This document shows positions 1-64,000 of a stretch of DNA of 64,000 nt, one piece after another. The position numbers and the translations under genes were made by a program. Source of the DNA: Nitrososphaerota archaeon (GTDB taxonomy: Archaea > Thermoproteota > Nitrososphaeria > Nitrososphaerales > Gagatemarchaeaceae); contig JAFLYY010000001.1 of the NCBI GenBank assembly GCA_029785825.1, positions 558,001-622,000 of the forward strand, written 5' to 3'. Positions within the stretch are counted from its first letter, which is position 1, and every line of letters begins with the position of its first letter. The notes below the pieces were generated by a model. It worked only from the letters and a program-made list of their open reading frames with translations, was not told where the DNA came from and did not search any database.

Positions 1-1
1 C

Positions 2-2002
2 GGGAGAATCTGCCCGTCAGAGACACCGGAAGGGGTCAACTGCGGCCTCGTCAAGAATCTCGCCCTCTCGGCGATCATCTCCGTCAGCGTCCCGTCGCAG
101 GAGGTGGAGGGGAAGCTCTGGGAGCTGGGAGCGAAGCAGATCCGCGACTCCGACGAGAAGCTTCAGGTAGAAGGGTGCAGGATATTCATGGACGGGCGCT
201 TCCTCGGCTATGTGGACGACGGCGAGCGCCTCGCCAAGGCCTTCAGGAAGCTGAGGAGAGAGGGGCAAATCAACCCGAGCGCGAGCGTCCTCTACATCTC
301 CCCGGTAAACGACAACGCGTACCCGAGGATATACATCAGCCTCAGCTCAGGCCGGGTCCTCAGGCCACTGGTGGTGGTCGAGAGCGGCAGGCCGCTCCTC
401 AACCCCGAGATGATCAGCAAGGTCAGCGGAGGCCAGCTCTCCTGGAGGGACCTGGTCGACCAGGGGACCCTCGAGCTCATCGACGCCAACGAGGAGGAGA
501 ACTGCCTCGTGGCGATGGGACCCGAGGACGTCACCACGAAGAACAGCCACATGGAGCTCTTCCCAGCGGCCATGTTCGGGATCGCCGCTTCCATCATCCC
601 GTACCCTGAGCACAACCAGTCTCCCAGGAACACCTACGAGTCGGCGATGGCGAAGCAGAGCCTCGGGTTCAGCTCTCCGACCTACCCCATCTCTCCCCAC
701 GTAAGGCAGCACCTCCTTGTCAGCCCTCAGGCACCGGTGGTACGGACCAGGACCCTCGACCTGTTGAAGATCGACGAGCGGCCCCTGGGGACCAACTGCG
801 TCGTGGCGGTTCTTTCGTTCGAAGGGTACAACATAGAAGACGCCATCATAATGAACAGGTCGAGCGTCGAAAGAGGGATGGCGCGCTCTTTCTTCTACCG
901 CCTCTACGAGGGAGAAGCGAAGCAGTACCTTGGCGGTATGCGGGACGCGTTCGAGGTCCCGTCGGCCGAGTCCAACATCCGCGGTTACAGGGGGGAGAAG
1001 TTCTATCGCCTTCTGGAAGGAGACGGGGTCGTAGCTCACGAGTCCCAGGTGGCCGGCGGCGACGTCGTGATCGGGAGGACCAGCCCTCCGAGGTTCATGG
1101 AGGAGTACAAGGAGTTCGAGATCAAGGGCCCCTACAGAAGGGACACCTCGGTGGCCGTCAGGCCCTCGGAGGCGGGGGTGGTCGACTCCATCTTCATGAC
1201 GGAGAACGTGGAAGGAGGGAAGATGTTCAAGGTCAGGGTCAGGGACATGAGGGTCCCGGAGATCGGGGACAAGTTCGCCTCGAGGCACGGCCAGAAGGGG
1301 GTCATCGGCCTCGTCGTCCCCCAGGAGGACATGCCCTATACGGCCGAGGGGATCGTCCCAGACGTGATAATCAACCCGCACGCCTTCCCGTCCAGGATGA
1401 CCGTCGGGCAGTTCATCGAATCGATCGCCGGGAAGGCAGCCGCGTTCAGGGGGTCTCCGGTAGATGGCTCCGCCTTCGCGGGGGAGAGCATCGAGGAGAT
1501 GGAGAAGGTGCTCAGGGGGAGGGGGTTTGAGCCCACAGGGAGGGAGGTGATGTACGACGGCAAGACCGGGAAGAAGTTCGCCGCCGACGTCTTCGTCGGG
1601 GTGGTCTACTACCAGAAGCTCCACCACATGGTGGCCGACAAGATCCACGCGAGAGCGAGGGGACAGGTGCAGATGCTCACGAAGCAGCCCACCGAAGGGA
1701 GGGCGCGCGGGGGCGGGCTCAGGTTCGGGGAGATGGAGAGGGACTGCCTCATCGCCTACGGGGCGTCGATGGTGCTGAAGGACAGGCTACTCGACGAGGC
1801 TGACAAGACCGAGATCTACGTCTGCGAGAAGTGCGGCCTCATCGCCTATTACGACGCAAAGCAGAGGAAGTACACCTGCAAGATAGACGGTGACCAGGCG
1901 AAGATATCCACGGTCGTGGTGGCGTACGCCTTCAAGCTTCTGCTCCAGGAGATGATGAGCCTGAACATAGCCCCGAGGCTCCAGCTGAAGGACAAGGTAT
2001 AG
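2..2002 (+). CDS. rpoB: DNA-directed RNA polymerase subunit B, 3' part
   Basis: This is the C-terminal 666 residues of the second-largest RNA polymerase subunit; the gene starts before the window. The open frame runs from base 2 and begins with the conserved GRICPSETPEGVNCGL block, so the GTG at 104 is internal. Further family blocks are GYNIEDAIIMNRSS, GDKFASRHGQKGVIG, PDVIINPHAFPSRMT and RGGGLRFGEMERDCL, followed by a C-terminal zinc ribbon (CEKCG and a later Cys). These form the hybrid-binding, wall and clamp-contacting parts of the enzyme. Four bases separate it from rpoA, in the usual archaeal order. Whether subunit B is split upstream, as in methanogens, cannot be seen. Confidence 0.97.
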   Translation, partial: GRICPSETPEGVNCGLVKNLALSAIISVSVPSQEVEGKLWELGAKQIRDSDEKLQVEGCRIFMDGRFLGYVDDGERLAKAFRKLRREGQINPSASVLYISPVNDNAYPRIYISLSSGRVLRPLVVVESGRPLLNPEMISKVSGGQLSWRDLVDQGTLELIDANEEENCLVAMGPEDVTTKNSHMELFPAAMFGIAASIIPYPEHNQSPRNTYESAMAKQSLGFSSPTYPISPHVRQHLLVSPQAPVVRTRTLDLLKIDERPLGTNCVVAVLSFEGYNIEDAIIMNRSSVERGMARSFFYRLYEGEAKQYLGGMRDAFEVPSAESNIRGYRGEKFYRLLEGDGVVAHESQVAGGDVVIGRTSPPRFMEEYKEFEIKGPYRRDTSVAVRPSEAGVVDSIFMTENVEGGKMFKVRVRDMRVPEIGDKFASRHGQKGVIGLVVPQEDMPYTAEGIVPDVIINPHAFPSRMTVGQFIESIAGKAAAFRGSPVDGSAFAGESIEEMEKVLRGRGFEPTGREVMYDGKTGKKFAADVFVGVVYYQKLHHMVADKIHARARGQVQMLTKQPTEGRARGGGLRFGEMERDCLIAYGASMVLKDRLLDEADKTEIYVCEKCGLIAYYDAKQRKYTCKIDGDQAKISTVVVAYAFKLLLQEMMSLNIAPRLQLKDKV

Positions 2003-2006
2003 AGTC

Positions 2007-5000
2007 ATGTCAATGGAACAGGCGCTCAAGACGATCGGGGGGATCAACTTCGCGGTCTTCTCCCCGGCAGAGGTCCGCAAGTATTCCGTCGCCGAGATCA
2101 CCCAGCCCGAGACCTACGACGAGGACGGCATGCCGGTGCAGGGAGGGCTCATGGACAGCAGGCTGGGGACCCTCGAGCCAGGACAGAAGTGCGGGACGTG
2201 CGGCAGCACGGCGGGCAGATGCCCGGGACACTTCGGACACGTCGAGCTCGCCGAGCCTGTCCTCCACATCGCTTTCGTAGACGAGATCAACAGGCTGGTC
2301 CAGACCACCTGCAGGTCGTGCGGCCGGATCCTCCTCACCCAGCAGGAGCTGGACGCATACAGGACGAAGCTTGGGAGCCAGACCGACTTCACCCCCTCGC
2401 TGGTGGCGGGGGTGGCGAAGGAGATCGCCACGAAGGCGAAGAAGGTCAAGCTCTGCCCCCACTGCGGGAAGCAGCAGTACCAGATAGAGTTCACGAAACC
2501 GACCATATTCCACGAGATAACTGAGGAAGGGGGGGCGACACGCCTCCTCCCGGTGGCCATCCGCGAGAGGCTGGAGAGGTTGAACAACGACGACCTAGAG
2601 CTCCTTGGGTTCAACTCGAAGGCAGCGCGCCCGGAGTGGTTCGTCCTCCAGGTGCTCCCCGTCCCGCCGCTCACCGTTAGGCCTTCCATCACGCTCGAGT
2701 CGGGTATCAGGTCCGAGGACGATCTGACCCACAAGGTGGTGGACATCCTCAGGGTCAACCAGAGGGTCCGCGAATCGAAAGAGTCCGGTACTCCCCACCT
2801 GATCGTCCAGGACCTTGTGGACCTGCTCCACTACCACGTCACCACCTACTTTGACAACGAGGTCTCGGGGATCCCCCAGGCCCACCACCGCTCCGGAAGG
2901 CCCCTGAAGACTCTCAGCCAGCGGCTGAAGGGGAAGGAGGGGAGGTTCAGAGGGTCGCTGTCGGGGAAGAGGGTCGACTTCTCGAGCCGCACGGTCATCA
3001 GCCCGGACCCCAGCCTCGACATCGGCGACGTCGGCGTCCCCTTTGAAGTGGCAAAGAAGCTCACCATCCCGGAGAAGGTCTCTCCCTTCAACATCGAGCA
3101 CCTGAAGGAGCTCGTCAACAAGGGTCCATTCGAGCACCCCGGTGCCAACTACGTCATCCGGCCGGACGGGGTAAAGATCAGGCTGGACTTCGCCAGCGAC
3201 AGGAAGGCCCTCGCCGACTCCCTTGCGTCGGGGTACGTCGTCGAAAGGCACCTGATGGACGGGGACGTGGTCCTGTTCAACAGGCAGCCGTCGCTCCACA
3301 GGATGTCTGTCATGGCTCACTTCGTCAGGGTGCTCCCGTTCAGGACGTTCAGGCTGCACCCCTCGGTCTGCCCCCCGTACAACGCTGACTTCGACGGGGA
3401 CGAGATGAACCTGCACGTCCCCCAGAGCGAGGAGTCGAGGTCAGAGGCGCTCATGCTGATGAGGGTCCAGGACCAGATTCTCTCTCCCAGGTACGGCGGC
3501 CCCATCATCGGCGGGATCAGAGACTTCATCACGGGGGCTTTCATGCTCACGAGGGACGAGGCGCAGCTCACCCCGGCCGAGTTCTCCAACCTCGCACTGG
3601 TGGGCGACTACGTAGGGGACCTCCCCGAACCTGCAGTGAAGGGAGCCCACCCGATGTACACCGGGAAGCAGCTCTTCTCCCTCTTCCTTCCGAAGGGGAT
3701 GAATTACGTCCTGACTTCGAAGTGGGCGAAGGCCCAGAGGACAGGGAGCACCAACGACGTGGTCATCCGTAACGGGGAGCTCCTGTCAGGCGTGGTGGAC
3801 AAGGCCGTGATAGGCGCCGAGGAGCCCGACTCGCTCCTGCACAGGATTGCCAAAGACTACGGCAACGAGGAAGCGCGCAACTTCCTCAACTCCATACTGA
3901 AGGTCCTCAAGAACTTCCTGACGCGCAGGGGTTTCACATACGGCTTCAACGAGCTGGAGCTCCCAGCCGACGCGAAGAAGGGGATCACTGACGCTCTGGA
4001 CGAAGCGTACGCCAGCGTCGCCGACCTGCAGAAGAAGTACAAGACAGGCAGCCTCCAGCTCACCAGGGGGCTCTCGGCAGAGGACACCCTCGAAGCATAC
4101 ATAGTCAACGAGCTCGCAAAGGCGAGGGACAGGGCGGGGAGGATTGCCGACAGGTCCTTCCCGGCTGAGAACTCCGGGATGATCATGGCAAGGACGGGGG
4201 CGAGGGGGTCTAGCCTGAACGTAGGGCAGATGACCGCAGCCCTGGGCCAGCAGTCGGTCAGAGGGAAGAGGATCACCCACGGCATGAAGGGGAGGGCCCT
4301 CAGCCACTTCTCCTGGGACGACCCCGCCCCCGAGGCCAAGGGGTTCGTGAGGAGCAACTACAGGGACGGCCTGTCCCCGACCGAGTTCTTCTTCCACGCA
4401 ATGGGAGGCCGCGAAGGGCTGGTCGACACGGCCGTCAGGACCCAGCAGAGCGGGTACATGCAGAGAAGGCTGGTGAACGCCCTTGAGCACCTCAAGGTAG
4501 AGTACGACCTCACAGTCAGGGACCCCCACGGCCACATCATCCAGTTCCTCTACGGGGAGGACGGGGTCGACCCGGCGAAGAGCGACCACGGCCGCCCCAT
4601 CAACCTGGACAGGCTGGTGGAGACCGAGGAGCTTTCGCACAAGTCGAAGGCGACTGCCGACGATGCCGAGATCGAGAAGCTCCTGAAGAAGTACCAGGGC
4701 TCCCTCAACGACAGGCTCGTCAAGGAGCTCAGGGAGAAGCTTGGCGCCTCACACCTCACCGAGGAGGGGCTGAAGGAGACCATGGAGAAGGTGGATGAAG
4801 CCATGGACTACTCAAGGGTCGAACCTGGAGAGGCCTCGGGGATAGTCGCGGCGCAGTCCATAGGCGAGCCTGGCACGCAGATGACCCTCAGGACATTCCA
4901 CTTCGCAGGGGTCAGGGAGAGGGACGTGACGCTCGGGCTGCCGCGCCTCATGGAGCTGGTGGACGCGAGGAAGATCCCTGCCACGCCTTCCATGGACATC

Positions 5001-5795
5001 TATCTCACCAAGGAGTACGCCGCGGTGAACGAGAAGGCGGTCAAGGTGGCGAAGGAGATACTTTTCACCAAGGTCGGGAACGTGGTGGTCTTCAGCGAGG
5101 TGGACCCGACAGAGGGGATCAAGCTCCATCTCGGCCCGGACCTCATGGCCGACAGGGACACCAACCCTGAGGAAATCGCCAAGGTGATCGAGACCGGCAA
5201 GCGGAAGGTCCAGCAGGACAAGAGGAACGCCAACGTCATCCACGTCAGCATGCCCGACTCCGACCTCTCGGCACTCTTCACACTGAGGAACAAGATACTC
5301 AACATGAAGCTGAAGGGGATCCCCGGGATCACGCGCGTCACGGTCGTGAAGGAGGGGGAGGAATGGTTCATCCAGACCGCCGGGTCCAATCTGGGGAAGG
5401 TGGTGCAGGTGCAGGGGGTCGACCCGACAAGGGTCTACACGAACAACGTCCACGAGGTGGCCCAGGTGTTGGGCATCGAGGCCGCCAGGGCCACGCTGGT
5501 CAGGGAGCTGATGAGCACCCTTGACGAGCAGGGACTTGAAGTGGACGTCCGTCACATCTTCCTGGTGGCAGACCTCATGACGTCGAAGGGCTACATCCAA
5601 CAGATCGGCAGGCACGGCATCGCAGGGACGAAGAGCAGCGTCTTGGCTAGGGCCGCGTTCGAGATCACCGTTCCCACACTCGCCGAAGCCGCGGTGAAGG
5701 GGGAGGTCGAGGACCTGAAAGGGGTCACGGAGAACGTCATCGTGGGGCTCCCGATACCTGTCGGGACCGGCATGATCGATCTCTACATGAGCTGA
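2007..5795 (+). CDS. rpoA: DNA-directed RNA polymerase subunit A, unsplit (A' + A'')
   Basis: Largest subunit of the archaeal RNA polymerase, 1262 residues. The N-terminal zinc clamp (CGTCGSTAGRCPGHFGHVEL) is near residues 60-80. The catalytic Mg-binding loop NADFDGDEMNLHVPQ is near 458-472. A'' sequence (GEASGIVAAQSIGEPGTQMT) follows near residue 935. Most archaea encode A' and A'' as two genes; here one frame runs through the usual split region (about residues 870-930) without a stop or restart. That is known for Thaumarchaeota and some relatives. ATG start 4 bases after rpoB; the stop shares one base with the next start (TGATG), so expression is probably coupled. Confidence 0.97.
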   Translation: MSMEQALKTIGGINFAVFSPAEVRKYSVAEITQPETYDEDGMPVQGGLMDSRLGTLEPGQKCGTCGSTAGRCPGHFGHVELAEPVLHIAFVDEINRLVQTTCRSCGRILLTQQELDAYRTKLGSQTDFTPSLVAGVAKEIATKAKKVKLCPHCGKQQYQIEFTKPTIFHEITEEGGATRLLPVAIRERLERLNNDDLELLGFNSKAARPEWFVLQVLPVPPLTVRPSITLESGIRSEDDLTHKVVDILRVNQRVRESKESGTPHLIVQDLVDLLHYHVTTYFDNEVSGIPQAHHRSGRPLKTLSQRLKGKEGRFRGSLSGKRVDFSSRTVISPDPSLDIGDVGVPFEVAKKLTIPEKVSPFNIEHLKELVNKGPFEHPGANYVIRPDGVKIRLDFASDRKALADSLASGYVVERHLMDGDVVLFNRQPSLHRMSVMAHFVRVLPFRTFRLHPSVCPPYNADFDGDEMNLHVPQSEESRSEALMLMRVQDQILSPRYGGPIIGGIRDFITGAFMLTRDEAQLTPAEFSNLALVGDYVGDLPEPAVKGAHPMYTGKQLFSLFLPKGMNYVLTSKWAKAQRTGSTNDVVIRNGELLSGVVDKAVIGAEEPDSLLHRIAKDYGNEEARNFLNSILKVLKNFLTRRGFTYGFNELELPADAKKGITDALDEAYASVADLQKKYKTGSLQLTRGLSAEDTLEAYIVNELAKARDRAGRIADRSFPAENSGMIMARTGARGSSLNVGQMTAALGQQSVRGKRITHGMKGRALSHFSWDDPAPEAKGFVRSNYRDGLSPTEFFFHAMGGREGLVDTAVRTQQSGYMQRRLVNALEHLKVEYDLTVRDPHGHIIQFLYGEDGVDPAKSDHGRPINLDRLVETEELSHKSKATADDAEIEKLLKKYQGSLNDRLVKELREKLGASHLTEEGLKETMEKVDEAMDYSRVEPGEASGIVAAQSIGEPGTQMTLRTFHFAGVRERDVTLGLPRLMELVDARKIPATPSMDIYLTKEYAAVNEKAVKVAKEILFTKVGNVVVFSEVDPTEGIKLHLGPDLMADRDTNPEEIAKVIETGKRKVQQDKRNANVIHVSMPDSDLSALFTLRNKILNMKLKGIPGITRVTVVKEGEEWFIQTAGSNLGKVVQVQGVDPTRVYTNNVHEVAQVLGIEAARATLVRELMSTLDEQGLEVDVRHIFLVADLMTSKGYIQQIGRHGIAGTKSSVLARAAFEITVPTLAEAAVKGEVEDLKGVTENVIVGLPIPVGTGMIDLYMS

Positions 5796-6103
5796 TGTCC
5801 TTGGCAGACACAGCCCAGCTCCAGAAAGTTCTGAAGGACGCCCTGAAGGGGGGGAAGTCAGCGGTCGGGGCCAAGGAGAGCATCGCGGGAGTCAAGGGGA
5901 GCAAGGGGGTCCTGATCACAAGGTCCATCCCGTCAGCCCTCGGCTCGAAGCTCAGGGACGAAGCGAACAAGTACAACGTCCCTGTGGTCGAGCTCCAGCA
6001 GTCGTCAGCAGAACTCGCCCGCCTGGTCGGGAAACCGTACAAGGTCTCGGCCATGGCACTGAGGAACGTCAGCGACTCAGACGTCAGACTGCTTATGCGG
6101 TGA
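5795..6103 (+). CDS. rpl30e: Ribosomal protein L30e
   Basis: 102-residue L30e/L7Ae-superfamily ribosomal protein of the large subunit. It has the family pattern: a Gly/Lys-rich N-terminal helix (LKGGKSAVGAKESI), the strand GVLITRSIP, and a C-terminal segment with SAELARLVGKPYKVSAMAL. It sits between rpoA and nusA, the normal place for this gene in archaea. It overlaps the rpoA stop by one base and the nusA start by four bases (GTGA), so the run is translationally coupled. Confidence 0.93.
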   Translation: MSLADTAQLQKVLKDALKGGKSAVGAKESIAGVKGSKGVLITRSIPSALGSKLRDEANKYNVPVVELQQSSAELARLVGKPYKVSAMALRNVSDSDVRLLMR

Positions 6104-6555
6104 CTGTGCGGGTGCCAGAGATCAAACTTTCGTCTGATGAACTGTCCCTGATGTCCATGTTCCAGGGGATGACTGGGGCCACGGCGAGGGACTGCCTGGT
6201 CGACGAGAAGAGGGACAGGGTGATCTTCGTCGTCGCCCAGGGACAGATGGGGCTCGCAATCGGCAAGGAGGGAGCCTCGGTGAAGAAGATCGAGAGGGCG
6301 GTCAGGAGGCCCGTCGAGGTGGTTGAATGGGCCGACGACGTCGAGGGGCTCGTCAGGAACACCCTCGGGACGAAGTTCGTCCAGGAGGTCAGGGTCAGCG
6401 ACAGACTAGACGGGACTAAGGGGGTGGTCGTGGTGGTGGATTCCAGGAAGAAGGGGGCTGTCCTGGGGCTGGGAGGGAAGAACGCCGAGAAGGTGAGGCT
6501 CTTGGCGAAGCGGTACTTCGACGTGAGCAACCTACAGATAACGTCAGAGCTTTGA
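6100..6555 (+). CDS. nusA: NusA-like KH-domain transcription factor
   Basis: 151-residue archaeal NusA, made only of two KH RNA-binding domains, without the N-terminal polymerase-binding and S1 domains of bacterial NusA. The first GxxG-type loop is [14 protein letters not shown] and the second is [15 protein letters not shown]. The GTG start overlaps the L30e stop by four bases. Its place between L30e and S12 is the standard archaeal order. A role in transcription elongation or termination is inferred from the family. Confidence 0.92.
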
Positions 6556-6572
6556 AGCGGTTATATACGGTG
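6556..6572 (+). promoter_or_regulatory. TATA-type promoter of rps12-rps7
   Basis: The sequence GCGGTTATATACGG places TTATATA at 6561-6567, about 29 bases before the rps12 ATG at 6593. That spacing predicts transcription starting at or very near the start codon. It lies directly after the nusA stop, so the ribosomal pair can be transcribed apart from the polymerase operon. Confidence 0.7.
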
Positions 6573-6592
6573 GAAAAGGGCGGCGTCTGAGA

Positions 6593-7027
6593 ATGGCTTC
6601 ACCACGGGGGGAGTTCGCCGGCCGCCAGATGCTCCAGAAGAGGCAGAAGCTGCGCTGGTCGAACAAGTGGTACAAGAGGCGGAAGCTCGGCCTAGACTAC
6701 AAGGCCGACCCCTTGGAGGGGGCGCCCCAGGCCCGAGGGATCGTCCTCGAGAAGGTGGGGGTGGAGTCGAAGCAGCCGAACTCAGCCATCAGAAAATGCA
6801 TCCGCGCTCAGCTGGTCAAGAACGGCAAGCAGATCACCGCGTTCCTCCCCGGCGACGGAGCGCTGAACTTCGTGGATGAGCACGACGAAGTGCTGCTGCA
6901 GGGAATCGGTGGGTCGATGAAGCGCGCCATGGGAGACATCCCAGGCGTCCGCTGGACGGTCTTCAAGGTGAACGGGGTGTCACTGAACGAGCTTGTCTAC
7001 GGCCGCAAGGAGAAACCGCGGAGATAG
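6593..7027 (+). CDS. rps12: Ribosomal protein S12 (uS12)
   Basis: 144-residue small-subunit protein of the decoding centre. The archaeal/eukaryotic S23e-type features are clear: the [20 protein letters not shown] block and [17 protein letters not shown]. Length is normal for archaea. The ATG lies about 29 bases below a TATA box, suggesting a leaderless message. It is followed three bases later by rps7. Confidence 0.96.
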
Positions 7028-7030
7028 CGT

Positions 7031-7642
7031 TTGAGCAGGCAATCTCTCGAGTACCCCAACCTCCTCCTCTGGGAGAGGTGGGACCTTACCGGGGTGAAGG
7101 TGACAGACCCGGGGCTACAGACGGTCATAGCAGTGAAGCCGACTCTCATCCCGCACTCGGGAGGGAGGCACGAGCACAAGAGGCTCGGGAAGACCAAGAT
7201 CAGCATAGTAGAGAGGCTCGTGAACTCTCTGATGCACTCAGGGAAGAAGTACGCCAAGAACACGGGGAGGATGGGTGGGAAGAAGCAGAAGGCTATGAAC
7301 ATAGTCAAGACCTCATTCGCGATAATCGAGCTGAGGACCGGGCAGAATCCCGTCCAGCAGCTGGTGAAAGCCATCGAGAACTCTTCCCCCAACGAAGACA
7401 CCACGAGGCTGAGCTACGGTGGTGTGGTCTACCACCAGTCCGTGGACATCTCTCCGGTGAGGAGGGTGGACCTCGCGCTCCGCTTCATCTCAGAAGGGGT
7501 CAGGGAGGCTGCCTTCAACTCCCCCAAGACGGTGGAGGAGGTCCTAGCCGAAGAAGTGATACTGGCTGCGTCCGGGGACGCGAACAGCTACGCGGTGAAA
7601 AAGAAGAACGAGCAGGAACGCGTGGCTATGGCCTCCAGATAG
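7031..7642 (+). CDS. rps7: Ribosomal protein S7 (uS7)
   Basis: 203-residue small-subunit assembly protein with the archaeal S5e-like layout. Visible blocks are PTLIPHSGGRHEHKRLGK, VERLVNSLMHSGKKYAKNTG and a basic C-terminus ending in NEQERVAMASR. The start is TTG, three bases after the rps12 stop. The last 17 bases overlap the 3' end of a convergent hydrolase gene. In many archaea the aEF1A gene follows directly; here it lies 7.7 kb away. Confidence 0.95.
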   Translation: MSRQSLEYPNLLLWERWDLTGVKVTDPGLQTVIAVKPTLIPHSGGRHEHKRLGKTKISIVERLVNSLMHSGKKYAKNTGRMGGKKQKAMNIVKTSFAIIELRTGQNPVQQLVKAIENSSPNEDTTRLSYGGVVYHQSVDISPVRRVDLALRFISEGVREAAFNSPKTVEEVLAEEVILAASGDANSYAVKKKNEQERVAMASR

Positions 7643-8354
7643 GGCCGTCCTTCTCGTCTTCCTTCCTCAGCGCCTTCCCTCTCAGCGCGTTCTCCATCTC
7701 CGGGGGCTCGGAGATCATGGCCTCTGGTCTTGCCAGGAACGTCCTAGTCAGCTGCAGAATCTGTGGCGCCCTGAACTTCTGAAGCCTGTGGGACATCCGA
7801 AAGTCGTATCGTGGGTCCTTGGCGACGGGTGACAGGACCTCGAGCCGCGACGTGCCGATGGCGTCCCTCAGCAGGTACCCCGCCTTCAGCTGGGTGACCA
7901 TGTCGTCTTCCGCGAATATCACGAGGGTCGGCTTCCTCAGCTTCTGGAGCCGGGGGATCTGCTCTTCGTCGTAGGAGCTGGCGACCAGGACGAGGGACTC
8001 GACGCTTTCGGGCCACTCGAGGGCTAGCTCGAGCGCGACCTGGCCCCCCCACCCTCCGCCTATGACGGCTGACCTGGCTATCCCGAGCTTGTCGAGCAGG
8101 TCCCGCAGCATCTGCGCCTGCGCCCTGTGGTCTGGGGTCTCCTCAGGCCCCGTCGACTTCCCGAACCCCAGGAGGTCGGGGGCTATCACCTTCCGCGAGT
8201 CAGCGAGCGCGAGGAGAGGCTCCCACACGCGCCAGCTTTCGTTCGGCTCGCTCCCGTGGAGGAGGACGACAGGGTCTCCGCTCCCCGCTGAAGCGTAGTT
8301 TACGGTGTATTCCCCGACTGGGACCTTCTTCTCAGCCGCTTCCAACTTTGACAC
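7626..8354 (-). CDS. Alpha/beta-hydrolase-fold protein lacking the nucleophile serine
   Basis: 242 residues with a typical alpha/beta hydrolase core: oxyanion-loop LLHGSEPNESW (about 31-41), APDLLGFGKS (58-67), nucleophile elbow (98-105) and acid-strand IFAEDDMV. The elbow reads IGGGWGGQ where active members have GHSMGG, so Gly101 stands where the Ser nucleophile should be. The fold is secure but ester hydrolysis by the usual triad is not expected; the protein may have another catalytic or a binding role. It is the last gene of the minus-strand purine block and converges on rps7 with a 17-base overlap. Confidence 0.8.
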   Translation of the reverse strand: MSKLEAAEKKVPVGEYTVNYASAGSGDPVVLLHGSEPNESWRVWEPLLALADSRKVIAPDLLGFGKSTGPEETPDHRAQAQMLRDLLDKLGIARSAVIGGGWGGQVALELALEWPESVESLVLVASSYDEEQIPRLQKLRKPTLVIFAEDDMVTQLKAGYLLRDAIGTSRLEVLSPVAKDPRYDFRMSHRLQKFRAPQILQLTRTFLARPEAMISEPPEMENALRGKALRKEDEKDGPIWRP

Positions 8355-8391
8355 GCCCGGGCCGCGTCTCTTTTCAACCCTTCCTATTTCG

Positions 8392-8634
8392 CTACTTTAC
8401 GAACGAGGCCCTGAACGCGTCCCTGTTCGCCTCCAGGACCCGTTCCCTGGTGAGGACGCCGTTCCTCAGAGGGAATTGTCGCCAGGTCCATGAACCTCCA
8501 GCAGTCCTTCGTCGGGAGCTTGGTCCCCTGGGCGTGGCGATCTCCCACATGACCGAGGGGTCTATTGACCCTCCCAGGTGGACGTGCAGCTCCGCGAGCT
8601 CCGTCGAAGGGCCGACGCTCTCCGTCGCGGTCAC
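8392..8634 (-). pseudogene. Frameshifted remnant of an adenosine-deaminase-family gene
   Basis: A GTG at 8634 overlaps the guaA stop (GTGA) and opens an 80-codon frame beginning MTATESVGPSTELAELHVHL. The ELHVHLGGSIDPS segment is the metal-binding start of adenosine deaminases and related amidohydrolases. After EIA, near 8528-8538, homology continues only in a different frame, which reads QGTKLPTKDCWRFMDLA, the expected next block of the family. The open frame then ends at 8392, so most of the roughly 330-residue enzyme is missing. This looks like a decayed third gene of the guaB-guaA operon. A sequencing error could explain the shift but not the missing remainder. Confidence 0.65.
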
Positions 8635-10178
8635 TGGGGCTCGATGGTAGCCGGGGGCTTCGAAGAGATGGCGTAGGCGACGGCTACCACTCCCGCCACT
8701 TCGTTGGTGATCCTGCTCGAAATCCGCTCCAGGACCGGAGCGCTCAGCCTGCTCCAATCCGCGGTCATGGCGTCGACCGACTCGACGACCTTCACGGTCA
8801 CCTGACGCCCCGTCGTCCTCTCGTCCCCCAGGACCCCAGTCACCAGGTCGTCGCCGACATAGGCGAATGCCTGCCAGACCTCGCCCTGGATCCCCTCCTC
8901 TTTGAGGACCTCTTCCACTATGGCACCTGCTTCCCTGCATATCCTGAGCTTCTCGGGGGTGATCTCCCCGATCACCCTCACGGCGAGGCCGGGCCCCGGG
9001 AAGGGGTGAGCCTCGACCATGGCCTTCGGGAGCCCAAGGATTGCTCCCAGCTCTCTCACTTCGTCCTTGTACAGCTCTTTCAGAGGCTCGACCAGCTTCA
9101 TCGAGAGGCCTGCCGGAAGCCCCCCGACGTTGTGGTGCGTCTTGATCACAGAGGCAGGGCCCGATGACCTCCCGCTTTCGATCACGTCAGGGTAGAGGGT
9201 CCCCTGGGCAAGATACGAGAACGGGCCGCTGTCTCGCGCAAACTCCTCGAAAACGTCAGCAAACGCCTTCCCGACGATCTTCCTCTTCCGCTCGGGGTCG
9301 GGCTCCCCGGCGAGCGCCCCGAGGAACCTCTCCGAGGCGTCCACAAACGCGACGCGCACCCCGAGCTTCTCTCCGAGGTGCTTCCTGACGCGGTCCCCCT
9401 CCCCCTTCCTGAGGAGCCCCGTGTCTATGAAGACGCACTGGAGCCTGTCCCCTATCGCCCTCGCTAGGAGCCCCGCCGTCACGGAAGAGTCCACCCCGCC
9501 CGAGACCGCACAAAGGACCCTCCCCTCGAGCTTTGAGTGCTCCTCCACCGACTTCTCCAGGAACCCCTCCATGCTCCACGTCTTGCGGGCCCGGGAGATC
9601 CCGAGGACGAAGTTCGAGAGGACGTCCTGGCCCCTCTCGGTATGAGACACCTCTGGGTGGAACTGAACCCCGTACTGGGGGGCCCCGGACAGCCTCACCG
9701 CCGCGTAAGGGGATCCGTCTGTGGTAGCCAGCACCCGCATGGTCGGGGGTATCTTCGTGGCCGAGTCGGAGTGGCTCATCCAGCAGGCCAGGTCTTTCGA
9801 GACCAGCCCGTCGAAGAGGCCTCCCCCTTCGACGACCTTCACGCGCGACCGTCCGTACTCCCTCCGACCGGCCTTCCTGACCTCCCCTCCGTGGGCCTTC
9901 ACCATGAGCTGGTATCCGTAGCAGATACCAAGGATCGGGATCCTCCCATCGAACAGTCCCGGCGCCGCCTCCGGCGCCCCGTCGGAATAGACGCTGGCCG
10001 GCCCCCCAGAAAGGACCACACCCGCCACGCCTACCTTCGACAGCTCTTCCAAGGGGGTGTCGTGCGGGAGGAGGGCGGCGTAGACCCCCAGCGCCCTGAC
10101 CCTCCTGCAGATCAGGTGAGCGTACTGGCCTCCGAAGTCCAGGACCGCTATCCCGCCCTCCAGCCCCTGTGCGGTCAT
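8631..10178 (-). CDS. guaA: GMP synthase, glutamine-hydrolysing (fused two-domain form)
   Basis: Converts XMP to GMP with ATP and glutamine. 515 residues from the ATG at 10178, which overlaps the guaB stop by four bases (ATGA). The class-I amidotransferase domain has GICYGYQ with Cys86 and the partner motif VQFHPEVSH. The ATP-pyrophosphatase domain has the P-loop AVSGGVDSSVTAG, and the C-terminus ends in ISSKPPATIEPQ as in known GuaA. Several archaea split the two domains into separate genes; here they are fused. A longer frame upstream of 10178 exists but lies inside guaB and is unlikely to be used. Confidence 0.95.
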   Translation of the reverse strand: MTAQGLEGGIAVLDFGGQYAHLICRRVRALGVYAALLPHDTPLEELSKVGVAGVVLSGGPASVYSDGAPEAAPGLFDGRIPILGICYGYQLMVKAHGGEVRKAGRREYGRSRVKVVEGGGLFDGLVSKDLACWMSHSDSATKIPPTMRVLATTDGSPYAAVRLSGAPQYGVQFHPEVSHTERGQDVLSNFVLGISRARKTWSMEGFLEKSVEEHSKLEGRVLCAVSGGVDSSVTAGLLARAIGDRLQCVFIDTGLLRKGEGDRVRKHLGEKLGVRVAFVDASERFLGALAGEPDPERKRKIVGKAFADVFEEFARDSGPFSYLAQGTLYPDVIESGRSSGPASVIKTHHNVGGLPAGLSMKLVEPLKELYKDEVRELGAILGLPKAMVEAHPFPGPGLAVRVIGEITPEKLRICREAGAIVEEVLKEEGIQGEVWQAFAYVGDDLVTGVLGDERTTGRQVTVKVVESVDAMTADWSRLSAPVLERISSRITNEVAGVVAVAYAISSKPPATIEPQ

Positions 10179-11422
10179 TTCTTCACCTCGAGCGAATGCG
10201 CTCCGAGCTCGGCCGAGCCGGCGGCGCTCACGGAGCCGAACGACGCCTTTGTCCACATCTCCCCGACGGTCCTGGCCCCGGCGTATCCGAAGGCCGCCTT
10301 CAGCCCGTTCTCCATCGTGGCGACGACCCCCTCGGCAGGACCTACGTAGGGGACGAACGCCTCCACCCCTTCGTCAAGGCCCTTGGCTGGTACCGAGTAC
10401 CTGTCCATGGCGAAGCGGACCTTCCTCGCAGCTGCGCTCGCCATCCCCCTGTGTGTCTTGAACTTCCTTCCTTCACGGACCACGACGCTGCTCGGCGCTT
10501 CGTCCGTCCCGGCGAGCATCGACCCGAGCATCGCCACGGACGCCCCCGCTCCGAACGCCAATGCGGCGTCCCCCGGCCCCCTTATCCCTCCGTCAGCCAT
10601 GACAGGGATGTCGAGCTTCCGCTCCTGGAGCGCGCTCGCCACTTCTGCCACTGCGAAGAGGGTAGGGGCGCCGACCCGGGTCACCTCGGCGGTTATGCAG
10701 ATGGACCCCGAGCCTATCCCTGCCCGGAAGCCGTCCACCCTAGGGAGCTCGTCTACGATGTCGAAGGTCGCCTTCTTCGTGCCGACGTTCCCGGCTATGA
10801 AGTCCGCGCTGATGTCAGGGATGATCTTCTTCGCCGCCTCCATGACCTTGGAGGTGTGGAAGTGCGCGACGTCGGCGACGAGGAAGTCCACGACCTTGTC
10901 CAGCGCGAGGCATCGTTCCCTGTCCATCGGCGAAACCGACGCCCCGACCAGCGGTCTCCCGCTGGCGTCGACGCTGAGCGCCTCGGTCCTCGACGCCTTG
11001 ACCTTCTTCGCCTGCTCCACCTGCCTCTCGACAGGCATGTTCCTGTGTATCGTCCCCGCCCCCCCGACCCTGGCCATCTCCAGGGCGAGCTTCCACTCGG
11101 TCACCGTGTCCATGGGAGAGGAGACGAGCGGGACGCGGAGCCTGAAGTTCCGGGAGAGCCTGGTAGACAGCTCGATGTTCGCGGGCTCGACCTCGCTCCT
11201 TCCAGGGAGGAGTATGAAATCTCTGAAAGTGAATACCCGCTGGGCTCCTTCAAGCTTGCTGATGAAGGGTGTTTGCAAGGCGAAGGCCTTGCCGAAGTCT
11301 GGACTCGCGTTGGGTATTTCAATGCTCCCCTGTGTCTCTTTTTGTTGACCCCCGTCTGGGCGGACCCGACGGAGCCCGGGCCGGGACAGTTTCATCGCCC
11401 CCTCTCGTGGAGCGCCATCCAT
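10175..11422 (-). CDS. guaB: IMP dehydrogenase
   Basis: NAD-dependent oxidation of IMP to XMP, feeding guaA directly downstream with a four-base overlap. The barrel carries FTFRDFILLPG, the substrate segment VSSPMDTVTE, MADGGIRGPGD, and the catalytic-cysteine loop GSGSICITAEVTRVG. There is no room for the usual pair of CBS domains between the barrel halves, so this is a compact form. The N-terminus is uncertain: the ATG at 11422 gives 415 residues, but the first about 30 look unlike the family and a later start is possible. Confidence 0.9.
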   Translation of the reverse strand: MDGAPREGAMKLSRPGLRRVRPDGGQQKETQGSIEIPNASPDFGKAFALQTPFISKLEGAQRVFTFRDFILLPGRSEVEPANIELSTRLSRNFRLRVPLVSSPMDTVTEWKLALEMARVGGAGTIHRNMPVERQVEQAKKVKASRTEALSVDASGRPLVGASVSPMDRERCLALDKVVDFLVADVAHFHTSKVMEAAKKIIPDISADFIAGNVGTKKATFDIVDELPRVDGFRAGIGSGSICITAEVTRVGAPTLFAVAEVASALQERKLDIPVMADGGIRGPGDAALAFGAGASVAMLGSMLAGTDEAPSSVVVREGRKFKTHRGMASAAARKVRFAMDRYSVPAKGLDEGVEAFVPYVGPAEGVVATMENGLKAAFGYAGARTVGEMWTKASFGSVSAAGSAELGAHSLEVKK

Positions 11423-11430
11423 GCTTGCGG

Positions 11431-11443
11431 AGATTTATCTAAC
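11431..11443 (+). promoter_or_regulatory. TATA-like box of the 11464 hydrolase gene
   Basis: GATTTATCTA at 11433-11442 is centred about 26 bases before the GTG start at 11464, which predicts a leaderless message. It lies in the 41-bp gap between divergent guaB and this gene. Confidence 0.5.
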
Positions 11444-11463
11444 CGGGAGCGCAGGACCGCGCC

Positions 11464-12162
11464 GTGACAAAGTTCGTGCTCGTGCCGGGCGCCTGGCTGG
11501 GGGCCTGGGCCTGGAAGGGGGTGGCGGACCAACTCGCGAAGGACGGGCACGAGGCGTACCCTGTCACACTGACGGGGATGGGAGAGAGGGTCCACCTGAT
11601 GTCCAGGGAGGTGGGGATGGAGACCGCGGTAAACGACGTCCTCAACGTCATACGGTACAACGAGCTCGACGATTACGTCCTTGTGGGGCACAGCTTCGCC
11701 GGGAAGGTGGCCGCGGTGGTCGCGGACAGGGCCCACGACCAGGTGAAGAAAGTGATCTACCTCGACGCGTTCAGGCCAGAGAAGGTGAGAACCCCGCAGG
11801 CCGGTTTCGATCCGACCAGGGAGTTCCCGGCGCTCACCCCTGACAAGCTGGGGGTACCGCTCACGGTGCTCACCATAGACACCATAGGCAAGGACGTGGT
11901 GGGGGCTAAGAGGAACTGGATGATGTCGCTGGCGACACCATGGCCAGTAAAGCTGGCCACGGACCCGATCACGCTGTCGAAGGAGTACGACTCCGTCAAG
12001 GAGGCCTACGTGTTCTGCACCCTTTCTGGAGACCCGGTAGACGAGATCGTCGCGGGCAAATGGGGGAAGCTTGAGGGCCCCCACAAGCTGATCGAGGCCG
12101 GCCACTGGCCCATGATAACCAAACCGAAGGAGACGGCAGACGCCCTCGTCGCCCTCTCCTAG
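11464..12162 (+). CDS. Alpha/beta hydrolase (EstC / plant methylesterase-hydroxynitrile lyase type)
   Basis: 232-residue serine hydrolase with an intact triad. It opens with FVLVPGAWLGAWAWKGV (oxyanion region), has the nucleophile elbow LVGHSFAGK with Ser77, and the catalytic His in EAGHWPM near residue 214. The short cap and the GAWLGAW opening resemble the SABP2/EstC branch, which includes methyl esterases and hydroxynitrile lyases. The substrate cannot be predicted. GTG start below a TATA box. The next gene follows 33 bases downstream on the same strand. No signal peptide is visible, so it is probably cytoplasmic. Confidence 0.8.
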   Translation: MTKFVLVPGAWLGAWAWKGVADQLAKDGHEAYPVTLTGMGERVHLMSREVGMETAVNDVLNVIRYNELDDYVLVGHSFAGKVAAVVADRAHDQVKKVIYLDAFRPEKVRTPQAGFDPTREFPALTPDKLGVPLTVLTIDTIGKDVVGAKRNWMMSLATPWPVKLATDPITLSKEYDSVKEAYVFCTLSGDPVDEIVAGKWGKLEGPHKLIEAGHWPMITKPKETADALVALS

Positions 12163-12195
12163 TCCCCGGTCAAGGATGGAGCGGCGGTCGCAGCC

Positions 12196-13194
12196 ATGAA
12201 CCCGAATGACCAGGCCACGTCCTGGCTGCTCGAAGAGGAACAGCCTTCGATCCGCTACCTGACCCTCACGGAGCTGCTCGGAAGGCCAGAGGGGGACCCG
12301 GACGTCAGGGCAGCCCGGGCCGGGGTCGTCAAGAAGGGGTGGGGGAAGGAGATACTCGACAGGCAGGACCCCTCGGGGTTCTGGGAGAGCGGCAGTAGCC
12401 TCTACCGGCCGAAGTACACGGGGACGAACTGGATGCTGCTTGTCCTCTCCGACCTCGGGCTCACGAAGGCTGACCGGAGGGTCGACGCCGCCTGCCGCAG
12501 GTGGATGGACCTCTTCGCGACTAAGGACGGTGGGTTCGTCGGCTCCAACAAGGGAGGGGCGAAGCAGGGCCACCTCTGCACGACCGGGAACACCGCGAGG
12601 GCGCTGGTCAAGTTCGGGTACGCCGACCACCCGAAGGTGAGGAGCGCGTTTGAGTGGTTCGTAAAAAACCAGGCCAGCCTCGGCGGTTGGTCCTGCTTCA
12701 ACTACGGTGAACGCGCCAGAGGGAGGAACCTCGACTCGTGGGAGCCCATGAGCGCGTTCGCCGTCTACCCCCGGGAGAAGTGGACCCGTGGGATGAAGGG
12801 CGCCGTGGAGAAGGGGGCAGAGTTCTTCCTTGAGCGTCAACTGCACGTCCAGGGAGGCAGATACGATCCCTGGTACCGGTTCCATTATCCGGTGCACTAC
12901 TACTATGATCTCCTCGTGGGACTCGACTTCATGACGGCCCTCGGGTACGTGTCCGACAAGAGGCTGGGGTACGCCGTGTCGCTGCTGAAAAAGAAGAGGA
13001 GGTCCGACGGAAGGTGGAACCTGGACTCAGTCAACCCTGACCCTGAAAGCCCTCAGGGGGCGTGGGACCGGGGGCATCCAAAACAGGCTACGGTCCCGTT
13101 CTCCCTGGAGGAAGCCGGGGAACCCAGCAAGATGGTCACCCTGAGGACGCTGAGGGTCCTGAAGCGCCTCGGGGAGTGGGCCCCGCACGGATGA
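12196..13194 (+). CDS. Alpha/alpha-toroid (terpenoid cyclase/prenyltransferase-like) protein of unknown function
   Basis: 332 residues. Repeats of the type DPSGFWE, KDGGFVG, ASLGGWSCF and SDGRWNLD recur with the spacing of QW-like motifs in the terpenoid-cyclase/prenyltransferase toroid fold. The DxDD motif of class-II terpene cyclases is not seen and the chain is about half the length of squalene-hopene cyclases. Cys-containing segments (HLCTTGNTARAL, GWSCFNYGER) could bind metal or form the active site. Function unknown. Same strand as the 11464 hydrolase with a 33-base gap, perhaps one transcript. Confidence 0.6.
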   Translation: MNPNDQATSWLLEEEQPSIRYLTLTELLGRPEGDPDVRAARAGVVKKGWGKEILDRQDPSGFWESGSSLYRPKYTGTNWMLLVLSDLGLTKADRRVDAACRRWMDLFATKDGGFVGSNKGGAKQGHLCTTGNTARALVKFGYADHPKVRSAFEWFVKNQASLGGWSCFNYGERARGRNLDSWEPMSAFAVYPREKWTRGMKGAVEKGAEFFLERQLHVQGGRYDPWYRFHYPVHYYYDLLVGLDFMTALGYVSDKRLGYAVSLLKKKRRSDGRWNLDSVNPDPESPQGAWDRGHPKQATVPFSLEEAGEPSKMVTLRTLRVLKRLGEWAPHG

Positions 13195-13248
13195 TGGACC
13201 GTCGCTCCACAACCGTTAACTAACCCGGGGGCCGTTTCAGGACCGAAG

Positions 13249-13419
13249 ATGCCTCAGGAACCCGGGTCCATCTTCGGGGGCCTATTGTCCGTCTGTGTCC
13301 GGGACGACTTCCAAAAGGAAAGGAAGGTCCTGGCGGAAGGAGTCATCTTTCTGGCCCTCGGAGCGGTGAGCAGCGTCGTGACGACCTATCTCCTGAGCCT
13401 GGCCGGACTCCTGCTGTAA
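13249..13419 (+). CDS. Small single-span membrane protein (56 residues)
   Basis: An ATG frame of 56 codons that I read directly in the 304-bp gap between neighbouring genes. It has a polar first half containing DDFQKERKVLAEG, then one hydrophobic segment (VIFLALGAVSSVVTTYLLSL) and a hydrophobic end. The charged-then-hydrophobic design and GC-rich codon positions suggest a real small membrane protein, but no family is recognised. A TTAAC-rich stretch at 13215-13222 lies about 30 bases upstream and could act as the TATA box. Confidence 0.45.
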   Translation: MPQEPGSIFGGLLSVCVRDDFQKERKVLAEGVIFLALGAVSSVVTTYLLSLAGLLL

Positions 13420-13498
13420 ACAATTCAACTATCCTGTAAAGGGATACTGTCTCTTTCCAATTTACCGACTCTGGCCATGGTCAGGACATCGAAACAGC

Positions 13499-13705
13499 AT
13501 GGGAAGAAAACTCGTACTGTTCGGATTCTGGCTCCTGGGTTACGCCCTGGGGTTCTTCGCCTGGCTCGTCAGAGCGCCCGTGATCTCGTTCATCGAGAAC
13601 TTCGGGTTCAGCGCTGACACCGCGGGGGCCCTGATCACTGGCTTCGCCGGTTCGCTGGTGATGCTCGTCGGCGTGATCATGTGGAGCTACCTTTCGTCGA
13701 GCTAG
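13499..13705 (+). CDS. Small two-span membrane protein (68 residues)
   Basis: 68 residues with two hydrophobic helices (LVLFGFWLLGYALGFFAW, then ALITGFAGSLVMLVGVIMW) separated by a short polar turn containing ENFGFSADTAG. It ends in SYLSSS. The ATG start follows a less GC-rich stretch. No family is recognised; location in the cytoplasmic membrane is inferred from hydrophobicity. Confidence 0.5.
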   Translation: MGRKLVLFGFWLLGYALGFFAWLVRAPVISFIENFGFSADTAGALITGFAGSLVMLVGVIMWSYLSSS

Positions 13706-13910
13706 ACGCGAGGTTTAGAGCGCAGAGCGGAGCTCGACCCGACTCGCGCTCCCGTATTTCTGCTCCTGTCCCGAGGTTAGGCGCCGCCCCTTCTCGTCAG
13801 CCGGTGCTGGCTGGCTGGCACCATGGGTGGCTGAAACCGAGCAACCGTCCTCGTCGCACGCTCTAGTTGCCGGGGCCTCCTCACGCGGCTTGCCCGACCC
13901 GTCGTGTCCC

Positions 13911-15146
13911 TTACGAGGCTAACAGGGGGACTGACGCGAAGACCTTCGAGTCGTTGATCAGGTTGGCTATCCGCGAGTACTCATTGGGTTCGTGGGGGAC
14001 GTCGTCGATGGTGCTCCAGACCGCCGTGGGGATCCCTTCTCGCCTGAACAGGTTCCCGACCGTCTGCCCCCCTATGCCGGTGAACTTCGGGCGGACTCCC
14101 GCGACCTTCGAAACCGCCCTGGCGAGGAGGACGGCGACCTCGCTCCCCGGGGCTGTGGCGGGTCCGGCGGGTTCCTTCTCTACTTCCTCGAGCTCTATCT
14201 TCGCGCCGCGCTTCCCCTCGAAGCGCTTGACGACCGCCTTCACGTCCCTGACGACCCTGTCCAGATCATACTCAGGGAGGACCCGGCAGTCGAAGTAGAA
14301 CACGTCAACCCCCGGGATGGTGTTCACGTTCCCCACGTTCGCCTCCACCTTGGTGGGCTCGAATGAGGAGACGGGGTAGTCGTAGAGCGGGTTCCTCTTC
14401 TTGTACTCCCCGTTGAGGAGGCGGTCGACCTCCAGGGCCAGCTCCATCCCGACCCTGTGGGCGTTGAGCCCCTTCTTTGGGAGGCTGGCGTGGACCTGCT
14501 TCCCCTTCGTGGTGACCTTCATCCAGAGGAGGCCCTTCTCCGCTATCTCGATCTCCGACCCTCTGGGGGTCCCGGCGTCGGGGACGACCACCAGATCCGA
14601 CCCGCTGAACAGCCTCCTCTCGAGGAGCGCCTTTACCCCGTAGTTGCTCGCGAACTCCTCGTCTGCTACGAACCAGACCCCCACGTTGAACGGGAGCGCC
14701 CTGCCCAGCTCCTTCAGCGCTTTCAGCGCGAACAGGGACGCCACCAGGGACTGGCCGTTGTCTTCGGCCCCCCGGGCGAATACTTTCCCGTCCTTGACCG
14801 CAGGTTCGAAGGGGTCTGTCTTCCAGAGGTCCCGGCTCCCTTCGGGGACCGTGTCCATATGGGAGATGAACCAGAGTGTTCGCTTCCCCCTTCCCTTCAA
14901 CCTCGCCGAGATGTTCGGCCTGACCCCGCCGGGGGACTCTCCGTCCTTCACGTCGATCCTCGTCACGTCGAACCCTTCCTTCTTCAGGAACCCCTCCAGG
15001 AACGAGGCTCTTTCGGCCTCCCCCTCGCCGCCCATCCTCGGGTTGACCGCCCTTATCCTGAGCATCTTCACAAAGAAGTCTTGCATGGCCCGGGCGTCTC
15101 GGTCGACCATAGACGCGACCTTCTGTAACTCTGAGACCTCACCCAT
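13911..15146 (-). CDS. M20-family metallopeptidase/deacylase (ArgE/DapE type)
   Basis: 411-residue di-zinc hydrolase. Metal ligand motifs are in order: FISHMDTVPEG (first His/Asp), RGAEDNGQS (bridging Asp), ADEEFAS (general-base Glu and Glu ligand) and a C-terminal VPHEPNEYS His. A dimerisation (lid) domain lies between (KGKQVHASLPKKG to FDCRVLPEYD). Family members remove acyl groups from amino acids or cleave short peptides: acetylornithine deacetylase, succinyl-diaminopimelate desuccinylase, carnosinase-like. The lysine- and ornithine-type neighbours that would fix the substrate are absent. Confidence 0.85.
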   Translation of the reverse strand: MGEVSELQKVASMVDRDARAMQDFFVKMLRIRAVNPRMGGEGEAERASFLEGFLKKEGFDVTRIDVKDGESPGGVRPNISARLKGRGKRTLWFISHMDTVPEGSRDLWKTDPFEPAVKDGKVFARGAEDNGQSLVASLFALKALKELGRALPFNVGVWFVADEEFASNYGVKALLERRLFSGSDLVVVPDAGTPRGSEIEIAEKGLLWMKVTTKGKQVHASLPKKGLNAHRVGMELALEVDRLLNGEYKKRNPLYDYPVSSFEPTKVEANVGNVNTIPGVDVFYFDCRVLPEYDLDRVVRDVKAVVKRFEGKRGAKIELEEVEKEPAGPATAPGSEVAVLLARAVSKVAGVRPKFTGIGGQTVGNLFRREGIPTAVWSTIDDVPHEPNEYSRIANLINDSKVFASVPLLAS

Positions 15147-15182
15147 GACGGTCCCTCCGGAGAGCCGACACTAGATATGGCT

Positions 15183-15201
15183 TCCAGCCGGGTCGGCTGG
15201 A
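15183..15201. repeat. Inverted repeat between the M20 peptidase and aEF1A promoters
   Basis: TCCAGCC and GGCTGGA form a perfect 7-bp inverted repeat around a five-base loop. It lies just upstream of a TATA-like CATATCTA (15173-15180) that would serve the minus-strand M20 gene. It could be an operator or a hairpin; the sequence alone does not decide. Confidence 0.35.
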
Positions 15202-15275
15202 GAAGGAGAGTGGAATGCGGGAGTGAGGGAGGGGCCGGCCCTCGGCTCGCCGTCGGACGTCTCATGGGTCGCTAC

Positions 15276-15287
15276 GCTTAAATACGC
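15276..15287 (+). promoter_or_regulatory. TATA-type promoter of aEF1A
   Basis: CTTAAATAC at 15277-15285 lies about 44 bases before the TTG start. Transcription would begin near 15307, leaving a leader of roughly 18 bases, unlike most genes in this window, which look leaderless. Confidence 0.6.
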
Positions 15288-15324
15288 TGAGAAGCGGTCG
15301 CTTCATTGTAAGGACTGAGCTAGC

Positions 15325-16650
15325 TTGGCAGATAAGCCCCACCTGAACCTGATAGTGACCGGCCACGTGGACAACGGGAAGTCGACCTCCATGGGGCACT
15401 TCCTCTTCGACCTCGGCGCCGTCGATCAGAGGATGATCGACGAGTATGCGAAGGAGTCCGAGAAGACCGGCGCGGGTGACTCTTTCAAGTTCGCCTGGGT
15501 CCTGGACCAGCTGAAGGACGAGAGGGAGAGGGGTGTGACCATCGACCTCGCCTTCCAGCGCTTCGAGACCCCGAAGTACTTCTACACGCTCATCGACGCT
15601 CCCGGCCACAAGGACTTCATCAAGAACATGATCACCGGCGCCTCCGAGGCGGACGCGGCCGTACTGGTGGTGTCCGCGAAGAAGGGAGAGGGGGACGCGG
15701 CCATAGCGGCAGGCGGCCAGGCCAGGGAGCATGCCTTCCTCCTCAGGACCCTCGGCGTCAGCCAGCTGGTAGTGCTCGTAAACAAGATGGACGACCAGAC
15801 GGTGAAGTACTCCGAGCAGAGGTACAACGAGGCGAAGCAGGACATAGAGAACCTGCTGAAGACGGTCGGGTACAACGTCTCAAAGATACGTTTCATCCCG
15901 GCCTCCGGTTGGACTGGCGAGAACCTCGTGAAGCCCTCCACCAACATGCCCTGGTACAAGGGGCCAACGGTCCTCCAAGCGCTCGACGAGTTCGTCGAGC
16001 CGCCAAAGCCCATCGACAAGCCGCTCAGGCTCCCGGTTCAGGACGTCTACACCATCACGGGGGTCGGGACGGTCCCTGTCGGAAGGGTAGAGACAGGCAA
16101 GATCAAGGTAGGTGACAGCGTGTCCATCATGCCCGAGGGGCTCACCGCTGAAGTAAAGTCCATCGAGACCCATCACACTCAGATGCAGTCCGCCCAGGCG
16201 GGAGACAACATAGGGTTCAACCTCAGGGGCGTCGCGAAGGGCGACTTCAGGCGCGGGTCCGTCCTCGGCCCCTCCAACAGCCCGCCTACCATCGCCAAGG
16301 AGTTCAGGGCACAGATAATCGTGGTCTTCCACCCGACGGCGATAGCCGCAGGGTACACTCCGGTGCTCCACGCGCACACAGCACAGGTGGCAGCGACCAT
16401 CTCCGAGCTGGTGGCTAAGATCGATCCGAGGACGGGACAAGCCACAGAGGAGAAGCCGAAGACCCTCAAGACAGGGGACTCCGCCATCGTCAAGATCACC
16501 CCGCTGAGGCCCATAGTCCTCGAGACGTTCAAGGAGTACTCGGAGCTGGGGAGATTCGCGCTCAGGGACAGCGGGAGCACTGTCGCAGCTGGCATAGTCC
16601 AGGAAGTCACGCAGAAAGGCTCTGCCGAGAAAGTCGCGGCGAAGGCATAG
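15325..16650 (+). CDS. tuf: Translation elongation factor 1-alpha (aEF1A)
   Basis: 441-residue GTPase that delivers aminoacyl-tRNA to the ribosome. G-motifs: GHVDNGKS (13-20; the Asn replaces the common His), DAPGHKDF near 90 and NKMD near 152. Domains 2 and 3 follow (TGVGTVPVGRVETGK, then TVAAGIVQEV near the end). TTG start after a TATA box. In most archaea this gene follows rps7 and precedes rps10; here both neighbours are different, with the S7 gene 7.7 kb upstream and a LAGLIDADG gene in convergent orientation six bases after the stop. Confidence 0.95.
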   Translation: MADKPHLNLIVTGHVDNGKSTSMGHFLFDLGAVDQRMIDEYAKESEKTGAGDSFKFAWVLDQLKDERERGVTIDLAFQRFETPKYFYTLIDAPGHKDFIKNMITGASEADAAVLVVSAKKGEGDAAIAAGGQAREHAFLLRTLGVSQLVVLVNKMDDQTVKYSEQRYNEAKQDIENLLKTVGYNVSKIRFIPASGWTGENLVKPSTNMPWYKGPTVLQALDEFVEPPKPIDKPLRLPVQDVYTITGVGTVPVGRVETGKIKVGDSVSIMPEGLTAEVKSIETHHTQMQSAQAGDNIGFNLRGVAKGDFRRGSVLGPSNSPPTIAKEFRAQIIVVFHPTAIAAGYTPVLHAHTAQVAATISELVAKIDPRTGQATEEKPKTLKTGDSAIVKITPLRPIVLETFKEYSELGRFALRDSGSTVAAGIVQEVTQKGSAEKVAAKA

Positions 16651-16656
16651 ACTTCC

Positions 16657-18063
16657 TCAGTCCTGCCCGTTTTCCTTTCCTGTTAGCGGATGCCGAGAAC
16701 GAGGAAAGGGGCCAGGCTTGTTTAGCTCCATCATTTTCTGGAAGCGATAGCTCTTGACGTATTCACTGAAAACTGGCAATGTAGAAGCCTCTCTGCGATT
16801 GAGTCTAGCCTTCAATGGTTCTCCACCTTCGAAGGCTACGTGGGCAGACGTCATCCCCAAGCTTCGGAGGACTCGCGTGATGAATTCGGAGTTCGGTACG
16901 CTCGCGATTTCGACCACATATCTCTTTACACAGCCGTCAGAGTCAGCGACACCCTGAATGAATCGCTTCCTGAAGGATTCAGGCATATCGAAGATCCACT
17001 CCATGCGCAACATGTTCGTTGTGGTGGTTTCTCCCCAGTTCAGCCCGAGACCGACTGAGAACATCCATGCCAAGAGAGGCGAACGCTCCGTTGACCATCG
17101 GTAAGCTGGTATCGGATTCCTTCCCAAGAGTTGCCTTCCGGAAGGCGACTTGTCCTTGATTCTTGTCATTTCTAGACCGATGCTGTTGACACACAGGGTC
17201 ACGAACTCCCCGAGCTGGGCATTGGTTTCTTGCCCAAGGGTGAGCTGGAGGTCAAGGTGCATCGACGCGTACCGCTGTTGCTCTCCGCCGAGTTTCGCAG
17301 AGTCTCCTACCATCATCCCGAGAAGGTAAGCAAACAACTCGGGCCGCAGAACCTGAATTTGTTGATGCAATATAGCAAAATTGTTTGCAAGTTCGTATGT
17401 CTCGTTGCGTGGCTGGACTTGTTGGATGACATTTAAGACGTCATTGTATGACTGTATCGTCAGTGGAACCTGAATCCAACCTGATGGTTCGTTTCCTCCT
17501 GAAATGAGATGCATCGGGAGCAGCTTCCAATCTGCTCTTGGCACGAGCGGCAATGAGTCGTTGGCGGCTCTGGTGAGGTATGGCTGATCCGTTCCTTCTC
17601 TCCATTCCGCGACAGTGGAACGATGCACGGACAACCTTTGCGCGGTTTCTTTGACGCCGACACCCTGTTGATGTAGCTCCACGAACTCGCAGAATCTTCT
17701 CAGTTGCTTCACGCCGAAGGGGCTAGCCTTGATGCCCCATACCCGGCTCTTCACGAACTTGAGCACAGCATCGGGTCCCTTATCGACGAGTTGGACGAAC
17801 TGGTGCGAGTATCTTAGCGGCCGCTGCTCCACCATGTGGTGCCCGGGTATGATGACGACGCCCTCCCTGTGAATCTCTTTGCTCACGGTGCTTGGTGCGA
17901 CGCCGAACCGCCGTGCGATGGGGACGATGGTCACCCCGCTCTTGAAGAGTTCCACCCACTTCCTGACATCCTCCTCGTCCCTCCGCCATCGGTGCCGTTT
18001 GCCATCCAGTGGAGGGCGGGCGAGGCCTGCTGGCGCGTCGTTCGGCCCCTCTTCTAGCGTCAT
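16657..18063 (-). CDS. HTH-HTH-LAGLIDADG protein (free-standing homing-endonuclease-like)
   Basis: About 470 residues. Two helix-turn-helix segments come first (GVTIVPIARRFGVAPSTVSK, then GVGVKETAQRLSVHRSTVAE), each like a Homeodomain-like/transposase HTH. The C-terminal half has two LAGLIDADG helices: LFAYLLGMMVGD and, about 120 residues later, FIQGVADSDG. The acidic residues at the helix ends (Asp in both) are kept, so a catalytic monomer is plausible. No intein splicing residues or host frame surround it, so it is stand-alone. Base composition is clearly less GC-rich than its neighbours. Start: ATG at 18063, below a TATA-like TTCATAAG; a TTG at 18075 is also possible. Confidence 0.75.
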   Translation of the reverse strand: MTLEEGPNDAPAGLARPPLDGKRHRWRRDEEDVRKWVELFKSGVTIVPIARRFGVAPSTVSKEIHREGVVIIPGHHMVEQRPLRYSHQFVQLVDKGPDAVLKFVKSRVWGIKASPFGVKQLRRFCEFVELHQQGVGVKETAQRLSVHRSTVAEWREGTDQPYLTRAANDSLPLVPRADWKLLPMHLISGGNEPSGWIQVPLTIQSYNDVLNVIQQVQPRNETYELANNFAILHQQIQVLRPELFAYLLGMMVGDSAKLGGEQQRYASMHLDLQLTLGQETNAQLGEFVTLCVNSIGLEMTRIKDKSPSGRQLLGRNPIPAYRWSTERSPLLAWMFSVGLGLNWGETTTTNMLRMEWIFDMPESFRKRFIQGVADSDGCVKRYVVEIASVPNSEFITRVLRSLGMTSAHVAFEGGEPLKARLNRREASTLPVFSEYVKSYRFQKMMELNKPGPFPRSRHPLTGKENGQD

Positions 18064-18177
18064 CAAAAGGCCCAAGGAACTCTTCTTCGCTTATGAACTG
18101 CCTCCGAGTCCGACCGGGAACGTCTGCGGGGTCACGTGAAAGTGAGTTCAGGGACCCGCACTTCCAAAGAGAGCCGC

Positions 18178-18393
18178 CTACGATTTCCTCGCCGCCGTGA
18201 CGTAGAAACCCCCCTCGACCAGCTCAAGCAGGCAGTCGGGGCAGACCGGCTTCTTGAACACCAGCCCCACTCTCTTCTCGGGGCAGCATCCATCGCAGAG
18301 GACCATCCTGCACTTCGGGCACATCCAGAGCCTCGGCTTCAGGGCGCCGCCTATCTCTCGCCCGCACCGCGAACAGAACCCTCGCACGCACAC
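18178..18393 (-). CDS. Small zinc-ribbon protein
   Basis: 71 residues with four CxxC-type knuckles: CSRCGREIGG, CPKCRMVLC, CDGCCPEKR and CPDCLLELV. This is enough for two zinc sites in the style of double zinc ribbons or a B-box-like finger. Archaeal genomes carry many such small proteins, often of unknown role in nucleic-acid or protein binding. GTG start about 20 bases below TTAAAG (18408-18415). Confidence 0.6.
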   Translation of the reverse strand: MCVRGFCSRCGREIGGALKPRLWMCPKCRMVLCDGCCPEKRVGLVFKKPVCPDCLLELVEGGFYVTAARKS

Positions 18394-18699
18394 GGAAGGC
18401 GTCTCCCGGCTTTAACGGGCATCCCCGCGCTCCCTGACGTGGCCGGGGCCGGTCGAAAGTGCCCTCAGCGCCTCCTGGCGTACACCGGGGGGTGACCTCA
18501 CTCGATTCCGGTCTTGTAGCCTCTCCGCGTTGAACTCATCTTCGACCCCCGGCCTGACTACGGCCTGATGCGCGAGCGCATAGTTGGACGCCGACGCGCG
18601 CGATAAGAGGGGGCTCCCTCTCGGTCAAGCTGAAGGCGCGTCTCCGGGGGGAGATGCGCGGGGATCACACCGTCCGCCCTCTCCCCTGGGCCGAACGCG
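18394..18699. other. Intergenic stretch without recognised gene
   Basis: About 306 bases between two minus-strand small genes. It contains the TATA-like element of the zinc-ribbon gene at its left end. I see no conserved protein frame, tRNA or structured RNA in the remainder. Confidence 0.5.
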
Positions 18700-18852
18700 C
18701 TACTTCCAGACCAGCCCGAGCACGAGGAAGACGACGCCGACCCCCAGGAGCCCTCCGTATTCCGCCTTGACCCCTCTGGAGGCCATTAGCGCTACTCCCA
18801 GGAACGAGATGACGCCTCCCATAACAAGTAGCCGGAGCTTCATCCATCTCAT
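18700..18852 (-). CDS. Small two-span membrane protein (50 residues)
   Basis: 50 residues: a basic start (MRWMKLR), a first hydrophobic helix (LLVMGGVISFLGVALMA), a short loop SRGVKAEYGG and a second helix (LLGVGVVFLVLGLVW). The start chosen is the ATG at 18852, about 27 bases below a TATA-like CATATTAC at 18876-18883; a longer frame upstream does not look protein-like. Family not recognised. Confidence 0.5.
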   Translation of the reverse strand: MRWMKLRLLVMGGVISFLGVALMASRGVKAEYGGLLGVGVVFLVLGLVWK

Positions 18853-19041
18853 GTGAAGGCCGTGAGGAGGTCGGTGTAATATGCTTGCCCGCTCCCTTCG
18901 TCTTGTCGGGACCTTTCCCCGCTGGAAGGCGGCTCTGGCCGGATTGGACCTGACCGCCCCAACTCCTCCGTCTCCGTCGCGCCGGGCCGTCTGTGGAGCC
19001 GGGCCCATCTGCAACGGTTAAACCCATGCGAACCTCCGGGC

Positions 19042-19530
19042 TTGCTCGTGAGCTTCGACCAGCTCCTCGCGGAGGCCGGGAGCTTCAGGAACATGTTCAG
19101 CGCGGCCAGAAAACGGGGGCTCGACGTGGAGAGGGAGGTGCAGAAGGCTATGGGCATAGACAGCGAGCTCTTCAGGATCGTGGGATACACGGTGGAGAAT
19201 GTAGGCGACGGAGAAGTGGCGCTGAGCTTCCCTTTCGGCCCCGCGGTGGCCAGACGGGGAGGGATGGTCCACGGGGGCGTCATAATGTACACCCTGGACA
19301 ACGTCTGCGGGTTGGCTGTGATGACGGTCAATTCGGGGGCCGACCAGCTCACCATGGAGCTGAAGGTCAACTTCCTCGAGCCGCTCGAGAAGGGTCCGTT
19401 CACGGCTACCGGGAGGGTGGTCAGGGCGGGGAGGACCATAGCCGTAGCCGAGGGTGAGGTGCGCGACGCCGCCGGGAAGCTGTGCGCAAAGTCACTCGGG
19501 ACCTGGTACATGATCAAGAAGGAACGGTAG
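19042..19530 (+). CDS. Hotdog-fold thioesterase (PaaI/YdiI type)
   Basis: 162 residues with the PaaI-type core: FGPAVARRGGMVHGGVIMYT (active-site loop HGGV), a long helix LDNVCGLAVMTV, and strands LKVNFLEPL and TATGRVVRAGRTIAVAEGE. Such enzymes hydrolyse acyl-CoA or other thioesters as dimers or tetramers. A hydrophilic N-terminal extension of about 45 residues precedes the core. TTG start; a TATA-like GGTTAAACC lies at 19016-19024. The MetF-like gene follows 54 bases later. Confidence 0.8.
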   Translation: MLVSFDQLLAEAGSFRNMFSAARKRGLDVEREVQKAMGIDSELFRIVGYTVENVGDGEVALSFPFGPAVARRGGMVHGGVIMYTLDNVCGLAVMTVNSGADQLTMELKVNFLEPLEKGPFTATGRVVRAGRTIAVAEGEVRDAAGKLCAKSLGTWYMIKKER

Positions 19531-19584
19531 CCGACCCGGGCCCGGCGCCAAACGTTTTCTATCGGAGGGGGAGGCGAGGGGACG

Positions 19585-20430
19585 TTGGCGTTCCTCAGGG
19601 TGGTAGAGGTGCTCCCCCCCAGGTTCCCCCTGTCAGGGTCAGGCCGCGACAGGCTGGACCTGAAAGGGGAGGTGGAGCGCTTCGTCGCCGAGGTCCGCGC
19701 GGTCGGCCGTTTCGCCGACGTGGTCCTGGTTGCCAACATGAAGAACCCCCACCTCCTCAAGATGGACGCCGTCCAGGCGGCGGTCATTGCTCAGCGCAGG
19801 ACGGGGGTCGAGGCGGCGCCCGTCATCGTCGTCCGGGACCAGGTCAGGGCACAGTTCCTGTCTTCGCTCGTGGCCGCGATCTCTTCGGGGCTGCGCTCGG
19901 CCATGATCGCCTGGGGAGACGACTTCCCCGCCTCCGGGAGGGGGACGGGCCCGGGGGGGTTCACAGACCTGGCCGAGGCGATAAGGGAAGCGTCCATCGT
20001 CCGGGAGAGGTCGCGGTCGGGGATCAGGTTCTTGGCGCCCGTGGACATGAGGAGGTTAGGCGGCGGGGGAAGAAGCGCAATGGCGGCCGGGCGGCTGAAG
20101 GCGGGGGCTGACCTCCTCCTGGCGCAGCCTCCTACCACAGATCCGCACAGGACGTTCGACAGGCACGCGTCCGCGATCAGGCGATCGGGGCTGGAGGGGA
20201 GGGTCCTCCCGGGGGTCTTCCCGTTCAAGGACGCCGCCGACCTCGCCCTCTACGAGAGGATGTTCGGCTGGAAACTCTCCGAAGAGCTACACGCCGCCGC
20301 ATCCGGAGGAGAGGAGGCGCTCTTCGCGCTGACGAAGGCCGTGGTAGAGCGGATCTTCCAGGGAGGGTTCCCGGGGGTGTACGTGAGCACCCGGGGTGTG
20401 CCGTCCATGGCCGAGAGGCTCCTTACGTGA
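19585..20430 (+). CDS. Methylenetetrahydrofolate-reductase-like (MetF superfamily) protein
   Basis: 281 residues with the order of MetF-barrel landmarks: EVLPPRFPL at the start (the EvxPP motif), AMIAWGDDFPA (position of the LRGD loop), GADLLLAQPPTT (GADFxxTQ) and RVLPGVFPF (vxPGixPi). This points to a flavin-dependent C1-carrier reductase or a relative. The catalytic Glu is in the opening motif. MetF-type proteins also act on tetrahydromethanopterin or corrinoid partners, so substrate is open. TTG start. A palindromic AAACGTTT at 19550-19557 lies upstream. Confidence 0.65.
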   Translation: MAFLRVVEVLPPRFPLSGSGRDRLDLKGEVERFVAEVRAVGRFADVVLVANMKNPHLLKMDAVQAAVIAQRRTGVEAAPVIVVRDQVRAQFLSSLVAAISSGLRSAMIAWGDDFPASGRGTGPGGFTDLAEAIREASIVRERSRSGIRFLAPVDMRRLGGGGRSAMAAGRLKAGADLLLAQPPTTDPHRTFDRHASAIRRSGLEGRVLPGVFPFKDAADLALYERMFGWKLSEELHAAASGGEEALFALTKAVVERIFQGGFPGVYVSTRGVPSMAERLLT

Positions 20431-20445
20431 CGGACTCTTCCATAA

Positions 20446-20457
20446 CCGTTATATTTC
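20446..20457 (+). promoter_or_regulatory. TATA-type promoter of the 20482 gene
   Basis: CGTTATATTT at 20447-20456 sits about 29 bases before the ATG at 20482, giving a leaderless arrangement. Confidence 0.6.
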
Positions 20458-20481
20458 CGCTTCCGGAGCGCAACGCGTTTC

Positions 20482-20751
20482 ATGGCCAACGATAGGGCAA
20501 TCGGCGGCGGAATCTTCGCGGGCAGCGTCATCGGCATAATCGTGTACGGCCTGCTCCTCTACTTCTGGGGGACCCTGGTGGTGGAGATAACCGCCTTCGT
20601 AGGCGTGCTGATACTCCTTGCGATACTCGCCTGGATCGGATACACCATGGCGACGACCCCCCCTCCAGAGCCGATAACCGACATCCCAGAGATGGCTCCT
20701 GAAAAGCCGGCTGGGGACTCAGGGACGCCTGCCGAAGCGAAGAAGGACTGA
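20482..20751 (+). CDS. Two-span membrane protein with Pro/Glu-rich tail
   Basis: 89 residues: two hydrophobic helices (GSVIGIIVYGLLLYFWGTLV and VGVLILLAILAWIGYTMA) followed by an acidic, proline-rich soluble tail (TPPPEPITDIPEMAPEKP and onward). Its own TATA box and the leaderless ATG support a real gene. No function is recognised; the tail may contact a cytoplasmic or surface partner. Confidence 0.6.
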   Translation: MANDRAIGGGIFAGSVIGIIVYGLLLYFWGTLVVEITAFVGVLILLAILAWIGYTMATTPPPEPITDIPEMAPEKPAGDSGTPAEAKKD

Positions 20752-20764
20752 CCGCCGAAGCCTG

Positions 20765-21337
20765 TTAGATCTTACCCAGGCGCCGCAGCCCCATAACCAG
20801 GCCCTCCAGGCTCGCTTCGGGTCCCCCAGCTGTCGTGTCTACTGTAAGGTCGGGGGTCTCCGGCGCCTCGTATGGGTCCTGAATGCCGGTCATGTTGTTT
20901 ATCTCGCCGCGGCGCGCCTTCGCGTAGAGCCCCTTGGGGTCCCGCTGCTCGCACACAGAAAGGGGCGCCTTCACGAACACTTCCACGAACCTCTCCGCGC
21001 CTATCATCTCGCGGGCTTCCGCCCTCGAGCTCCGGTAGGGAGAGATGAGCGCGACGACGGCGACCACCCCGTTCCTGGCAAGGACCTTCGCGACATAGGA
21101 GACCCTTCTGGCGTGCTCCTCCCTGTCCTCCTTCGACAAACCTAGGTCGCGGGAAAGCCCCTTCCTAACCTCGTCCCCGTCGAGCACCTCGACGTAGCGG
21201 CCGAGCCTCCCCCTGAGTTCCGCTTCCAGGAGCTTCGCCAGGGTCGACTTGCCCGAACCGGGGAGCCCGGTCATCCAGACAGCGAACCCTTCGGGACGGG
21301 GCTCTCTGGCTCCCTGCTTCTCCGCCTTCAACTGCAC
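20765..21337 (-). CDS. cysC: Adenylylsulfate (APS) kinase
   Basis: 190 residues. It phosphorylates APS to PAPS, the sulfate donor of sulfotransferases. P-loop GLPGSGKST, then DGDEVRKGLSRDLGLSKEDR, the SPYRSSRAEAREM region and the C-terminal NMTGIQDPYEAPE are all as in CysC. GTG start; it overlaps the end of the upstream phosphodiesterase gene by 10 bases, so both are probably one operon. No ATP sulfurylase gene is visible here, so APS must be made elsewhere. Two sulfotransferases within 11 kb are the likely PAPS users. Confidence 0.92.
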   Translation of the reverse strand: MQLKAEKQGAREPRPEGFAVWMTGLPGSGKSTLAKLLEAELRGRLGRYVEVLDGDEVRKGLSRDLGLSKEDREEHARRVSYVAKVLARNGVVAVVALISPYRSSRAEAREMIGAERFVEVFVKAPLSVCEQRDPKGLYAKARRGEINNMTGIQDPYEAPETPDLTVDTTAGGPEASLEGLVMGLRRLGKI

Positions 21338-22740
21338 CCCTCGACCGCCTCGGGGAGGACCTTCCCGTCGACCGCGGGGTGGTCGGGGAAGCTGAGCCCG
21401 AACGCCCTGAGCAGGGTCGGCCCTATGTCCTCTATCCTTGCCCCCTTCACTTCCGAGCCGCCCAGGTCCCTGCGCGGGTTGGACATGAGGAAGACGCCGT
21501 ACTTGGAGTGCACGGAGTCGTCGGGGCCGGTGTCGTTCTCTGATAAGTAGATCGATTGGTGCCCCACCGTCCCTGCGGATCTCCAGTCGAGGTCGTCGAA
21601 GTACACCATGAGGTCGGGCTTGTCCCCGACGGCAGAGCCGTAGAGCGCGTCCGGCTCGTAGACGCGGTTGGACATCGGCCTCCCTGACCCGTCCGTGACG
21701 GCCAGGATCTTCCTAGTCAGCTCGGACTTCTCCTCCTCCAGCATGTCAGGGTCCACGGTCCCCGTCCTCTCGCGCCCTTTTACGTTGAAGAATATCCTCG
21801 CGTAATACCCTCCCCACCCCCATGCCCGTGTCCTCTCCCAGTCTACCTCGGCCTTCTCGAGGTCGGTGGGAGACGCTGGCTCTGACTTCATGGCGAGATA
21901 TCCCTCCCTCTCGAGCCACTGGTTCACGCAGAACGCCCCCTTCATCGCTTTGGAGCCGTGGTCAGAGAGGACGAACGTGGTCGTGTCCTCCCCGAATATG
22001 TCGAGTAGGCGCCCGACCTTCTCGTCGACCAGCCTGTAATACTCCAGGTCAATCCCCTCGTACCTGTTCCCGGAGACGAACTTGGGGTGTGATGGGTCGA
22101 AGTACTTCCAGAACGCGTGGTGCAGCCTGTCGAACCCTATCTCGTGCATTATGAAGAAGTCCCACCGCTTCTTCCGTGCGAGGTACTCCGCCACCCGAAA
22201 GCGTTCCTCCGTCATCTCGAAGAGCTCCTGCTTGAGCCGATCCCTGTCTTCGGTCCGGAAGGTGACGTCGAACAGGTACCTGCCGCGGCTCACGTCCATG
22301 ATCTCCTCTTTGAGGGATGCGGGGTAGGTGAACTCCCTGTCGGCGCTCGGGGTCAGGAAGCAGGACACGAGGTTCCCCCCTTCCACCTGCTTGGGTGGGT
22401 ATCCTGGTGGGATGCCCAGCACCACAGACTTCTTCCCGTGGCTCGCGAGGACGTCCCACACGGTGGGAAGGCGGACGTGGGCCGAGTTGACCACGTAGCC
22501 GTCGGTGTACGACGCCCCCCTCCTGTGCCTGAACCCATAGATCCCGAGCTTTCCGGGATTCTGGCCGGTCAGCATCACCATCCACGCCGGGACGGTTATC
22601 GGGGGGTCGCATGTCTCGAGGGTCCCGTGCAGCCCCCTCCGATACATCCTTTCGAAGTTCGGGAGCTCTCCAAGGAGCTTGTCGAAGAGGAGCGCCGGGG
22701 GGACCGAGTCGAGCCCGATGACCGCGATCTTCTTCGGCAT
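21328..22740 (-). CDS. Alkaline-phosphatase-superfamily phosphodiesterase/pyrophosphatase-like enzyme
   Basis: About 470 residues with the two-metal alkaline phosphatase fold: AVIGLDSVPP (first Asp), ITVPAWMVMLTGQNPGKLGI (nucleophile Thr region), an Asp/His pair in DRLHHAFWKYFD, VLSDHGSKAMKG (Asp-His) and VGHQSIYLS near the end. Archaeal relatives are annotated as type I phosphodiesterase/nucleotide pyrophosphatase and often lie in glycan clusters; a sulfatase-like activity cannot be excluded. Start: ATG at 22740, five bases after a GGAGTGA stretch; a GTG at 22764 is the alternative. Coupled to cysC by overlap. Confidence 0.75.
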   Translation of the reverse strand: MPKKIAVIGLDSVPPALLFDKLLGELPNFERMYRRGLHGTLETCDPPITVPAWMVMLTGQNPGKLGIYGFRHRRGASYTDGYVVNSAHVRLPTVWDVLASHGKKSVVLGIPPGYPPKQVEGGNLVSCFLTPSADREFTYPASLKEEIMDVSRGRYLFDVTFRTEDRDRLKQELFEMTEERFRVAEYLARKKRWDFFIMHEIGFDRLHHAFWKYFDPSHPKFVSGNRYEGIDLEYYRLVDEKVGRLLDIFGEDTTTFVLSDHGSKAMKGAFCVNQWLEREGYLAMKSEPASPTDLEKAEVDWERTRAWGWGGYYARIFFNVKGRERTGTVDPDMLEEEKSELTRKILAVTDGSGRPMSNRVYEPDALYGSAVGDKPDLMVYFDDLDWRSAGTVGHQSIYLSENDTGPDDSVHSKYGVFLMSNPRRDLGGSEVKGARIEDIGPTLLRAFGLSFPDHPAVDGKVLPEAVEGCS

Positions 22741-22784
22741 GCTCACTCCACGCACGGGGCGCACCCTGTCATGGTGAGACGCTA

Positions 22785-22800
22785 TAATTACACGTAATTA
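22785..22800. promoter_or_regulatory. Palindromic operator-like element over the TATA region of the phosphodiesterase-cysC operon
   Basis: TAATTAC and GTAATTA form a perfect 7-bp inverted repeat around two bases (AC). It stands out as AT-rich in GC-rich DNA and overlaps the TATA-like AATTATAG that would serve the minus-strand operon starting at 22740 or 22764. A dimeric repressor site is an inference. Confidence 0.45.
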
Positions 22801-22927
22801 AGCACTTCGCAGGGGGGACGTCCGCGAAGAACGCCTGACGTGCCGGCCGGATGACCTGGCTCCGGTCTCGCTCCGGGGGAGCCGCTCTGCTGGGCGGGCG
22901 CGGAGCCACGAGGGTCTGTCTGGTGAC

Positions 22928-24133
22928 CTATGCTCTAAGGCCGTACGAAGTGTACGCGTCTTCCACTCGCTTGGCGAACGAATCGAACGTGAACGTCTTC
23001 CTCACAATCCCGTTCCCCGCGTCTCCCAGTCTCTTCCTAGCCTCCGGGTCACCCATCTCGACGATGGCCCTGCCGATGCTCTCGACCTCCCCGAACTTGC
23101 AGTAGTGGATGCCTTCGCCCTCTCCGGCGACCGATCGCACCGTGGGGATGTCCGCACAGATGGCTGGCTTGTTGAAGGCCCAAGCTTCAAGGACCACCTC
23201 GGGGATGGTTTCTCCCAAGGAAGGCAAGACCAGCGCGTCGCAGCTCGCCAGGAGCTTCTTCCTCGTGTCGTCGTCGACCACCCCGAAGTCGAAGATACGC
23301 CTGTTGAGGTTCCGGCTCAGGACCTCGTTGGAGGCCTCGGCGAGGGGGCCGCTGAAACCCTTCCCGGCGACGGGGCCCGCCACCATCAGGGTCGCATCCG
23401 GTAGGTGCCTCCAGACATAGGGCATGGCCGACAGGACGTGGTAGAATCCCTTCCTGTAAGCCCGACGCCCCAGCCAAAGCACCTTGTACGCGCCTTCGTT
23501 CACGTCCTGCGGAAGGGGAATCCGCCCGTACGCGCCGGCTTCAGAGAGCTCCATGTCGACGGCAGAGGCTATCACGGCGACCTTGCCGGCTTCGACTCCG
23601 AGCTTTGACGTCAGGTACCCCTTCTCATATGGGGTCTCGACCAGTATCCCGTCCGCCTTCCTGTACAGCCACTCGCGTTCCGGCCTGGCCACATCGTGGG
23701 TCTCCGTATGGACATATCCGATTGTTATGAACGGGGGGCTCCTTCCCACGGCGCGACGCGAGAGGAGCGTCACATAGGGTAACGACGACCCGGGGGGCGC
23801 GGCGTTGACGATGTCGCAATCCCCCAGCAGCTTGACCAGGTCGGGGACCCTCTTCCAGAAGGCGCGTGGGGGCTTGAACGAGCCCCTCAGGCAGAGCGCG
23901 AAGTCGCTCGTTACCATGGTGCCTTCTGCTCCACTGGTCGGCTTGGACCCCCCTACGGTCGAGCCCGACCGAGCCGGAAGGGCGGCCGGTCCTGACCTGT
24001 AGACGGCTCGCGGGGTGAGCACCGTGACTTCGTGCCCTCGTGCGGTGAGCGCCCGGCTGATGATCCGGGTGTACGTCCTTCCGCCGGAAGGCGTGGCGGA
24101 ATCGAACGAGTCGAACACGTTTAGGATTCTCAA
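22928..24133 (-). CDS. Glycosyltransferase, GT4/GT-B type
   Basis: 401 residues with the GT-B layout: an N-terminal acceptor domain opening ILNVFDSFDSATPSGGRTYT (the Gly-rich donor loop of GT4 enzymes), and a C-terminal nucleotide-sugar domain with VLWLGRRAYRKGF, DALVLPSLGETIPEVVLEAW (the E-x7-E motif) and a final helix. It probably adds a sugar to a growing polysaccharide on the cytoplasmic side. TTG start. No signal peptide. Confidence 0.85.
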   Translation of the reverse strand: MRILNVFDSFDSATPSGGRTYTRIISRALTARGHEVTVLTPRAVYRSGPAALPARSGSTVGGSKPTSGAEGTMVTSDFALCLRGSFKPPRAFWKRVPDLVKLLGDCDIVNAAPPGSSLPYVTLLSRRAVGRSPPFITIGYVHTETHDVARPEREWLYRKADGILVETPYEKGYLTSKLGVEAGKVAVIASAVDMELSEAGAYGRIPLPQDVNEGAYKVLWLGRRAYRKGFYHVLSAMPYVWRHLPDATLMVAGPVAGKGFSGPLAEASNEVLSRNLNRRIFDFGVVDDDTRKKLLASCDALVLPSLGETIPEVVLEAWAFNKPAICADIPTVRSVAGEGEGIHYCKFGEVESIGRAIVEMGDPEARKRLGDAGNGIVRKTFTFDSFAKRVEDAYTSYGLRA

Positions 24134-24361
24134 TGCGCTGACTTCGAGCGAACGGGGGGCGCGCGGTCGGCATTTGACGTTTCAGGTGGCCCGCCCGCGT
24201 CCGCGAGGGCGGCGCCGGTCGTGGGACGCCCCCAGACATGGGTCGGGAGCCGCCATGTCCTTAGAACTGATGGCAGCACGTCGAAAACCCTGCGCATTCT
24301 TCTCTCCGTGCGAGCTGGGCCCTCTCCATACGTGAGTGTCACCATCTCTTCACTGCGGCGG

Positions 24362-25477
24362 TCATCTGACGGACTTCAGCAATGACTCGCAGATCTGCCG
24401 GACGTCGTCTTCCACCATGCCGTAGTAGGTCGGCAGGCTCAGGCCGTGCCTCGACAGATATGCGGTCGTAGGGTTCCGGTATCGCGTGCCCTTGTAGGGG
24501 GGCAGCTCCGAGATGGGATAGAACGACGGCCGGGTCTCAATCCCTTCCCGTTCCAGTCGTTTCGCCAGGCTCGCCAGCTCGGGCACACCGAGCTTCTCTA
24601 TCATCGTAGTGTACATCCAGTAGACGCAGGTGGCCCAGTCCATCTGAGGGTGAGGCTCCAGACCGGCGCTGGACAGGATGTCGGTATACCACCTCCCGAC
24701 CCTCCGATACCCTCTGATCCTCGAGTCGAGCGAGCCCAACTGGGCGCATCCGATGGCGGCCTGGAGGTTCGTCATCCTGTAGTTGAATCCCACTACCGGG
24801 TGCCAGAAGTGCCTGTCCGGCTTGGCCCCGTGGTCTCGGAGCAGCCGCATCGTGCTCTCAAGACGGTCGTCCTTGGTCAGGCACATCCCCCCTTCCCCTG
24901 TCGTCAGGATCTTGTTCCCGTAGAAGCTGAAGCAGGCTACGTCTCCGAATGTGCCCACCATCCTACCTTTGTATCTGGCGCCGTGCGCCTCCGCGCAGTC
25001 TTCGATTAGGAGCAGGTCTTTGGCGGCGCAGAGCTCCTTGATGGGGTCGATGTCCACGGGGTGCCCGTATAGATGGACGACCACGACCGCCTTCGTCTTC
25101 TTGCTCAGCCTGGCTTTGACTGAGTCGACGTCGAGCCCCCAGTACTGACGGTTGACATCCGCGAGGACCGGCTTGGCTCCCGTGTAGACCACCGTGTTTG
25201 CTACCGCCACGAAGCTGAAATCCGGTACGATGACCTCGTCGCCAGGACGGATACCGCACGCCGCCAGGGCCAGGTGGAGGGCCGTGGTGCCGTTGGATGT
25301 CGAAACTCCGTGACGGTCCCCGACGAACGACGCGAAACCGTCCTCGAACTTCCTGATGAATTCGCCTTTGGAGCTTATCCACCCGGAGTCATACGCCCGC
25401 AGGAGATTCTCTCTCGCTGATGGGGGGAGGCTAGGGCGCGCGAGCGGGTATCTGAAAGCCTTCATCTCGACCCTCAC
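24362..25477 (-). CDS. per: DegT/DnrJ/EryC1 aminotransferase, probable GDP-perosamine synthase
   Basis: About 371 residues, PLP-dependent sugar aminotransferase. Matches to the perosamine-synthase branch are visible along the chain: WISSKGEFIRKFE, SNGTTALHLAL, GDEVIVPDFSF, VVVHLYGHP, LIEDCAEAHGARYKG, the PLP-lysine segment SFYGNKILTTGEGG and GFNYRMTNLQAAIG. It is directly downstream of GDP-mannose 4,6-dehydratase with a GTGA overlap, which supplies the 4-keto-6-deoxymannose substrate. Start taken as the GTG at 25477 (MRVEMKAFRYPL); ATG at 25465 is possible. Another 4-amino sugar product remains possible. Confidence 0.82.
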   Translation of the reverse strand: MRVEMKAFRYPLARPSLPPSARENLLRAYDSGWISSKGEFIRKFEDGFASFVGDRHGVSTSNGTTALHLALAACGIRPGDEVIVPDFSFVAVANTVVYTGAKPVLADVNRQYWGLDVDSVKARLSKKTKAVVVVHLYGHPVDIDPIKELCAAKDLLLIEDCAEAHGARYKGRMVGTFGDVACFSFYGNKILTTGEGGMCLTKDDRLESTMRLLRDHGAKPDRHFWHPVVGFNYRMTNLQAAIGCAQLGSLDSRIRGYRRVGRWYTDILSSAGLEPHPQMDWATCVYWMYTTMIEKLGVPELASLAKRLEREGIETRPSFYPISELPPYKGTRYRNPTTAYLSRHGLSLPTYYGMVEDDVRQICESLLKSVR

Positions 25478-26541
25478 GACTCGCGTTTGGGCATGGAAAC
25501 GTCCTGGGCGGTGATCCTGTCGAGATTCGTGGAGACCGTCACGTCCCACGGGAACACCTTCCCGTTCAGCGCATCCTTCCATCTGCGTAGGTCTGCTTCC
25601 ACCATGGTCCGGATCAGCTTGGAAAACTCCGTCTTCGGGCGCCAGCCGAAAACCCTCTTCGCCTTCGAGTAGTCGCCTTTCAGGAATGGCACGTCGAGGG
25701 GCCTCAGCAGGCTCTTGTCCACCCTGACGTAGTCCTTCCAGTCCAGCCCCGCCACGGCAAACGCCTCCTCAGCGAGCTCGCGCACCGAGTGCTCCGTCCC
25801 CGTGGCGATGACGAAGTCGTCCGCCTTGTCGCACTGCAATATCTCCCACATCGCTTCGACATATTCCGGCGCATATCCCCAGTCCCTCTTGGCCTCGAGG
25901 TTGCCGAGCCTGACCTCCTTGCCGACGCCAACGCTTATCATGGCCACGGCGTTCGTCACTTTCCGCGAGACGAACTCGAGGCTCCTGAACTGCGACTCAT
26001 GGTTGAAGAGTACCCCGTTTGCGGCGAACATGCCGAAGGCGTCCCTGTAGATGCGCGTGATCCAGAAACCGTAAAGCTTGGCCGCGGCGTACGGGCTAGC
26101 CGGCGCGAAAGGGGTCCGTTCGTTCTGCAGCGCGCTGGCGCCGTCTCCGAACATCTCGCTGGAAGACGCCTGGTAGAACTTGGGGCTCGTGCCTGCCATC
26201 CTGCAAGCGTCGAGCATCCTCGTGACCCCGACCCCCGAAATGTCGCTGGTGAACACCGGCTGGTCGAACGAGGTGCCGACGAAGCTCTGGGCGGCTAGAT
26301 GATAGACTTCGTCGGGGTCGGCCGTCTTGATGGCCTGGGCGAGGGAACCGGCATCGGCGAGGTCTGCCGCGATTAGTCGGACTCTGTCCTGTATGTCCAG
26401 CCCCTGGAGGCGCCAGAAGGACGGGGTTGACACCCTGCGGTACGTCCCGTAGACTTTGTATCCCTTCTTCAGGAGCAAATGTGCCAGCAGGGCCCCGTCT
26501 TGCCCCGTCACCCCGGTAATGAGCGCTCTCAAGCTCAACAC
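25474..26541 (-). CDS. gmd: GDP-mannose 4,6-dehydratase
   Basis: 355-residue short-chain dehydrogenase/reductase that makes GDP-4-keto-6-deoxy-mannose. NAD(P) motif ITGVTGQDGALLAHLLL, catalytic SSSEMFGD (Ser/Thr-Glu) and SPYAAAKLYG (Tyr-x3-Lys), and the GMD hallmark LFNHESQFRSLEFVSRKVT. LGNLEAKRDWGYAPEYVEAM is also typical. GTG start; a TTG nine bases later is equally plausible. First gene of a two-gene unit with the aminotransferase. Confidence 0.9.
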   Translation of the reverse strand: MLSLRALITGVTGQDGALLAHLLLKKGYKVYGTYRRVSTPSFWRLQGLDIQDRVRLIAADLADAGSLAQAIKTADPDEVYHLAAQSFVGTSFDQPVFTSDISGVGVTRMLDACRMAGTSPKFYQASSSEMFGDGASALQNERTPFAPASPYAAAKLYGFWITRIYRDAFGMFAANGVLFNHESQFRSLEFVSRKVTNAVAMISVGVGKEVRLGNLEAKRDWGYAPEYVEAMWEILQCDKADDFVIATGTEHSVRELAEEAFAVAGLDWKDYVRVDKSLLRPLDVPFLKGDYSKAKRVFGWRPKTEFSKLIRTMVEADLRRWKDALNGKVFPWDVTVSTNLDRITAQDVSMPKRES

Positions 26542-27029
26542 TGAGGGCAGTCAGGATCCCCGGTGGCAGCCGAACCGGGCCTGGACAACCAGCGAACTCT
26601 CCTGGCGAGGTCTCCCGCCGGGGCCCTCTTGTCCTCCCTGTGCTCCGACCCTGCCGCCGTCAACCCGGCTGCTGCGCAGTAGAAGCTCCGGAGCGCTGCG
26701 GTCGGGGAGCCAAGAGGTGCGAACTTCCTCCCTGACTTCTGGAGACGGCGTCGGACCCCCTGCGATGGCCTGGGCGCTTTCCGCCTGTCCGAAAGGATGC
26801 GGACCTACGCCTCCGTCTCTTCAGCAGAGGTGCTGGTGTGCAACCTGTATCTTCTGGGACTCTTGCCTTCCCCGGTAGGTTTTATGCTTTTTACGGCGTC
26901 CATGCAGAATCTCCGACAGAGGCGGCGCTCCCCAGGCGGGGCTTCCGGAAAAGACAATATTGCTCACAGGGAAGGGCTCTGCACGTTGCTGGCCGACGGC
27001 CCCGTGGCCACCAGGATGTCGGACCGTTA
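26542..27029. other. Long divergent intergenic region
   Basis: About 490 bases between divergent gmd and the flippase. No protein-like frame that resembles a known family is present. A TATA-like TTTTATGCTTTTTA at 26880-26893 faces the flippase and would leave a leader of about 115 bases, unusually long for this genome. Confidence 0.45.
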
Positions 27030-28517
27030 GTGGCTGAGATAGCTCCACGCCGCACCGGGGTGGTCGTCTTCGGCGCATGGATAGTCAGCATCTTCACCGG
27101 CATAGTGTTCATCTCCATGGTCACCCACCGTCTGACCGCTTCGCAGTTCGGGCTCCTGGAGATCATAACTGACATCGTCGCCTTCGCGAGCTACCCCCTG
27201 TCCATCGTCAGCTACTGGGCCCCGAGAGACATAGGGCGGGGAAAGAAGTTTGGGAAGACCGCCATAGTGGCCAACCTCGCCGTCTCCCTGGGAGGGTGCG
27301 CTGTCTTCGGGCTGTTCGCCTTCGTCGGCAACAGCGCCGTCGTCTCGAGCATCGCCCTGTTCTTCTCGGCGCTCGCGCTCGTCCCGTTGGCTTACTGGTA
27401 CCGGACTGCTAACTCGATCCTTTCTGTCTCCAAGCCACATGCGACGGCCTATACGCTCCTCTCCACGGAGGCCTCGAAGCTGGTCGCGGGCTATTTCCTG
27501 ATCTTTGTCCTCAGATGGGGTCTCCCTGGGGTCCTGCTTTCGCTGTCTCTCTCCAACGTCGTCCAGGCAGGGCTGGGGACCTACCTTGCCCGGGGGACCT
27601 TCGAAGGCTCCCTCTCCCTGGACCAGCTCAAGGTCTGGTTCGGAAGCGCGTGGCTCCCGCTGCTGGACATGACCCCGTCGATAGTCATCTTGGCCGACAC
27701 CTATGTGGTGTTCCTCGTGACGGGAGGGTACACGGTCTCAGGCTACTACCAGGCCGCCTTCGTTATCGCGTCGATGGTCGGATATTCGCGATATCTGTCC
27801 TATGCGCTCTACCCCATGCTGCTCAAGGGGGAGGCTGAGAGGGTGATCGGGGTCCTCTTCGACCTCATGATGATGGTCGGGATCCCCATGGCGGTGGGCG
27901 TTTCGGCCCTTGCCCCGGAGTTCCTCTACCTGCTGTCGAAGCAGTACGTGGTGACGTCGGTCCCGCTCATGATCCTCGCCTTCTCCGCGCTTGCGAGCGC
28001 AGTCTTTTCCCTCCTCGACTACTCCCTCATAGGGAAGGACAAGTCGGACATAGCTGAAGGGAACAGGTTCGGAAACCTCCTGAAGGGGAACCTCTTCTTC
28101 GTACCGGTGATGAACCTGACCTACGGGGTCATCTACCTCGCCGGCGTCGCGGCGGTCGCCTACTTCGGCATCTCCTTCGGGTACTCCTACCCGCTCATCA
28201 TTACGCTCTGGGCTGCTGGCCAGCTCATCCTGAACCTCCTGTTCGTGGTGCTGAAGGTCAGGAGGCTGGGTCTGAGGTCCTTCGCAGGGACAGGAAGACC
28301 CCTGGCCTACTACACGCTGTCGGCGGCGGCCATGGCCGCGACGGTCCGCGCGGTTGGTCCGTCGCTTCTGGGCTTCTCCATGCCCACGATAGACTACGCG
28401 GTACGGCTCATGCTCCTGATAGCCGTGGGGATGGCCGTCTACTTCGGCATCCTCGCGGCCGTCGATAAGCGTTCGAGAGAACGGATCGCGAAGGTGCCGG
28501 GCATCTTCCTGCCGTAG
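27030..28517 (+). CDS. Polysaccharide flippase (Wzx/MurJ-like, MATE/MOP superfamily)
   Basis: About 495 residues, nearly all hydrophobic, with roughly 12-14 predicted membrane helices (for example VVFGAWIVSIFTGIVFISMV at the start and MLLIAVGMAVYFGILAAV at the end). The first helix with VTHRLTASQFGLLEIITDI resembles the opening of O-antigen flippases (LsxxdyGxyxl). It likely moves a lipid-linked saccharide across the membrane. The start is placed at the GTG at 27030, just before the first helix; the upstream open frame is not protein-like. Confidence 0.82.
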   Translation: MAEIAPRRTGVVVFGAWIVSIFTGIVFISMVTHRLTASQFGLLEIITDIVAFASYPLSIVSYWAPRDIGRGKKFGKTAIVANLAVSLGGCAVFGLFAFVGNSAVVSSIALFFSALALVPLAYWYRTANSILSVSKPHATAYTLLSTEASKLVAGYFLIFVLRWGLPGVLLSLSLSNVVQAGLGTYLARGTFEGSLSLDQLKVWFGSAWLPLLDMTPSIVILADTYVVFLVTGGYTVSGYYQAAFVIASMVGYSRYLSYALYPMLLKGEAERVIGVLFDLMMMVGIPMAVGVSALAPEFLYLLSKQYVVTSVPLMILAFSALASAVFSLLDYSLIGKDKSDIAEGNRFGNLLKGNLFFVPVMNLTYGVIYLAGVAAVAYFGISFGYSYPLIITLWAAGQLILNLLFVVLKVRRLGLRSFAGTGRPLAYYTLSAAAMAATVRAVGPSLLGFSMPTIDYAVRLMLLIAVGMAVYFGILAAVDKRSRERIAKVPGIFLP

Positions 28518-28562
28518 ACCCCACGCGCCGGACCGGTCCCCCGGGGCCGGACGGTCATCAGC

Positions 28563-29522
28563 TCACCCCAACAGCAAGCTGTTCGCCCCACAGTAGTCAA
28601 GGGTGGAGCCGTAGTCGCCGTCAAGCATGGATGCCAGGTCAGGTGGGATCGCCCTCGCGGTTTCCTCTTCGCTGGGTGGAGAGCTCCCTCTCCGGGCGGT
28701 CCCTGCGCGCTCCCCGAGCCCCTTCAGGGGGTTGAGCTTCCCCAGCGGCTTCCGTAACGGCCCTTTCCCTTCCGGGTCCGCGGTGTTCAGGAAGTATCTG
28801 ACCGGGGTCATCACTGTCCTGGTCAGCCGGAGGTAAGGCGCCGCCGTCCTCCGTTGGTACTCGTCCAACGACTTCATTCTGCCGGCGTTCGAGCGGAGCG
28901 GCTCGACGTCGACCGCCTCCACCCCCAGGAACTCGAAGACCCGGCGCATGACCTGCTCCGGCCGTTCCGAGAGGGACTTGTTGTCCACCACCTTGACCGA
29001 GTCGCCGAACAGCCGATGATATGACGTCAGCATCTCCCGGAAGAGAAACGGGCTGGCCTGGGGCCTGAACCTTTTCTCGATCCACCGGTGGAAGTCCGAC
29101 TCCAGGTGGTAGGGGAAGCCGTGGAAGTAGAGGCTCAGCAGCCTGTCCTTCTGCTCCCTGACCATGAATATGAGCTTGGCTTTGGGGGAGAATCGCCAGA
29201 GCTTCTCGGGGAAGACCGGCGGCCAGATGTACGACTGGCTCCCTTCGGCTCTGTACCGGGCCCCCTTCGCCTTCTCCAGGCGGCCCCTGTACTGCTTCAT
29301 GTCAAGGTAGTTGAAGTATGGCCGTTTCATCTGGTGGTGGTGGTCCCTTGCCCAGGCCGGAACGTCGATTCCCACAGCCAGCGTGTTGGGCTCCTTCGGC
29401 TCCATCATGTAGATGGCGGGGTTCTGCTTCAGATAGTCACAGAGCGCCGTGGTGCCGCACTTCGGAAACCCGGGGACGAAGAGGTTGGGCTTCCAGTCCT
29501 CAGGCCCTTCTTCCGTGCTCAC
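28563..29522 (-). CDS. PAPS-dependent sulfotransferase
   Basis: 319 residues. The 5'-phosphosulfate loop is FPKCGTTALCDYL (PKxGTT motif with the catalytic-site Lys), and the 3'-phosphate-binding region is FMVREQKDRLLSLYFH. SERPEQVMRRVFEFLGVE is the usual C-terminal sulfotransferase signature. No membrane helix or signal peptide is evident, so it likely acts in the cytoplasm on a saccharide or lipid intermediate. GTG start. Its PAPS-loop coding block (29377-29496) is base-for-base identical to part of the second sulfotransferase, although the rest has diverged. Confidence 0.88.
   Translation of the reverse strand: MSTEEGPEDWKPNLFVPGFPKCGTTALCDYLKQNPAIYMMEPKEPNTLAVGIDVPAWARDHHHQMKRPYFNYLDMKQYRGRLEKAKGARYRAEGSQSYIWPPVFPEKLWRFSPKAKLIFMVREQKDRLLSLYFHGFPYHLESDFHRWIEKRFRPQASPFLFREMLTSYHRLFGDSVKVVDNKSLSERPEQVMRRVFEFLGVEAVDVEPLRSNAGRMKSLDEYQRRTAAPYLRLTRTVMTPVRYFLNTADPEGKGPLRKPLGKLNPLKGLGERAGTARRGSSPPSEEETARAIPPDLASMLDGDYGSTLDYCGANSLLLG
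29377..29496. repeat. 120-bp perfect repeat, copy 1 (within first sulfotransferase)
   Basis: Base-identical to 31366-31485 in the same orientation. It encodes the PAPS-binding loop and the following MEPKEPNTLA region. Identity ends sharply on both sides. Confidence 0.95.
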
Positions 29523-29549
29523 AGCCGATCCGAGCGGGCGAAACCCGCA

Positions 29550-29570
29550 CCGCTTTGAAAACGTTTTCCG
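29550..29570 (-). promoter_or_regulatory. Palindrome upstream of the first sulfotransferase
   Basis: GAAAACGTTTTC at 29557-29568 is a perfect palindrome followed, in gene direction, by CAAAGC. Its centre is 40.5 bases before the GTG start. The same arrangement, with GAAACGTTTC and TAAGC, occurs at the same distance before the second sulfotransferase. Confidence 0.5.
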
Positions 29571-29659
29571 GTATCCGTTATGCGACGCCTCTGTCGGAGG
29601 CGCCGGCTACCCCGCTACCGCCCTTGGCGTCCGCAGCACGGTCTCCCTGGTCTCCGGCT

Positions 29660-30382
29660 CTACCGCGCCGGAGGTCTGGCGTCATGACCGGGACCCGGGG
29701 TGGCCCGCAGCAGCCCGACCTCGCGCCCGTTGACCACCCTGACGCTCTTCTCGTCCACCCTCTCCATCCCGAACCTCCCGACCAGCTCGTCGCCGGTGTC
29801 CGCGCCGTGGTACTCCACGACGCACGGAAACCCTATCCTGTCAAGCTTGAGGAGCTCCTTCTCGCCTCCTTCGCAGTCTATCTCGGCGAAGTCGAAAGGC
29901 AGCTCACGGAGATGCTTTAGGTCGAAGCGTTCGTTGTAGACGACGGCGTCCCAGTGGTTGCTTTCCATGTTGGCCCTGAGGACGTCAGCAGACCCCTTCA
30001 GATAGTCGTCCGACTCCACGCAGATGAACCTGGTGGCGCCGTGAGACGCGTAGAAGGCCGCGCTCTCGCCCTGGCCCGCTCCCACGAGGAGGACCGTCTT
30101 GTTCCTGAGAGGGAACTGGGGGAGGTAATATTTCTCCCACTTTCCCCACTCCATCACAAGCGTCTTCGCGTACACTTCGTCGAGGGCGAGCGTCCAGCCG
30201 CCGCGGGCGAGCCTCAGGCGTCCCGGCTCGTCGGAGACGCGGAACCGGTACCGCTGGCGGAGCAGGGACGGAAGGTTCCAGACGGCGTAGGTCCCGTCCA
30301 CGAACTTCAAGACAGGAAGATGCCTCCTTTGCGATAGACCCAGGGCGATATTCATGCTCTTGGCGGCCTCTGACCTGGGCAT
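29660..30382 (-). CDS. FkbM-family SAM-dependent methyltransferase
   Basis: 240 residues. Rossmann motif I TVLLVGAGQGESAAFYA, then ATRFICVESDDYL (acidic residue binding SAM ribose) and the FkbM hallmark DFAEIDCEGGEKELL. These enzymes O-methylate sugars or other small molecules and are common in glycan clusters. It lies between the two sulfotransferases on the same strand. The first about 80 residues are not part of the SAM fold and may bind the acceptor. Confidence 0.82.
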   Translation of the reverse strand: MPRSEAAKSMNIALGLSQRRHLPVLKFVDGTYAVWNLPSLLRQRYRFRVSDEPGRLRLARGGWTLALDEVYAKTLVMEWGKWEKYYLPQFPLRNKTVLLVGAGQGESAAFYASHGATRFICVESDDYLKGSADVLRANMESNHWDAVVYNERFDLKHLRELPFDFAEIDCEGGEKELLKLDRIGFPCVVEYHGADTGDELVGRFGMERVDEKSVRVVNGREVGLLRATPGPGHDARPPAR

Positions 30383-30539
30383 ACTGTGCTACCACAGGTT
30401 GGCGTCGCGCCGCATTAAGTCTTGGGTAGGCGAGGGAGGTCAGTCCGCCCGCCATCAGATGTGGGCCACGCGCGTCCCTCTGTGACAGGACATCGATCAG
30501 CTCTCTACCCGCAGAGGCGACACATGGGAGCCCAGGGGT

Positions 30540-31505
30540 TCAGCCGTTGTTCTCTATCATGAGGCTCCGACTCCTGCAGAACTCGTACGCCTGGGCGTAG
30601 TCCTCGTCGAGCTTGGCTGCCAGCTCCTTGGGTATCAGGCTCTCCTCCGGGACCGCTTCGATTCGCCGCCTACGGGGTCTTTCGACCTGCTCGCTCCCGC
30701 GCTTCATGACCTTCCTCAGAGGGTGGAGCTGGAACAGGCGGTTCAGAAACGGGGACCCGCGCCCCGGGTCGGCGGTGTTCCAGAGGTAGGTGACCGGCGT
30801 CCTGACGTCCCGGACGAACCTGTCTCGGCCGGAGCGGATGGCTCTGGCCTCCGGGCTCAGGGACTTCAGCTCTCCCACGTTCGACTGTATGGGAGTGACC
30901 TCAGCCCTGGTGACCCCCAGGAAGTCAGACACCGCGTCCATCACCTGCTGCGGGGACCGTTGCAGCGCGTCCCCCCCGACCACCCTCATGGAGTCTCCGA
31001 AAACGTGATAGAATGACGACAGCCTTTCGCTGTACAGGAACTTGCCGATTTCCGGTTCTACCCTTTCGCTCACCCATCTGCGGAAGTCGGGCTCCCTGTG
31101 TTCCGTGTAGAGATAGAAGTACATGGAGACCAGCCTGCTCTTCTGCTCCCTTATCATGAACAGGAGCTTAGCCCTGGGCGAGAACTCCTTCAGCTTCCGC
31201 GGAAAGCGCCTGGGAAAGATGTAGTTCTGGGACCCTTCGGCCCTGTAGCGTGCGTCCGCGTGCCGCTCGAACTGCCGCCTGTAGGCCCGAAAGCCAAGGA
31301 CCGAATAGTAGGGTCGCATCAACCTGAGGTGCCTGGACCCCCAAGCCGGTATCAGCTCCCCTTCGGCCAGCGTGTTGGGCTCCTTCGGCTCCATCATGTA
31401 GATGGCGGGGTTCTGCTTCAGATAGTCACAGAGCGCCGTGGTGCCGCACTTCGGAAACCCGGGGACGAAGAGGTTGGGCTTCCAGCTTCTTTGCTCTCCC
31501 GCCAT
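30540..31505 (-). CDS. PAPS-dependent sulfotransferase (second copy)
   Basis: About 321 residues from the ATG at 31505. PAPS loop FPKCGTTALCDYL, 3'-phosphate region FMIREQKSRLVSMYFYL and RSPQQVMDAVSDFLGVTRAE near the C-terminus match the other copy at equivalent positions. Outside the identical block the proteins differ clearly, which suggests different acceptors. A frame extends upstream to 31580, but the shared upstream palindrome has the same distance (40.5 bases) to 31505 as to the start of the other copy, so 31505 is preferred. Confidence 0.88.
   Translation of the reverse strand: MAGEQRSWKPNLFVPGFPKCGTTALCDYLKQNPAIYMMEPKEPNTLAEGELIPAWGSRHLRLMRPYYSVLGFRAYRRQFERHADARYRAEGSQNYIFPRRFPRKLKEFSPRAKLLFMIREQKSRLVSMYFYLYTEHREPDFRRWVSERVEPEIGKFLYSERLSSFYHVFGDSMRVVGGDALQRSPQQVMDAVSDFLGVTRAEVTPIQSNVGELKSLSPEARAIRSGRDRFVRDVRTPVTYLWNTADPGRGSPFLNRLFQLHPLRKVMKRGSEQVERPRRRRIEAVPEESLIPKELAAKLDEDYAQAYEFCRSRSLMIENNG
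31366..31485. repeat. 120-bp perfect repeat, copy 2 (within second sulfotransferase)
   Basis: Identical to 29377-29496. The bases immediately outside differ on both sides, which delimits the block. Confidence 0.95.
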
Positions 31506-31533
31506 GGCTGTTGCCTGGCCGTGGGGCGTTGAT

Positions 31534-31553
31534 TGGCTTAGAAACGTTTCTTC
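31534..31553 (-). promoter_or_regulatory. Palindrome upstream of the second sulfotransferase
   Basis: GAAACGTTTC at 31541-31550, followed in gene direction by TAAGC, centred 40.5 bases before the ATG at 31505. It parallels the element before the first sulfotransferase and may combine a TATA-like core with an operator. Confidence 0.5.
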
Positions 31554-31616
31554 CGGGCTGACCTGGCGCTCGTCAGGCACCGGTCTGCGACCTAGGCCAA
31601 GAGCGGCCCCGAGGCT

Positions 31617-32390
31617 TCAACCGTCGGCTTCCTCGAACGAGTCGTCCAGTCTCAGGTGCTGGACGTACGCGTGGAGCACGCCTCTGGTCGAATCTATCCT
31701 CCGCCTCATCAGCTGTCTCGCGGCCGCGACGTCACCCGTTCGCGCCAGTATGAAGGCGGCCTTGAACGGCTCCTGAAACACGAGCCTCTCGAGCTGGTTC
31801 CTTGGGGTGAGGATGCCAATCTGGTAGCCGCACCTCGCGCTCTCGTACGTCTCTGCAGCCATGTCACGGCCCGACAGGTGGTGGTAATAGTTCGAGGTCG
31901 GCGTCCTGACCCACCTGTACCCCTTCCTTTCCAAGAAGAGGCGCAGCCAGTCGTCTTCGTAGTAATGGATGCTGGGGAAGCGGATCCCCTTGGCGGCCCG
32001 CGTCCGGAGCAGGGTGGCGCCGGTGAACGCCCTGTCTACCGTGTCCAGCGGGCTCTTCCTTCCAAGGACCCGGTTCAGCGACTCCATCGCCGACAGCACG
32101 TTGTCCGCGTCCCTGTTCCCCGTGCCGACGACCTGCCTCCCTTCCACCGCCCCGACCCCTTCCTTCATCGCCGAGGTGACGTCACCGAACCAGGTCGACG
32201 TGAGCACGACGTCAGTGTCGACGAACGCGAAGCAGTCGGTGGAGACCTGCTCCACCAGCTTCTGCCTGGAGCGCCCCCTCCCTTTCGTCGAGTCTACGAG
32301 CAGCCTGTTGACCGGGATGACGTCCTCGAGGTGACGGGCGAACTCTTCGGAAAGCGGTTTCAGGGAGGGTACACAGACGTCTATCTTCAT
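31617..32390 (-). CDS. Glycosyltransferase, GT2/GT-A type
   Basis: About 257 residues from ATG 32390, where a GT-A fold begins (MKIDVCVPSLKPL). The metal-binding DxD-type motif is FAFVDTDVVLTSTW and the acceptor-side ED motif is IHYYEDDWLRLFLERKGYRW. The C-terminal about 80 residues (SGRDMAAETYESARCGYQ and onward) form a variable tail without a membrane helix. The frame extends 42 codons further upstream but that part is not family-like. Confidence 0.75.
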   Translation of the reverse strand: MKIDVCVPSLKPLSEEFARHLEDVIPVNRLLVDSTKGRGRSRQKLVEQVSTDCFAFVDTDVVLTSTWFGDVTSAMKEGVGAVEGRQVVGTGNRDADNVLSAMESLNRVLGRKSPLDTVDRAFTGATLLRTRAAKGIRFPSIHYYEDDWLRLFLERKGYRWVRTPTSNYYHHLSGRDMAAETYESARCGYQIGILTPRNQLERLVFQEPFKAAFILARTGDVAAARQLMRRRIDSTRGVLHAYVQHLRLDDSFEEADG

Positions 32391-32690
32391 CGCGGACCTC
32401 TTCCAGCGGGCGCCGTCCGCCTCGCCGTACGACGCGCAAGCGGCCCCAGGAGCGCACCGGCCCGCAGGTCTTCCCTTATCTGGACACACGAGGCGGAGTT
32501 CATCTTGCTCCTTCAAGGCCGGGTCCTGGGCTGGAATTTAAGCTGCCTCCCCGCTGCCGTCCCCCGACCAGTCCGATCCGGAGAGGACTGCATGGCACGG
32601 GGGTGCTGTCGGCCCCCACCGGCCGGGACCTGGGGTCGCCGCCGCTTCATCCTTTAGTAGTCCGGCCGTGCGACAGCGTACGACTGTTAC
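32391..32690. other. Divergent intergenic region before asnB
   Basis: 300 bases between the divergent glycosyltransferase and asnB. A TATA-like CCTTTAGTAG at 32650-32659 lies about 37 bases before the asnB TTG. ATTTAAGC at 32535-32542 is another AT-rich spot. No gene is recognised. Confidence 0.4.
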
Positions 32691-34535
32691 TTGTGCGGCA
32701 TAGGCGGGTGCATAGGAGAACAGGCCACGAAAGAGCTCGTGGGGCGGATGTCGACGGTGACGAGGCACAGGGGTCCAGATGACTACGGCGACTATGTCGA
32801 CCGGGGGGTGGCGCTCTTCTCGAACAGGCTGAGCATCATAGACGTGGAAGGCGGCCGCCAGCCGATCTTCAACGAAGACGGGACCCTCGCCATTGTCTTC
32901 AACGGCGAGATATACAACTTCGAGGAGATCCGGGCCGGCCTCGAGTCGAAGGGGCACCGCTTCAGGACGAGGACCGACACCGAGGTCATCCTTCACGGTT
33001 TCGAGGAGCACGGGGCGAAGGTCTTCGCCATGCTCGACGGCATGTTCGCCATAGCCATCTGGGACCTCAGGCACAGGAGGCTGACCCTGGCCCGGGACCG
33101 CGCTGGGGTGAAGCCTCTCTACTATGCGAGGACGGGAAAGGGGGACCTCCTCTTCTGCAGCGAGGTCAAAGGGCTCCTGGCCCATCCGGACGTCGAGGCG
33201 GCGGTCAGCCGCGAAGGGCTGTACTATCTGATCTCGCTCTACTACATCCCGTTCGGGTTCACCCTCTTCTCAGGGGTCTACAAGGTCCCGCCGGGGCACT
33301 ACTACGACTCATCGGCCGGGACGGTGACGGCTTACTGGGACCCGCGGGGGCTTAGCCCGACCCCGCCGCCAGACCCCAAAGTGATCCGGGACGCCCTGGA
33401 GCAGTCTGTGAAGCGGCAGCTGGTCTCCGACGTCGAGGTGAGCTCGTTCCTCTCAGGGGGGCTGGACAGCTCTACGGTCGCGGCTTTCGCTTCGAAGCAC
33501 TACCCTCACAAGCTGAAGACCTTCTGCCTCGGCTTCGGGCACGAAGACGACGAGCTGTCTGACGCCAGGCTGGTGGCAGAGCGCTTCGGGACGGACCACC
33601 ACGAGCTGATCGCCACCGACAGGGCGGCGCTGGAGCTCTACCCCGAGATGATCTGGCATTCGGAGCAGCCGAAGCTGAACACCTACTACTGGTTCGTCGA
33701 CGAGTTCGCCAGCAGGTATGTGAAGGTCTGCCTGAGCGGACTAGGGGGGGACGAGCTCTTCTTCGGGTACCCTACGTCGTCAAGGTTCACGGCGTTCCAG
33801 AAGGCGCAGCGCCTGATGAGCGTCCCCGGGGCTTCGCTCCTGTCGGCCTTCGCGACCGGAAAGAGGAAGAAGGTCATCGCCAGCGTCAAGGACAGGACCT
33901 CTTCGTACCTGACCATAGTGTCCCCCGTGTACGGTTCCATCGACGACACTGTCTTCTCCGGGCCCGTCTCCGCCGAACGGGCACGTCTGACCGACAGGAT
34001 GCGGGCGTCGTTCTTCAGCGCGCCGGGTGCCGATTTCGTGCAGCAGGCGGTGTTCGCCGAGTTCAGCACGAAGCTCCCTGACGACTTCCTCGCCATGGAG
34101 GACGCGACCTCGATGGCGCACTCCCTCGAAGTAAGGGTTCCACTCCTGGACAACCAGCTGATGGACCTCATGCTCCCCGTACCGTATCGGTACAACTACG
34201 GGAGCGGGGCGGGGAAGGCTCTCCTCAGGGAGGCGATGGTCGGCGTCCTGCCGAAGGAGTGCTTCAAGAAGCCGAAGCACGGGTTCAGCCTGGACATCGT
34301 AAAATGGTGGCCGGGGGAGTTCGGCGAAGAGATCAGGAGCGTCGTCTCTGACTCGCAGACGGTGAAACAGTACTTCGACGTCGGGGCCCTGAAGAGGCTG
34401 ATGCCCTCGGCCAAGGAGTCGTACAGCACGGTCTCTCTCCTCTGGCACGTCTACGCTTTCCATATCTGGCACGAGCTCTTCGTGGAGAAGGGGAAGGAGA
34501 GGGTGATGGCTTCCGCCCCTCGGATTTCCAGCTGA
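32691..34535 (+). CDS. asnB: Glutamine-dependent asparagine synthase family protein
   Basis: 614 residues. The N-terminal Ntn amidotransferase domain begins MCGIGG, with Cys2 as nucleophile, which fixes the TTG start at 32691. NRLSIID and FNGEIYNF complete the glutamine site. The synthetase domain has the PPi loop SSFLSGGLDSSTVAAF, LSGLGGDELFFGYP and SLEVRVPLLDNQLMD. Family members make asparagine, but copies in surface-glycan clusters can instead amidate sugar uronic acids; the adjacent UDP-sugar dehydrogenase makes that a real option here. Confidence 0.88.
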   Translation: MCGIGGCIGEQATKELVGRMSTVTRHRGPDDYGDYVDRGVALFSNRLSIIDVEGGRQPIFNEDGTLAIVFNGEIYNFEEIRAGLESKGHRFRTRTDTEVILHGFEEHGAKVFAMLDGMFAIAIWDLRHRRLTLARDRAGVKPLYYARTGKGDLLFCSEVKGLLAHPDVEAAVSREGLYYLISLYYIPFGFTLFSGVYKVPPGHYYDSSAGTVTAYWDPRGLSPTPPPDPKVIRDALEQSVKRQLVSDVEVSSFLSGGLDSSTVAAFASKHYPHKLKTFCLGFGHEDDELSDARLVAERFGTDHHELIATDRAALELYPEMIWHSEQPKLNTYYWFVDEFASRYVKVCLSGLGGDELFFGYPTSSRFTAFQKAQRLMSVPGASLLSAFATGKRKKVIASVKDRTSSYLTIVSPVYGSIDDTVFSGPVSAERARLTDRMRASFFSAPGADFVQQAVFAEFSTKLPDDFLAMEDATSMAHSLEVRVPLLDNQLMDLMLPVPYRYNYGSGAGKALLREAMVGVLPKECFKKPKHGFSLDIVKWWPGEFGEEIRSVVSDSQTVKQYFDVGALKRLMPSAKESYSTVSLLWHVYAFHIWHELFVEKGKERVMASAPRISS

Positions 34536-34579
34536 CTTCTGCCAGCGAGCTTGTCGCGCGGCCGGTAGTGCGGACCGGC

Positions 34580-35971
34580 TCACTTGGTCGGGACCCTGAG
34601 GGCCCGGCCCACTCCGCAGTAGACGAACCCTGCGGCCGTCGCCGCGGCCGGGTCGACCGAGTTCCTGGCGTCCACGAGGGCGGCCTTGGCGCTGGCGGCC
34701 TTCGAAAGCGAAGCGAGGTCGAGCTCCTTGAACTCTGAGTGGGCCGTACCGAGGAGGATACAGTCGGCGCCCTTGGACGCTTCGAGCGCGCTCTTCGCCC
34801 CGAGGTAACCCAGGACCTCCTCCCCCCTGTACATCGGGTCGTAGACGGAGATCTCGGCCCCCATCGCGGAGAGCCTTTTCATCGCCCTTTCCACCGGGGT
34901 CAGCTGCACGTCCTTGACGTCGGGCTTGTAGGCGACCCCGAAGACCGCGACCTTCGACCCTCTGACTGTCTTCCCGACCCTGTTTAGCGCCTCGGAAGTG
35001 AGCTCCACCACGTGCTCTGGCATCCTGTCGTTGATCTCCCTCGCCATCCTCACCAGATAGGGGATGTCCCCAGCCTTGAGGGCCTCTGCTATCATGTAGT
35101 ATGAGTTGCTCGGGAGGCATGGCCCCCCAACGCCGATCCCTGGGTAGTGGGGGACGAAGTTGTACTTTGTGGCACAGGCGTCTATGACCTCCCTCGCGTC
35201 GATCCCGAGCCCTTCGAAGAGCAGCGCGAACTCGTTCGACAGCGCTATGTTCACGTCCCTGAATATGTTCTCGGTGAGCTTGACCGCGTTCGCGGTGCGC
35301 GGGGACGTCACCCGGATCGGCTCTACCCCGAGAGCCTCCCTGTAGAGCTCGACGACGACGGAAGCGCACTCGGGCCCGGTGGCCCCTATGATCCTCGGCA
35401 GGGACTTCATGTCTCTGAGTATCCTCCCGGGGTCGGACCTCTCTGGGCAGGCGGCGAGCCCGAAGTCGTGCGTAGCCCGGAGGCCCGACGACTCCAGCGT
35501 GGGGCCGATCAGGCCCTCCACTATCCCTGGCCCCACAGTGCTCTCGGTGATCACCACCGTCCCGCTTCTGAGCCCCTTTCCGATGTCTTCGGACGCACGT
35601 CTGACGGCGGAGTAGTCTGGGGTCTTCCCCTGGTCCACGGGGGTGGGGACGCATATCACGACGAAGTCGGAGTCGAATGCCCCTTCGGGGGACCGCGTAG
35701 CTTTCATGGTCCCGCTCTTGGCGTGCTTTCTCACAAGGTCTCCCAGGCCGGGCTCGTCGACGAACTTGCACCTCCCCGCGTTCGTGTCCGCTACCACCGA
35801 AGGGTCGATGTCGAAGCCTGTGACCTTCGCCCCGGCCTCTGCGAAGAGAGCGGCGGTCGGGAGCCCGATCCTCCCGAGGCCCACGACCGTTATCTTCACG
35901 GCCCCCTGCTTCAGCCTCCGGGCGACGGTCCCGGGGGGGACCCTGAGCTGCTCGGTCTTCTCGGGAGCCAA
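34580..35971 (-). CDS. wecC: UDP-N-acetyl-D-mannosamine / UDP-glucose-type 6-dehydrogenase
   Basis: About 463 residues. Four-electron oxidation of a UDP-hexose to the uronic acid. Rossmann motif VVGLGRIGLPTAALFAEAG, VICVPTPVD, the linker helix AACPERSDPGRILRDM (closer to UDP-ManNAc dehydrogenases), TENIFRDVNIALSNEFALL, and catalytic Cys in GIGVGGPCLPSNSYY. The N-terminal extension LRVPPGTVARRLKQGAVKI also occurs in archaeal members. Start TTG 35971 is preferred because the TATA element at 36001-36014 predicts transcription from about 35980; GTG 36001 is the alternative. Confidence 0.85.
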   Translation of the reverse strand: MAPEKTEQLRVPPGTVARRLKQGAVKITVVGLGRIGLPTAALFAEAGAKVTGFDIDPSVVADTNAGRCKFVDEPGLGDLVRKHAKSGTMKATRSPEGAFDSDFVVICVPTPVDQGKTPDYSAVRRASEDIGKGLRSGTVVITESTVGPGIVEGLIGPTLESSGLRATHDFGLAACPERSDPGRILRDMKSLPRIIGATGPECASVVVELYREALGVEPIRVTSPRTANAVKLTENIFRDVNIALSNEFALLFEGLGIDAREVIDACATKYNFVPHYPGIGVGGPCLPSNSYYMIAEALKAGDIPYLVRMAREINDRMPEHVVELTSEALNRVGKTVRGSKVAVFGVAYKPDVKDVQLTPVERAMKRLSAMGAEISVYDPMYRGEEVLGYLGAKSALEASKGADCILLGTAHSEFKELDLASLSKAASAKAALVDARNSVDPAAATAAGFVYCGVGRALRVPTK

Positions 35972-36000
35972 CTGGATACTAGCCCGCGGCCATCGGTGCA

Positions 36001-36014
36001 CTTTATTATGATTT
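36001..36014. promoter_or_regulatory. Shared TATA-like element between wecC and a glycosyltransferase
   Basis: CTTTATTATGATTT is the only AT-rich stretch between two divergent genes. Read on the minus strand it gives AATCATAATAAAG for wecC, and on the plus strand CTTTATTA for the glycosyltransferase. Both predicted starts (35971 and 36050) lie about 36-43 bases away. Confidence 0.5.
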
Positions 36015-36049
36015 GTCGCGCAGCGGCGCCCAGTGCGTCGGGGCTCAGC

Positions 36050-36901
36050 TTGGACAAGTTGAAACGAAGCGGGGTGGGGGTCTTCATGGCCGTCCGCAAC
36101 GAAAAGGAGGTCGGACGGGTCCTGGAGTCCCTCGAGGCGCAGGATGTCAAACCCGGCGTGGTGGTGGTCGTGGACGACGGGTCCACGGACGGGACCGGAG
36201 GGTTCCTCGACTCAGCGAAAAGGAGGTTCTCCTTCGACCTTGAAGTCGTCCACCGTCCTCCTCACCCTGGGAGCTACGTGGGTAGGCCGGAGCTCGCCGG
36301 GGTGCTCAACTCGGGATTGGAGGTGCTCGCACGGAGAAACCCCCTGCCCGATTTCGTCATGAAGCTCGACGGCGACCACGCCCTCCCGCCTGACTATCTG
36401 GGCCGGGTGCTGGAGAGGATGGCCGCAGACCCCCGCCTTGGGGTCGCCAGCGGCTGCATCTCTGGGGAACGCTACACGGAGAAGTCACCCAGGGGGTCCG
36501 GGATGGTGGTCAGGGCCGACTTCTGGAGGGACGCGAACGGGATGCGTTTCCCCCTGGAATACGGCTGGGAGAGCTGGCTGTATCTGAAGGCCCAGGCTTC
36601 GGGGTATGAGACCAGGTCATTCCCGGACATAGTAAGCGCTATCTCGCGCCCGACCGCCCTTTCGAAGGGGGTCCTCTACGGGAGGGCGATGTACGCCCTG
36701 GGATACTACTGGCCCTATGCCATAGGGAGGTGCCTGGTCTTCCTCCCTCGCTCCCCATGGAGCGCCCTGCAGATGCTCCGGGGATACGTAGATCACAGGG
36801 GGGTCGGTCGCCTGGACGTCGCCCCCTGGGTGAAAAGGGCCCAGCGCAGGTCACTTCTAAAGAGGGGGACGAGGATGGTCGCGCGCATTGGGGCCAGGTA
36901 G
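36050..36901 (+). CDS. Glycosyltransferase, GT2/GT-A type
   Basis: About 283 residues. Family landmarks: VGVFMAVRNEKEVGRVLESL, VVVVDDGSTDGTGGFLD, the DxD motif VMKLDGDHALPPDYL, and YGWESWLYLKAQASGYE as the acceptor-side acidic motif. The C-terminus is basic and amphipathic (RAQRRSLLKRGTRM). TTG 36050 is chosen from the TATA position; an in-frame ATG at 36008 lies within the TATA element itself. The last 14 bases overlap the HAD gene, so the two are likely co-transcribed. Confidence 0.78.
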   Translation: MDKLKRSGVGVFMAVRNEKEVGRVLESLEAQDVKPGVVVVVDDGSTDGTGGFLDSAKRRFSFDLEVVHRPPHPGSYVGRPELAGVLNSGLEVLARRNPLPDFVMKLDGDHALPPDYLGRVLERMAADPRLGVASGCISGERYTEKSPRGSGMVVRADFWRDANGMRFPLEYGWESWLYLKAQASGYETRSFPDIVSAISRPTALSKGVLYGRAMYALGYYWPYAIGRCLVFLPRSPWSALQMLRGYVDHRGVGRLDVAPWVKRAQRRSLLKRGTRMVARIGAR

Positions 36902-37487
36902 CGGCGACATAGACGCCGTAGTCTTCGACCTCGACGGGACCCTGTTCCACCTCCCTGTGGACTGGAAGGCGGTGAGGCGAGACCTGGAGGCTTCGTACGG
37001 TTCCGGCTTCGGGGGCGCGCCGATCTTCGCAAAGCTCAGGGAGCTGTCCAGGTCGGAGCCAGGGGCTCTGCCGAGGCTCTTTGCAGTGATAGACTCCTAC
37101 GAGGTGAGGGCGGCTGAGGACGCGTCCCCCGTGGGGGGGTCCCTGGCTCTGCTTTCCTCTGCGCGCTCGAGGCGCCCCCTCGCCCTGGTCACCATGCAGG
37201 GGAGGAAGGCGACCGCGAGGGTACTGGCGCGCTTCGGGCTGGTCGGCTCCTTCGCCGCGGTGCTTACACGCGAGGACTCGCTGAGCCGGGAGGCCCAGAT
37301 CCTGTCAGCATGCCGCACGCTGGGCTCGCCTCCCTCCCGCGCCCTGTTCGTGGGGGACAAGAGGAGTGACCTAGAAGACGGAAAGGCCGCTGGAGCGAAG
37401 GTGGCGCTGGTCGGGAGGCGCGCGAGCCCCGAGTGGGGGGGTGACTACTACTCCGAAGACCCCGCAGGCCTGGCGCCGATGGTCTGA
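36888..37487 (+). CDS. HAD-superfamily phosphatase
   Basis: 199 residues. Motif I DAVVFDLDGTLFHLP (nucleophile Asp and acid/base Asp), motif II ALVTMQGRKA, and motif III/IV ALFVGDKRSDLEDGKAAG. The cap is a small helical type as in phosphoglycolate-phosphatase-like enzymes. It probably dephosphorylates a sugar or small metabolite; its overlap with a glycosyltransferase suggests a sugar phosphate. TTG start. Confidence 0.8.
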   Translation: MGPGSGDIDAVVFDLDGTLFHLPVDWKAVRRDLEASYGSGFGGAPIFAKLRELSRSEPGALPRLFAVIDSYEVRAAEDASPVGGSLALLSSARSRRPLALVTMQGRKATARVLARFGLVGSFAAVLTREDSLSREAQILSACRTLGSPPSRALFVGDKRSDLEDGKAAGAKVALVGRRASPEWGGDYYSEDPAGLAPMV

Positions 37488-37505
37488 GCTGCCGCGGACC
37501 ATTCT

Positions 37506-38321
37506 TCACCGGACTGCGGCGCGGCAGAGCCACAGAATCTTCCTGTGCAACTCGCCGTTAGCGGAGGCCACGAAGTTGAACCTGTGCTCCAGGTCGAACT
37601 CAGGCGACAGCCTCCTCCCTCTCGGGTCAGTCAGCACCGCCCCTGCCTCCAGGGCTATGAGGCCGGCCGCTGCGAAGTCTGTTACCCTCATCTTCCCCCT
37701 GAGGTCGACGAAAGCGTCGGTCTTCCCCTCCGCGAGGTAGCAGAGCTCGAGGGCGTTGGCGCCCAGGTGCACTTGCCGCTTCACCCCTTCGATGAGCGGT
37801 CCCTGGCGCGCCGTCATCCTCTCTCGGGTCCCGCTCAGGTCCACCCCCACCACCGCGGTCGACGGGTCGGCGGTCCGGCTCGTCCTGATCGTCTTGCCGT
37901 TCTTTGTCGCCCCCTTCCCCCTCCGGGCGGCGTAGACGTCGCCGGTCACGAGGTCCCTGACCACCCCTACCCTGACGTCGTCCATCGTCCTTCCGTCTGC
38001 CAGGGCCACCGAGGTGCAGTAGAATGGTATGCCGTGCTCGAAGTTGGAGGACCCGTCGAGAGGGTCGACTATCGCCAGAATCGCGGCGTCGTCGTCTCCC
38101 ACCGACCCAGCCTCCTCAGTCAGGACCTTCGCCCCTCCCGCCCGGAGGATGTGCTTCAAGAGAATGTCCTCCGCCTTCTTGTCCGCATAGATCGTCTTGT
38201 CGCCGGCCGCGCCCACGCCGATCACGGTTCCCCTCCCTCCGCGCCTGGCCAGGGGCGCCAGCCGGCGCATGACAGCCTCGGTAGAGGAGAGGAGGAGTCT
38301 CTCCCACTCGTCCTCTTTCAC
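37506..38321 (-). CDS. Inositol-monophosphatase-family phosphatase (possible PAP phosphatase)
   Basis: 271 residues of the Li-sensitive, metal-dependent phosphatase family. The metal-binding motif is AIVDPLDGSSNFEHGIPF, preceded by VLTEEAGSVG, and the second motif is MRVTDFAAAGLIALEAGA. Archaeal members dephosphorylate inositol phosphate, fructose bisphosphate or 3'-phosphoadenosine 5'-phosphate (CysQ type). With cysC and two sulfotransferases in the same region, PAP removal is an attractive but unproven role. It is four bases overlapped by the upstream kinase gene. Confidence 0.8.
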   Translation of the reverse strand: MKEDEWERLLLSSTEAVMRRLAPLARRGGRGTVIGVGAAGDKTIYADKKAEDILLKHILRAGGAKVLTEEAGSVGDDDAAILAIVDPLDGSSNFEHGIPFYCTSVALADGRTMDDVRVGVVRDLVTGDVYAARRGKGATKNGKTIRTSRTADPSTAVVGVDLSGTRERMTARQGPLIEGVKRQVHLGANALELCYLAEGKTDAFVDLRGKMRVTDFAAAGLIALEAGAVLTDPRGRRLSPEFDLEHRFNFVASANGELHRKILWLCRAAVR

Positions 38322-38908
38322 GTCGCCGTCGCCCTGCGCCTGTCGAGTATGGCCAGGATCTCGCCGAGGGTCACTCTGGTGTCGGAGTCGGTCTGGACCT
38401 CTTCCACTTCTTTCTCCCCCAGGTCACTGTGGACCTCTTCCAGGGCGGTGTAGTACCTGGTCCTGAAGTACTCCGAGACGTTCTTCTCCCTCTCGTCCTT
38501 CCCCAGCTGTCTGCTGGAGATGGTCTCGTTCCCAGCCCTCAGGCGGATGTAGATGTCTGGCCTCAGCGACGGCTCCTTGAGGACGCGCCTGGCCATCTCC
38601 ATCATGGACGGATACGCGTCGCTCTTCTTCAGCTCGTGCCTTATCTTGGCGTAGGCGAGGTCAGACAGCAGGTACCCTTCCGAGACCACGTTCCTGGTCG
38701 CCCTGAGCTTGGATATCACCGAGCTGTAGACGAGCGTCGCCCCCAGGAGGCTGAAGTCCGCTGCGGTGTCTGCTCTGTCTGCGACCGGGACGTCATGGGG
38801 GACAGCGTGGGCGGACTCCTGCAGCCGGAACCATCCCATCAGCTCCAGACCCACTGCCAGGGTGGTCTTGCCCGTCCCCGAGAACCCCTCGAGGACTATG
38901 AACGTCAA
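38318..38908 (-). CDS. P-loop nucleotide/nucleoside kinase (thymidylate-kinase-like)
   Basis: 196 residues. Walker A IVLEGFSGTGKTTLAVGL, a substrate-side VVSEGYLLSDLAYAK in the position of the DRY/DR motif of dNMP and deoxynucleoside kinases, and DIYIRLRAGNETISSRQ in the lid region. Most similar in layout to thymidylate kinase or deoxynucleoside kinase, but the diagnostic residues differ enough to leave the substrate open. Upstream partner of the inositol-phosphatase gene, with a 4-base overlap. Confidence 0.65.
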   Translation of the reverse strand: MTFIVLEGFSGTGKTTLAVGLELMGWFRLQESAHAVPHDVPVADRADTAADFSLLGATLVYSSVISKLRATRNVVSEGYLLSDLAYAKIRHELKKSDAYPSMMEMARRVLKEPSLRPDIYIRLRAGNETISSRQLGKDEREKNVSEYFRTRYYTALEEVHSDLGEKEVEEVQTDSDTRVTLGEILAILDRRRATAT

Positions 38909-38954
38909 AGCGCCTGCGCTTTCGGCGTTCCGGATTTAACCTATGGGCCAGGCG

Positions 38955-39578
38955 CTACGGAAGCGCGGCGAAGACCCCGTAGTTGAACAGCGCGAGGTAC
39001 AGAAGGTATGCCGCATATCCTATCCCCAGGTAGGCGACAGTCGGGACGCCGTAGCGCACGACGACTGACGCGTCGGGCTTGTCCGCCTTCTCGACTTCGT
39101 CCCTGGCCACGTTGACGTCCCCGCTCACCTGGGTCCTGGCGCCGTCTGAGACGATGGCCTTCGGGATCCACCTTTGCTCGCGGAGGAACTGCTCCATCGA
39201 TATCGTCTTCTCTCTCACGTTCCCCCTCGAGAGCTCGTACCCTATGTGACCCAGCGCCACCACGGCGGTGCCGATGAGCGGGGCGAAGGGTGAGAGGACG
39301 TAGGGGTCTGCCGCTATGAAGGCGATCGCTATCCCGTCCGCCTGCCCGATCCCCCCGAGAAAGGTGAAGGCGAGAGCAATCCCTCCGAGGAGGACGAACT
39401 TGGCGACGAAGAACTCGAACCCGAAGAACCCGCTCGCGTAAAACGAGTAGACGATGTAGCAGACCCCTGCCGCCGCCGGGATCCAGACCAGGTCGCTGAC
39501 AGCCCTGTCCTTCACGTCCTGATAGGAGGCCATCACGAACGAAGCCAGTATGAGGAGCTGGGCGTACAACAGCCCCAC
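38955..39578 (-). CDS. A24-type prepilin/preflagellin peptidase
   Basis: 207-residue membrane aspartic protease that trims class III signal peptides of pilins and archaellins. The two catalytic aspartates are in MASYQDVKDRAV and LGGIGQADGIAIAF. About six hydrophobic helices; a hydrophilic loop of about 50 residues (SRGNVREKTISMEQF and onward) lies between helices, as in FlaK/PibD-like enzymes. No pilin or archaellin gene is in the window. Confidence 0.85.
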   Translation of the reverse strand: MGLLYAQLLILASFVMASYQDVKDRAVSDLVWIPAAAGVCYIVYSFYASGFFGFEFFVAKFVLLGGIALAFTFLGGIGQADGIAIAFIAADPYVLSPFAPLIGTAVVALGHIGYELSRGNVREKTISMEQFLREQRWIPKAIVSDGARTQVSGDVNVARDEVEKADKPDASVVVRYGVPTVAYLGIGYAAYLLYLALFNYGVFAALP

Positions 39579-39610
39579 CGGCCCCGGCCGACGATATAAG
39601 AAGCAGGGAG

Positions 39611-41278
39611 TCAGCGCGCCGTTTCGTCCACTTTCAGCTTCTGCCCTGCGAAGATGCGCTCGACTTTGGCGATGTCGTCGATCTCGGAGGGCCCTTTGTC
39701 TGTCCTTATCCTCTTTATCCGGGGGAACCTTAGCGCGAACCCCGAGTCGTGCCTCCCGCTGCGCTGGATGCTGTCGAATGCGACCTCGACGACTATCTCA
39801 GGTCTGACCTGCCGCCTGTGTCCGAAGTCTTTCACGGTCGTCTCTTTCAGCCGCTTCGTCATCTCTTCGATCTCCCTGTCGGTCAGCCCGCTGTACGCCT
39901 TCCCTACGGTCTTCAGCGCGTCCCCGTCCCTGACGGCAAAGGTGTAGTCGGAGATCACCCCTGCCCTCTTCCCGTGGCCGTATTCGGCGCCGACTATGAC
40001 GACGTCCAGGGTGTCGAGTTCCTCCTTCAGCTTCGCCCATCCTGACCCTCTCTTCCCCATGGCGTAGGTCCCCCCGGGGTCCTTCACCACTAGACCTTCG
40101 TATCCCAGTTCCCTGCTTCGCCTGAACGCCGCCATCACGTCTCCTTCGGTCTTCACATCTACGGACTCCGCGATCCTCGCCGGTGACCCGGCGACCACCG
40201 CCGCAAGGAGCTTCCTCCTTTCCGAGAGAGGGAGTCCGACTGTCTCCCCGCCGTCCAGGGACAGGATGTCGAACGCGAAGTAGGTCACGGGGGCCTTCTT
40301 CCTGGCCCCTTCGAAATCCTCCTGCCTCCTGAGCCGTCTCTGCAGCAGCTGAAAGGGGAGGGGGCGGCCGTCAGCGAACGGGACCGCCTCTCCGTCGAGC
40401 ACGAACTCTCTCCTCCGACCCGCGAAGGCGGAGACGACCTCGGGGAAGCCTTCGGTGATGTCCTCGAGCCTCCTCGAGTAGACGCGGACCGTCCCTTTCG
40501 AACTGTGGACCTGCGCCCTGACGCCGTCGTACTTGTACTCGGCATAAGCCGTCCGGCCGAAGTGCTCGGCGATTTCCCCGGGGGTCGTGAAGGGTTCGGC
40601 GAGCATGAAGTTCACCGGTCTGAACGGTTGGATCCTGGCAGACCGCGTGTCCCCCTTCGCCGCGGACTCCGCGAAGGTCCCGATGTCCCCCAGCACCATG
40701 TGCGCCCTTTCCGCTTCCTCGTCCGAAAGCCCATAGGCTGCGGCTATCGCCTCCTTCAAGAGCCCGGAGACCAGCCCGGTCCTCATCTCCCCTGTGAGAA
40801 CCTTGACTATGTACTTCCCCTCGAGCGGGGTCGCGGCCAGCAGGAGGGACTTCACTATCCCGCGCTTGGTCCCTGAAGACCCTTGCCCCTTCGTCGCTCT
40901 CAGTCTCGCGAACGCGTCGTCGAGGGCGGCCAGGGTCAGGTCCTCCCCGAAGAGGGACTGCTCCTGCTTGTCGCGCAGGAGGACCTCGGCGACCTCGCCC
41001 AGGTCGCCCCGCTTCAGGTAGACCTTCGAGACGTCCTCTTCCGTCGCTCCGGTCGCTTCGCGTATGACGTCCAGGAGGGTGGAGTATCCCACCTGGGCCT
41101 CGTCCCTGCTCCCCCTCTGGGAGGACCTCCCGGAAGCGATACGAGAGGCTACCCTGGCGTCGTCAGGGCTGAGGTCTTTGAGGTACGCCGACAGGATGGC
41201 GACCTTCTCGTTCTTGCTGGCGGTCCCCTTCGCCCGTTCGAGCGCTTCTGCCAGCGCGATGAATCTCGCGCTTTTCAT
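39611..41278 (-). CDS. lig: ATP-dependent DNA ligase
   Basis: 555-residue archaeal/eukaryal ligase I. N-terminal DNA-binding domain, then the adenylation domain with motif I EYKYDGVRAQVH (Lys is the AMP acceptor), EFVLDGEAVPF (motif III), TYFAFDILSLDG (IIIa), YEGLVVKDPGG (IV) and GSGWAKLKEELDTLDVVIVG (V). The OB domain ends with ALRFPRIKRIRTDK (VI). ATG start; it overlaps the stop of upstream rimI by four bases. Confidence 0.95.
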   Translation of the reverse strand: MKSARFIALAEALERAKGTASKNEKVAILSAYLKDLSPDDARVASRIASGRSSQRGSRDEAQVGYSTLLDVIREATGATEEDVSKVYLKRGDLGEVAEVLLRDKQEQSLFGEDLTLAALDDAFARLRATKGQGSSGTKRGIVKSLLLAATPLEGKYIVKVLTGEMRTGLVSGLLKEAIAAAYGLSDEEAERAHMVLGDIGTFAESAAKGDTRSARIQPFRPVNFMLAEPFTTPGEIAEHFGRTAYAEYKYDGVRAQVHSSKGTVRVYSRRLEDITEGFPEVVSAFAGRRREFVLDGEAVPFADGRPLPFQLLQRRLRRQEDFEGARKKAPVTYFAFDILSLDGGETVGLPLSERRKLLAAVVAGSPARIAESVDVKTEGDVMAAFRRSRELGYEGLVVKDPGGTYAMGKRGSGWAKLKEELDTLDVVIVGAEYGHGKRAGVISDYTFAVRDGDALKTVGKAYSGLTDREIEEMTKRLKETTVKDFGHRRQVRPEIVVEVAFDSIQRSGRHDSGFALRFPRIKRIRTDKGPSEIDDIAKVERIFAGQKLKVDETAR

Positions 41279-41778
41279 TGGGCGAGCGGTACCGCCATGA
41301 CCAGGGCCGCCTCGCCGTCCTTGTAGTACCCCTCGAGCCTCCCGGAAGTCTTGTAGCCGAGCTTCTGGTAGAGGGTGATGGCGTCACTGTTCGAGACGCG
41401 GACTTCCAGATAGCACTCGGTTGCCCCCTTCGCAGCCATCGCCGCCTGAGAGGTATTGAGGAGCTGCGTGCCCACTCCCTTCCCCCTGTGTTCCTCTCTG
41501 ACCGCCACCGACACGATGTGCCCCTTCTTCGAGAGCCCCAGCCGTCTGAGGTGCGAGAACCCGTACTCTATCCTCCCCATGACGTATCCGACCACCTTCC
41601 CCTCAAGCTCCGCGACCAGGAAAGGCTCGGGGAACTCGGAGAGAATCTCGTAGTAGAAGAAGTCAGAGTAGTGCTCTGGGAGCGTATCCTCGTTGATCTG
41701 GATGACCCCTGGGATGTCTTCCCTCTCGCACTGCCTTACCTGATAGTCTCCGACCCTCGCGACCACAGACTTCTGCAA
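41275..41778 (-). CDS. rimI: GNAT N-acetyltransferase, RimI/Ard1 type
   Basis: 167 residues. Acetyl-CoA loop VAVREEHRGKGVGTQLLN (R/QxxGxG/A), substrate-side INEDTLPEHYSDFFYYE and EVRVSNSDAITLYQKLGYK as in archaeal N-alpha-acetyltransferases that act on protein N-termini. The TTG at 41778 is chosen because a TATA-like GTTTAATC at 41806-41813 lies about 31 bases upstream; the open frame extends further but overlaps the divergent promoter. Coupled to lig through ATGA. Confidence 0.85.
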   Translation of the reverse strand: MQKSVVARVGDYQVRQCEREDIPGVIQINEDTLPEHYSDFFYYEILSEFPEPFLVAELEGKVVGYVMGRIEYGFSHLRRLGLSKKGHIVSVAVREEHRGKGVGTQLLNTSQAAMAAKGATECYLEVRVSNSDAITLYQKLGYKTSGRLEGYYKDGEAALVMAVPLAQ

Positions 41779-41803
41779 GTCCCGCCTTGCGGGCCGCTTG
41801 TGG

Positions 41804-41841
41804 ACGATTAAACCTTCCTGGCCGTCCAAAGCCTTTATCGG
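41804..41841. promoter_or_regulatory. Back-to-back TATA boxes for rimI-lig and the M50-like gene
   Basis: GTTTAATC (minus strand, 41806-41813) precedes rimI, and CTTTATC (plus strand, about 41833-41839) precedes the ATG at 41865. The two are separated by about 20 bases, and each is 29-31 bases from its start codon. Confidence 0.55.
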
Positions 41842-41864
41842 AACTCTGGCCGGCCCGTCCTCCA

Positions 41865-42977
41865 ATGTCGGGGCAGGCCCAGGGGGTGGAGCAGATGGTC
41901 CGCGACCTCTTCGTGGTGAGGCAGTCCTTCTCCCTCCCGGATGGCGAGTACGAGTTCCAGATAGACTACGACGAAGGGACCAAGTCGAAGTTCGCCAGGC
42001 TGAAGGAGAAGGCGGGAGGACTGGGGTACAGGCCCGGGCTCACCGGGGGGATGGACGAGTGCGTGCTGACGCTGAAGAAGACCGAGCAGGGCCCGGGGAA
42101 GATGCCGCGCCTCCCTGTCTTCTTCCTTTTCTTCACCCTCGCAGCCCTGGTCGTCTCGTCCATAGAAGAGTTCGAAGTGAATCGGCAGCTTCTCCCGAGC
42201 TTCGCGAGTTACCTGGGTTTCTTCGCCTTCTGGGTCTGCGTGGCTGCGATCCTCGCCGCCCATGAGTTGGGGCAGCGACTCATGGCCAGGAGCAGAGACG
42301 CCGGCCATGCGAGCAGCTATGTCATACCGGGGATTCCCATCATCCCCCCCTATCTGCCGTCCCTCGGGTTCGCCACCTCACAGAGAGAGCCCGCGCTGAA
42401 CAGGGACAGTCTCTTCGACGCCGTGGTGGCCGGGCCGCTGGCCATGCTCCTCCTTTCGGTCCTGCTCTATGCCATAGGGGTTGTGACCGCCTCTCAGTCG
42501 ACCGTCCCTTTCGCCTCGACCCAGCTCGCGAACACCACCGTGACCGTCCCTCCGAACGCTATCCAGATGGGGCTCGGCTTCCTGCTCTCCCCTCTAGTCC
42601 GCACCGTCCCCCCGGGCTATGTCTTGGTCTCTCCCATGGCGGATGCGGCCGTGATAGGGTTCATCCTGGTCTTCCTTTCTCTACTCCCCATGGCGTTCTA
42701 TGACGGGGGAATGCTCGCGTCTGCCGCCTGGGGCCAGAGGTCGGCGAGGATAGCGGGGTACCTCAGCGTCCTGGCGCTGCTGGCCATCGACACCCCGAAC
42801 TACTGGGCAGTGGCGATAATCGCCTTGATACTCGCGGGGAGGCCCTTTCAGCTCAGGCTACTGGACGAAGTCTCAGGGCTGTCGAAAGCCCGGCGCTTGC
42901 TCGTGGTGGTGCTAATACTGGTAGCTGTCCTCTGCATACCCATCCCGCAGAACATCGCCACCTTTCCGCTAGGCTGA
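41865..42977 (+). CDS. Site-2-protease-like (M50 family) membrane protein with HELGQ motif
   Basis: 370 residues. A soluble N-terminal domain of about 80 residues is followed by about eight hydrophobic segments. The zinc motif expected as HExxH is HELGQRLMAR at 42261-42275, so the second His is Gln. The downstream metal motif (LLPMAFYDGGMLAS, N/LxxPxxxxDG) keeps its Asp. The homology is clear, but activity is doubtful or needs a different ligand. ATG start 25-30 bases below a TATA box. Its end overlaps a convergent gene by nine bases. Confidence 0.78.
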   Translation: MSGQAQGVEQMVRDLFVVRQSFSLPDGEYEFQIDYDEGTKSKFARLKEKAGGLGYRPGLTGGMDECVLTLKKTEQGPGKMPRLPVFFLFFTLAALVVSSIEEFEVNRQLLPSFASYLGFFAFWVCVAAILAAHELGQRLMARSRDAGHASSYVIPGIPIIPPYLPSLGFATSQREPALNRDSLFDAVVAGPLAMLLLSVLLYAIGVVTASQSTVPFASTQLANTTVTVPPNAIQMGLGFLLSPLVRTVPPGYVLVSPMADAAVIGFILVFLSLLPMAFYDGGMLASAAWGQRSARIAGYLSVLALLAIDTPNYWAVAIIALILAGRPFQLRLLDEVSGLSKARRLLVVVLILVAVLCIPIPQNIATFPLG

Positions 42978-44066
42978 CTCGATCAGGCACTCGGGAGCCC
43001 GCGGGACCACGTTCACCTTGCCGCTCCGGCCCACCTTGTTGAGCAGCCTCCCCACCGCCTCCCCTGATCCCTTGGCTGTGACGAGGCCGAGCTTTGACCG
43101 CGCATACGTCTCGGGGAGCCCGGAGAGGAGCAGCATGTCGTATTCGTCCTTCAGCTTGTTGAGGTAGAAGACCTCCTCGAGCCCGTCCACGTAGACCCCA
43201 TGCCTCCTTTTATCATCGGACAGCCTTCCTGTCACCATCATCTCCAGGGCTGTCGAACCCACCCCCTCGGAGCACTCTGCGATGAGCAGGATCGTCCCCG
43301 TCTTCCTGACCGCGTCGACGACGTTCCACACGCCGCGGACTGCCGACGAAAGCGTGTCGTCGTATCCGCACCCCCCGGCGCCCACGACGAGCCCCTTCGC
43401 CTGCGGCATCTGCGTCCGTGCGAACGCGTTCTTGATGGCGTCGAAGGGAGCGTCTTCGAGGGCCGCCTGCGCCTTACCGCCCCTTGGGACGACGGTCACG
43501 AACTTCGGCTCGGTTATCCTCTCGACCATTTCCTCGATGGCTTCGTAGGGGGTCCCCTTCCTGAACGGAGCGGGCTCCATCGTCTTCTCGCCCTCCGCGG
43601 CCATCGCACGGGCCCGGGCTACCCAGTCGAGGCACGCCTCGACCTTGGCGTCGAGGAGCCCGAAGAACGGGTCGGGTTTCGCAGTACCGATGAACAGCTT
43701 CGTCCCCGCCGCCTTGAGCTCGGGCGCTACAGTCACGTCGTCGCCTTCTTTGGCGGGGAGTGGCGGCGGCAGGGTCGTGATCCTTCCCTTCAGTTCCGGG
43801 ACCGATGCCTCTATCCTCTTTGGGGCCGGGGAGTAGAAAGCTTGGGGAGTCGCTCCAGGCGGTGCCGCGAGCCCTTTCAGGACCTCCAGGGTGGCGGGAG
43901 CCGCGTCGCAGACGAACACCGAAGCCGAACCCCTGGCCAGCTCGACCAGCCTTTCAACGTCCAAGGTTGGCCCTCCTGCGGGCGCCTCGGAAACCGCCCC
44001 CAGATTCTCCGCTTGGATTGTGACGAGGGTCTCTACGGTCCCATAAGGGATCCAGAGTTCAGGCAA
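42969..44066 (-). CDS. LarA-like (DUF2088/lactate racemase domain) protein
   Basis: 365 residues. The opening ELWIPYGTVETLVTIQAENLG and the later GAGGCGYDDTLSSAVRG, GTILLIAECSEGVGS and VYVDGLEEVFYLNKL resemble the LarA/DUF2088 family, whose nickel-pincer members racemise 2-hydroxy acids. I cannot confirm the cofactor-binding Lys and His residues by eye, so the activity is open. TTG start, about 28 bases from the TATA element shared with pyrE. Confidence 0.6.
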   Translation of the reverse strand: MPELWIPYGTVETLVTIQAENLGAVSEAPAGGPTLDVERLVELARGSASVFVCDAAPATLEVLKGLAAPPGATPQAFYSPAPKRIEASVPELKGRITTLPPPLPAKEGDDVTVAPELKAAGTKLFIGTAKPDPFFGLLDAKVEACLDWVARARAMAAEGEKTMEPAPFRKGTPYEAIEEMVERITEPKFVTVVPRGGKAQAALEDAPFDAIKNAFARTQMPQAKGLVVGAGGCGYDDTLSSAVRGVWNVVDAVRKTGTILLIAECSEGVGSTALEMMVTGRLSDDKRRHGVYVDGLEEVFYLNKLKDEYDMLLLSGLPETYARSKLGLVTAKGSGEAVGRLLNKVGRSGKVNVVPRAPECLIESA

Positions 44067-44089
44067 TCTGCCGAGATACCGCGAGGTTG

Positions 44090-44100
44090 CTTTTTAAGCA
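44090..44100. promoter_or_regulatory. Single TATA-like element between larA-like gene and pyrE
   Basis: CTTTTTAAGC is the only AT-rich run in the 54-base gap of this divergent pair. It lies about 26 bases before the pyrE ATG on one side and about 28 bases before the TTG of the LarA-like gene on the other, so one box can serve both leaderless genes. Confidence 0.6.
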
Positions 44101-44120
44101 AATGAAGGAAGCGCCGGCCT

Positions 44121-44741
44121 ATGGCCTGGAAGAAGCGGAACAGCAAGCTCGGCGCCATAGCGGAGGGGCTGGTGAAGGCAGGCGCGCTCCAGTTCGGGAC
44201 GTTCACGCTCCCGGACGGGAGCGACAGCTCGTACTACGTGAACCTCCGGGGGCTCCCAAGCTATCCGGGGACATACGGACTCGTCTCGGAGGCCCTCGCG
44301 GAGCAGGTCTCCAAGAACGTGCCGAAGGCCGACGCGATATGCGCCTTCCCGACGACGGGGCTCCTCCTCGCCGTCCCGGTCGCGGTGGCGCTGAAGAAGC
44401 CGCTGGTATACGTCAGGACGGAGAGGCACGGAAACGACAGGCTGGTGGAAGGGGAGGTCAGACCGGGGTGGAACGTCGTCGTAGTCGGGGACCTCGCCAC
44501 TTCGGGGAAGACGATAATGTCCGCGGCCGAGGCCGTCGAGGACGAAGGGGGAAAAGTCTCTTCGGCGGTGGTCCTCATCGACAGGCTGGAGGGTGCGAGG
44601 GAAGAGCTTGGTAAGAAGAAGGTGGCCCTGCACGCCGTCACCGACGTGGTGGAGCTCGCGGACACGCTCTTCTCCATGGAGCTGATCACCAAGGACAACA
44701 TGAAGGCGATCACGAAGTCGGTCGGGCGCCGCTCGGGTTGA
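44121..44741 (+). CDS. pyrE: Orotate phosphoribosyltransferase
   Basis: 206 residues. Forms OMP from orotate and PRPP in pyrimidine synthesis. FGTFTLPDGSDSSYYVNLRG is the usual opening, VYVRTERHGNDRLVEG the catalytic loop, and WNVVVVGDLATSGKTI the PRPP-binding loop (the common form is DvxTTGgS, here DLATSGKT). ATG start with a leaderless arrangement. Followed by a GNAT gene through a 4-base TTGA overlap. Confidence 0.92.
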   Translation: MAWKKRNSKLGAIAEGLVKAGALQFGTFTLPDGSDSSYYVNLRGLPSYPGTYGLVSEALAEQVSKNVPKADAICAFPTTGLLLAVPVAVALKKPLVYVRTERHGNDRLVEGEVRPGWNVVVVGDLATSGKTIMSAAEAVEDEGGKVSSAVVLIDRLEGAREELGKKKVALHAVTDVVELADTLFSMELITKDNMKAITKSVGRRSG

Positions 44742-45256
44742 GCGGCAGGTCGCCTGGTTCGATCAGGATAGCGAAGCTCCCGGGCGCCAGGTGGAAGGAG
44801 GCGAGGGCGCTCCGGCTCGAGGCTCTCAGTACCGACCCTGGGGCGTTCGGCAGCTCCTATGAGGAGGAGGTGGGGAGACCGGAGGAAGAGTGGCGCAAGA
44901 GGATGGAGGGGACGCTCTACGCCTTGTCTGGAGGGAAGCCCGTGGGGATGATATCGAGGGTGTTCAACGACCGGGTCAGGACGGGGCACATAGCCGCCAT
45001 CTACGGGGTCTATGTCACTCCTGCTCAGAGGGGAAGGGGGGTGGGCAGCCTCCTTATGGAGCGGGCCCTCCGCGACGTGCGGAAGAGGCGCGGGGTCATC
45101 AAGGTGCAGCTCAGCGTGAACTCGGAGTTCCGGCCCGCGCTTCAGCTCTACAGGAAGTTCGGGTTCGAGGTGACAGGGAGGGCGAGGAACGAGCTCAGGG
45201 TCGGCAAGACCTACTTCGACATGCTGTACATGGAGAATGAAATCAGGAAGCCCTAG
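44738..45256 (+). CDS. GNAT-family N-acetyltransferase
   Basis: 172 residues. Acetyl-CoA loop VYVTPAQRGRGVGSLLMERA, VQLSVNSEFRPALQLYRKFG (motif B), and AFGSSYEEEVGRPEEEWRKR near the N-terminus, which resembles the AAC/MarR-linked group of small-molecule acetyltransferases. Substrate unknown. TTG start overlapping the pyrE stop. Confidence 0.82.
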   Translation: MSGRSPGSIRIAKLPGARWKEARALRLEALSTDPGAFGSSYEEEVGRPEEEWRKRMEGTLYALSGGKPVGMISRVFNDRVRTGHIAAIYGVYVTPAQRGRGVGSLLMERALRDVRKRRGVIKVQLSVNSEFRPALQLYRKFGFEVTGRARNELRVGKTYFDMLYMENEIRKP

Positions 45257-45284
45257 CGGACAAAATCGGGGAGAAAGAACCTCT

Positions 45285-45842
45285 TCAGTACACCATGAGG
45301 TTCTTCTCTTCGAGGGTGATGTGGAGGTTGTTGACCGCCCTGTAGACTTCGCTCTCCTTCTTCGCGCCGGTGCAGACGAGCTTCCCTGACGCGAACAGGA
45401 GGATGACCGTCTTGGGGTCGGCCATTCTGTGGATCAGGCCCGGGAACTGTTCTGGCTCGTACATGGACTTCGGGAGGACGCGCGCCGCCTCCTCGAGGTG
45501 GACCTTCCCTCCCAAGCTCGCTGATGCCACGATGTTCTGGATCTCGACGACCGCCTCGTTCTTGATGGGTATCTTCCCCTTCTTGAGCTGACGGACCACT
45601 TCCTCTACAGCCTTCCTGGCCTGCTCCTCGGATTTCGCGCCCGTGCAGACCATCTTCCCAGAGCTGAAGATCAGGGTGGCCGTCTTGGGGTTCCGCAGCC
45701 TGAACACCAGGCCGGGGAACTGGTCGGGGTGGTACTCGACGGTGACGAAGTTCTTGGTGATGAGGTTCAGGTCGACGGTCTGGTTGATCGATGCCGATGC
45801 GACTACGTTCTCGATGCTGACTATTGCTTTTGTCTGCGGCAT
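45285..45842 (-). CDS. tbp: TATA-box-binding protein
   Basis: 185-residue saddle protein of two direct repeats: IVSIENVVASASI with FPGLVFRLRNPKTATLIFSS and CTGAKSEEQA, then VVEIQNIVASASLGG with FPGLIHRMADPKTVILLFAS and CTGAKKESEV. The DNA-intercalating Phe pairs are not all present: the second repeat has Leu-Ile at one site. It starts RNA polymerase recruitment together with TFB. Its own gene has two TATA-like boxes, one 29 and one about 41 bases before the ATG. Confidence 0.95.
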   Translation of the reverse strand: MPQTKAIVSIENVVASASINQTVDLNLITKNFVTVEYHPDQFPGLVFRLRNPKTATLIFSSGKMVCTGAKSEEQARKAVEEVVRQLKKGKIPIKNEAVVEIQNIVASASLGGKVHLEEAARVLPKSMYEPEQFPGLIHRMADPKTVILLFASGKLVCTGAKKESEVYRAVNNLHITLEEKNLMVY

Positions 45843-45865
45843 TCCGAGCCGAGGCGAATTCTCTC

Positions 45866-45888
45866 AGTATTTAAAGGAGTATTTAAGC
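45866..45888 (-). promoter_or_regulatory. Tandem TATA boxes of the tbp gene
   Basis: AGTATTTAA occurs twice, at 45866-45874 and 45878-45886, exactly 12 bases apart; on the gene strand these read TTTAAATACT and CTTAAATACT. The proximal box has the normal distance to a leaderless ATG at 45842. The distal box may be an alternative promoter or a second TBP site for autoregulation. Confidence 0.65.
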
Positions 45889-45911
45889 AGGCTCTGCAGG
45901 CAGTGTTGCAT

Positions 45912-46427
45912 CTACTGGTGCGTCTCTTCCCTCTCCTTCTCCGAGGGCTGCAACAAGGTCGAGACGATGACAACGAGGAGGATAAGGAGGGACGGGATGT
46001 AGTTGTACCACTGCGGCAGGTTGTACAGGTCGACGTAGTAGGCGAGCAGCTCTACGTAGGGTATCACGAACACCACCTCTCCTTCAAGGCAGTTCTGGGT
46101 GATGGGCCTGGAGGCTATCCCTGACGCCTGGTCTGTGCGGGGGTTGTTGTCCCCCTTCGTGATCAGGCCGGCAGAGGTGACGTTCACTACCCGGTGCACC
46201 ACCGACTCTCCTCCTGTCGAGCAGAGGCCGTTGTACACTATGATGTTCCCGACGTGTACGTCGCTTATCGGGACGCTCTGGATCACCACCAGGTCCCCTC
46301 CCTCGAGCGTCGGGAGCATGCTGACGCCGTCGACCCTCCTGGTGTCCGTCTGGACGAAGTACGCCCAGAAGATCAGGGCGACGAAGACGGCGACATAGAT
46401 GACAGTGCTTCTGCGGACCATCTGCAT
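45912..46427 (-). CDS. Signal peptidase I (archaeal/ER type)
   Basis: 171 residues. N-terminal membrane helix (VIYVAVFVALIFWAYFV), catalytic Ser in DGVSMLPTLEGGDLVVIQ, the His that replaces the bacterial Lys in VVHRVV, and the Asp box TKGDNNPRTD. A second hydrophobic helix near the C-terminus (PSLLILLVVIVSTLL) suggests two membrane spans. It removes Sec/Tat signal peptides. A TATA-like GTTTAACC at 46451-46459 is 28 bases upstream of the start. Confidence 0.9.
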   Translation of the reverse strand: MQMVRRSTVIYVAVFVALIFWAYFVQTDTRRVDGVSMLPTLEGGDLVVIQSVPISDVHVGNIIVYNGLCSTGGESVVHRVVNVTSAGLITKGDNNPRTDQASGIASRPITQNCLEGEVVFVIPYVELLAYYVDLYNLPQWYNYIPSLLILLVVIVSTLLQPSEKEREETHQ

Positions 46428-46449
46428 TAAGACGCCTCCGCGCCAGAAC

Positions 46450-46486
46450 CGGTTAAACGTTTGAGCAGACTGGATGCTTTTTATCG
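46450..46486. promoter_or_regulatory. Divergent TATA boxes of the signal peptidase and the 46508 gene
   Basis: GGTTAAACG at 46451-46459 serves the minus strand, and CTTTTTATC at 46477-46485 serves the plus strand. Each is 27-28 bases from the respective start codon. Confidence 0.55.
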
Positions 46487-46507
46487 CCCCCTGCCGACGA
46501 TGACGTC

Positions 46508-46885
46508 GTGCTCAGGAACCTGTTGAAGGTCCTCGCGGCAGACGCCCTCCTGCTGGTGGCCCTCTACTATGTGGTCCAGGACTTGAGCTGGAGGATTTCC
46601 TATGCGGCCTCCCTCCATACGGCCTGCCCTAACCTATGCGGGTACACGCCGTCCTTCAGCTACTCGTTCCTGACCAGGCTCTTCACGATGTCCGGGAACC
46701 CGCTTCTGAGGTCGAGCGCCTTGGTGCGCCTAACCAGCCCACCGACCCTCGACTGGGTTCAGGTGCTTTCTGTGATGCTCGTGGCTGTGAACGCCTGGTT
46801 CGTCTACGTCACGCTCTGGAAGGGGAGGAGGTCGGCGGGCATGTCTCGCCCTTCCGAATCAGTTCCGCCGAACCCTCCAGCGTAA
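46508..46885 (+). CDS. Membrane protein of unknown function (about 125 residues)
   Basis: GTG start. A first helix (VLAADALLLVALYYVVQDL) and a second (VQVLSVMLVAVNAWFVYVTL) enclose a loop of about 70 residues containing two Cys (TACPNLCGYTP) that could form a disulfide outside the cell. The loop is followed by a basic, Pro-rich cytoplasmic tail. No family is recognised. The restriction-endonuclease-like gene follows 51 bases later on the same strand. Confidence 0.55.
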   Translation: MLRNLLKVLAADALLLVALYYVVQDLSWRISYAASLHTACPNLCGYTPSFSYSFLTRLFTMSGNPLLRSSALVRLTSPPTLDWVQVLSVMLVAVNAWFVYVTLWKGRRSAGMSRPSESVPPNPPA

Positions 46886-46936
46886 GGCCGGGCGGCCCTG
46901 CTCAGGTTCAAAAGGCGAGCCTCTGTCCATGCCTTC

Positions 46937-47500
46937 ATGGGGTCGCTCCTCCAGCTCCTGGAGAGGAAGACCGGGACCCCCCAGAGGGCGCGCGACGCGC
47001 TCGCAGGAGTCGCGGAGCGGCTGGGGACCCCTGGCGACGGGCCATCCGACGAGGTGATGGCGGGACTCGCGCTTTGCGCCCGGGGGGAGCCGCCCGAGTC
47101 CGTCTCGAAACACCTGAACTGGAAGGACTTCGAGAAGTTCTGTTCCATGGTCCTCCGTGCCAAGGGGTACCGCGTTAGGGAGAACCTGCACCTTAGGAAG
47201 CCGCGGGCCCAGATAGACATCCTCGGAGTGTCGGCCCGGATCTGCCTGGCGGTGGACTGCAAGCACTGGCGGAGGACCCCGGGCAGGGCGACGCTCGCGA
47301 GGTTGGTCGCCGCCCAGCGGGCGAGGGCGAAGAGGCTGCACGACACCCTCGACCCCATAGGGCCGATAGCCACCGTGATACTCGTCCTGACCGACCCGGG
47401 CGAGAGGTTCGTGGAGGGCGGTGCCATCGTCCCGGTGTTCGCCCTGGGGGACTTCCTCGACGGCGTCGAGTCGCACCGGGAAATGCTGGACCTGGTCTAG
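46937..47500 (+). CDS. Restriction-endonuclease-fold protein (Mrr-like)
   Basis: 187 residues. The segment LNWKDFEKFCSMVLRAKGYR, then AQIDILGV and CLAVDCKHWRRTPGR matches the PD-(D/E)xK nuclease core as found in Mrr-type and RecB-like enzymes: Glu in the first helix, Asp of the ID motif and D-C-K for the (D/E)xK pair. No methyltransferase or specificity subunit lies nearby, so it is an orphan, perhaps a modified-DNA nuclease or a repair enzyme. Confidence 0.65.
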   Translation: MGSLLQLLERKTGTPQRARDALAGVAERLGTPGDGPSDEVMAGLALCARGEPPESVSKHLNWKDFEKFCSMVLRAKGYRVRENLHLRKPRAQIDILGVSARICLAVDCKHWRRTPGRATLARLVAAQRARAKRLHDTLDPIGPIATVILVLTDPGERFVEGGAIVPVFALGDFLDGVESHREMLDLV

Positions 47501-47528
47501 TCGTTCTAGGCGCCCTGCCTGAACGGGC

Positions 47529-47933
47529 TCATCCATCCTCAATCTCCTTCGTCACCCCTGTCGGGTTAGGGACGCCCTTCAGGACCACGACCCCGAGACC
47601 CTGCGGGGAGCGGCGGCTTTCCCTGCCCCGTTTCAGCTCGGCGTACACTGTCCCCTCCCCGAAACACTTCGCCAGCATCCCCTGCGAGTAGGCGAGCCCC
47701 TGGACGTCGGCGTAATCGACTATGACTCTGTCATGGAAGCGCTTGATCCGCGGCCCCGAGGCTCGCAGGGTGTACACGCCGGGCCCCTTGTTCTGCACGT
47801 ACACGCCCATGACTCCGTAGGCTACACCGAGGAAGGCGACGTAGTTCTCAATCCGGGGGGAGCGGTTTGTCGCAGGAGGGCGATCGTCCTCATCTTCGCC
47901 TTCACCGACTTCCAGCACAATATTGGCGTGCAC
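47529..47933 (-). CDS. bPH-like domain protein, shorter paralogue
   Basis: 134 residues. The core VDYADVQGLAYSQGMLAKCF followed by GTVYAELKRGRESRR parallels the neighbouring 162-residue protein. One hydrophobic stretch precedes it (YVAFLGVAYGVMGVYV). The neighbour has two membrane helices; here the first is missing, and a different frame over about 47860-47930 reads KSVKAKMRTIALLRQ, which resembles the lost part. The gene may therefore carry an old frameshift with translation restarting downstream. Function unknown. Confidence 0.5.
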   Translation of the reverse strand: MHANIVLEVGEGEDEDDRPPATNRSPRIENYVAFLGVAYGVMGVYVQNKGPGVYTLRASGPRIKRFHDRVIVDYADVQGLAYSQGMLAKCFGEGTVYAELKRGRESRRSPQGLGVVVLKGVPNPTGVTKEIEDG

Positions 47934-47938
47934 TTGGA

Positions 47939-48427
47939 CTATCTGGAGCCTGCTTGAGGCTCGGAAGGGGGCGACTCTGTCCCTGCGAACGGACCAAGCT
48001 TCTCCGCTATCTCTTCCATCAGTCCGAAGGGATCGGGGAGGTCTCTGAGCTGGACGACGGCCACACCAGTCATGGACCTGTGCGTGCCCTTCCCCTGCCT
48101 GAGTTCGACATAGATTGTTCCGCAGTTGAACCGCCTGGCGAGCATCCCCTGTGAGTGCCCTAGGTCCCTGATGTTGTCATAGGACACGACCATCTCTCTT
48201 TGCCATAGCCGCTTGACGTGGACTCCATCATCCCCTATCCAGTGCGCCGTCGATTCTTTGTAGAGCATGTACAGCCCCACGGTCAGATAGTACACCCCGA
48301 CGAAGAGCAGATAGTCCGGCAGGTGCGCCCAACTGAGGCTCAAGAACGGAGTGAACAGAGCCAATGCTATGGTCCCCTTGACCAGGCTCTTCGTAGTGTT
48401 TGACCGTAGGACTTTGGCGGGCTGCAA
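47939..48427 (-). CDS. Membrane-anchored bPH-like domain protein
   Basis: 162 residues. Two hydrophobic helices (GTIALALFTPFLSLSWA and YLLFVGVYYLTVGLYML) are followed by a small beta-rich domain (VVSYDNIRDLGHSQGMLARR, CGTIYVELRQGKGTHR) like bacterial PH domains that follow paired helices. Its paralogue lies directly downstream (5-base gap). Function unknown; bPH proteins often sit in membrane complexes. The OppF gene ends immediately upstream. Confidence 0.55.
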   Translation of the reverse strand: MQPAKVLRSNTTKSLVKGTIALALFTPFLSLSWAHLPDYLLFVGVYYLTVGLYMLYKESTAHWIGDDGVHVKRLWQREMVVSYDNIRDLGHSQGMLARRFNCGTIYVELRQGKGTHRSMTGVAVVQLRDLPDPFGLMEEIAEKLGPFAGTESPPSEPQAGSR

Positions 48428-48433
48428 AAGGAA

Positions 48434-49402
48434 TCAGTAGAGCCAGCAGGCGGCTTGGACTTCTCCTACCCCCTTCAGGCCGGGCTCCTTCTCCCTGCAG
48501 ACGTCCATGACATAGGGGCAACGAGGGTGGAACCTGCACCCCGTGGGCAGAACGACGAGGCTAGGGACTTCTCCTGTCGGAGGAACTACTTCGTGCGACT
48601 TGACTGTTGGGACTGATTTCAGCAAGGCCTGGGTGTATGGGTGCTTGGGGTCGCTGATCACCCGCTCAGTCGGGCCGGTCTCGACCACCTTTCCTGCGTA
48701 CATCACCGCAATCCTGTCAGAGATGAAGCGCGCCACCGCGATGTTGTGAGTTATGAAGAGGTAAGTCAGCTCGAGTTCGTCATGAATCCTGGCGAGGAGG
48801 TTCAGGACCTGGGCCTGGACGGACGCGTCTAGCGCCGAAGTCGGCTCGTCCAAGACTACGAACGTCGGGTTTCCGATGATGGCCCTTGCGACGGCTATCC
48901 TCTGCCTTTGACCGCCAGAAAGGTCACGGATTCTCCTCTGAGCGAAAGTCTTCGCGTCCAGGCCCACGAGCTCAAGGGCGGTTGCGAACTGGGCTTGCTT
49001 GTCGCCCTTGCTGACCCCCGACTTGTGGAGGGGCTCTATCACGATGTCCTTGATGGGCATCCTCGGGTCTAGGCTGTCCGTGGGGTTCTGGAAGACCATC
49101 TGTACCCGGCTCCTGACCTTCCTCCATATCTTCTTGGAGACCTTCTCCTCCATGAAGTAAATGTCCCCGTTGGAGGTCGTTTCGAGGGTCGCGAGCATCC
49201 TCCCGAGAGTCGTCTTCCCGCTTCCGCTTTCCCCCACCAGCGCGAGAATCTCTCCCTGCTTTATCTCGATGTCCACGCCGTCCACGGCCTTCACCCAGAC
49301 CTTGGGCGACCTGGCGATGACAGACTGGATGAACCCTCTCTTGGAAGCCTCGAACCATCTCGTGGCCGCCACCGTCTTGAACACAGATTTCTCTTCAGTC
49401 AA
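48434..49402 (-). CDS. oppF: Oligopeptide ABC transporter ATPase, OppF/DppF type
   Basis: 322 residues. Walker A GESGSGKTT, signature LSGGQRQR, Walker B FVVLDEPTSALD, and the C-terminal Opp/Dpp Cys cluster with GCRFHPRCPYVMDVC that binds an iron-sulfur cluster in family members. It powers peptide import with OppD. The start overlaps the OppD stop by eight bases. Last gene of the oppBCDF operon on this strand. Confidence 0.92.
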   Translation of the reverse strand: MTEEKSVFKTVAATRWFEASKRGFIQSVIARSPKVWVKAVDGVDIEIKQGEILALVGESGSGKTTLGRMLATLETTSNGDIYFMEEKVSKKIWRKVRSRVQMVFQNPTDSLDPRMPIKDIVIEPLHKSGVSKGDKQAQFATALELVGLDAKTFAQRRIRDLSGGQRQRIAVARAIIGNPTFVVLDEPTSALDASVQAQVLNLLARIHDELELTYLFITHNIAVARFISDRIAVMYAGKVVETGPTERVISDPKHPYTQALLKSVPTVKSHEVVPPTGEVPSLVVLPTGCRFHPRCPYVMDVCREKEPGLKGVGEVQAACWLY

Positions 49403-50384
49403 ATAGATGGCACCTGAGCAACCTCTGGTCCACTCCTTTCGTTGCCGGGTCCGCGGTTCGGCATATCTCCATCACCTTGGGGCACCGCGGATTGAATCTG
49501 CATCCGGACGGAGGCGCCAGCATGTTCGGCGGCGAGCCTGGAATGGCCACCAGCTCTCCTTGCCTGTGGGACTTTGTCGGGATGCTGTTTACGAGCGCGA
49601 TTGTATAGGGGTGCAGAGGGTTGGCCACCACCATGTCTACCGGACCGAGTTCCGAGAGCTCGCCCGCGTACATGACGAGGAACCTGTCCGCGATTGTGTA
49701 CGCAACAGCCATGTCATGGGTTATGAAGAGGACCGACATGCCGTACTCTTTCTTCAGGTCCTTGATGAGCTTCATCACTTGCGCCTGGATGGTCACGTCA
49801 AGGGCGGAGGTGGGTTCGTCCGCTACCAGGAGCTTGGGTTTCATCACAAGCGCCATGGCGATTACCACCCTCTGGATCTGACCTCCAGAAAGCTGGTGCG
49901 GATAGCGCCGCAATATCACGTCCGGGTCGGGCATCCTGACCTCCGTGAGCTCCCTGACTACCTCCTTGTAAGCCGCTTCTCGGTCGAACTCCCTCCCTGC
50001 GACCTTCTCTCTCATCATCACCGCCTCGAGCATCTGGTTGTCGACCCGCTTGACAGGGTTGAGGCTGTTCAGCGGGTCTTGGAAAATCATGAAGACGTCG
50101 TTCCCACGGAACGCCCTCAACTCCATGCCCGTCAGACTGAAGACGTCCTTCCCGTTGAAGTTCACAGAGCCCTCATATTTCGCATTTGGGGGGAGGAGCC
50201 TCACTAGGGAGTGCCCGACAGTCGACTTCCCGCATCCGCTCTCCCCAACCACCGCCACGGTCTCTCCCTTCTCTATCGAGAGGTCCAGTCCCTTTACCGC
50301 CTCAAGGTAGCCGTAGACGGTGCGATAGGTTATGCGGAGTCCCTTGACCTCCAGGAGCAAGTTAGTACGATATCCTCCCGCCAA
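49395..50384 (-). CDS. oppD: Oligopeptide ABC transporter ATPase, OppD/DppD type
   Basis: 329 residues. Walker A GESGCGKST, signature LSGGQIQR, Walker B LLVADEPTSALD, and the C-terminal Cys-rich segment GCRFNPRCPKVMEICRTADP. A TTG at 50360, one base after the oppC stop, would give a shorter start (LLLEVKGLRITY); the ATG at 50384 overlaps oppC by 23 bases. Coupled with oppF. Confidence 0.92.
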   Translation of the reverse strand: MAGGYRTNLLLEVKGLRITYRTVYGYLEAVKGLDLSIEKGETVAVVGESGCGKSTVGHSLVRLLPPNAKYEGSVNFNGKDVFSLTGMELRAFRGNDVFMIFQDPLNSLNPVKRVDNQMLEAVMMREKVAGREFDREAAYKEVVRELTEVRMPDPDVILRRYPHQLSGGQIQRVVIAMALVMKPKLLVADEPTSALDVTIQAQVMKLIKDLKKEYGMSVLFITHDMAVAYTIADRFLVMYAGELSELGPVDMVVANPLHPYTIALVNSIPTKSHRQGELVAIPGSPPNMLAPPSGCRFNPRCPKVMEICRTADPATKGVDQRLLRCHLFD

Positions 50385-51369
50385 CCAAGTCCTGAATCCT
50401 GTCTCCCAGGAGCGAGAAGAAAACGACGACCAACATTATGGCGATACTGGGGAAGAGCGCGTACCACCAGACGCGGGGGACGTACTGTAGCCCGCTCGCC
50501 GACATGGCACCCCATTCAGGCATCCCGACCGTCACCCCGATGCTGAGGAAAGCGAGGGTGGAATAGGTGAGAATCACGTTCCCGAAGTCGAGGGTGGCGA
50601 TCGCCACTATCGGATCAATGGCGTTCGGGAAGATGTGTCGGAGTATTATCCTGATCGAGCTCAGCCCGCTGAGTCGTGACGCCTCGACATATCCTCTGGA
50701 TTTTATGCTCAGCGCCTGGGCGCGGAAGAACCTGGCGTAGGACGGCCACCATATTATCACGAGGGTAACGAGCACGACTTGGTACCCGTTCCCCAGGATG
50801 AGAGAAAAGGCGATGGCCAGAAGTATGATCGGGAAAGCGAGGAAAGCGTCGGTGAGCCTCATCAGGATCTCGTCCGCCCATCCTCCGATGTATCCGGCCG
50901 AAATCCCAAGCAGCATCCCTATCAGGATGGCCGAGCCGACCACCACCAGGGCGGCCAGCGCGTCTCTGGGGGCGGCAAACAAGATCCTGGACATGATGCT
51001 CCTGCCTTCGGCGTCGTAACCGAATATCCCAACCGGGAAATTGACGAGCGAAGGAGGCGCGAGTTTCAGGGTGAAGTCGAAAGTGAAGGGGTTCGACGGC
51101 AATATCGCATATGTGAGAGCCTTGTCCCGGATGTAATTCCCTACGACTTCAAGAACCCCTTGGACGAGGGAGAAACCGAGGAATACGGTTATGCCGATGG
51201 CGCCGGCGAGAGCGACCTTGTCTCTCCTGACGTACCCGACGATGAAGGAGATGCCGCTCGACTCTCCCAATGGGACTTCTGCTTTGTTCAGTTCTTCAAT
51301 TGACTGCGGACCGCTCTTGCCCTTGAACAGCCTAAACCTCCCTTTCTTCTGCTCCGAGGCGTCACTCAT
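50362..51369 (-). CDS. oppC: Oligopeptide ABC transporter permease, OppC/DppC type
   Basis: 335 residues with about six membrane helices. N-terminal OppC extension, then RDALAALVVVGSAILIGMLL and the cytoplasmic EAA-type loop GYVEASRLSGLSSIRIILRH that contacts the ATPase. It pairs with OppB to form the channel. ATG start one base after the oppB stop. Confidence 0.92.
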   Translation of the reverse strand: MSDASEQKKGRFRLFKGKSGPQSIEELNKAEVPLGESSGISFIVGYVRRDKVALAGAIGITVFLGFSLVQGVLEVVGNYIRDKALTYAILPSNPFTFDFTLKLAPPSLVNFPVGIFGYDAEGRSIMSRILFAAPRDALAALVVVGSAILIGMLLGISAGYIGGWADEILMRLTDAFLAFPIILLAIAFSLILGNGYQVVLVTLVIIWWPSYARFFRAQALSIKSRGYVEASRLSGLSSIRIILRHIFPNAIDPIVAIATLDFGNVILTYSTLAFLSIGVTVGMPEWGAMSASGLQYVPRVWWYALFPSIAIMLVVVFFSLLGDRIQDLVGGRISY

Positions 51370-52398
51370 CTAAGTCAGCCTCACCCTCGGGTCCATCACG
51401 CCGTACAAAACGTCCGCTATGAAGTTTGCAATGATGACGGCGAAACCCACAATCACCGCGATGGCGATCAAGGCAGGGTAGTCGAGCTGGTAAGCCGCCT
51501 GGACCGCGAAGTAACCAATGCCATGATATGAGAATATGTCCTCCACGACAACGGCTCCTCCCACCGTAGTGGCAAAGGTCAGAGCAAGCAGCGTGATGAT
51601 CGGGATGACAGCGTTCCTGAAAGCGGTGCCCCACACGACCTTGCTCTTCCCCAGTCCCTTCATGTATGCCAGTTTTACGTAGTCTTTGTCGAGGGCGTCC
51701 ACCATTGTAGCCCTCGTCAGCCTTGTTATGCTCCCGAAGCTTATCAGGGCTATGGTGACTGCAGGGAGCATCAGGTGCCGGGCCCAGCTAAACAGGTATG
51801 TCCAGTTGTGTGCCAAGATGGAGTCTATCAACGGAATCCCGGTCACTGGAGCCGGGACGAGGAGCAAGGGGTTGGCGACTCCCCCGGTGGGAAGGAGGTT
51901 CAGATAGTACGCTAGTACGAGTTGGAGGAAGATCCCCACCATAAATGGAGGCGCTGCCCAGGTCGCCAGGTATACGCCCTTCACGCCATAGTCGGCCTTT
52001 GTGTTCCTGTTCGACGCCGCGATCGCTCCGGTGAATATTCCGATGAGCACGCCGCCAAGCGTTCCGAGGATGACCATGTTCAGCGTGATTGGAAAGTACT
52101 CCTCAATCACCAGTATCTCCGGGATGTTGTATATGGTGTCGGTGCCCAGGTTCCCCTGAAAGAAGCCGATCACGTAGTTGACGAACTGGACGTAGATTGG
52201 CTGGGTCAGTCCTAGCCTCTTGGCAAGCGCGAGGAGTTCCTTCGGCGGGAACTTCGGGCCGACGTATATTCTCGCTAGGTCCTCTGGGGTGGGAGCGACG
52301 AGATGTATGATGATGAATATCAGCGCCACCATAAGGAAGACGGTTATGACGGCGTTCACTGCTCTCCTTGCGACGAAGAACAGGAACCCTTGAGCCAT
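51370..52398 (-). CDS. oppB: Oligopeptide ABC transporter permease, OppB/DppB type
   Basis: About 342 residues. First helix AVITVFLMVALIFIIIHL with APTP behind it, QPIYVQFVNYVIGFFQGNLG (OppB family), and EAA-type loop DKDYVKLAYMKGLGKSKVVW. ATG 52398 is chosen; a TTG at 52428 extends it. A TATA-like ACATAAGAA at 52434-52442 lies upstream. First gene of the oppBCDF operon. Confidence 0.92.
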   Translation of the reverse strand: MAQGFLFFVARRAVNAVITVFLMVALIFIIIHLVAPTPEDLARIYVGPKFPPKELLALAKRLGLTQPIYVQFVNYVIGFFQGNLGTDTIYNIPEILVIEEYFPITLNMVILGTLGGVLIGIFTGAIAASNRNTKADYGVKGVYLATWAAPPFMVGIFLQLVLAYYLNLLPTGGVANPLLLVPAPVTGIPLIDSILAHNWTYLFSWARHLMLPAVTIALISFGSITRLTRATMVDALDKDYVKLAYMKGLGKSKVVWGTAFRNAVIPIITLLALTFATTVGGAVVVEDIFSYHGIGYFAVQAAYQLDYPALIAIAVIVGFAVIIANFIADVLYGVMDPRVRLT

Positions 52399-52428
52399 TC
52401 GATTTCTTCGCTCGCGTGCAGTTTCCAA

Positions 52429-52980
52429 TGCCCTTCTTATGTGTTGTTAGCACAATATCTAGGGGGTCGTGGTGGTTGTTCAGCTCTGACCTGCCCGGCG
52501 TTTTTGAAAAAGTCGAGGCTAAGGCTGGCCTGCCGCTCCTCTGGAGAATCTCCTCGGACGACCGAAGACCGGTCTGGAGAGCGGGGACCCCTCGACTCGA
52601 GTCAGACCCAAGGCGCGGCTCAGCCGGAGCGGGGAAGATGGGCTCAGCGGTTCAAACCAGTCCTGGTCTCCGATGTCCTCAGAAACTCTGGAGGCAGGGG
52701 CACGAAGACCGACATGGATCGCGGGAAGTCTTCCTCACGTATGACTTGGGTCGGACAGCAGGTTGCCCATGTACCGTTGTGGGGCCTTGTAATGTCCCTT
52801 CGGCCTTGACCTGAAACGACCTCCAAAAAGTCAGGCCACCGCAGTCTCTGGAGGTTGGTATCTGTGTGGAAACGGCAGCGCTAATCCATATCTATGGTAA
52901 ATGCCCTGTCCCGCAATTGGGCGACTTTCGGCTCTGATAACAAACGTTATATTTTCCCACAAACGAACACTTACCGTGAT
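52429..52980. other. Divergent regulatory region between oppB and the wHTH gene
   Basis: About 550 bases without a recognisable protein. It holds the oppB TATA-like element near 52434-52442, a T-run (GTTTTTGAAAAA) at 52499-52509, and the TATA box of the wHTH gene, GTTATATTTT at 52946-52955. The long spacer may carry operator sites for the regulator. Confidence 0.4.
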
Positions 52981-53238
52981 TTGGCGCTAAGAGGAGGATT
53001 CTCTATCCGGGGCCCTTTCAGACTTAGACTGCTGTATCATCTCGTTGTGCGCCCAAGGACCCCGACCGAGCTTGCTAGCCTGGAAAACAAGCATCTGAGT
53101 GACGTAAGCAGGGGGCTGAGCCTCCTACGGAAGGATGGGCTGGTCCGATGCGAGTCGACCGGCGCCAGGGAACGGTACTACAAGCTCACTCAGGAAGGGT
53201 ATATACTCCTCTATGCAAGTATGCGCCAGGGCAGATAA
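52981..53238 (+). CDS. Winged-helix transcriptional regulator (ArsR/MarR-like)
   Basis: 85 residues from TTG 52981: helix-turn-helix with RTPTELASLENKHLSDVSRG as the recognition segment, followed by SLLRKDGLVRCES and the wing ARERYYKLTQEGYIL. The start is set by the TATA box GTTATATTTT about 30 bases upstream; the longer open frame from 52894 would begin before that promoter. Lying between divergent oppB and downstream oppA, it probably controls peptide uptake. Confidence 0.75.
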   Translation: MALRGGFSIRGPFRLRLLYHLVVRPRTPTELASLENKHLSDVSRGLSLLRKDGLVRCESTGARERYYKLTQEGYILLYASMRQGR

Positions 53239-53286
53239 TTCCGATGCCAGCGACAGTCGGCGCTTTCCACCCTCTGTGTTAACAAT

Positions 53287-53299
53287 TCTTATATAATCT
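53287..53299 (+). promoter_or_regulatory. TATA-type promoter of oppA
   Basis: CTTATATAATC at 53288-53298 lies about 23 bases before the GTG at 53316 (or 29 before the ATG at 53322). It is the strongest-looking TATA box in the window. Confidence 0.7.
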
Positions 53300-53315
53300 G
53301 GAAGGCGGTTATAGC

Positions 53316-55445
53316 GTGAGAATGAATATCACTTCACGTAAAGCGATAAGCGCTACAGTCACAGTCGCAATCATCGTAGTCATCCTCGTCATCGCTGGCG
53401 TCGCGGCCTTCGTCGTCTTCGTCCCGTCGGGACAGAAGACTACGAGCTCCACGGTGCCACCGACCACCACGACACCGACCACCACGACACCGACCACCAC
53501 GACACCCACGACGACAACCTATGGTCCGCAAAACTCGAGCGTGCTGGTTGACGAGTCCACCGGGACCGCGCCAGACTCGATGGACCCAGGTTATGCGTTC
53601 TACTCGCAGGATGTCAACATCATCAACGCCCTCTACCAGGACCTGGTGATGTACAACGGGTCAAGCAACGTCATCGTGCCTGTTGTAGCCTCTAGCTATG
53701 CGATCTCCACCAACGGAATGACTGATGTCTTCCAGATCAGACCAGGTGTCACCTTCTCCGACGGTACGCCGGTCTCTGGGTATGACGCGTGGTTCTCAGT
53801 AGTACGCATGATCTACATGAACGCGCCTACAGGCATCAGCTTCTCGAACTGGGAACAGATCAGCTACAGCGCGAGCTCCTACTCCTTCGGCACCTTCGGC
53901 AACCAAATCCCGTTCGGTCTGAGGGAGGCAATTCACAGCGTAACCGGTCTGAACACAGCAGCCAACACGACAGCGGCAGAGAACCTGGCGGTCTCTGTGC
54001 TGAACCAGATGCTTTCAAACTTCAGCCCACAGACCAACTCGACACAGGCGTCCATCATACAGTACGCCAACCAGGCCTTCTCGGCCAACTCCACCTCCAT
54101 CACAGCCAACTATCTGGTGCCCATGGCCGCGTTCGGTCCGCAACTCTTCGCAGGGTTTGACGGAGCTCAGGTCATAGAGCCGGCGAACGTCGACGCCCAC
54201 GGTGGGGTCTCGAACAACACGGCGAACTCGTATCTGAACATCCACGGCGGCATCGGCAGTGGGCCATATGTAGTCAGGTCTTTGGGGCCAGGCGACAACC
54301 CTGTCGTACTGCAAGCTACGCCCAACTACTGGGGCGGAAGCTCTTCCCAGACCAATCTCCCAGCACTGGCCAAGCCAGCCCACATCAATACCATCATAGT
54401 CGCACCATATTCGAATGATGCCCAAGCCGAAGCGGACTTCGGGTCCAACAAGGCCCAGATTTCAGCCGAGGCCGCGCTGAACTACAACGCGATGTACGAC
54501 TCCCTGCCTGCGAACGTCAGGGCGCACTACGCGTTCAACCAGGTGTTCAGAGGCATCGGGCTATTCGACTTCGAACTGTCCCTAGAAATGAACATGTGGT
54601 CTGCTCCGACCAACTACACGTCGTTCAGGCTAGGTATGGGCAATGCAATCAACTACACTGCCCTCAACGAGCCTGGCATCTTCAACGGGACATACTACGC
54701 AGGCTACTACCTCGGGCCCTTGACCCAGGCATACGCCTACTACAACCCTGGCAACCTGCCAGAACCCATCCAGAACCTTACGGCGGCGTTCCTCGACTTC
54801 AACCAGTTCGGGCTCCAGTCCCATCAGTGGATGGTGACGACCTCTCCGATCACCCTGTCCAACGGCACAACGATCGCGTCCGGGACGGAGTACGGTGACC
54901 AAAGCGGAACCCAGCTACAACCATTCAAACTCTACTACGCCATCCCGCTCACAGGCGCTCTCGAAGTCTCACTGACGGTGATTTCGAGTGACCTGCAAAC
55001 CTTCGGCGTCTATGCGAACCCATTCGGGACCACGACGACCCAACTTGACATCCTCGACGGCAGCAAGTACACCTATCCTGTCATCCAGTACATCGGTTGG
55101 GGAGCGGACTACAACAATCCGTTCACACAGATGTTCTTCCCACTGATGACGCCATCTCCCTTCAACGGGTACTTCACCAACTCGACTGTGAACAACGAAG
55201 CGCTAGCATGCCAATTCCCATCCTCCGCGGCAGCCGCAACGACCTGCTCGGAGAATCTCTACAAGTATGCGGCCCAGAACCAGATATGGATCTGGTCGCC
55301 CATACCCCAGATACCCGCTGGGCAACCCGGTGCGGGCACTCCTACGAACTTCTTCTTCGTCCAGCCCTATGTGCAGGGATGGAATTTCAACCAGTTCGTG
55401 GGCGGCTTCTACAACCTAGTCTACTACTCTCCAGTCACAATCTAG
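53316..55445 (+). CDS. oppA: Extracellular solute-binding protein, family 5 (OppA-like)
   Basis: 709 residues. An N-terminal hydrophobic anchor (AISATVTVAIIVVILVIAG) is followed by a low-complexity TTTTP linker and then a bi-lobed peptide-binding domain (SMDPGYAFYSQDVNIINALY, FQIRPGVTFSDGTPVSGYDA). It would present peptides to the OppBCDF importer on the outer face of the membrane. Asn- and Thr-rich composition suits a glycosylated surface protein. GTG at 53316 is used; ATG 53322 is also possible. Less GC-rich than neighbouring genes. Confidence 0.88.
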   Translation: MRMNITSRKAISATVTVAIIVVILVIAGVAAFVVFVPSGQKTTSSTVPPTTTTPTTTTPTTTTPTTTTYGPQNSSVLVDESTGTAPDSMDPGYAFYSQDVNIINALYQDLVMYNGSSNVIVPVVASSYAISTNGMTDVFQIRPGVTFSDGTPVSGYDAWFSVVRMIYMNAPTGISFSNWEQISYSASSYSFGTFGNQIPFGLREAIHSVTGLNTAANTTAAENLAVSVLNQMLSNFSPQTNSTQASIIQYANQAFSANSTSITANYLVPMAAFGPQLFAGFDGAQVIEPANVDAHGGVSNNTANSYLNIHGGIGSGPYVVRSLGPGDNPVVLQATPNYWGGSSSQTNLPALAKPAHINTIIVAPYSNDAQAEADFGSNKAQISAEAALNYNAMYDSLPANVRAHYAFNQVFRGIGLFDFELSLEMNMWSAPTNYTSFRLGMGNAINYTALNEPGIFNGTYYAGYYLGPLTQAYAYYNPGNLPEPIQNLTAAFLDFNQFGLQSHQWMVTTSPITLSNGTTIASGTEYGDQSGTQLQPFKLYYAIPLTGALEVSLTVISSDLQTFGVYANPFGTTTTQLDILDGSKYTYPVIQYIGWGADYNNPFTQMFFPLMTPSPFNGYFTNSTVNNEALACQFPSSAAAATTCSENLYKYAAQNQIWIWSPIPQIPAGQPGAGTPTNFFFVQPYVQGWNFNQFVGGFYNLVYYSPVTI
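53461..53505 (+). repeat. 15-bp tandem repeat encoding TTTTP
   Basis: Three perfect copies of CGACCACCACGACAC in tandem, with a decayed fourth. They encode the Thr/Pro stalk between the membrane anchor and the binding domain of OppA. Slippage could change stalk length by five residues. Confidence 0.9.
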
Positions 55446-55476
55446 ACAGTCCTGGGCCGGAAGGCTCGGGATCCCT

Positions 55477-55490
55477 CTTCTGTTTTTGAA
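55477..55490 (+). terminator. Possible T-run terminator after oppA
   Basis: CTTCTGTTTTTGAA, with five T residues at 55483-55487, lies about 35 bases past the oppA stop. Archaeal transcription can end at such runs without a hairpin. Confidence 0.35.
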
Positions 55491-55601
55491 AACCGCAGCG
55501 GAGGCTGTGGACAACCTTTTGAGCATCCGGAAAGAAGGAACGCACGTGCGCGTCCGCATCAGCTTATCCGCGACTGGACCGCTTGAGCCGGGAGCATAGA
55601 C

Positions 55602-55958
55602 TTGGCTAGGCGAAAGCCAAAGGACGGACCTCAGACAGAAGAGTCCCAGCCGGCGATAGCGAGGATCTGGCACGGGGTCACGCCCAAATCGAAGCGGGAC
55701 GAGTTCATCCACTATGTGGGTGCCACCGGGATGAAGGAGATCAAGAGCTCAAAGGGGAACAGAGGGGCGTATCTCTTCACGCGCGACGTCGGAGACAACA
55801 CCGAGTTCGTGGTCATCTCCCTGTGGGACTCGGAGGACGCCATCCAGGAGTTCACCGGGGCCGACATCAAGAAGGCGAAGTACTATAGGAGGGACAGCGA
55901 GTTCCTGGCCGAGCTGGAGCCGGGAGTCGCCCATTTCCACGTGGCGAGTAAGGTCTAG
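55602..55958 (+). CDS. ABM-type (antibiotic biosynthesis monooxygenase) dimeric alpha+beta barrel protein
   Basis: 118 residues. IARIWHGVTPKSKRDEFIHY, a Gly-rich turn, FVVISLWDSEDAIQEFTGAD and AKYYRRDSEFL follow the ABM fold pattern, where such proteins act as cofactor-free oxygenases, heme-degrading enzymes or unknown dimeric proteins. The N-terminal 15 residues are basic. TTG start, with a TATA-like GCTTATCC about 37 bases upstream. Function cannot be fixed from sequence. Confidence 0.65.
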   Translation: MARRKPKDGPQTEESQPAIARIWHGVTPKSKRDEFIHYVGATGMKEIKSSKGNRGAYLFTRDVGDNTEFVVISLWDSEDAIQEFTGADIKKAKYYRRDSEFLAELEPGVAHFHVASKV

Positions 55959-55972
55959 GCGCGTAGGATGGC

Positions 55973-57232
55973 TCAGGGATGGAACTGCCGTGCGAGGCGA
56001 TGCCGGCCCTTCGAGAGAAGGACAGTCGCGGGAAGGGGCCTCATGTTGTATGTGCTTGCCATGGACGTGCCGTAGGCTCCTGTGTCGAGGACGGCCAGCA
56101 GGTCGCCCTGGGCGAGCCTTACCCCGAGCTTCCTTCCCGACCCGAACACGTCTGTCGTCTCGCACACCGGCCCCCCAATGTCGTAGGACGCTCCTGACTC
56201 TGTATAGTCGGCCACACGGGCAGGCACTATGTCGTGGTAAGCCCCGTAGAGGGCGGGTCTGATGAAGTCGTTCATCCCGGCGTCCACAAGAGCCCACGAT
56301 GTCGTCCCCGCCTTCTTCACGTAGTTCACCTTGGTGAGCATGACCGTGGAGTCTGCTACTATCGACCTCCCGAGCTCGAACACCAGCCTGGCGTTCCTGT
56401 CACCTCCGAGCTGGGAGAAGGTCCCTGCAGTAGCCTCCGCGTAACCCTCGAACCCCAGGGCCCCGGCCCCTCCAGTGTAGTCGACTCCTAGGCCCCCGCC
56501 GAAGTTGAACTCTATGATTTCAGTCCCGACTTTCCGGAGCTCGTCTGCCAAGCGGACGAGTTCTTCAGCCTCCTTCCTGAATACCTCGGCGTCAGCTACC
56601 TGAGATCCAACGTGCGAATGCAGGCCGACGACCCTGACATGCTTCAGTCTCGGCGCTATTTCCGTGCAGAATTTCACTACCTCCTCTCTGGGGACGCCGA
56701 ACTTGTGGTTGCTGCTGCCAGTCGCCAGCCCTGGGTGGGTGGCAGCCGCGATGTCAAAGTTGACCCTGAACCCCACCTTGCAGCGGCCGACTCCCAGCGT
56801 TTCGCAGAGTGCGTCTATGTCCAACATTTCCTGGGTCGACTCGGCGTTGATCATGCCGACCTTCCCCTTGATGGCGGCCGTGAGCTCCCCCTTCGACTTG
56901 CTCGGTCCGTCGAACACCACGTTCTCATGGCTCACTCCGACGGCGCCGGCTAGCTCGATCCCCGCGACGGAGACGATAGTAGCGCCTGCTCCGAGCCGGG
57001 CGAGCGACTCCACAACCTCCGCAGTGGAGTTCGACTTGTACGCGAAGGCGACGAGGCATCGCCCGTGCCTGGAAGCGAGCGCCTTGGCTGCGCTGTTGTA
57101 TCTCTCTTCGACCCTGTCCAGGTCGGTCACGTAGAGGGGGGTGCCATACTCCTCGGCCAGTTCTCCTGCGGGGACCCCTCCGACGCTGAGGGTCCCCTTC
57201 CCCATCCTGAGGTGAGGCCTGCGGTCTTCCAA
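55973..57232 (-). CDS. lysA: Diaminopimelate decarboxylase
   Basis: 419 residues of the fold-III PLP decarboxylase family, converting meso-diaminopimelate to lysine. PLP-lysine in LVAFAYKSNSTAEV, HSHVGSQVADAEVF, the glycine loop FNFGGGLGVDY, and the active-site Cys in GGPVCETTDVFGSG typical of LysA. Since many relatives make lysine through the LysW-aminoadipate route, a free-standing LysA could serve DAP salvage; a biosynthetic DAP pathway elsewhere is the alternative. Start GTG/ATG at 57232, with TTAAGG-type AT-rich DNA upstream. Confidence 0.9.
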   Translation of the reverse strand: MEDRRPHLRMGKGTLSVGGVPAGELAEEYGTPLYVTDLDRVEERYNSAAKALASRHGRCLVAFAYKSNSTAEVVESLARLGAGATIVSVAGIELAGAVGVSHENVVFDGPSKSKGELTAAIKGKVGMINAESTQEMLDIDALCETLGVGRCKVGFRVNFDIAAATHPGLATGSSNHKFGVPREEVVKFCTEIAPRLKHVRVVGLHSHVGSQVADAEVFRKEAEELVRLADELRKVGTEIIEFNFGGGLGVDYTGGAGALGFEGYAEATAGTFSQLGGDRNARLVFELGRSIVADSTVMLTKVNYVKKAGTTSWALVDAGMNDFIRPALYGAYHDIVPARVADYTESGASYDIGGPVCETTDVFGSGRKLGVRLAQGDLLAVLDTGAYGTSMASTYNMRPLPATVLLSKGRHRLARQFHP

Positions 57233-57278
57233 ACTCTGTCCCGCCTCCGCCGGACGGCTTCGAACCTTAAGGGTTAAA

Positions 57279-57998
57279 ATGACTCCCAGCCTCTCGCGAG
57301 ACGTGAAAGGCGTCGTCGTCGGGGTCGCGGACCTGAGGCGAAAGCCCAGGTTCCGTTCCGAGAGGACCTCTCAGCTGGTCTACGGGGAAGAGCTGAAGAT
57401 ACTCGGCACCGAGGAAGGGTACTGTCGGGTCGTTGGCCCGGACAAGCTCGAGGGGTACATGCAAAAGACCCTGTTGGGGGATCTCGAGGGAGACCGCGCG
57501 TACAAGGTCGCGTCCAGGCAGAGGGCAGACTGCCTCCTCCTCCCCTTCGGCTCATACCTGAGCGAGGCGGAAGCGAAACGATACAAGCTCCCGGCCAGGG
57601 CGCTGGTCCCCATAGAGGAGAGGTTCGAACCCGCAAGCCTGAGCGAGCGGTTCCTGGGGGTCCCATATCTGTGGGGCGGGACGTCTGACTTCGGCTACGA
57701 CTGCTCGGGGTTCACCCAGAGGCTCTTCCGCTATTCAGGGAAGGAGCTTCCGAGGAACTCGAACTGGCAGAGGGACGCCGGGACGAAGGTGAAGGACTTC
57801 GACCACGCGAAGAGGGGAGACCTGGTCTTCTTCAGCGGCCACGTGGCGATGCACCTGGGGAACCGGGTGATAATACACGCGAACCTGAGCCACGGAGGGG
57901 TGTCGACCACCGACCTTGCCGACGGGGGAGACTACTCGCGCCGCCTGATGGCGGTGTTCCAGGGGATCAGGCGCTTCGAAGGGGACGACTTCGGCTGA
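57279..57998 (+). CDS. NlpC/P60 cysteine peptidase with SH3-like domain (YkfC-like)
   Basis: 239 residues. An SH3b-like N-terminal half (VADLRRKPRFRSERTSQLVY, EGYCRVVGPDKLEGYM) precedes the NlpC/P60 domain: FLGVPYLWGGTSDFGYDCSG with Cys142, SGHVAMHLGN with His188 and IIHANLS with His200. The WGG-S-GYDCSG opening is as in YkfC, which cuts gamma-D-Glu/diaminopimelate bonds of recycled murein peptides. No signal peptide or membrane helix, so it is cytoplasmic and cannot attack a cell wall from outside. The 3' end overlaps convergent DUF1028 by 32 bases. Confidence 0.88.
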   Translation: MTPSLSRDVKGVVVGVADLRRKPRFRSERTSQLVYGEELKILGTEEGYCRVVGPDKLEGYMQKTLLGDLEGDRAYKVASRQRADCLLLPFGSYLSEAEAKRYKLPARALVPIEERFEPASLSERFLGVPYLWGGTSDFGYDCSGFTQRLFRYSGKELPRNSNWQRDAGTKVKDFDHAKRGDLVFFSGHVAMHLGNRVIIHANLSHGGVSTTDLADGGDYSRRLMAVFQGIRRFEGDDFG

Positions 57999-58887
57999 TC
58001 TGCCGTAGCACCGAGGGGTCCAGGGCGGAGACCCCAGTCTTGACCAGCCCCCTGGTCACCCTGACCCAGTTCCTGTCTTCGGCGCACACTTCTTTGAGCA
58101 TCCTGACGCCCCTGGCCCTGTCCCTCCCCGAAGACACGAGGCCGATGGCCACCCAGTACTTCAGCTCGAGCACCTCTGGCACGAGTTTCATCCCCTTGCT
58201 GTAAGCGGCGAGCGCGTCGTCCATCTTCCCTGAGCTCAGCCTGTCGTCCCCCTGGTCCACCCAACCGTACCCCTCATGGTAGCGGAGGAGCCTCCTCATC
58301 TCCTTCAGGGGGTCTGGGTGGTCCTCTACCCTCAGGTCGACGAGCCTCCCCTCCCACCGGTTCGGAGACGCCTTCGGGCCTACCACGACCATCGCCGCCG
58401 ACTGCCTCCCGCGAAGGTCGCCGCCGGCACCCTCCCCTGCCTCGAGGGCCCTCATCAGCCGCTCCTTCAGGGGGAGGGCTGGGCTGCTCTCGAAGGCGCG
58501 GCGCATCTCCGTCCAGACCCTCCTGCTCTTCATTATGTTCCCCTGGCAGCTGACCCCTCCCCCGACGGCGGACCCAGCCTCCGGTATGCACTTCTTCCCG
58601 GTATGCGAGGCGACCAGCCCTTTCGAGTCCACCATCGCGACCTGCCTGTGCTCAGGCTTCGTGTCAGCGGCAAGCAGGGCCCGCAGGGCCCCTGGCGCGC
58701 TCATCCCTGCCGCCATGAGCTCCAACCCCAGCGGCCCGTACCTCACGTCAAGCATCGCCTGGGTGGCGACCGCCCCGACCCCCGCCCGTGCCCAGGAGAC
58801 CGCCGAGCCGACAGAGAAGTAGTGAGACTGGACTGCGACTCCCATCTCGCCGGTCCTCGCGTCCCTGGCGACGATAGAATAGGTCAG
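57967..58887 (-). CDS. DUF1028-family protein, apparently starting at CTG
   Basis: About 307 residues. The DUF1028 core is plain: GEMGVAVQSHYFSVGSAVSW, RAGVGAVATQAMLDVRYGPL, SHTGKKCIPEAGSAVGGGVS and LKERLMRALEAGEGAGGDLR. DUF1028 belongs to Ntn-type hydrolase folds, in which Thr at position 2 is conserved (MTYSIVARD). Here that residue is preceded by a CTG codon at 58885-58887, with a stop three codons upstream in frame; the first ATG (58845) would remove 14 residues including the Thr. The C-terminal about 100 residues are helical and TPR-like, replacing the peptidoglycan-binding tail found in some relatives. Confidence 0.7.
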   Translation of the reverse strand: MTYSIVARDARTGEMGVAVQSHYFSVGSAVSWARAGVGAVATQAMLDVRYGPLGLELMAAGMSAPGALRALLAADTKPEHRQVAMVDSKGLVASHTGKKCIPEAGSAVGGGVSCQGNIMKSRRVWTEMRRAFESSPALPLKERLMRALEAGEGAGGDLRGRQSAAMVVVGPKASPNRWEGRLVDLRVEDHPDPLKEMRRLLRYHEGYGWVDQGDDRLSSGKMDDALAAYSKGMKLVPEVLELKYWVAIGLVSSGRDRARGVRMLKEVCAEDRNWVRVTRGLVKTGVSALDPSVLRQISRSRPLRSA

Positions 58888-58913
58888 CGCTCTTCACCGC
58901 GGCTTTCGGGGAA

Positions 58914-58927
58914 CTGATTATAAAACG
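58914..58927. promoter_or_regulatory. Shared TATA box between DUF1028 and the DapB-like gene
   Basis: TGATTATAAAACG is the only AT-rich element in the 61-base gap. It is centred about 28 bases before the ATG at 58949 on the plus strand and about 34 bases before the CTG at 58887 on the minus strand. Confidence 0.65.
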
Positions 58928-58948
58928 TCGGCGCAGGCCGCCCTGCCC

Positions 58949-59884
58949 ATGGTCAAGGTCGTACTCTGCGGCATGGGCGCAATCGGAACTGAGATTCTGA
59001 AGCATCTGACGGAAAGAGGGCACGAAGTGGTCGCCGTAGTCGACCCTGACCCGGCCAAGGCGGAGAAGACGGTCGCGGAACTGACGGGGCTCCCCCTTGG
59101 GGTGAGGGTGCATCCGTCGATACAGCAGGCCCCTCTTGCCGGTGCAGAGGTGGCTGTGTATTCAGCGCGGTCCAGGGTGGGTGACGTCGCCGCAGATATC
59201 GGGGCGCTCCTGGCCGCGGGGCTCGACGTGGTCACGACCTCAGAGGAGATGGCGTACCCCAGCCACGCAGGGGCTGACGAAGCGGCAAAGCTCGGCGCGC
59301 TCGCCAAGGAGAAAGGGGTTAGCCTGGTGGGCGTGGGGGTCAACCCAGGGTTTGTCATGGACTGGGTCCCGGCCGTGGTGGCTTCGGCTTCGAAGAGCCC
59401 TACGAGGATACACATAGTGAGGAGCGTCGACGTCTCTCGACGGCGCCCACAGCTCCAGAGGAAGGTGGGGGTCGGACTCAGCCGCTCGGAGTTCGACAAG
59501 AAGCTCGCAGAGGGGAGGCTTGGCCACATAGGGCTCGCGGAGTCGGCCCATCTGGTTGCGCTCTCGCTCGGGGAGAAGCTGGAGGACATCGATGAGGGGG
59601 TCTTCCCGGTCCTCGGCTCGGAAGATTACGTAATGGGGGTGAGGCAGTTCGCGGAAGGGAGGGGAGGGAAGTGCCAGATCCGCCTCGACCTCGAGATGAC
59701 GACCACCTCCGCGGACTTCGACGTGATAGAGGTCACGGGGGACCCGTCGATCAAGGTCAGGTTCGAGAAGGGGGTCTTCGGGGACTCGGCGACGGTCGCA
59801 ATGGTGGTGCACGGCGTCGAGAGGATAGGGAAGGCACCTGCTGGGCTGATCACCGTCCTCGACCTGCCGTTGTCGGGCCGCTGA
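58949..59884 (+). CDS. DapB-like NAD(P)-dependent dehydrogenase (dihydrodipicolinate reductase / diaminopentanoate dehydrogenase type)
   Basis: 311 residues. Rossmann motif VVLCGMGAIGTEILKHL, EVVAVVDPDPAKAEK (acidic end of strand 2), TTSEEMAYPSHAG, GVGVNPGFVMDWVPAVV and the C-terminal domain (HIVRSVDVSRRRPQLQRKVG). It resembles the DapB-fold enzymes that act on diamino acids, including 2,4-diaminopentanoate dehydrogenase, rather than true DapB. With LysA next door, a diamino-acid substrate is plausible. Leaderless ATG. Confidence 0.72.
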   Translation: MVKVVLCGMGAIGTEILKHLTERGHEVVAVVDPDPAKAEKTVAELTGLPLGVRVHPSIQQAPLAGAEVAVYSARSRVGDVAADIGALLAAGLDVVTTSEEMAYPSHAGADEAAKLGALAKEKGVSLVGVGVNPGFVMDWVPAVVASASKSPTRIHIVRSVDVSRRRPQLQRKVGVGLSRSEFDKKLAEGRLGHIGLAESAHLVALSLGEKLEDIDEGVFPVLGSEDYVMGVRQFAEGRGGKCQIRLDLEMTTTSADFDVIEVTGDPSIKVRFEKGVFGDSATVAMVVHGVERIGKAPAGLITVLDLPLSGR

Positions 59885-60042
59885 GCTGCTTCAGCGGCAT
59901 AGCGTCAGTAAAGCGCCCTCTCCTTCTAATGCCTTCAGGACATCTGGACCTTCCCGTAACTCTGTTAAGTCATCGAGGGCACGGCCACGGCTGCGCGTCG
60001 CCTCTTAAACCCACCATGAGGCCCTGAACGAACGGCCCCGTT

Positions 60043-60438
60043 CTAGCAGATTACGCTGAGCCCCACGGACTCGTCGAACCTTCGGACGGCCCTGTTGCTC
60101 GTGGGAGTGATGACGAACTCAAGCAGGGGGGAGACGGTCGCCGACACGACATGGCCGCCTAGCACCGACATGTCCCTCCTACCAAAGGTCCCGTGCAAGT
60201 GCAAGAACGGCGCGCCGTCCTTTACCGTGATGTCCCCCAGGAGGCTGGTGACCTCGAGCTCCTCTCGGAAGTCGTGCTCTTCGTACTTTCTGGTCTCCTG
60301 GTTGAAGTATGCCAGCTTCACCTCCTTGACTCCCCCGATGCCGCTGACGAGCGCCGTCTTGATTCCCTCGCGCGCCGCGACCGATGCTATGTCTTCGGGG
60401 ATTCTGGAACCCGCCCTGACGCTGTAAATCTTAGCCAA
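60043..60438 (-). CDS. PPC/DUF296-domain protein
   Basis: 131 residues from TTG 60438, 28 bases below the TATA-like CCTTTTATC (60461-60469). The PPC core is intact: RIPEDIASVAAREGIKTALV, SGIGGVKEVKLAYFN, and HLHGTFGRRDMSVLGGHVVS (the GRxxxxxGGH loop). PPC proteins form trimers; in plants they carry AT-hooks for DNA binding, while prokaryotic ones stand alone and have an unknown role, sometimes linked to DNA binding or small-ligand sensing. The frame continues upstream to 60477, but that part precedes the likely transcription start. Confidence 0.78.
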   Translation of the reverse strand: MAKIYSVRAGSRIPEDIASVAAREGIKTALVSGIGGVKEVKLAYFNQETRKYEEHDFREELEVTSLLGDITVKDGAPFLHLHGTFGRRDMSVLGGHVVSATVSPLLEFVITPTSNRAVRRFDESVGLSVIC

Positions 60439-60571
60439 CGGGACCCCGTCTCCGGGCGTCGATAAAAGGGGAGACACTTTCGCACGACACTCCCTGGAGC
60501 CGGAATCGGCTGGGGCAACCCTTTCATACCTAGGTCCATGCTAATCCCTTTCACGGGAGCAATCGCGGAAA

Positions 60572-61570
60572 TTGGAGGAAAAACCGACGGGCAGTGGGCC
60601 CGCGAAATGGGCTGTCTCAGTGGAAGGGCTCACTCGGGAGTATGTCACCCGCAACTTCTTTGGCGGGGTCTCCAAGACGACCTGGGCGCTTTCCGGCGTT
60701 GACTTCCAGGTCGCCCCCGGCGAGCTGTTCGGGCTCATAGGACCCAACGGCGCCGGCAAGACGACGACGATCAAGATACTCACCACCCTGCTCACCCCGA
60801 CCGGTGGGGAGGCGAAGGTCCTCGGGTTCGACGTGAAGAAGGACCTGTACGAGATCAGGCGCAGGATCGGTATCGTCTTCGGAGGCGAGAGGGGGCTGTA
60901 CAACAGGGTGTCCGCCATCGACAACCTGCGGTACTTCTCGGACCTCTACGGGGTGGACCCGTCGGTGGCCAGGAGGCGCATCCCTGAGCTCCTAGGCGTC
61001 GTCGGGCTGGCAGACAGGGCTGGCGAGAGGGTGGAGAAGTACTCGAGGGGGATGAAGCAGCGGCTCCACATCGCGAAGGCGCTGGTGCACGACCCCGAGC
61101 TCATCTTCCTCGACGAGCCCACCATAGGGCTCGACCCGGCGGGGGCGCGGGACATCCGCAACATGGTCATGGAGCTGAAGAGGCAGGGGAAGACTATCCT
61201 GCTCACGACCCACTACATGTTCGAGGCCGAAGAGCTCTGCCAGCGGATAGCCGTGATATCGAAGGGGAAGATAGTGGCGCTTGACACCCCATCGGAGCTC
61301 AAGAATCTGGTGAGGGACGTGTCTGTGATAGAGCTGAGGACGTACGGGGCGACGAGCGAATACGTCGAAGCCCTGAAGATGCTCCCCGATGTCGGACGAG
61401 TGACCGCCGACCTGGACTCCGAGGTCCAGGACATCCGCATCCAGACCCCGCTCGGCGCAGACCTCCTGTCCAAGGTCGTGGCAGCCCTCCCGCCGGGGGC
61501 GAAGATGATCGACCGGACCATCAAGGAGCCGACGCTGGAGGACGCATACCTGAGGCTGGTGGAAGAGTAG
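60572..61570 (+). CDS. ABC-2 transporter ATP-binding protein
   Basis: 332 residues. Walker A GPNGAGKTTTIKIL, signature YSRGMKQRLHIAKAL, Walker B LIFLDEPTIGLDPAG and the switch His in TTHYMFEAEELCQ. The C-terminal about 100 residues form the extra domain of DrrA/CcmA-type exporters. TTG start (60572). It is followed directly by two ABC-2 permeases, so the complex is likely an exporter; substrate unknown. Confidence 0.88.
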   Translation: MEEKPTGSGPAKWAVSVEGLTREYVTRNFFGGVSKTTWALSGVDFQVAPGELFGLIGPNGAGKTTTIKILTTLLTPTGGEAKVLGFDVKKDLYEIRRRIGIVFGGERGLYNRVSAIDNLRYFSDLYGVDPSVARRRIPELLGVVGLADRAGERVEKYSRGMKQRLHIAKALVHDPELIFLDEPTIGLDPAGARDIRNMVMELKRQGKTILLTTHYMFEAEELCQRIAVISKGKIVALDTPSELKNLVRDVSVIELRTYGATSEYVEALKMLPDVGRVTADLDSEVQDIRIQTPLGADLLSKVVAALPPGAKMIDRTIKEPTLEDAYLRLVEE

Positions 61571-62413
61571 TTGGCCACCATGGATGAAGTCACCCCCGGG
61601 AAGATGACCGAGGGGTACTTGGCGAAGAGGGTCCAGGTGCTGAAGGCCTCGGCGTTCCTGACCAGCAAGCTCTTCTTCGCCGACCCCCAATGGCTGATCC
61701 CTAACATAATCGCGCCATTCATCTTCACCCTCGTGGCGTTCTTCCTCTTCGAGGGACAGACCTCGGGTCCCAACTTCCTCCTCTACCTCGTCCTGGGGTC
61801 GGGGCTGATGGGTATGTGGGGGACGACCATCTATGCGTCAGCCAACTCGATAGGATTCGACAGGTGGAACGGGACCATGGAGTCGACCCTCGCGGCTCCC
61901 GTGCCGCTCTCCTGGATAGCCCTCGGCCGGGTCCTCTTCAACACCCTCCAGGGGGTGCTGACGGCCGTCTTCATCCTGGTGATAGGGCTCGCCTGGTTCA
62001 GGACGGGCCTTTCGCTCCTCAACCCCCCTGCCTTCCTCCTGGCGTCGGTCGCGACCTTCCTCTCCCTGTCATTCTTCGGCCTCCTCATGACGACCGTGCT
62101 CCTCCTCTCCAGGAAGGGGGGGTTCATCACCAACTCCATGGAGATCCCCGTCTACATCGCCACGGGGACCATGTTCCCCGTGATATTGCTCCCTATTGTT
62201 TACCTGCCGTTCTCCTTCCTGCTGGCCCCCACCTGGGGGATCGACGCCATCAGGCTTGCCGCCCTCCCCGGCTACGTCGGGCTGCCGACCACCTACTGGG
62301 AGGACATCGCGATCATGACCGTGGAGACGGTCGCCTACATGGCCCTGGCCTTCTTCCTCTTCAAGAGGGTGGAGGCCTACGCCAAGAGGATCGGGACCCT
62401 TGAAGAGTACTGA
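61571..62413 (+). CDS. ABC-2 type permease, first subunit
   Basis: 280 residues with about six membrane helices (LIPNIIAPFIFTLVAFFLF, FLLYLVLGSGLMGMWGTTIY, ALGRVLFNTLQGVLTAVFIL). The pattern YASANSIGFDRWNGTMESTL matches the ABC-2 permease consensus around helix 2-3. Starts with TTG immediately after the ATPase stop (ATG 61580 alternative) and overlaps the second permease by 14 bases. Confidence 0.85.
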   Translation: MATMDEVTPGKMTEGYLAKRVQVLKASAFLTSKLFFADPQWLIPNIIAPFIFTLVAFFLFEGQTSGPNFLLYLVLGSGLMGMWGTTIYASANSIGFDRWNGTMESTLAAPVPLSWIALGRVLFNTLQGVLTAVFILVIGLAWFRTGLSLLNPPAFLLASVATFLSLSFFGLLMTTVLLLSRKGGFITNSMEIPVYIATGTMFPVILLPIVYLPFSFLLAPTWGIDAIRLAALPGYVGLPTTYWEDIAIMTVETVAYMALAFFLFKRVEAYAKRIGTLEEY

Positions 62414-63245
62414 GAGAGGCGCGGCAGGGACCCTCAGCGCGGGGTCGAGGCTCCAGATGGCGTACAGGGTGTTCAGGGGCGCGTTCTTCTTCGGCAGGAA
62501 GGGGCTGATCATCTGGGACAGCTGGGAGATGTGGGTCATGCAGATATTCATCACCCCGATCGCCCAGATGGGGTTCTTCGCGTTCCTCTCGATCTATCTG
62601 AAGTACCCGCTGTCGGAGACGCAATTCATCGTCATAGGGAACGCGCTTCAGGCGATGTCTTTCTCTGCGGTCTTCGCCGTGGCTAACATCACGTCGCAGG
62701 ACAAGTGGCAGGGGACCCTTCCAAGCACCATGGTGACCCCCGCTAACAGGGTCGCCCTGTTCATAGGGAGGGCGTGGTTCCAAGTGCTCCTCTCCGCGCT
62801 CATCGCGGCCGCGGGGCTCCTCTACGCGGCGACCATATTCGGGGTCAGCTTCGCCAACGCCGACTACCTTGGGATCGCGGCCGTCGTGATGCTCACCGCC
62901 ATCGCCATGACCACCTTCGGGCTCCTCATCAGCGCCGTTGGTCTCTACATGAGGACGGCGCTGATCGTGGCCAACATCTTCCTGTTCATCACCCTCCTGC
63001 TCAGCGGGGTCAACTTCCCCGTGTCGGTCCTTCCCGGCTGGCTCCAGCCCGTGGCCTGGGCCATCCCTCTGACCTATGGGACCGAGGCCGTGAGGGAGGC
63101 AATCGCAGGGACGTCCCTGCAGGGGCTGCTCCCGTTGCTCGGCTGGGAGGCGCTGGACGCCATTCTCGTGATGGTCGCCGGGTACGCGGTCTTCTCGGGG
63201 TTCGAGTCGCTCGCCCGCAGGACCGGAAGGTTCGAGGAATACTAG
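62400..63245 (+). CDS. ABC-2 type permease, second subunit
   Basis: 281 residues, homologous in layout to the first permease: MQIFITPIAQMGFFAFLSIY, ITSQDKWQGTLPSTMVTPAN (the equivalent of the RWNGTMES loop), FIGRAWFQVLLSALIAAAGL and VNFPVSVLPGWLQPVAWAIP. The two permeases probably form a heterodimer with the ATPase. The TTG at 62400 lies in the last codons of the first permease. Confidence 0.85.
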   Translation: MKSTERGAAGTLSAGSRLQMAYRVFRGAFFFGRKGLIIWDSWEMWVMQIFITPIAQMGFFAFLSIYLKYPLSETQFIVIGNALQAMSFSAVFAVANITSQDKWQGTLPSTMVTPANRVALFIGRAWFQVLLSALIAAAGLLYAATIFGVSFANADYLGIAAVVMLTAIAMTTFGLLISAVGLYMRTALIVANIFLFITLLLSGVNFPVSVLPGWLQPVAWAIPLTYGTEAVREAIAGTSLQGLLPLLGWEALDAILVMVAGYAVFSGFESLARRTGRFEEY

Positions 63246-63254
63246 GCCCTGCCG

Positions 63255-63827
63255 ATGAAGCTCCACCTCGAGAAGCCGGGGATCAGGGCCCTGGGGGTGG
63301 CAGAAAGCTTCAGGCAGGGAGAGAAGAGGTCCGTCCTAGCCGGGGTGGTGATGAGGAGCGACTTCGTGATCGACGGGGTCTCCCTCGGACGGACCGAGGT
63401 CGGCGGCGACGACGCCACGAAGTCCATCGCCTCCCTCTTCAGGAAGCTCGCCAGGAACGACGTCAACGTGATCCTGGTGTCGGGTGCCGTCCTGAGCCTC
63501 TACAACATCGTAGATGTCGACCTCCTCTCGGCCAAGACGCGTCTCCCGGTCGTCTGCCTCACTTACAGGGAGACCTCTGGGATAGAAGGGTCGATCAGGC
63601 GCCACTTCCCTCACGGGGCCGAGGAGAAGCTGGCCGCATACCGGAAGCTGGGGAGGAGGACCGGGGTGGTGCTGCGCACGGGCCACAGGGTGTACGTCAG
63701 GGCCGCGGGGGTGGGTGCCGCGGAAGCGAAGGGCGTCCTCGATTCCTTCACTCTTCAGGGTTCTGTCCCGGAGCCTGTCCGCGTGGCCAAGCTCCTGGCG
63801 CGTGGCGCCCTCGCCTGGCGACCTTGA
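63255..63827 (+). CDS. DUF99-family protein (endonuclease-V-like fold)
   Basis: 190 residues. The family pattern is visible: IRALGVAESFRQGEKRSVLA at the start, GRTEVGGDDATKSIASLFRK, VNVILVSGAVLSLYNIVDVD, LPVVCLTYRE and EPVRVAKLLARGALAW at the end. DUF99 proteins are widespread in archaea and related to endonuclease V by fold; the biological role is unknown. Nine-base gap after the ABC-2 permease, so possibly same transcript. Confidence 0.82.
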   Translation: MKLHLEKPGIRALGVAESFRQGEKRSVLAGVVMRSDFVIDGVSLGRTEVGGDDATKSIASLFRKLARNDVNVILVSGAVLSLYNIVDVDLLSAKTRLPVVCLTYRETSGIEGSIRRHFPHGAEEKLAAYRKLGRRTGVVLRTGHRVYVRAAGVGAAEAKGVLDSFTLQGSVPEPVRVAKLLARGALAWRP

Positions 63828-63904
63828 ACCCGGGTTGAAGACCCGCCGTGGGGTCGAAACCGCCTATCGGAGTCTTCGTCGTCTATGCGGCGTTATAGTG
63901 GCGT

Positions 63905-64000
63905 CTAAGCCGAAGCGCCAGAAGCCGAGCCGGTGCCGGCGAGCACCACGACCTCGCCCTGCATCCATGGGTGGTACGAGCAGTAGTAGAAGTACGTCCC
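63905..64000 (-). CDS. Blue-copper (cupredoxin) protein, 3' end
   Basis: Only the last 31 codons lie in the window. They encode GTYFYYCSYHPWMQGEVVV, where Cys, His and Met have the spacing of a type-1 copper site (C-x2-H-x2-M), followed by a short Gly/Ser/Ala tail and TAG. Such proteins are electron carriers or surface-anchored redox proteins and are numerous in Thaumarchaeota. The rest of the gene lies beyond the right edge. Confidence 0.85.
   Translation of the reverse strand, partial: GTYFYYCSYHPWMQGEVVVLAGTGSASGASA

Follow-up and report, generated by a model that had tools for sequence, protein, structure and literature searches.

The sulfotransferase locus and its repeated block

The window, which is the whole 64,000-nt stretch of DNA analysed, includes two neighbouring genes, here called A and B, that are on the minus strand and belong to the sulfotransferase families. 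The features of the locus are as follows.

26838..28517, plus strand: ORF for a multi-spanning membrane protein downstream of A, flippase-like by eye
28563..29522, minus strand: gene A, ORF for a sulfotransferase of 319 aa (Pfam Sulfotransfer_1, 1.2e-11; Sulfotransfer_3, 1.3e-9)
29377..29496, minus strand: homogenised 120-nt block of gene A, identical at 120/120 bases to 31366-31485
29660..30382, minus strand: ORF of 240 aa between A and B
30540..31580, minus strand: gene B, ORF for a sulfotransferase of 346 aa (Pfam Sulfotransfer_3, 3.6e-7; Sulfotransfer_1, 3.7e-6)
31366..31485, minus strand: homogenised 120-nt block of gene B, identical at 120/120 bases to 29377-29496
31617..32516, minus strand: glycosyltransferase-2-like ORF upstream of B (PF00535, E 2.5e-4, just below the cut-off)

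Both genes are above the cut-off for Pfam PF00685 and PF13469, and no third copy was found at E <= 1 in the genome that contains the window (the host genome). The best solved relative of the family profile is a sulfotransferase from Alicyclobacillus (PDB 3rnl, 1.2e-30), and heparan sulfotransferases gave weaker matches. The segments GFPKCGTTAL and REQKxRLxSxY, which we take to be the 5' and 3' phosphate-binding motifs of PAPS-dependent sulfotransferases, align with GAAKCGTSSL and RNPVDRAFSAY, respectively, in 3rnl. A predicted structure of mediocre quality (mean pLDDT 69.5), used only to confirm the fold, agrees with that of a sulfotransferase. The 240-aa ORF has no Pfam or NCBIfam match and is presumably methyltransferase-like, based on a GxGxG-type motif. 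The membrane ORF has no NCBIfam match.

The two copies of the block match at every base, with no mismatches, and are found at the same position within genes A and B. This 120-nt sequence occurs exactly twice in the host genome, and its copies, which are direct repeats with a spacing of 1,989 bases, are the only direct repeats of at least 40 nt in the window. In an ungapped comparison, identity drops to the chance level immediately on either side of both copies. Downstream of the block, A and B agree at 42 % of residues and at 48 % of third-codon bases (269 codons), compared with 100 % for both in the block. When only degenerate codons that specify the same amino acid in both genes were considered in a codon alignment, 36/36 were identical in the block and 66/110 elsewhere, and the chance of finding 36/36 at the rate seen outside the block is approximately 1e-8. 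The original prediction described a perfect identity that includes every third codon base and has sharp edges and diverged flanks, and all of this was confirmed; silent-site identity over the remainder of the two genes is not equally high.

The block encodes a conserved N-terminal strand, loop and helix that includes PGFPKCGTTAL, and it ends with KEPNTL. It had been proposed to encode the PAPS-binding loop, and this assignment, which remains a predicted one, agrees with the alignment to solved sulfotransferases. In Halobacterium, two different sulfotransferases are described, in the part of the report available, as acting on one N-glycan (PMC11980604). Because of this case, it is plausible that A and B are two putative sulfotransferases that have different acceptors and a common cofactor module.

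The gene pair in other genomes of the genus

Genes A and B are present in 4 of the 31 genomes from the genus (the host genome, G013, G004 and G006), and each of the four has both genes. However, G004 and G006 do not differ at any of the 15,927 bases compared, and therefore only three independent lineages have the pair, which limits any explanation of its history. G006 was omitted from the statistics for this reason. We note that G004 and G006 are entered as different species, but seem to stem from a single population or data set.

The gene order, namely B, A and then the membrane protein, is common to the lineages. As syntenic markers, the membrane ORF is also found in G013 and G004, and the glycosyltransferase-2-like ORF is upstream of B in G004 as well. 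The 240-aa ORF lies between A and B in the host genome and G013, and is absent in G004 and G006. The conversion described below persists with or without this ORF.

Comparison with close relatives, which had been suggested in the original prediction, revealed homogenisation of the same segment within the genome in all three lineages, with differences between species. The tract that is identical in A and B is 120 nt long in the host genome and 121 and 122 nt long in the other two lineages, and in an alignment its left edges fall within 3 nt of each other and its right edges within 1 nt. Between species, the block differs at 9/120 positions for the host and G013 and at 20-21/120 positions for the host and G004, mostly at third positions. 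Within each of the three genomes, A and B have a third-position identity of 1.00 in the block, whereas between orthologues it is 0.79 (host and G013) or 0.62 (host and G004). In the flanks, the corresponding values for orthologues are 0.81-0.83 and 0.57-0.58. As the orthologue values are alike in the block and in the flanks, the block evolves at an ordinary silent rate, but in both genes at once. Amino acid variants are also concerted, with both paralogues together carrying IYMMEPKEP, IYVMEPKEP or VYVMSPKEP, depending on the species. Hence, paralogues within a genome are more alike than orthologues, silent sites included, as found in concerted evolution. The degenerate-codon calculation made above for the host genome gave 4e-8 for G013 and 1e-10 for G004.

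Site patterns were compared using a set of 549 ungapped variable columns from six sequences (columns gapped in any sequence were dropped). There are 24 variable columns in the block, and 23 of these are species-concerted, i.e. the same in both paralogues, while none are split by paralogue. The exception is the base at the right edge, which differs between the two copies only in G004. Outside the block, 115 of the 525 variable columns are split between A and B and 13 are species-concerted. The outermost concerted sites are at positions 10 and 115 in the block, indicating that conversion covers nearly the whole island. When G004 was used as the outgroup, five changes in the block were assigned to the host branch, three to the G013 branch and one was ambiguous, and each is found in both paralogues; this requires that each of the two branches underwent conversion at least once. 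In a permutation test, the within-species run was never reached in 20,000 shuffles (p <= 5e-5 for all three pairs), and p values for four orthologue pairs were 0.018-0.90.

In a tree made from the 39 codons of the block, A pairs with B in G013 and in G004 at 100 % bootstrap and both host copies group together. In contrast, the tree for the rest of the gene (columns past the 40th; columns to the left of the block are in neither tree) separates A from B, also at 100 % bootstrap. This separation, together with the conserved gene order, makes the duplication older than the split of the species.

Probable recurrent conversion and other explanations

The interpretation that we favour, with a probability of roughly 0.93, is that recurrent gene conversion keeps a cofactor-loop island identical in a pair of old tandem sulfotransferase paralogues. 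Two old, functionally diverged genes would share a single short DNA island of perfect homology at the cofactor-loop module, and homologous recombination, presumably by RadA-type strand exchange, would repeatedly copy it from one gene to the other, with each new mutation in the island either erased or spread to both genes. The diverged flanks would be unable to pair and the tract would stop there. The left edge would be placed where homology between A and B is lost near the start of gene A, because only 4-9 codons of A precede the block and B has an unrelated extension. The right edge would be at the start of the first strongly paralogue-specific segment, where selection against swapping of that segment probably helps. 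Conversion would maintain the identity of the island, and this would keep it above the level of homology needed for recombination. We infer that the edges are set by the diverged flanks and that the island is self-sustaining, and the latter is favoured by the finding that conversion covers nearly all of it. The enzymes involved, the direction of copying and the selective value of conversion we likewise infer. A point against this interpretation is that homogenisation is absent from the conserved stretches elsewhere in A and B.

The frequency of conversion can be estimated roughly. If the last conversion occurred at a fraction f of the branch back from the present, the approximately 9 changes in the block between the host and G013 lead to an expectation of about 18f differences over the two within-genome pairs. 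As none were seen, f is probably below about 0.17, and conversion would then be frequent on the scale of species divergence. Recombination between direct repeats spaced 1,989 bases apart could also remove the sequence between them, which would leave B fused to A. Both A and B have been kept in all three lineages.

Among the alternatives, an assembly artefact, in which the assembler merged or copied a segment and two different sequences are read as identical, survives best, though it is very improbable. The relatives are metagenome assemblies, G013 is represented by a short contig with a stated coverage of 2.5, and the length of the repeat is about that of a short read or a large k-mer. However, species-specific versions of the block were recovered in three assemblies from three lineages. 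Merging in an assembly graph needs near-identical input; it might hide a few differences only and would be unable to make paralogues with 48-52 % third-position identity identical. In addition, the pair in G004 retains the difference at the right edge, and a further genome, G029, retains a single difference inside a comparable island in Opp genes (see below).

A single recent conversion or module exchange confined to the species of the window is slightly less probable again. The original prediction had proposed either a recent gene conversion confined to the cofactor site or a very recent exchange of the module. The absence of silent differences within the host genome would be explained by either, but in G013 and G004 the same segment is homogenised with their own sequence, and the derived changes on the host and G013 branches are each in both paralogues. 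A single recent event was rejected on the evidence from these relatives. Hence, gene conversion at the cofactor site stands, but as a recurrent process, since changes in both paralogues are seen on at least two branches, and an exchange of the module from elsewhere is not needed. Two scans of viral contigs for a viral source did not find a close relative; a single partial match at 38 % (L023) came from the protein scan, and of 43 stretches in the profile scan none was confirmed.

The last two alternatives have almost no probability and were rejected. If the DNA or RNA of the segment were under strong purifying selection, as from an overlapping element, without any copying, this would fit the high conservation of the encoded residues (many positions from K33 to P67 of gene B are invariant), but the block varies between species with the changes alike in both copies, and independent selection would not give species-specific matching silent changes. 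Separate recent duplications of the gene, one per species, would fit only the part that is identical within species, and are contradicted by the flanks, as outside the block A and B group by gene rather than by species, and the gene order is common.

Other islands and known systems

Recurrent conversion at the A/B block is not the only potential case in this order. G053 belongs to another family of the order. One neighbouring pair of sulfotransferase genes in this genome, with a membrane-protein gene in between, shares a 99-nt perfect island (L018, 6677-6775 and 9303-9401). This island lies in a different module from the A/B block (RYRVDGSTSYT through KIIMCI), and 32/32 codons for the same amino acid are identical within it, compared with 47/106 outside. 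The same tandem pair was not found in close relatives of G053.

Another island turned up in the host genome, in a control set of ABC ATPases. On contig C5, two tandem genes for Opp/Dpp-type ATPases share 122 identical nt (L098, 4054-4175 and 5025-5146) that encode a C-terminal cysteine-rich motif, with 38/38 degenerate codons identical in the island and 93/268 third positions alike outside it. The surroundings are sugar-operon-like, with a GC content of 0.55 compared with 0.70 at the left end of the stretch. The corresponding locus in G029 is identical to that of the host at 3,938 of 3,939 bases, and the sole difference is in the island of one copy (L099, 3392). This near identity is found despite G029 being counted as a different species, and a recent transfer or a contig shared in binning are possible explanations.

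The control paralogues from the host genome included 30 of the 33 ABC-ATPase matches listed and all seven GT2 matches. A long island was found in one of the six tandem ABC pairs and in none of the other five, and no other common stretch of at least 24 nt was detected among the non-overlapping control ABC and GT2 stretches. Opp genes in relatives were surveyed using 30 loci from the genus, 30 loci from the order and 40 fetched stretches, which were taken from the matches listed and overlap in part. An island of >99 nt was found only at the host/G029 locus. Shorter islands were seen at 2/30 genus loci (33 nt), 6/30 order loci (30-53 nt) and in 6/40 fetched stretches (33-43 nt), and most of the Opp loci examined in relatives have no island.

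Five genomes from the genus of G053 have islands of 34-53 nt at the CRFYARCPYAMD motif in tandem Opp-type genes, as follows.

L192: G037
L193: G086
L154: G064
L135: G072
L158: G053

By inspection, several silent changes are common to both Opp copies of a species (G053 and G037), and the copies in G072 break the concerted pattern at one codon. These short Opp islands are only suggestive, and may be due to codon bias at a conserved motif.

A match to the sulfotransferase gene was found in 25 of 400 genomes from the order (drawn from a larger group) and in 7 of 398 from the phylum, and few of these have two copies. The longest stretch common to the two copies is <=11 nt in G079, where the genes are on different contigs, 29 nt in G268, where they are in tandem, and 12 nt in G319; hence neither the dispersed G079 pair nor the tandem G268 pair has a long island. 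As an island is absent from the G268 tandem pair and from five of the six tandem ABC pairs, a tandem position alone does not produce one. We note that G079 also includes short direct repeats (L054, 881-1313), which are 37-50 nt long with a spacing of about 260-270 nt.

A broader but tentative proposal, which we consider somewhat less likely than its opposite, is that the order of the host habitually runs very short-tract conversion between neighbouring paralogues. Cofactor- or metal-binding islands of ~35-122 nt would then be locked identical and self-sustaining while the specificity parts diverge, with the module that is locked depending on the lineage. If this is true, there is evolution on a sub-domain scale that gene trees and full-length scans miss. 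Should islands of motif size turn out to be common, full-length methods have led to an undercount of concerted evolution in prokaryotes. For the A/B pair itself, recurrent conversion would provide a clean natural example of a cofactor module that evolves as a joint property of two enzymes, the other parts of which evolve separately. The 120-nt scale limits how little homology archaeal gene conversion needs in order to persist over speciation. It also carries a warning, as the paralogues are mixed up at such motifs in gene trees, in annotation and in variant calls from short reads.

No report of conversion in archaeal sulfotransferases was found among the results listed from the open-access literature searched. 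Partial gene conversion among archaeal paralogues has reportedly been described for chaperonin genes by Archibald and Roger in 2002. The closest archaeal parallel among the cases compared here is the mtrA-1/mtrA-2 pair in Methanococcales and Methanomicrobiales, where repeated conversion is confined to one part of tandem paralogues (PMC4632066, from the part available). As in A and B, one part of the genes is homogenised within species while the other diverges, and in the homogenised part orthologues are less alike than paralogues. However, in mtrA, a central methanogenesis gene, the whole MtrA domain is affected, whereas in A and B, which are accessory genes, conversion involves only a motif of ~40 codons inside one catalytic domain, with perfect identity and edges fixed to a few bases. 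The concerted A/B block spans three lineages of one genus.

In the release factor genes RF1 and RF2 of Bacteroidia and Chloroflexi, the available text describes conversion limited to domain 3, the segment with a common function (PMC4530459). The specificity part stays separate, as in A and B, but a larger region is involved and the events, apart from motif reversions, are ancestral, with one in each of the two groups. In A and B, the within-species identity has been renewed in each of three lineages. Long-lasting concerted evolution was identified for 26 prokaryotic genes in a survey (PMC6053082), which likewise found recurrent homogenisation of paralogues within species and conserved synteny. 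It focused on full-length cases and left partial ones as future work, and sulfotransferases are not named in the part of it that was available. In the tuf genes of Salmonella, conversion measured experimentally runs to the bounds of the homologous gene (PMC5485169, from the text available), so that whole genes are converted, in contrast to the 120-nt island reported here, where conversion is deduced from sequence comparisons. The A/B pair therefore fits best as probable motif-sized concerted evolution by gene conversion, of the type known from mtrA and RF1/RF2, and is unusual relative to the known cases in the small size of the converted motif and the stability of its edges.
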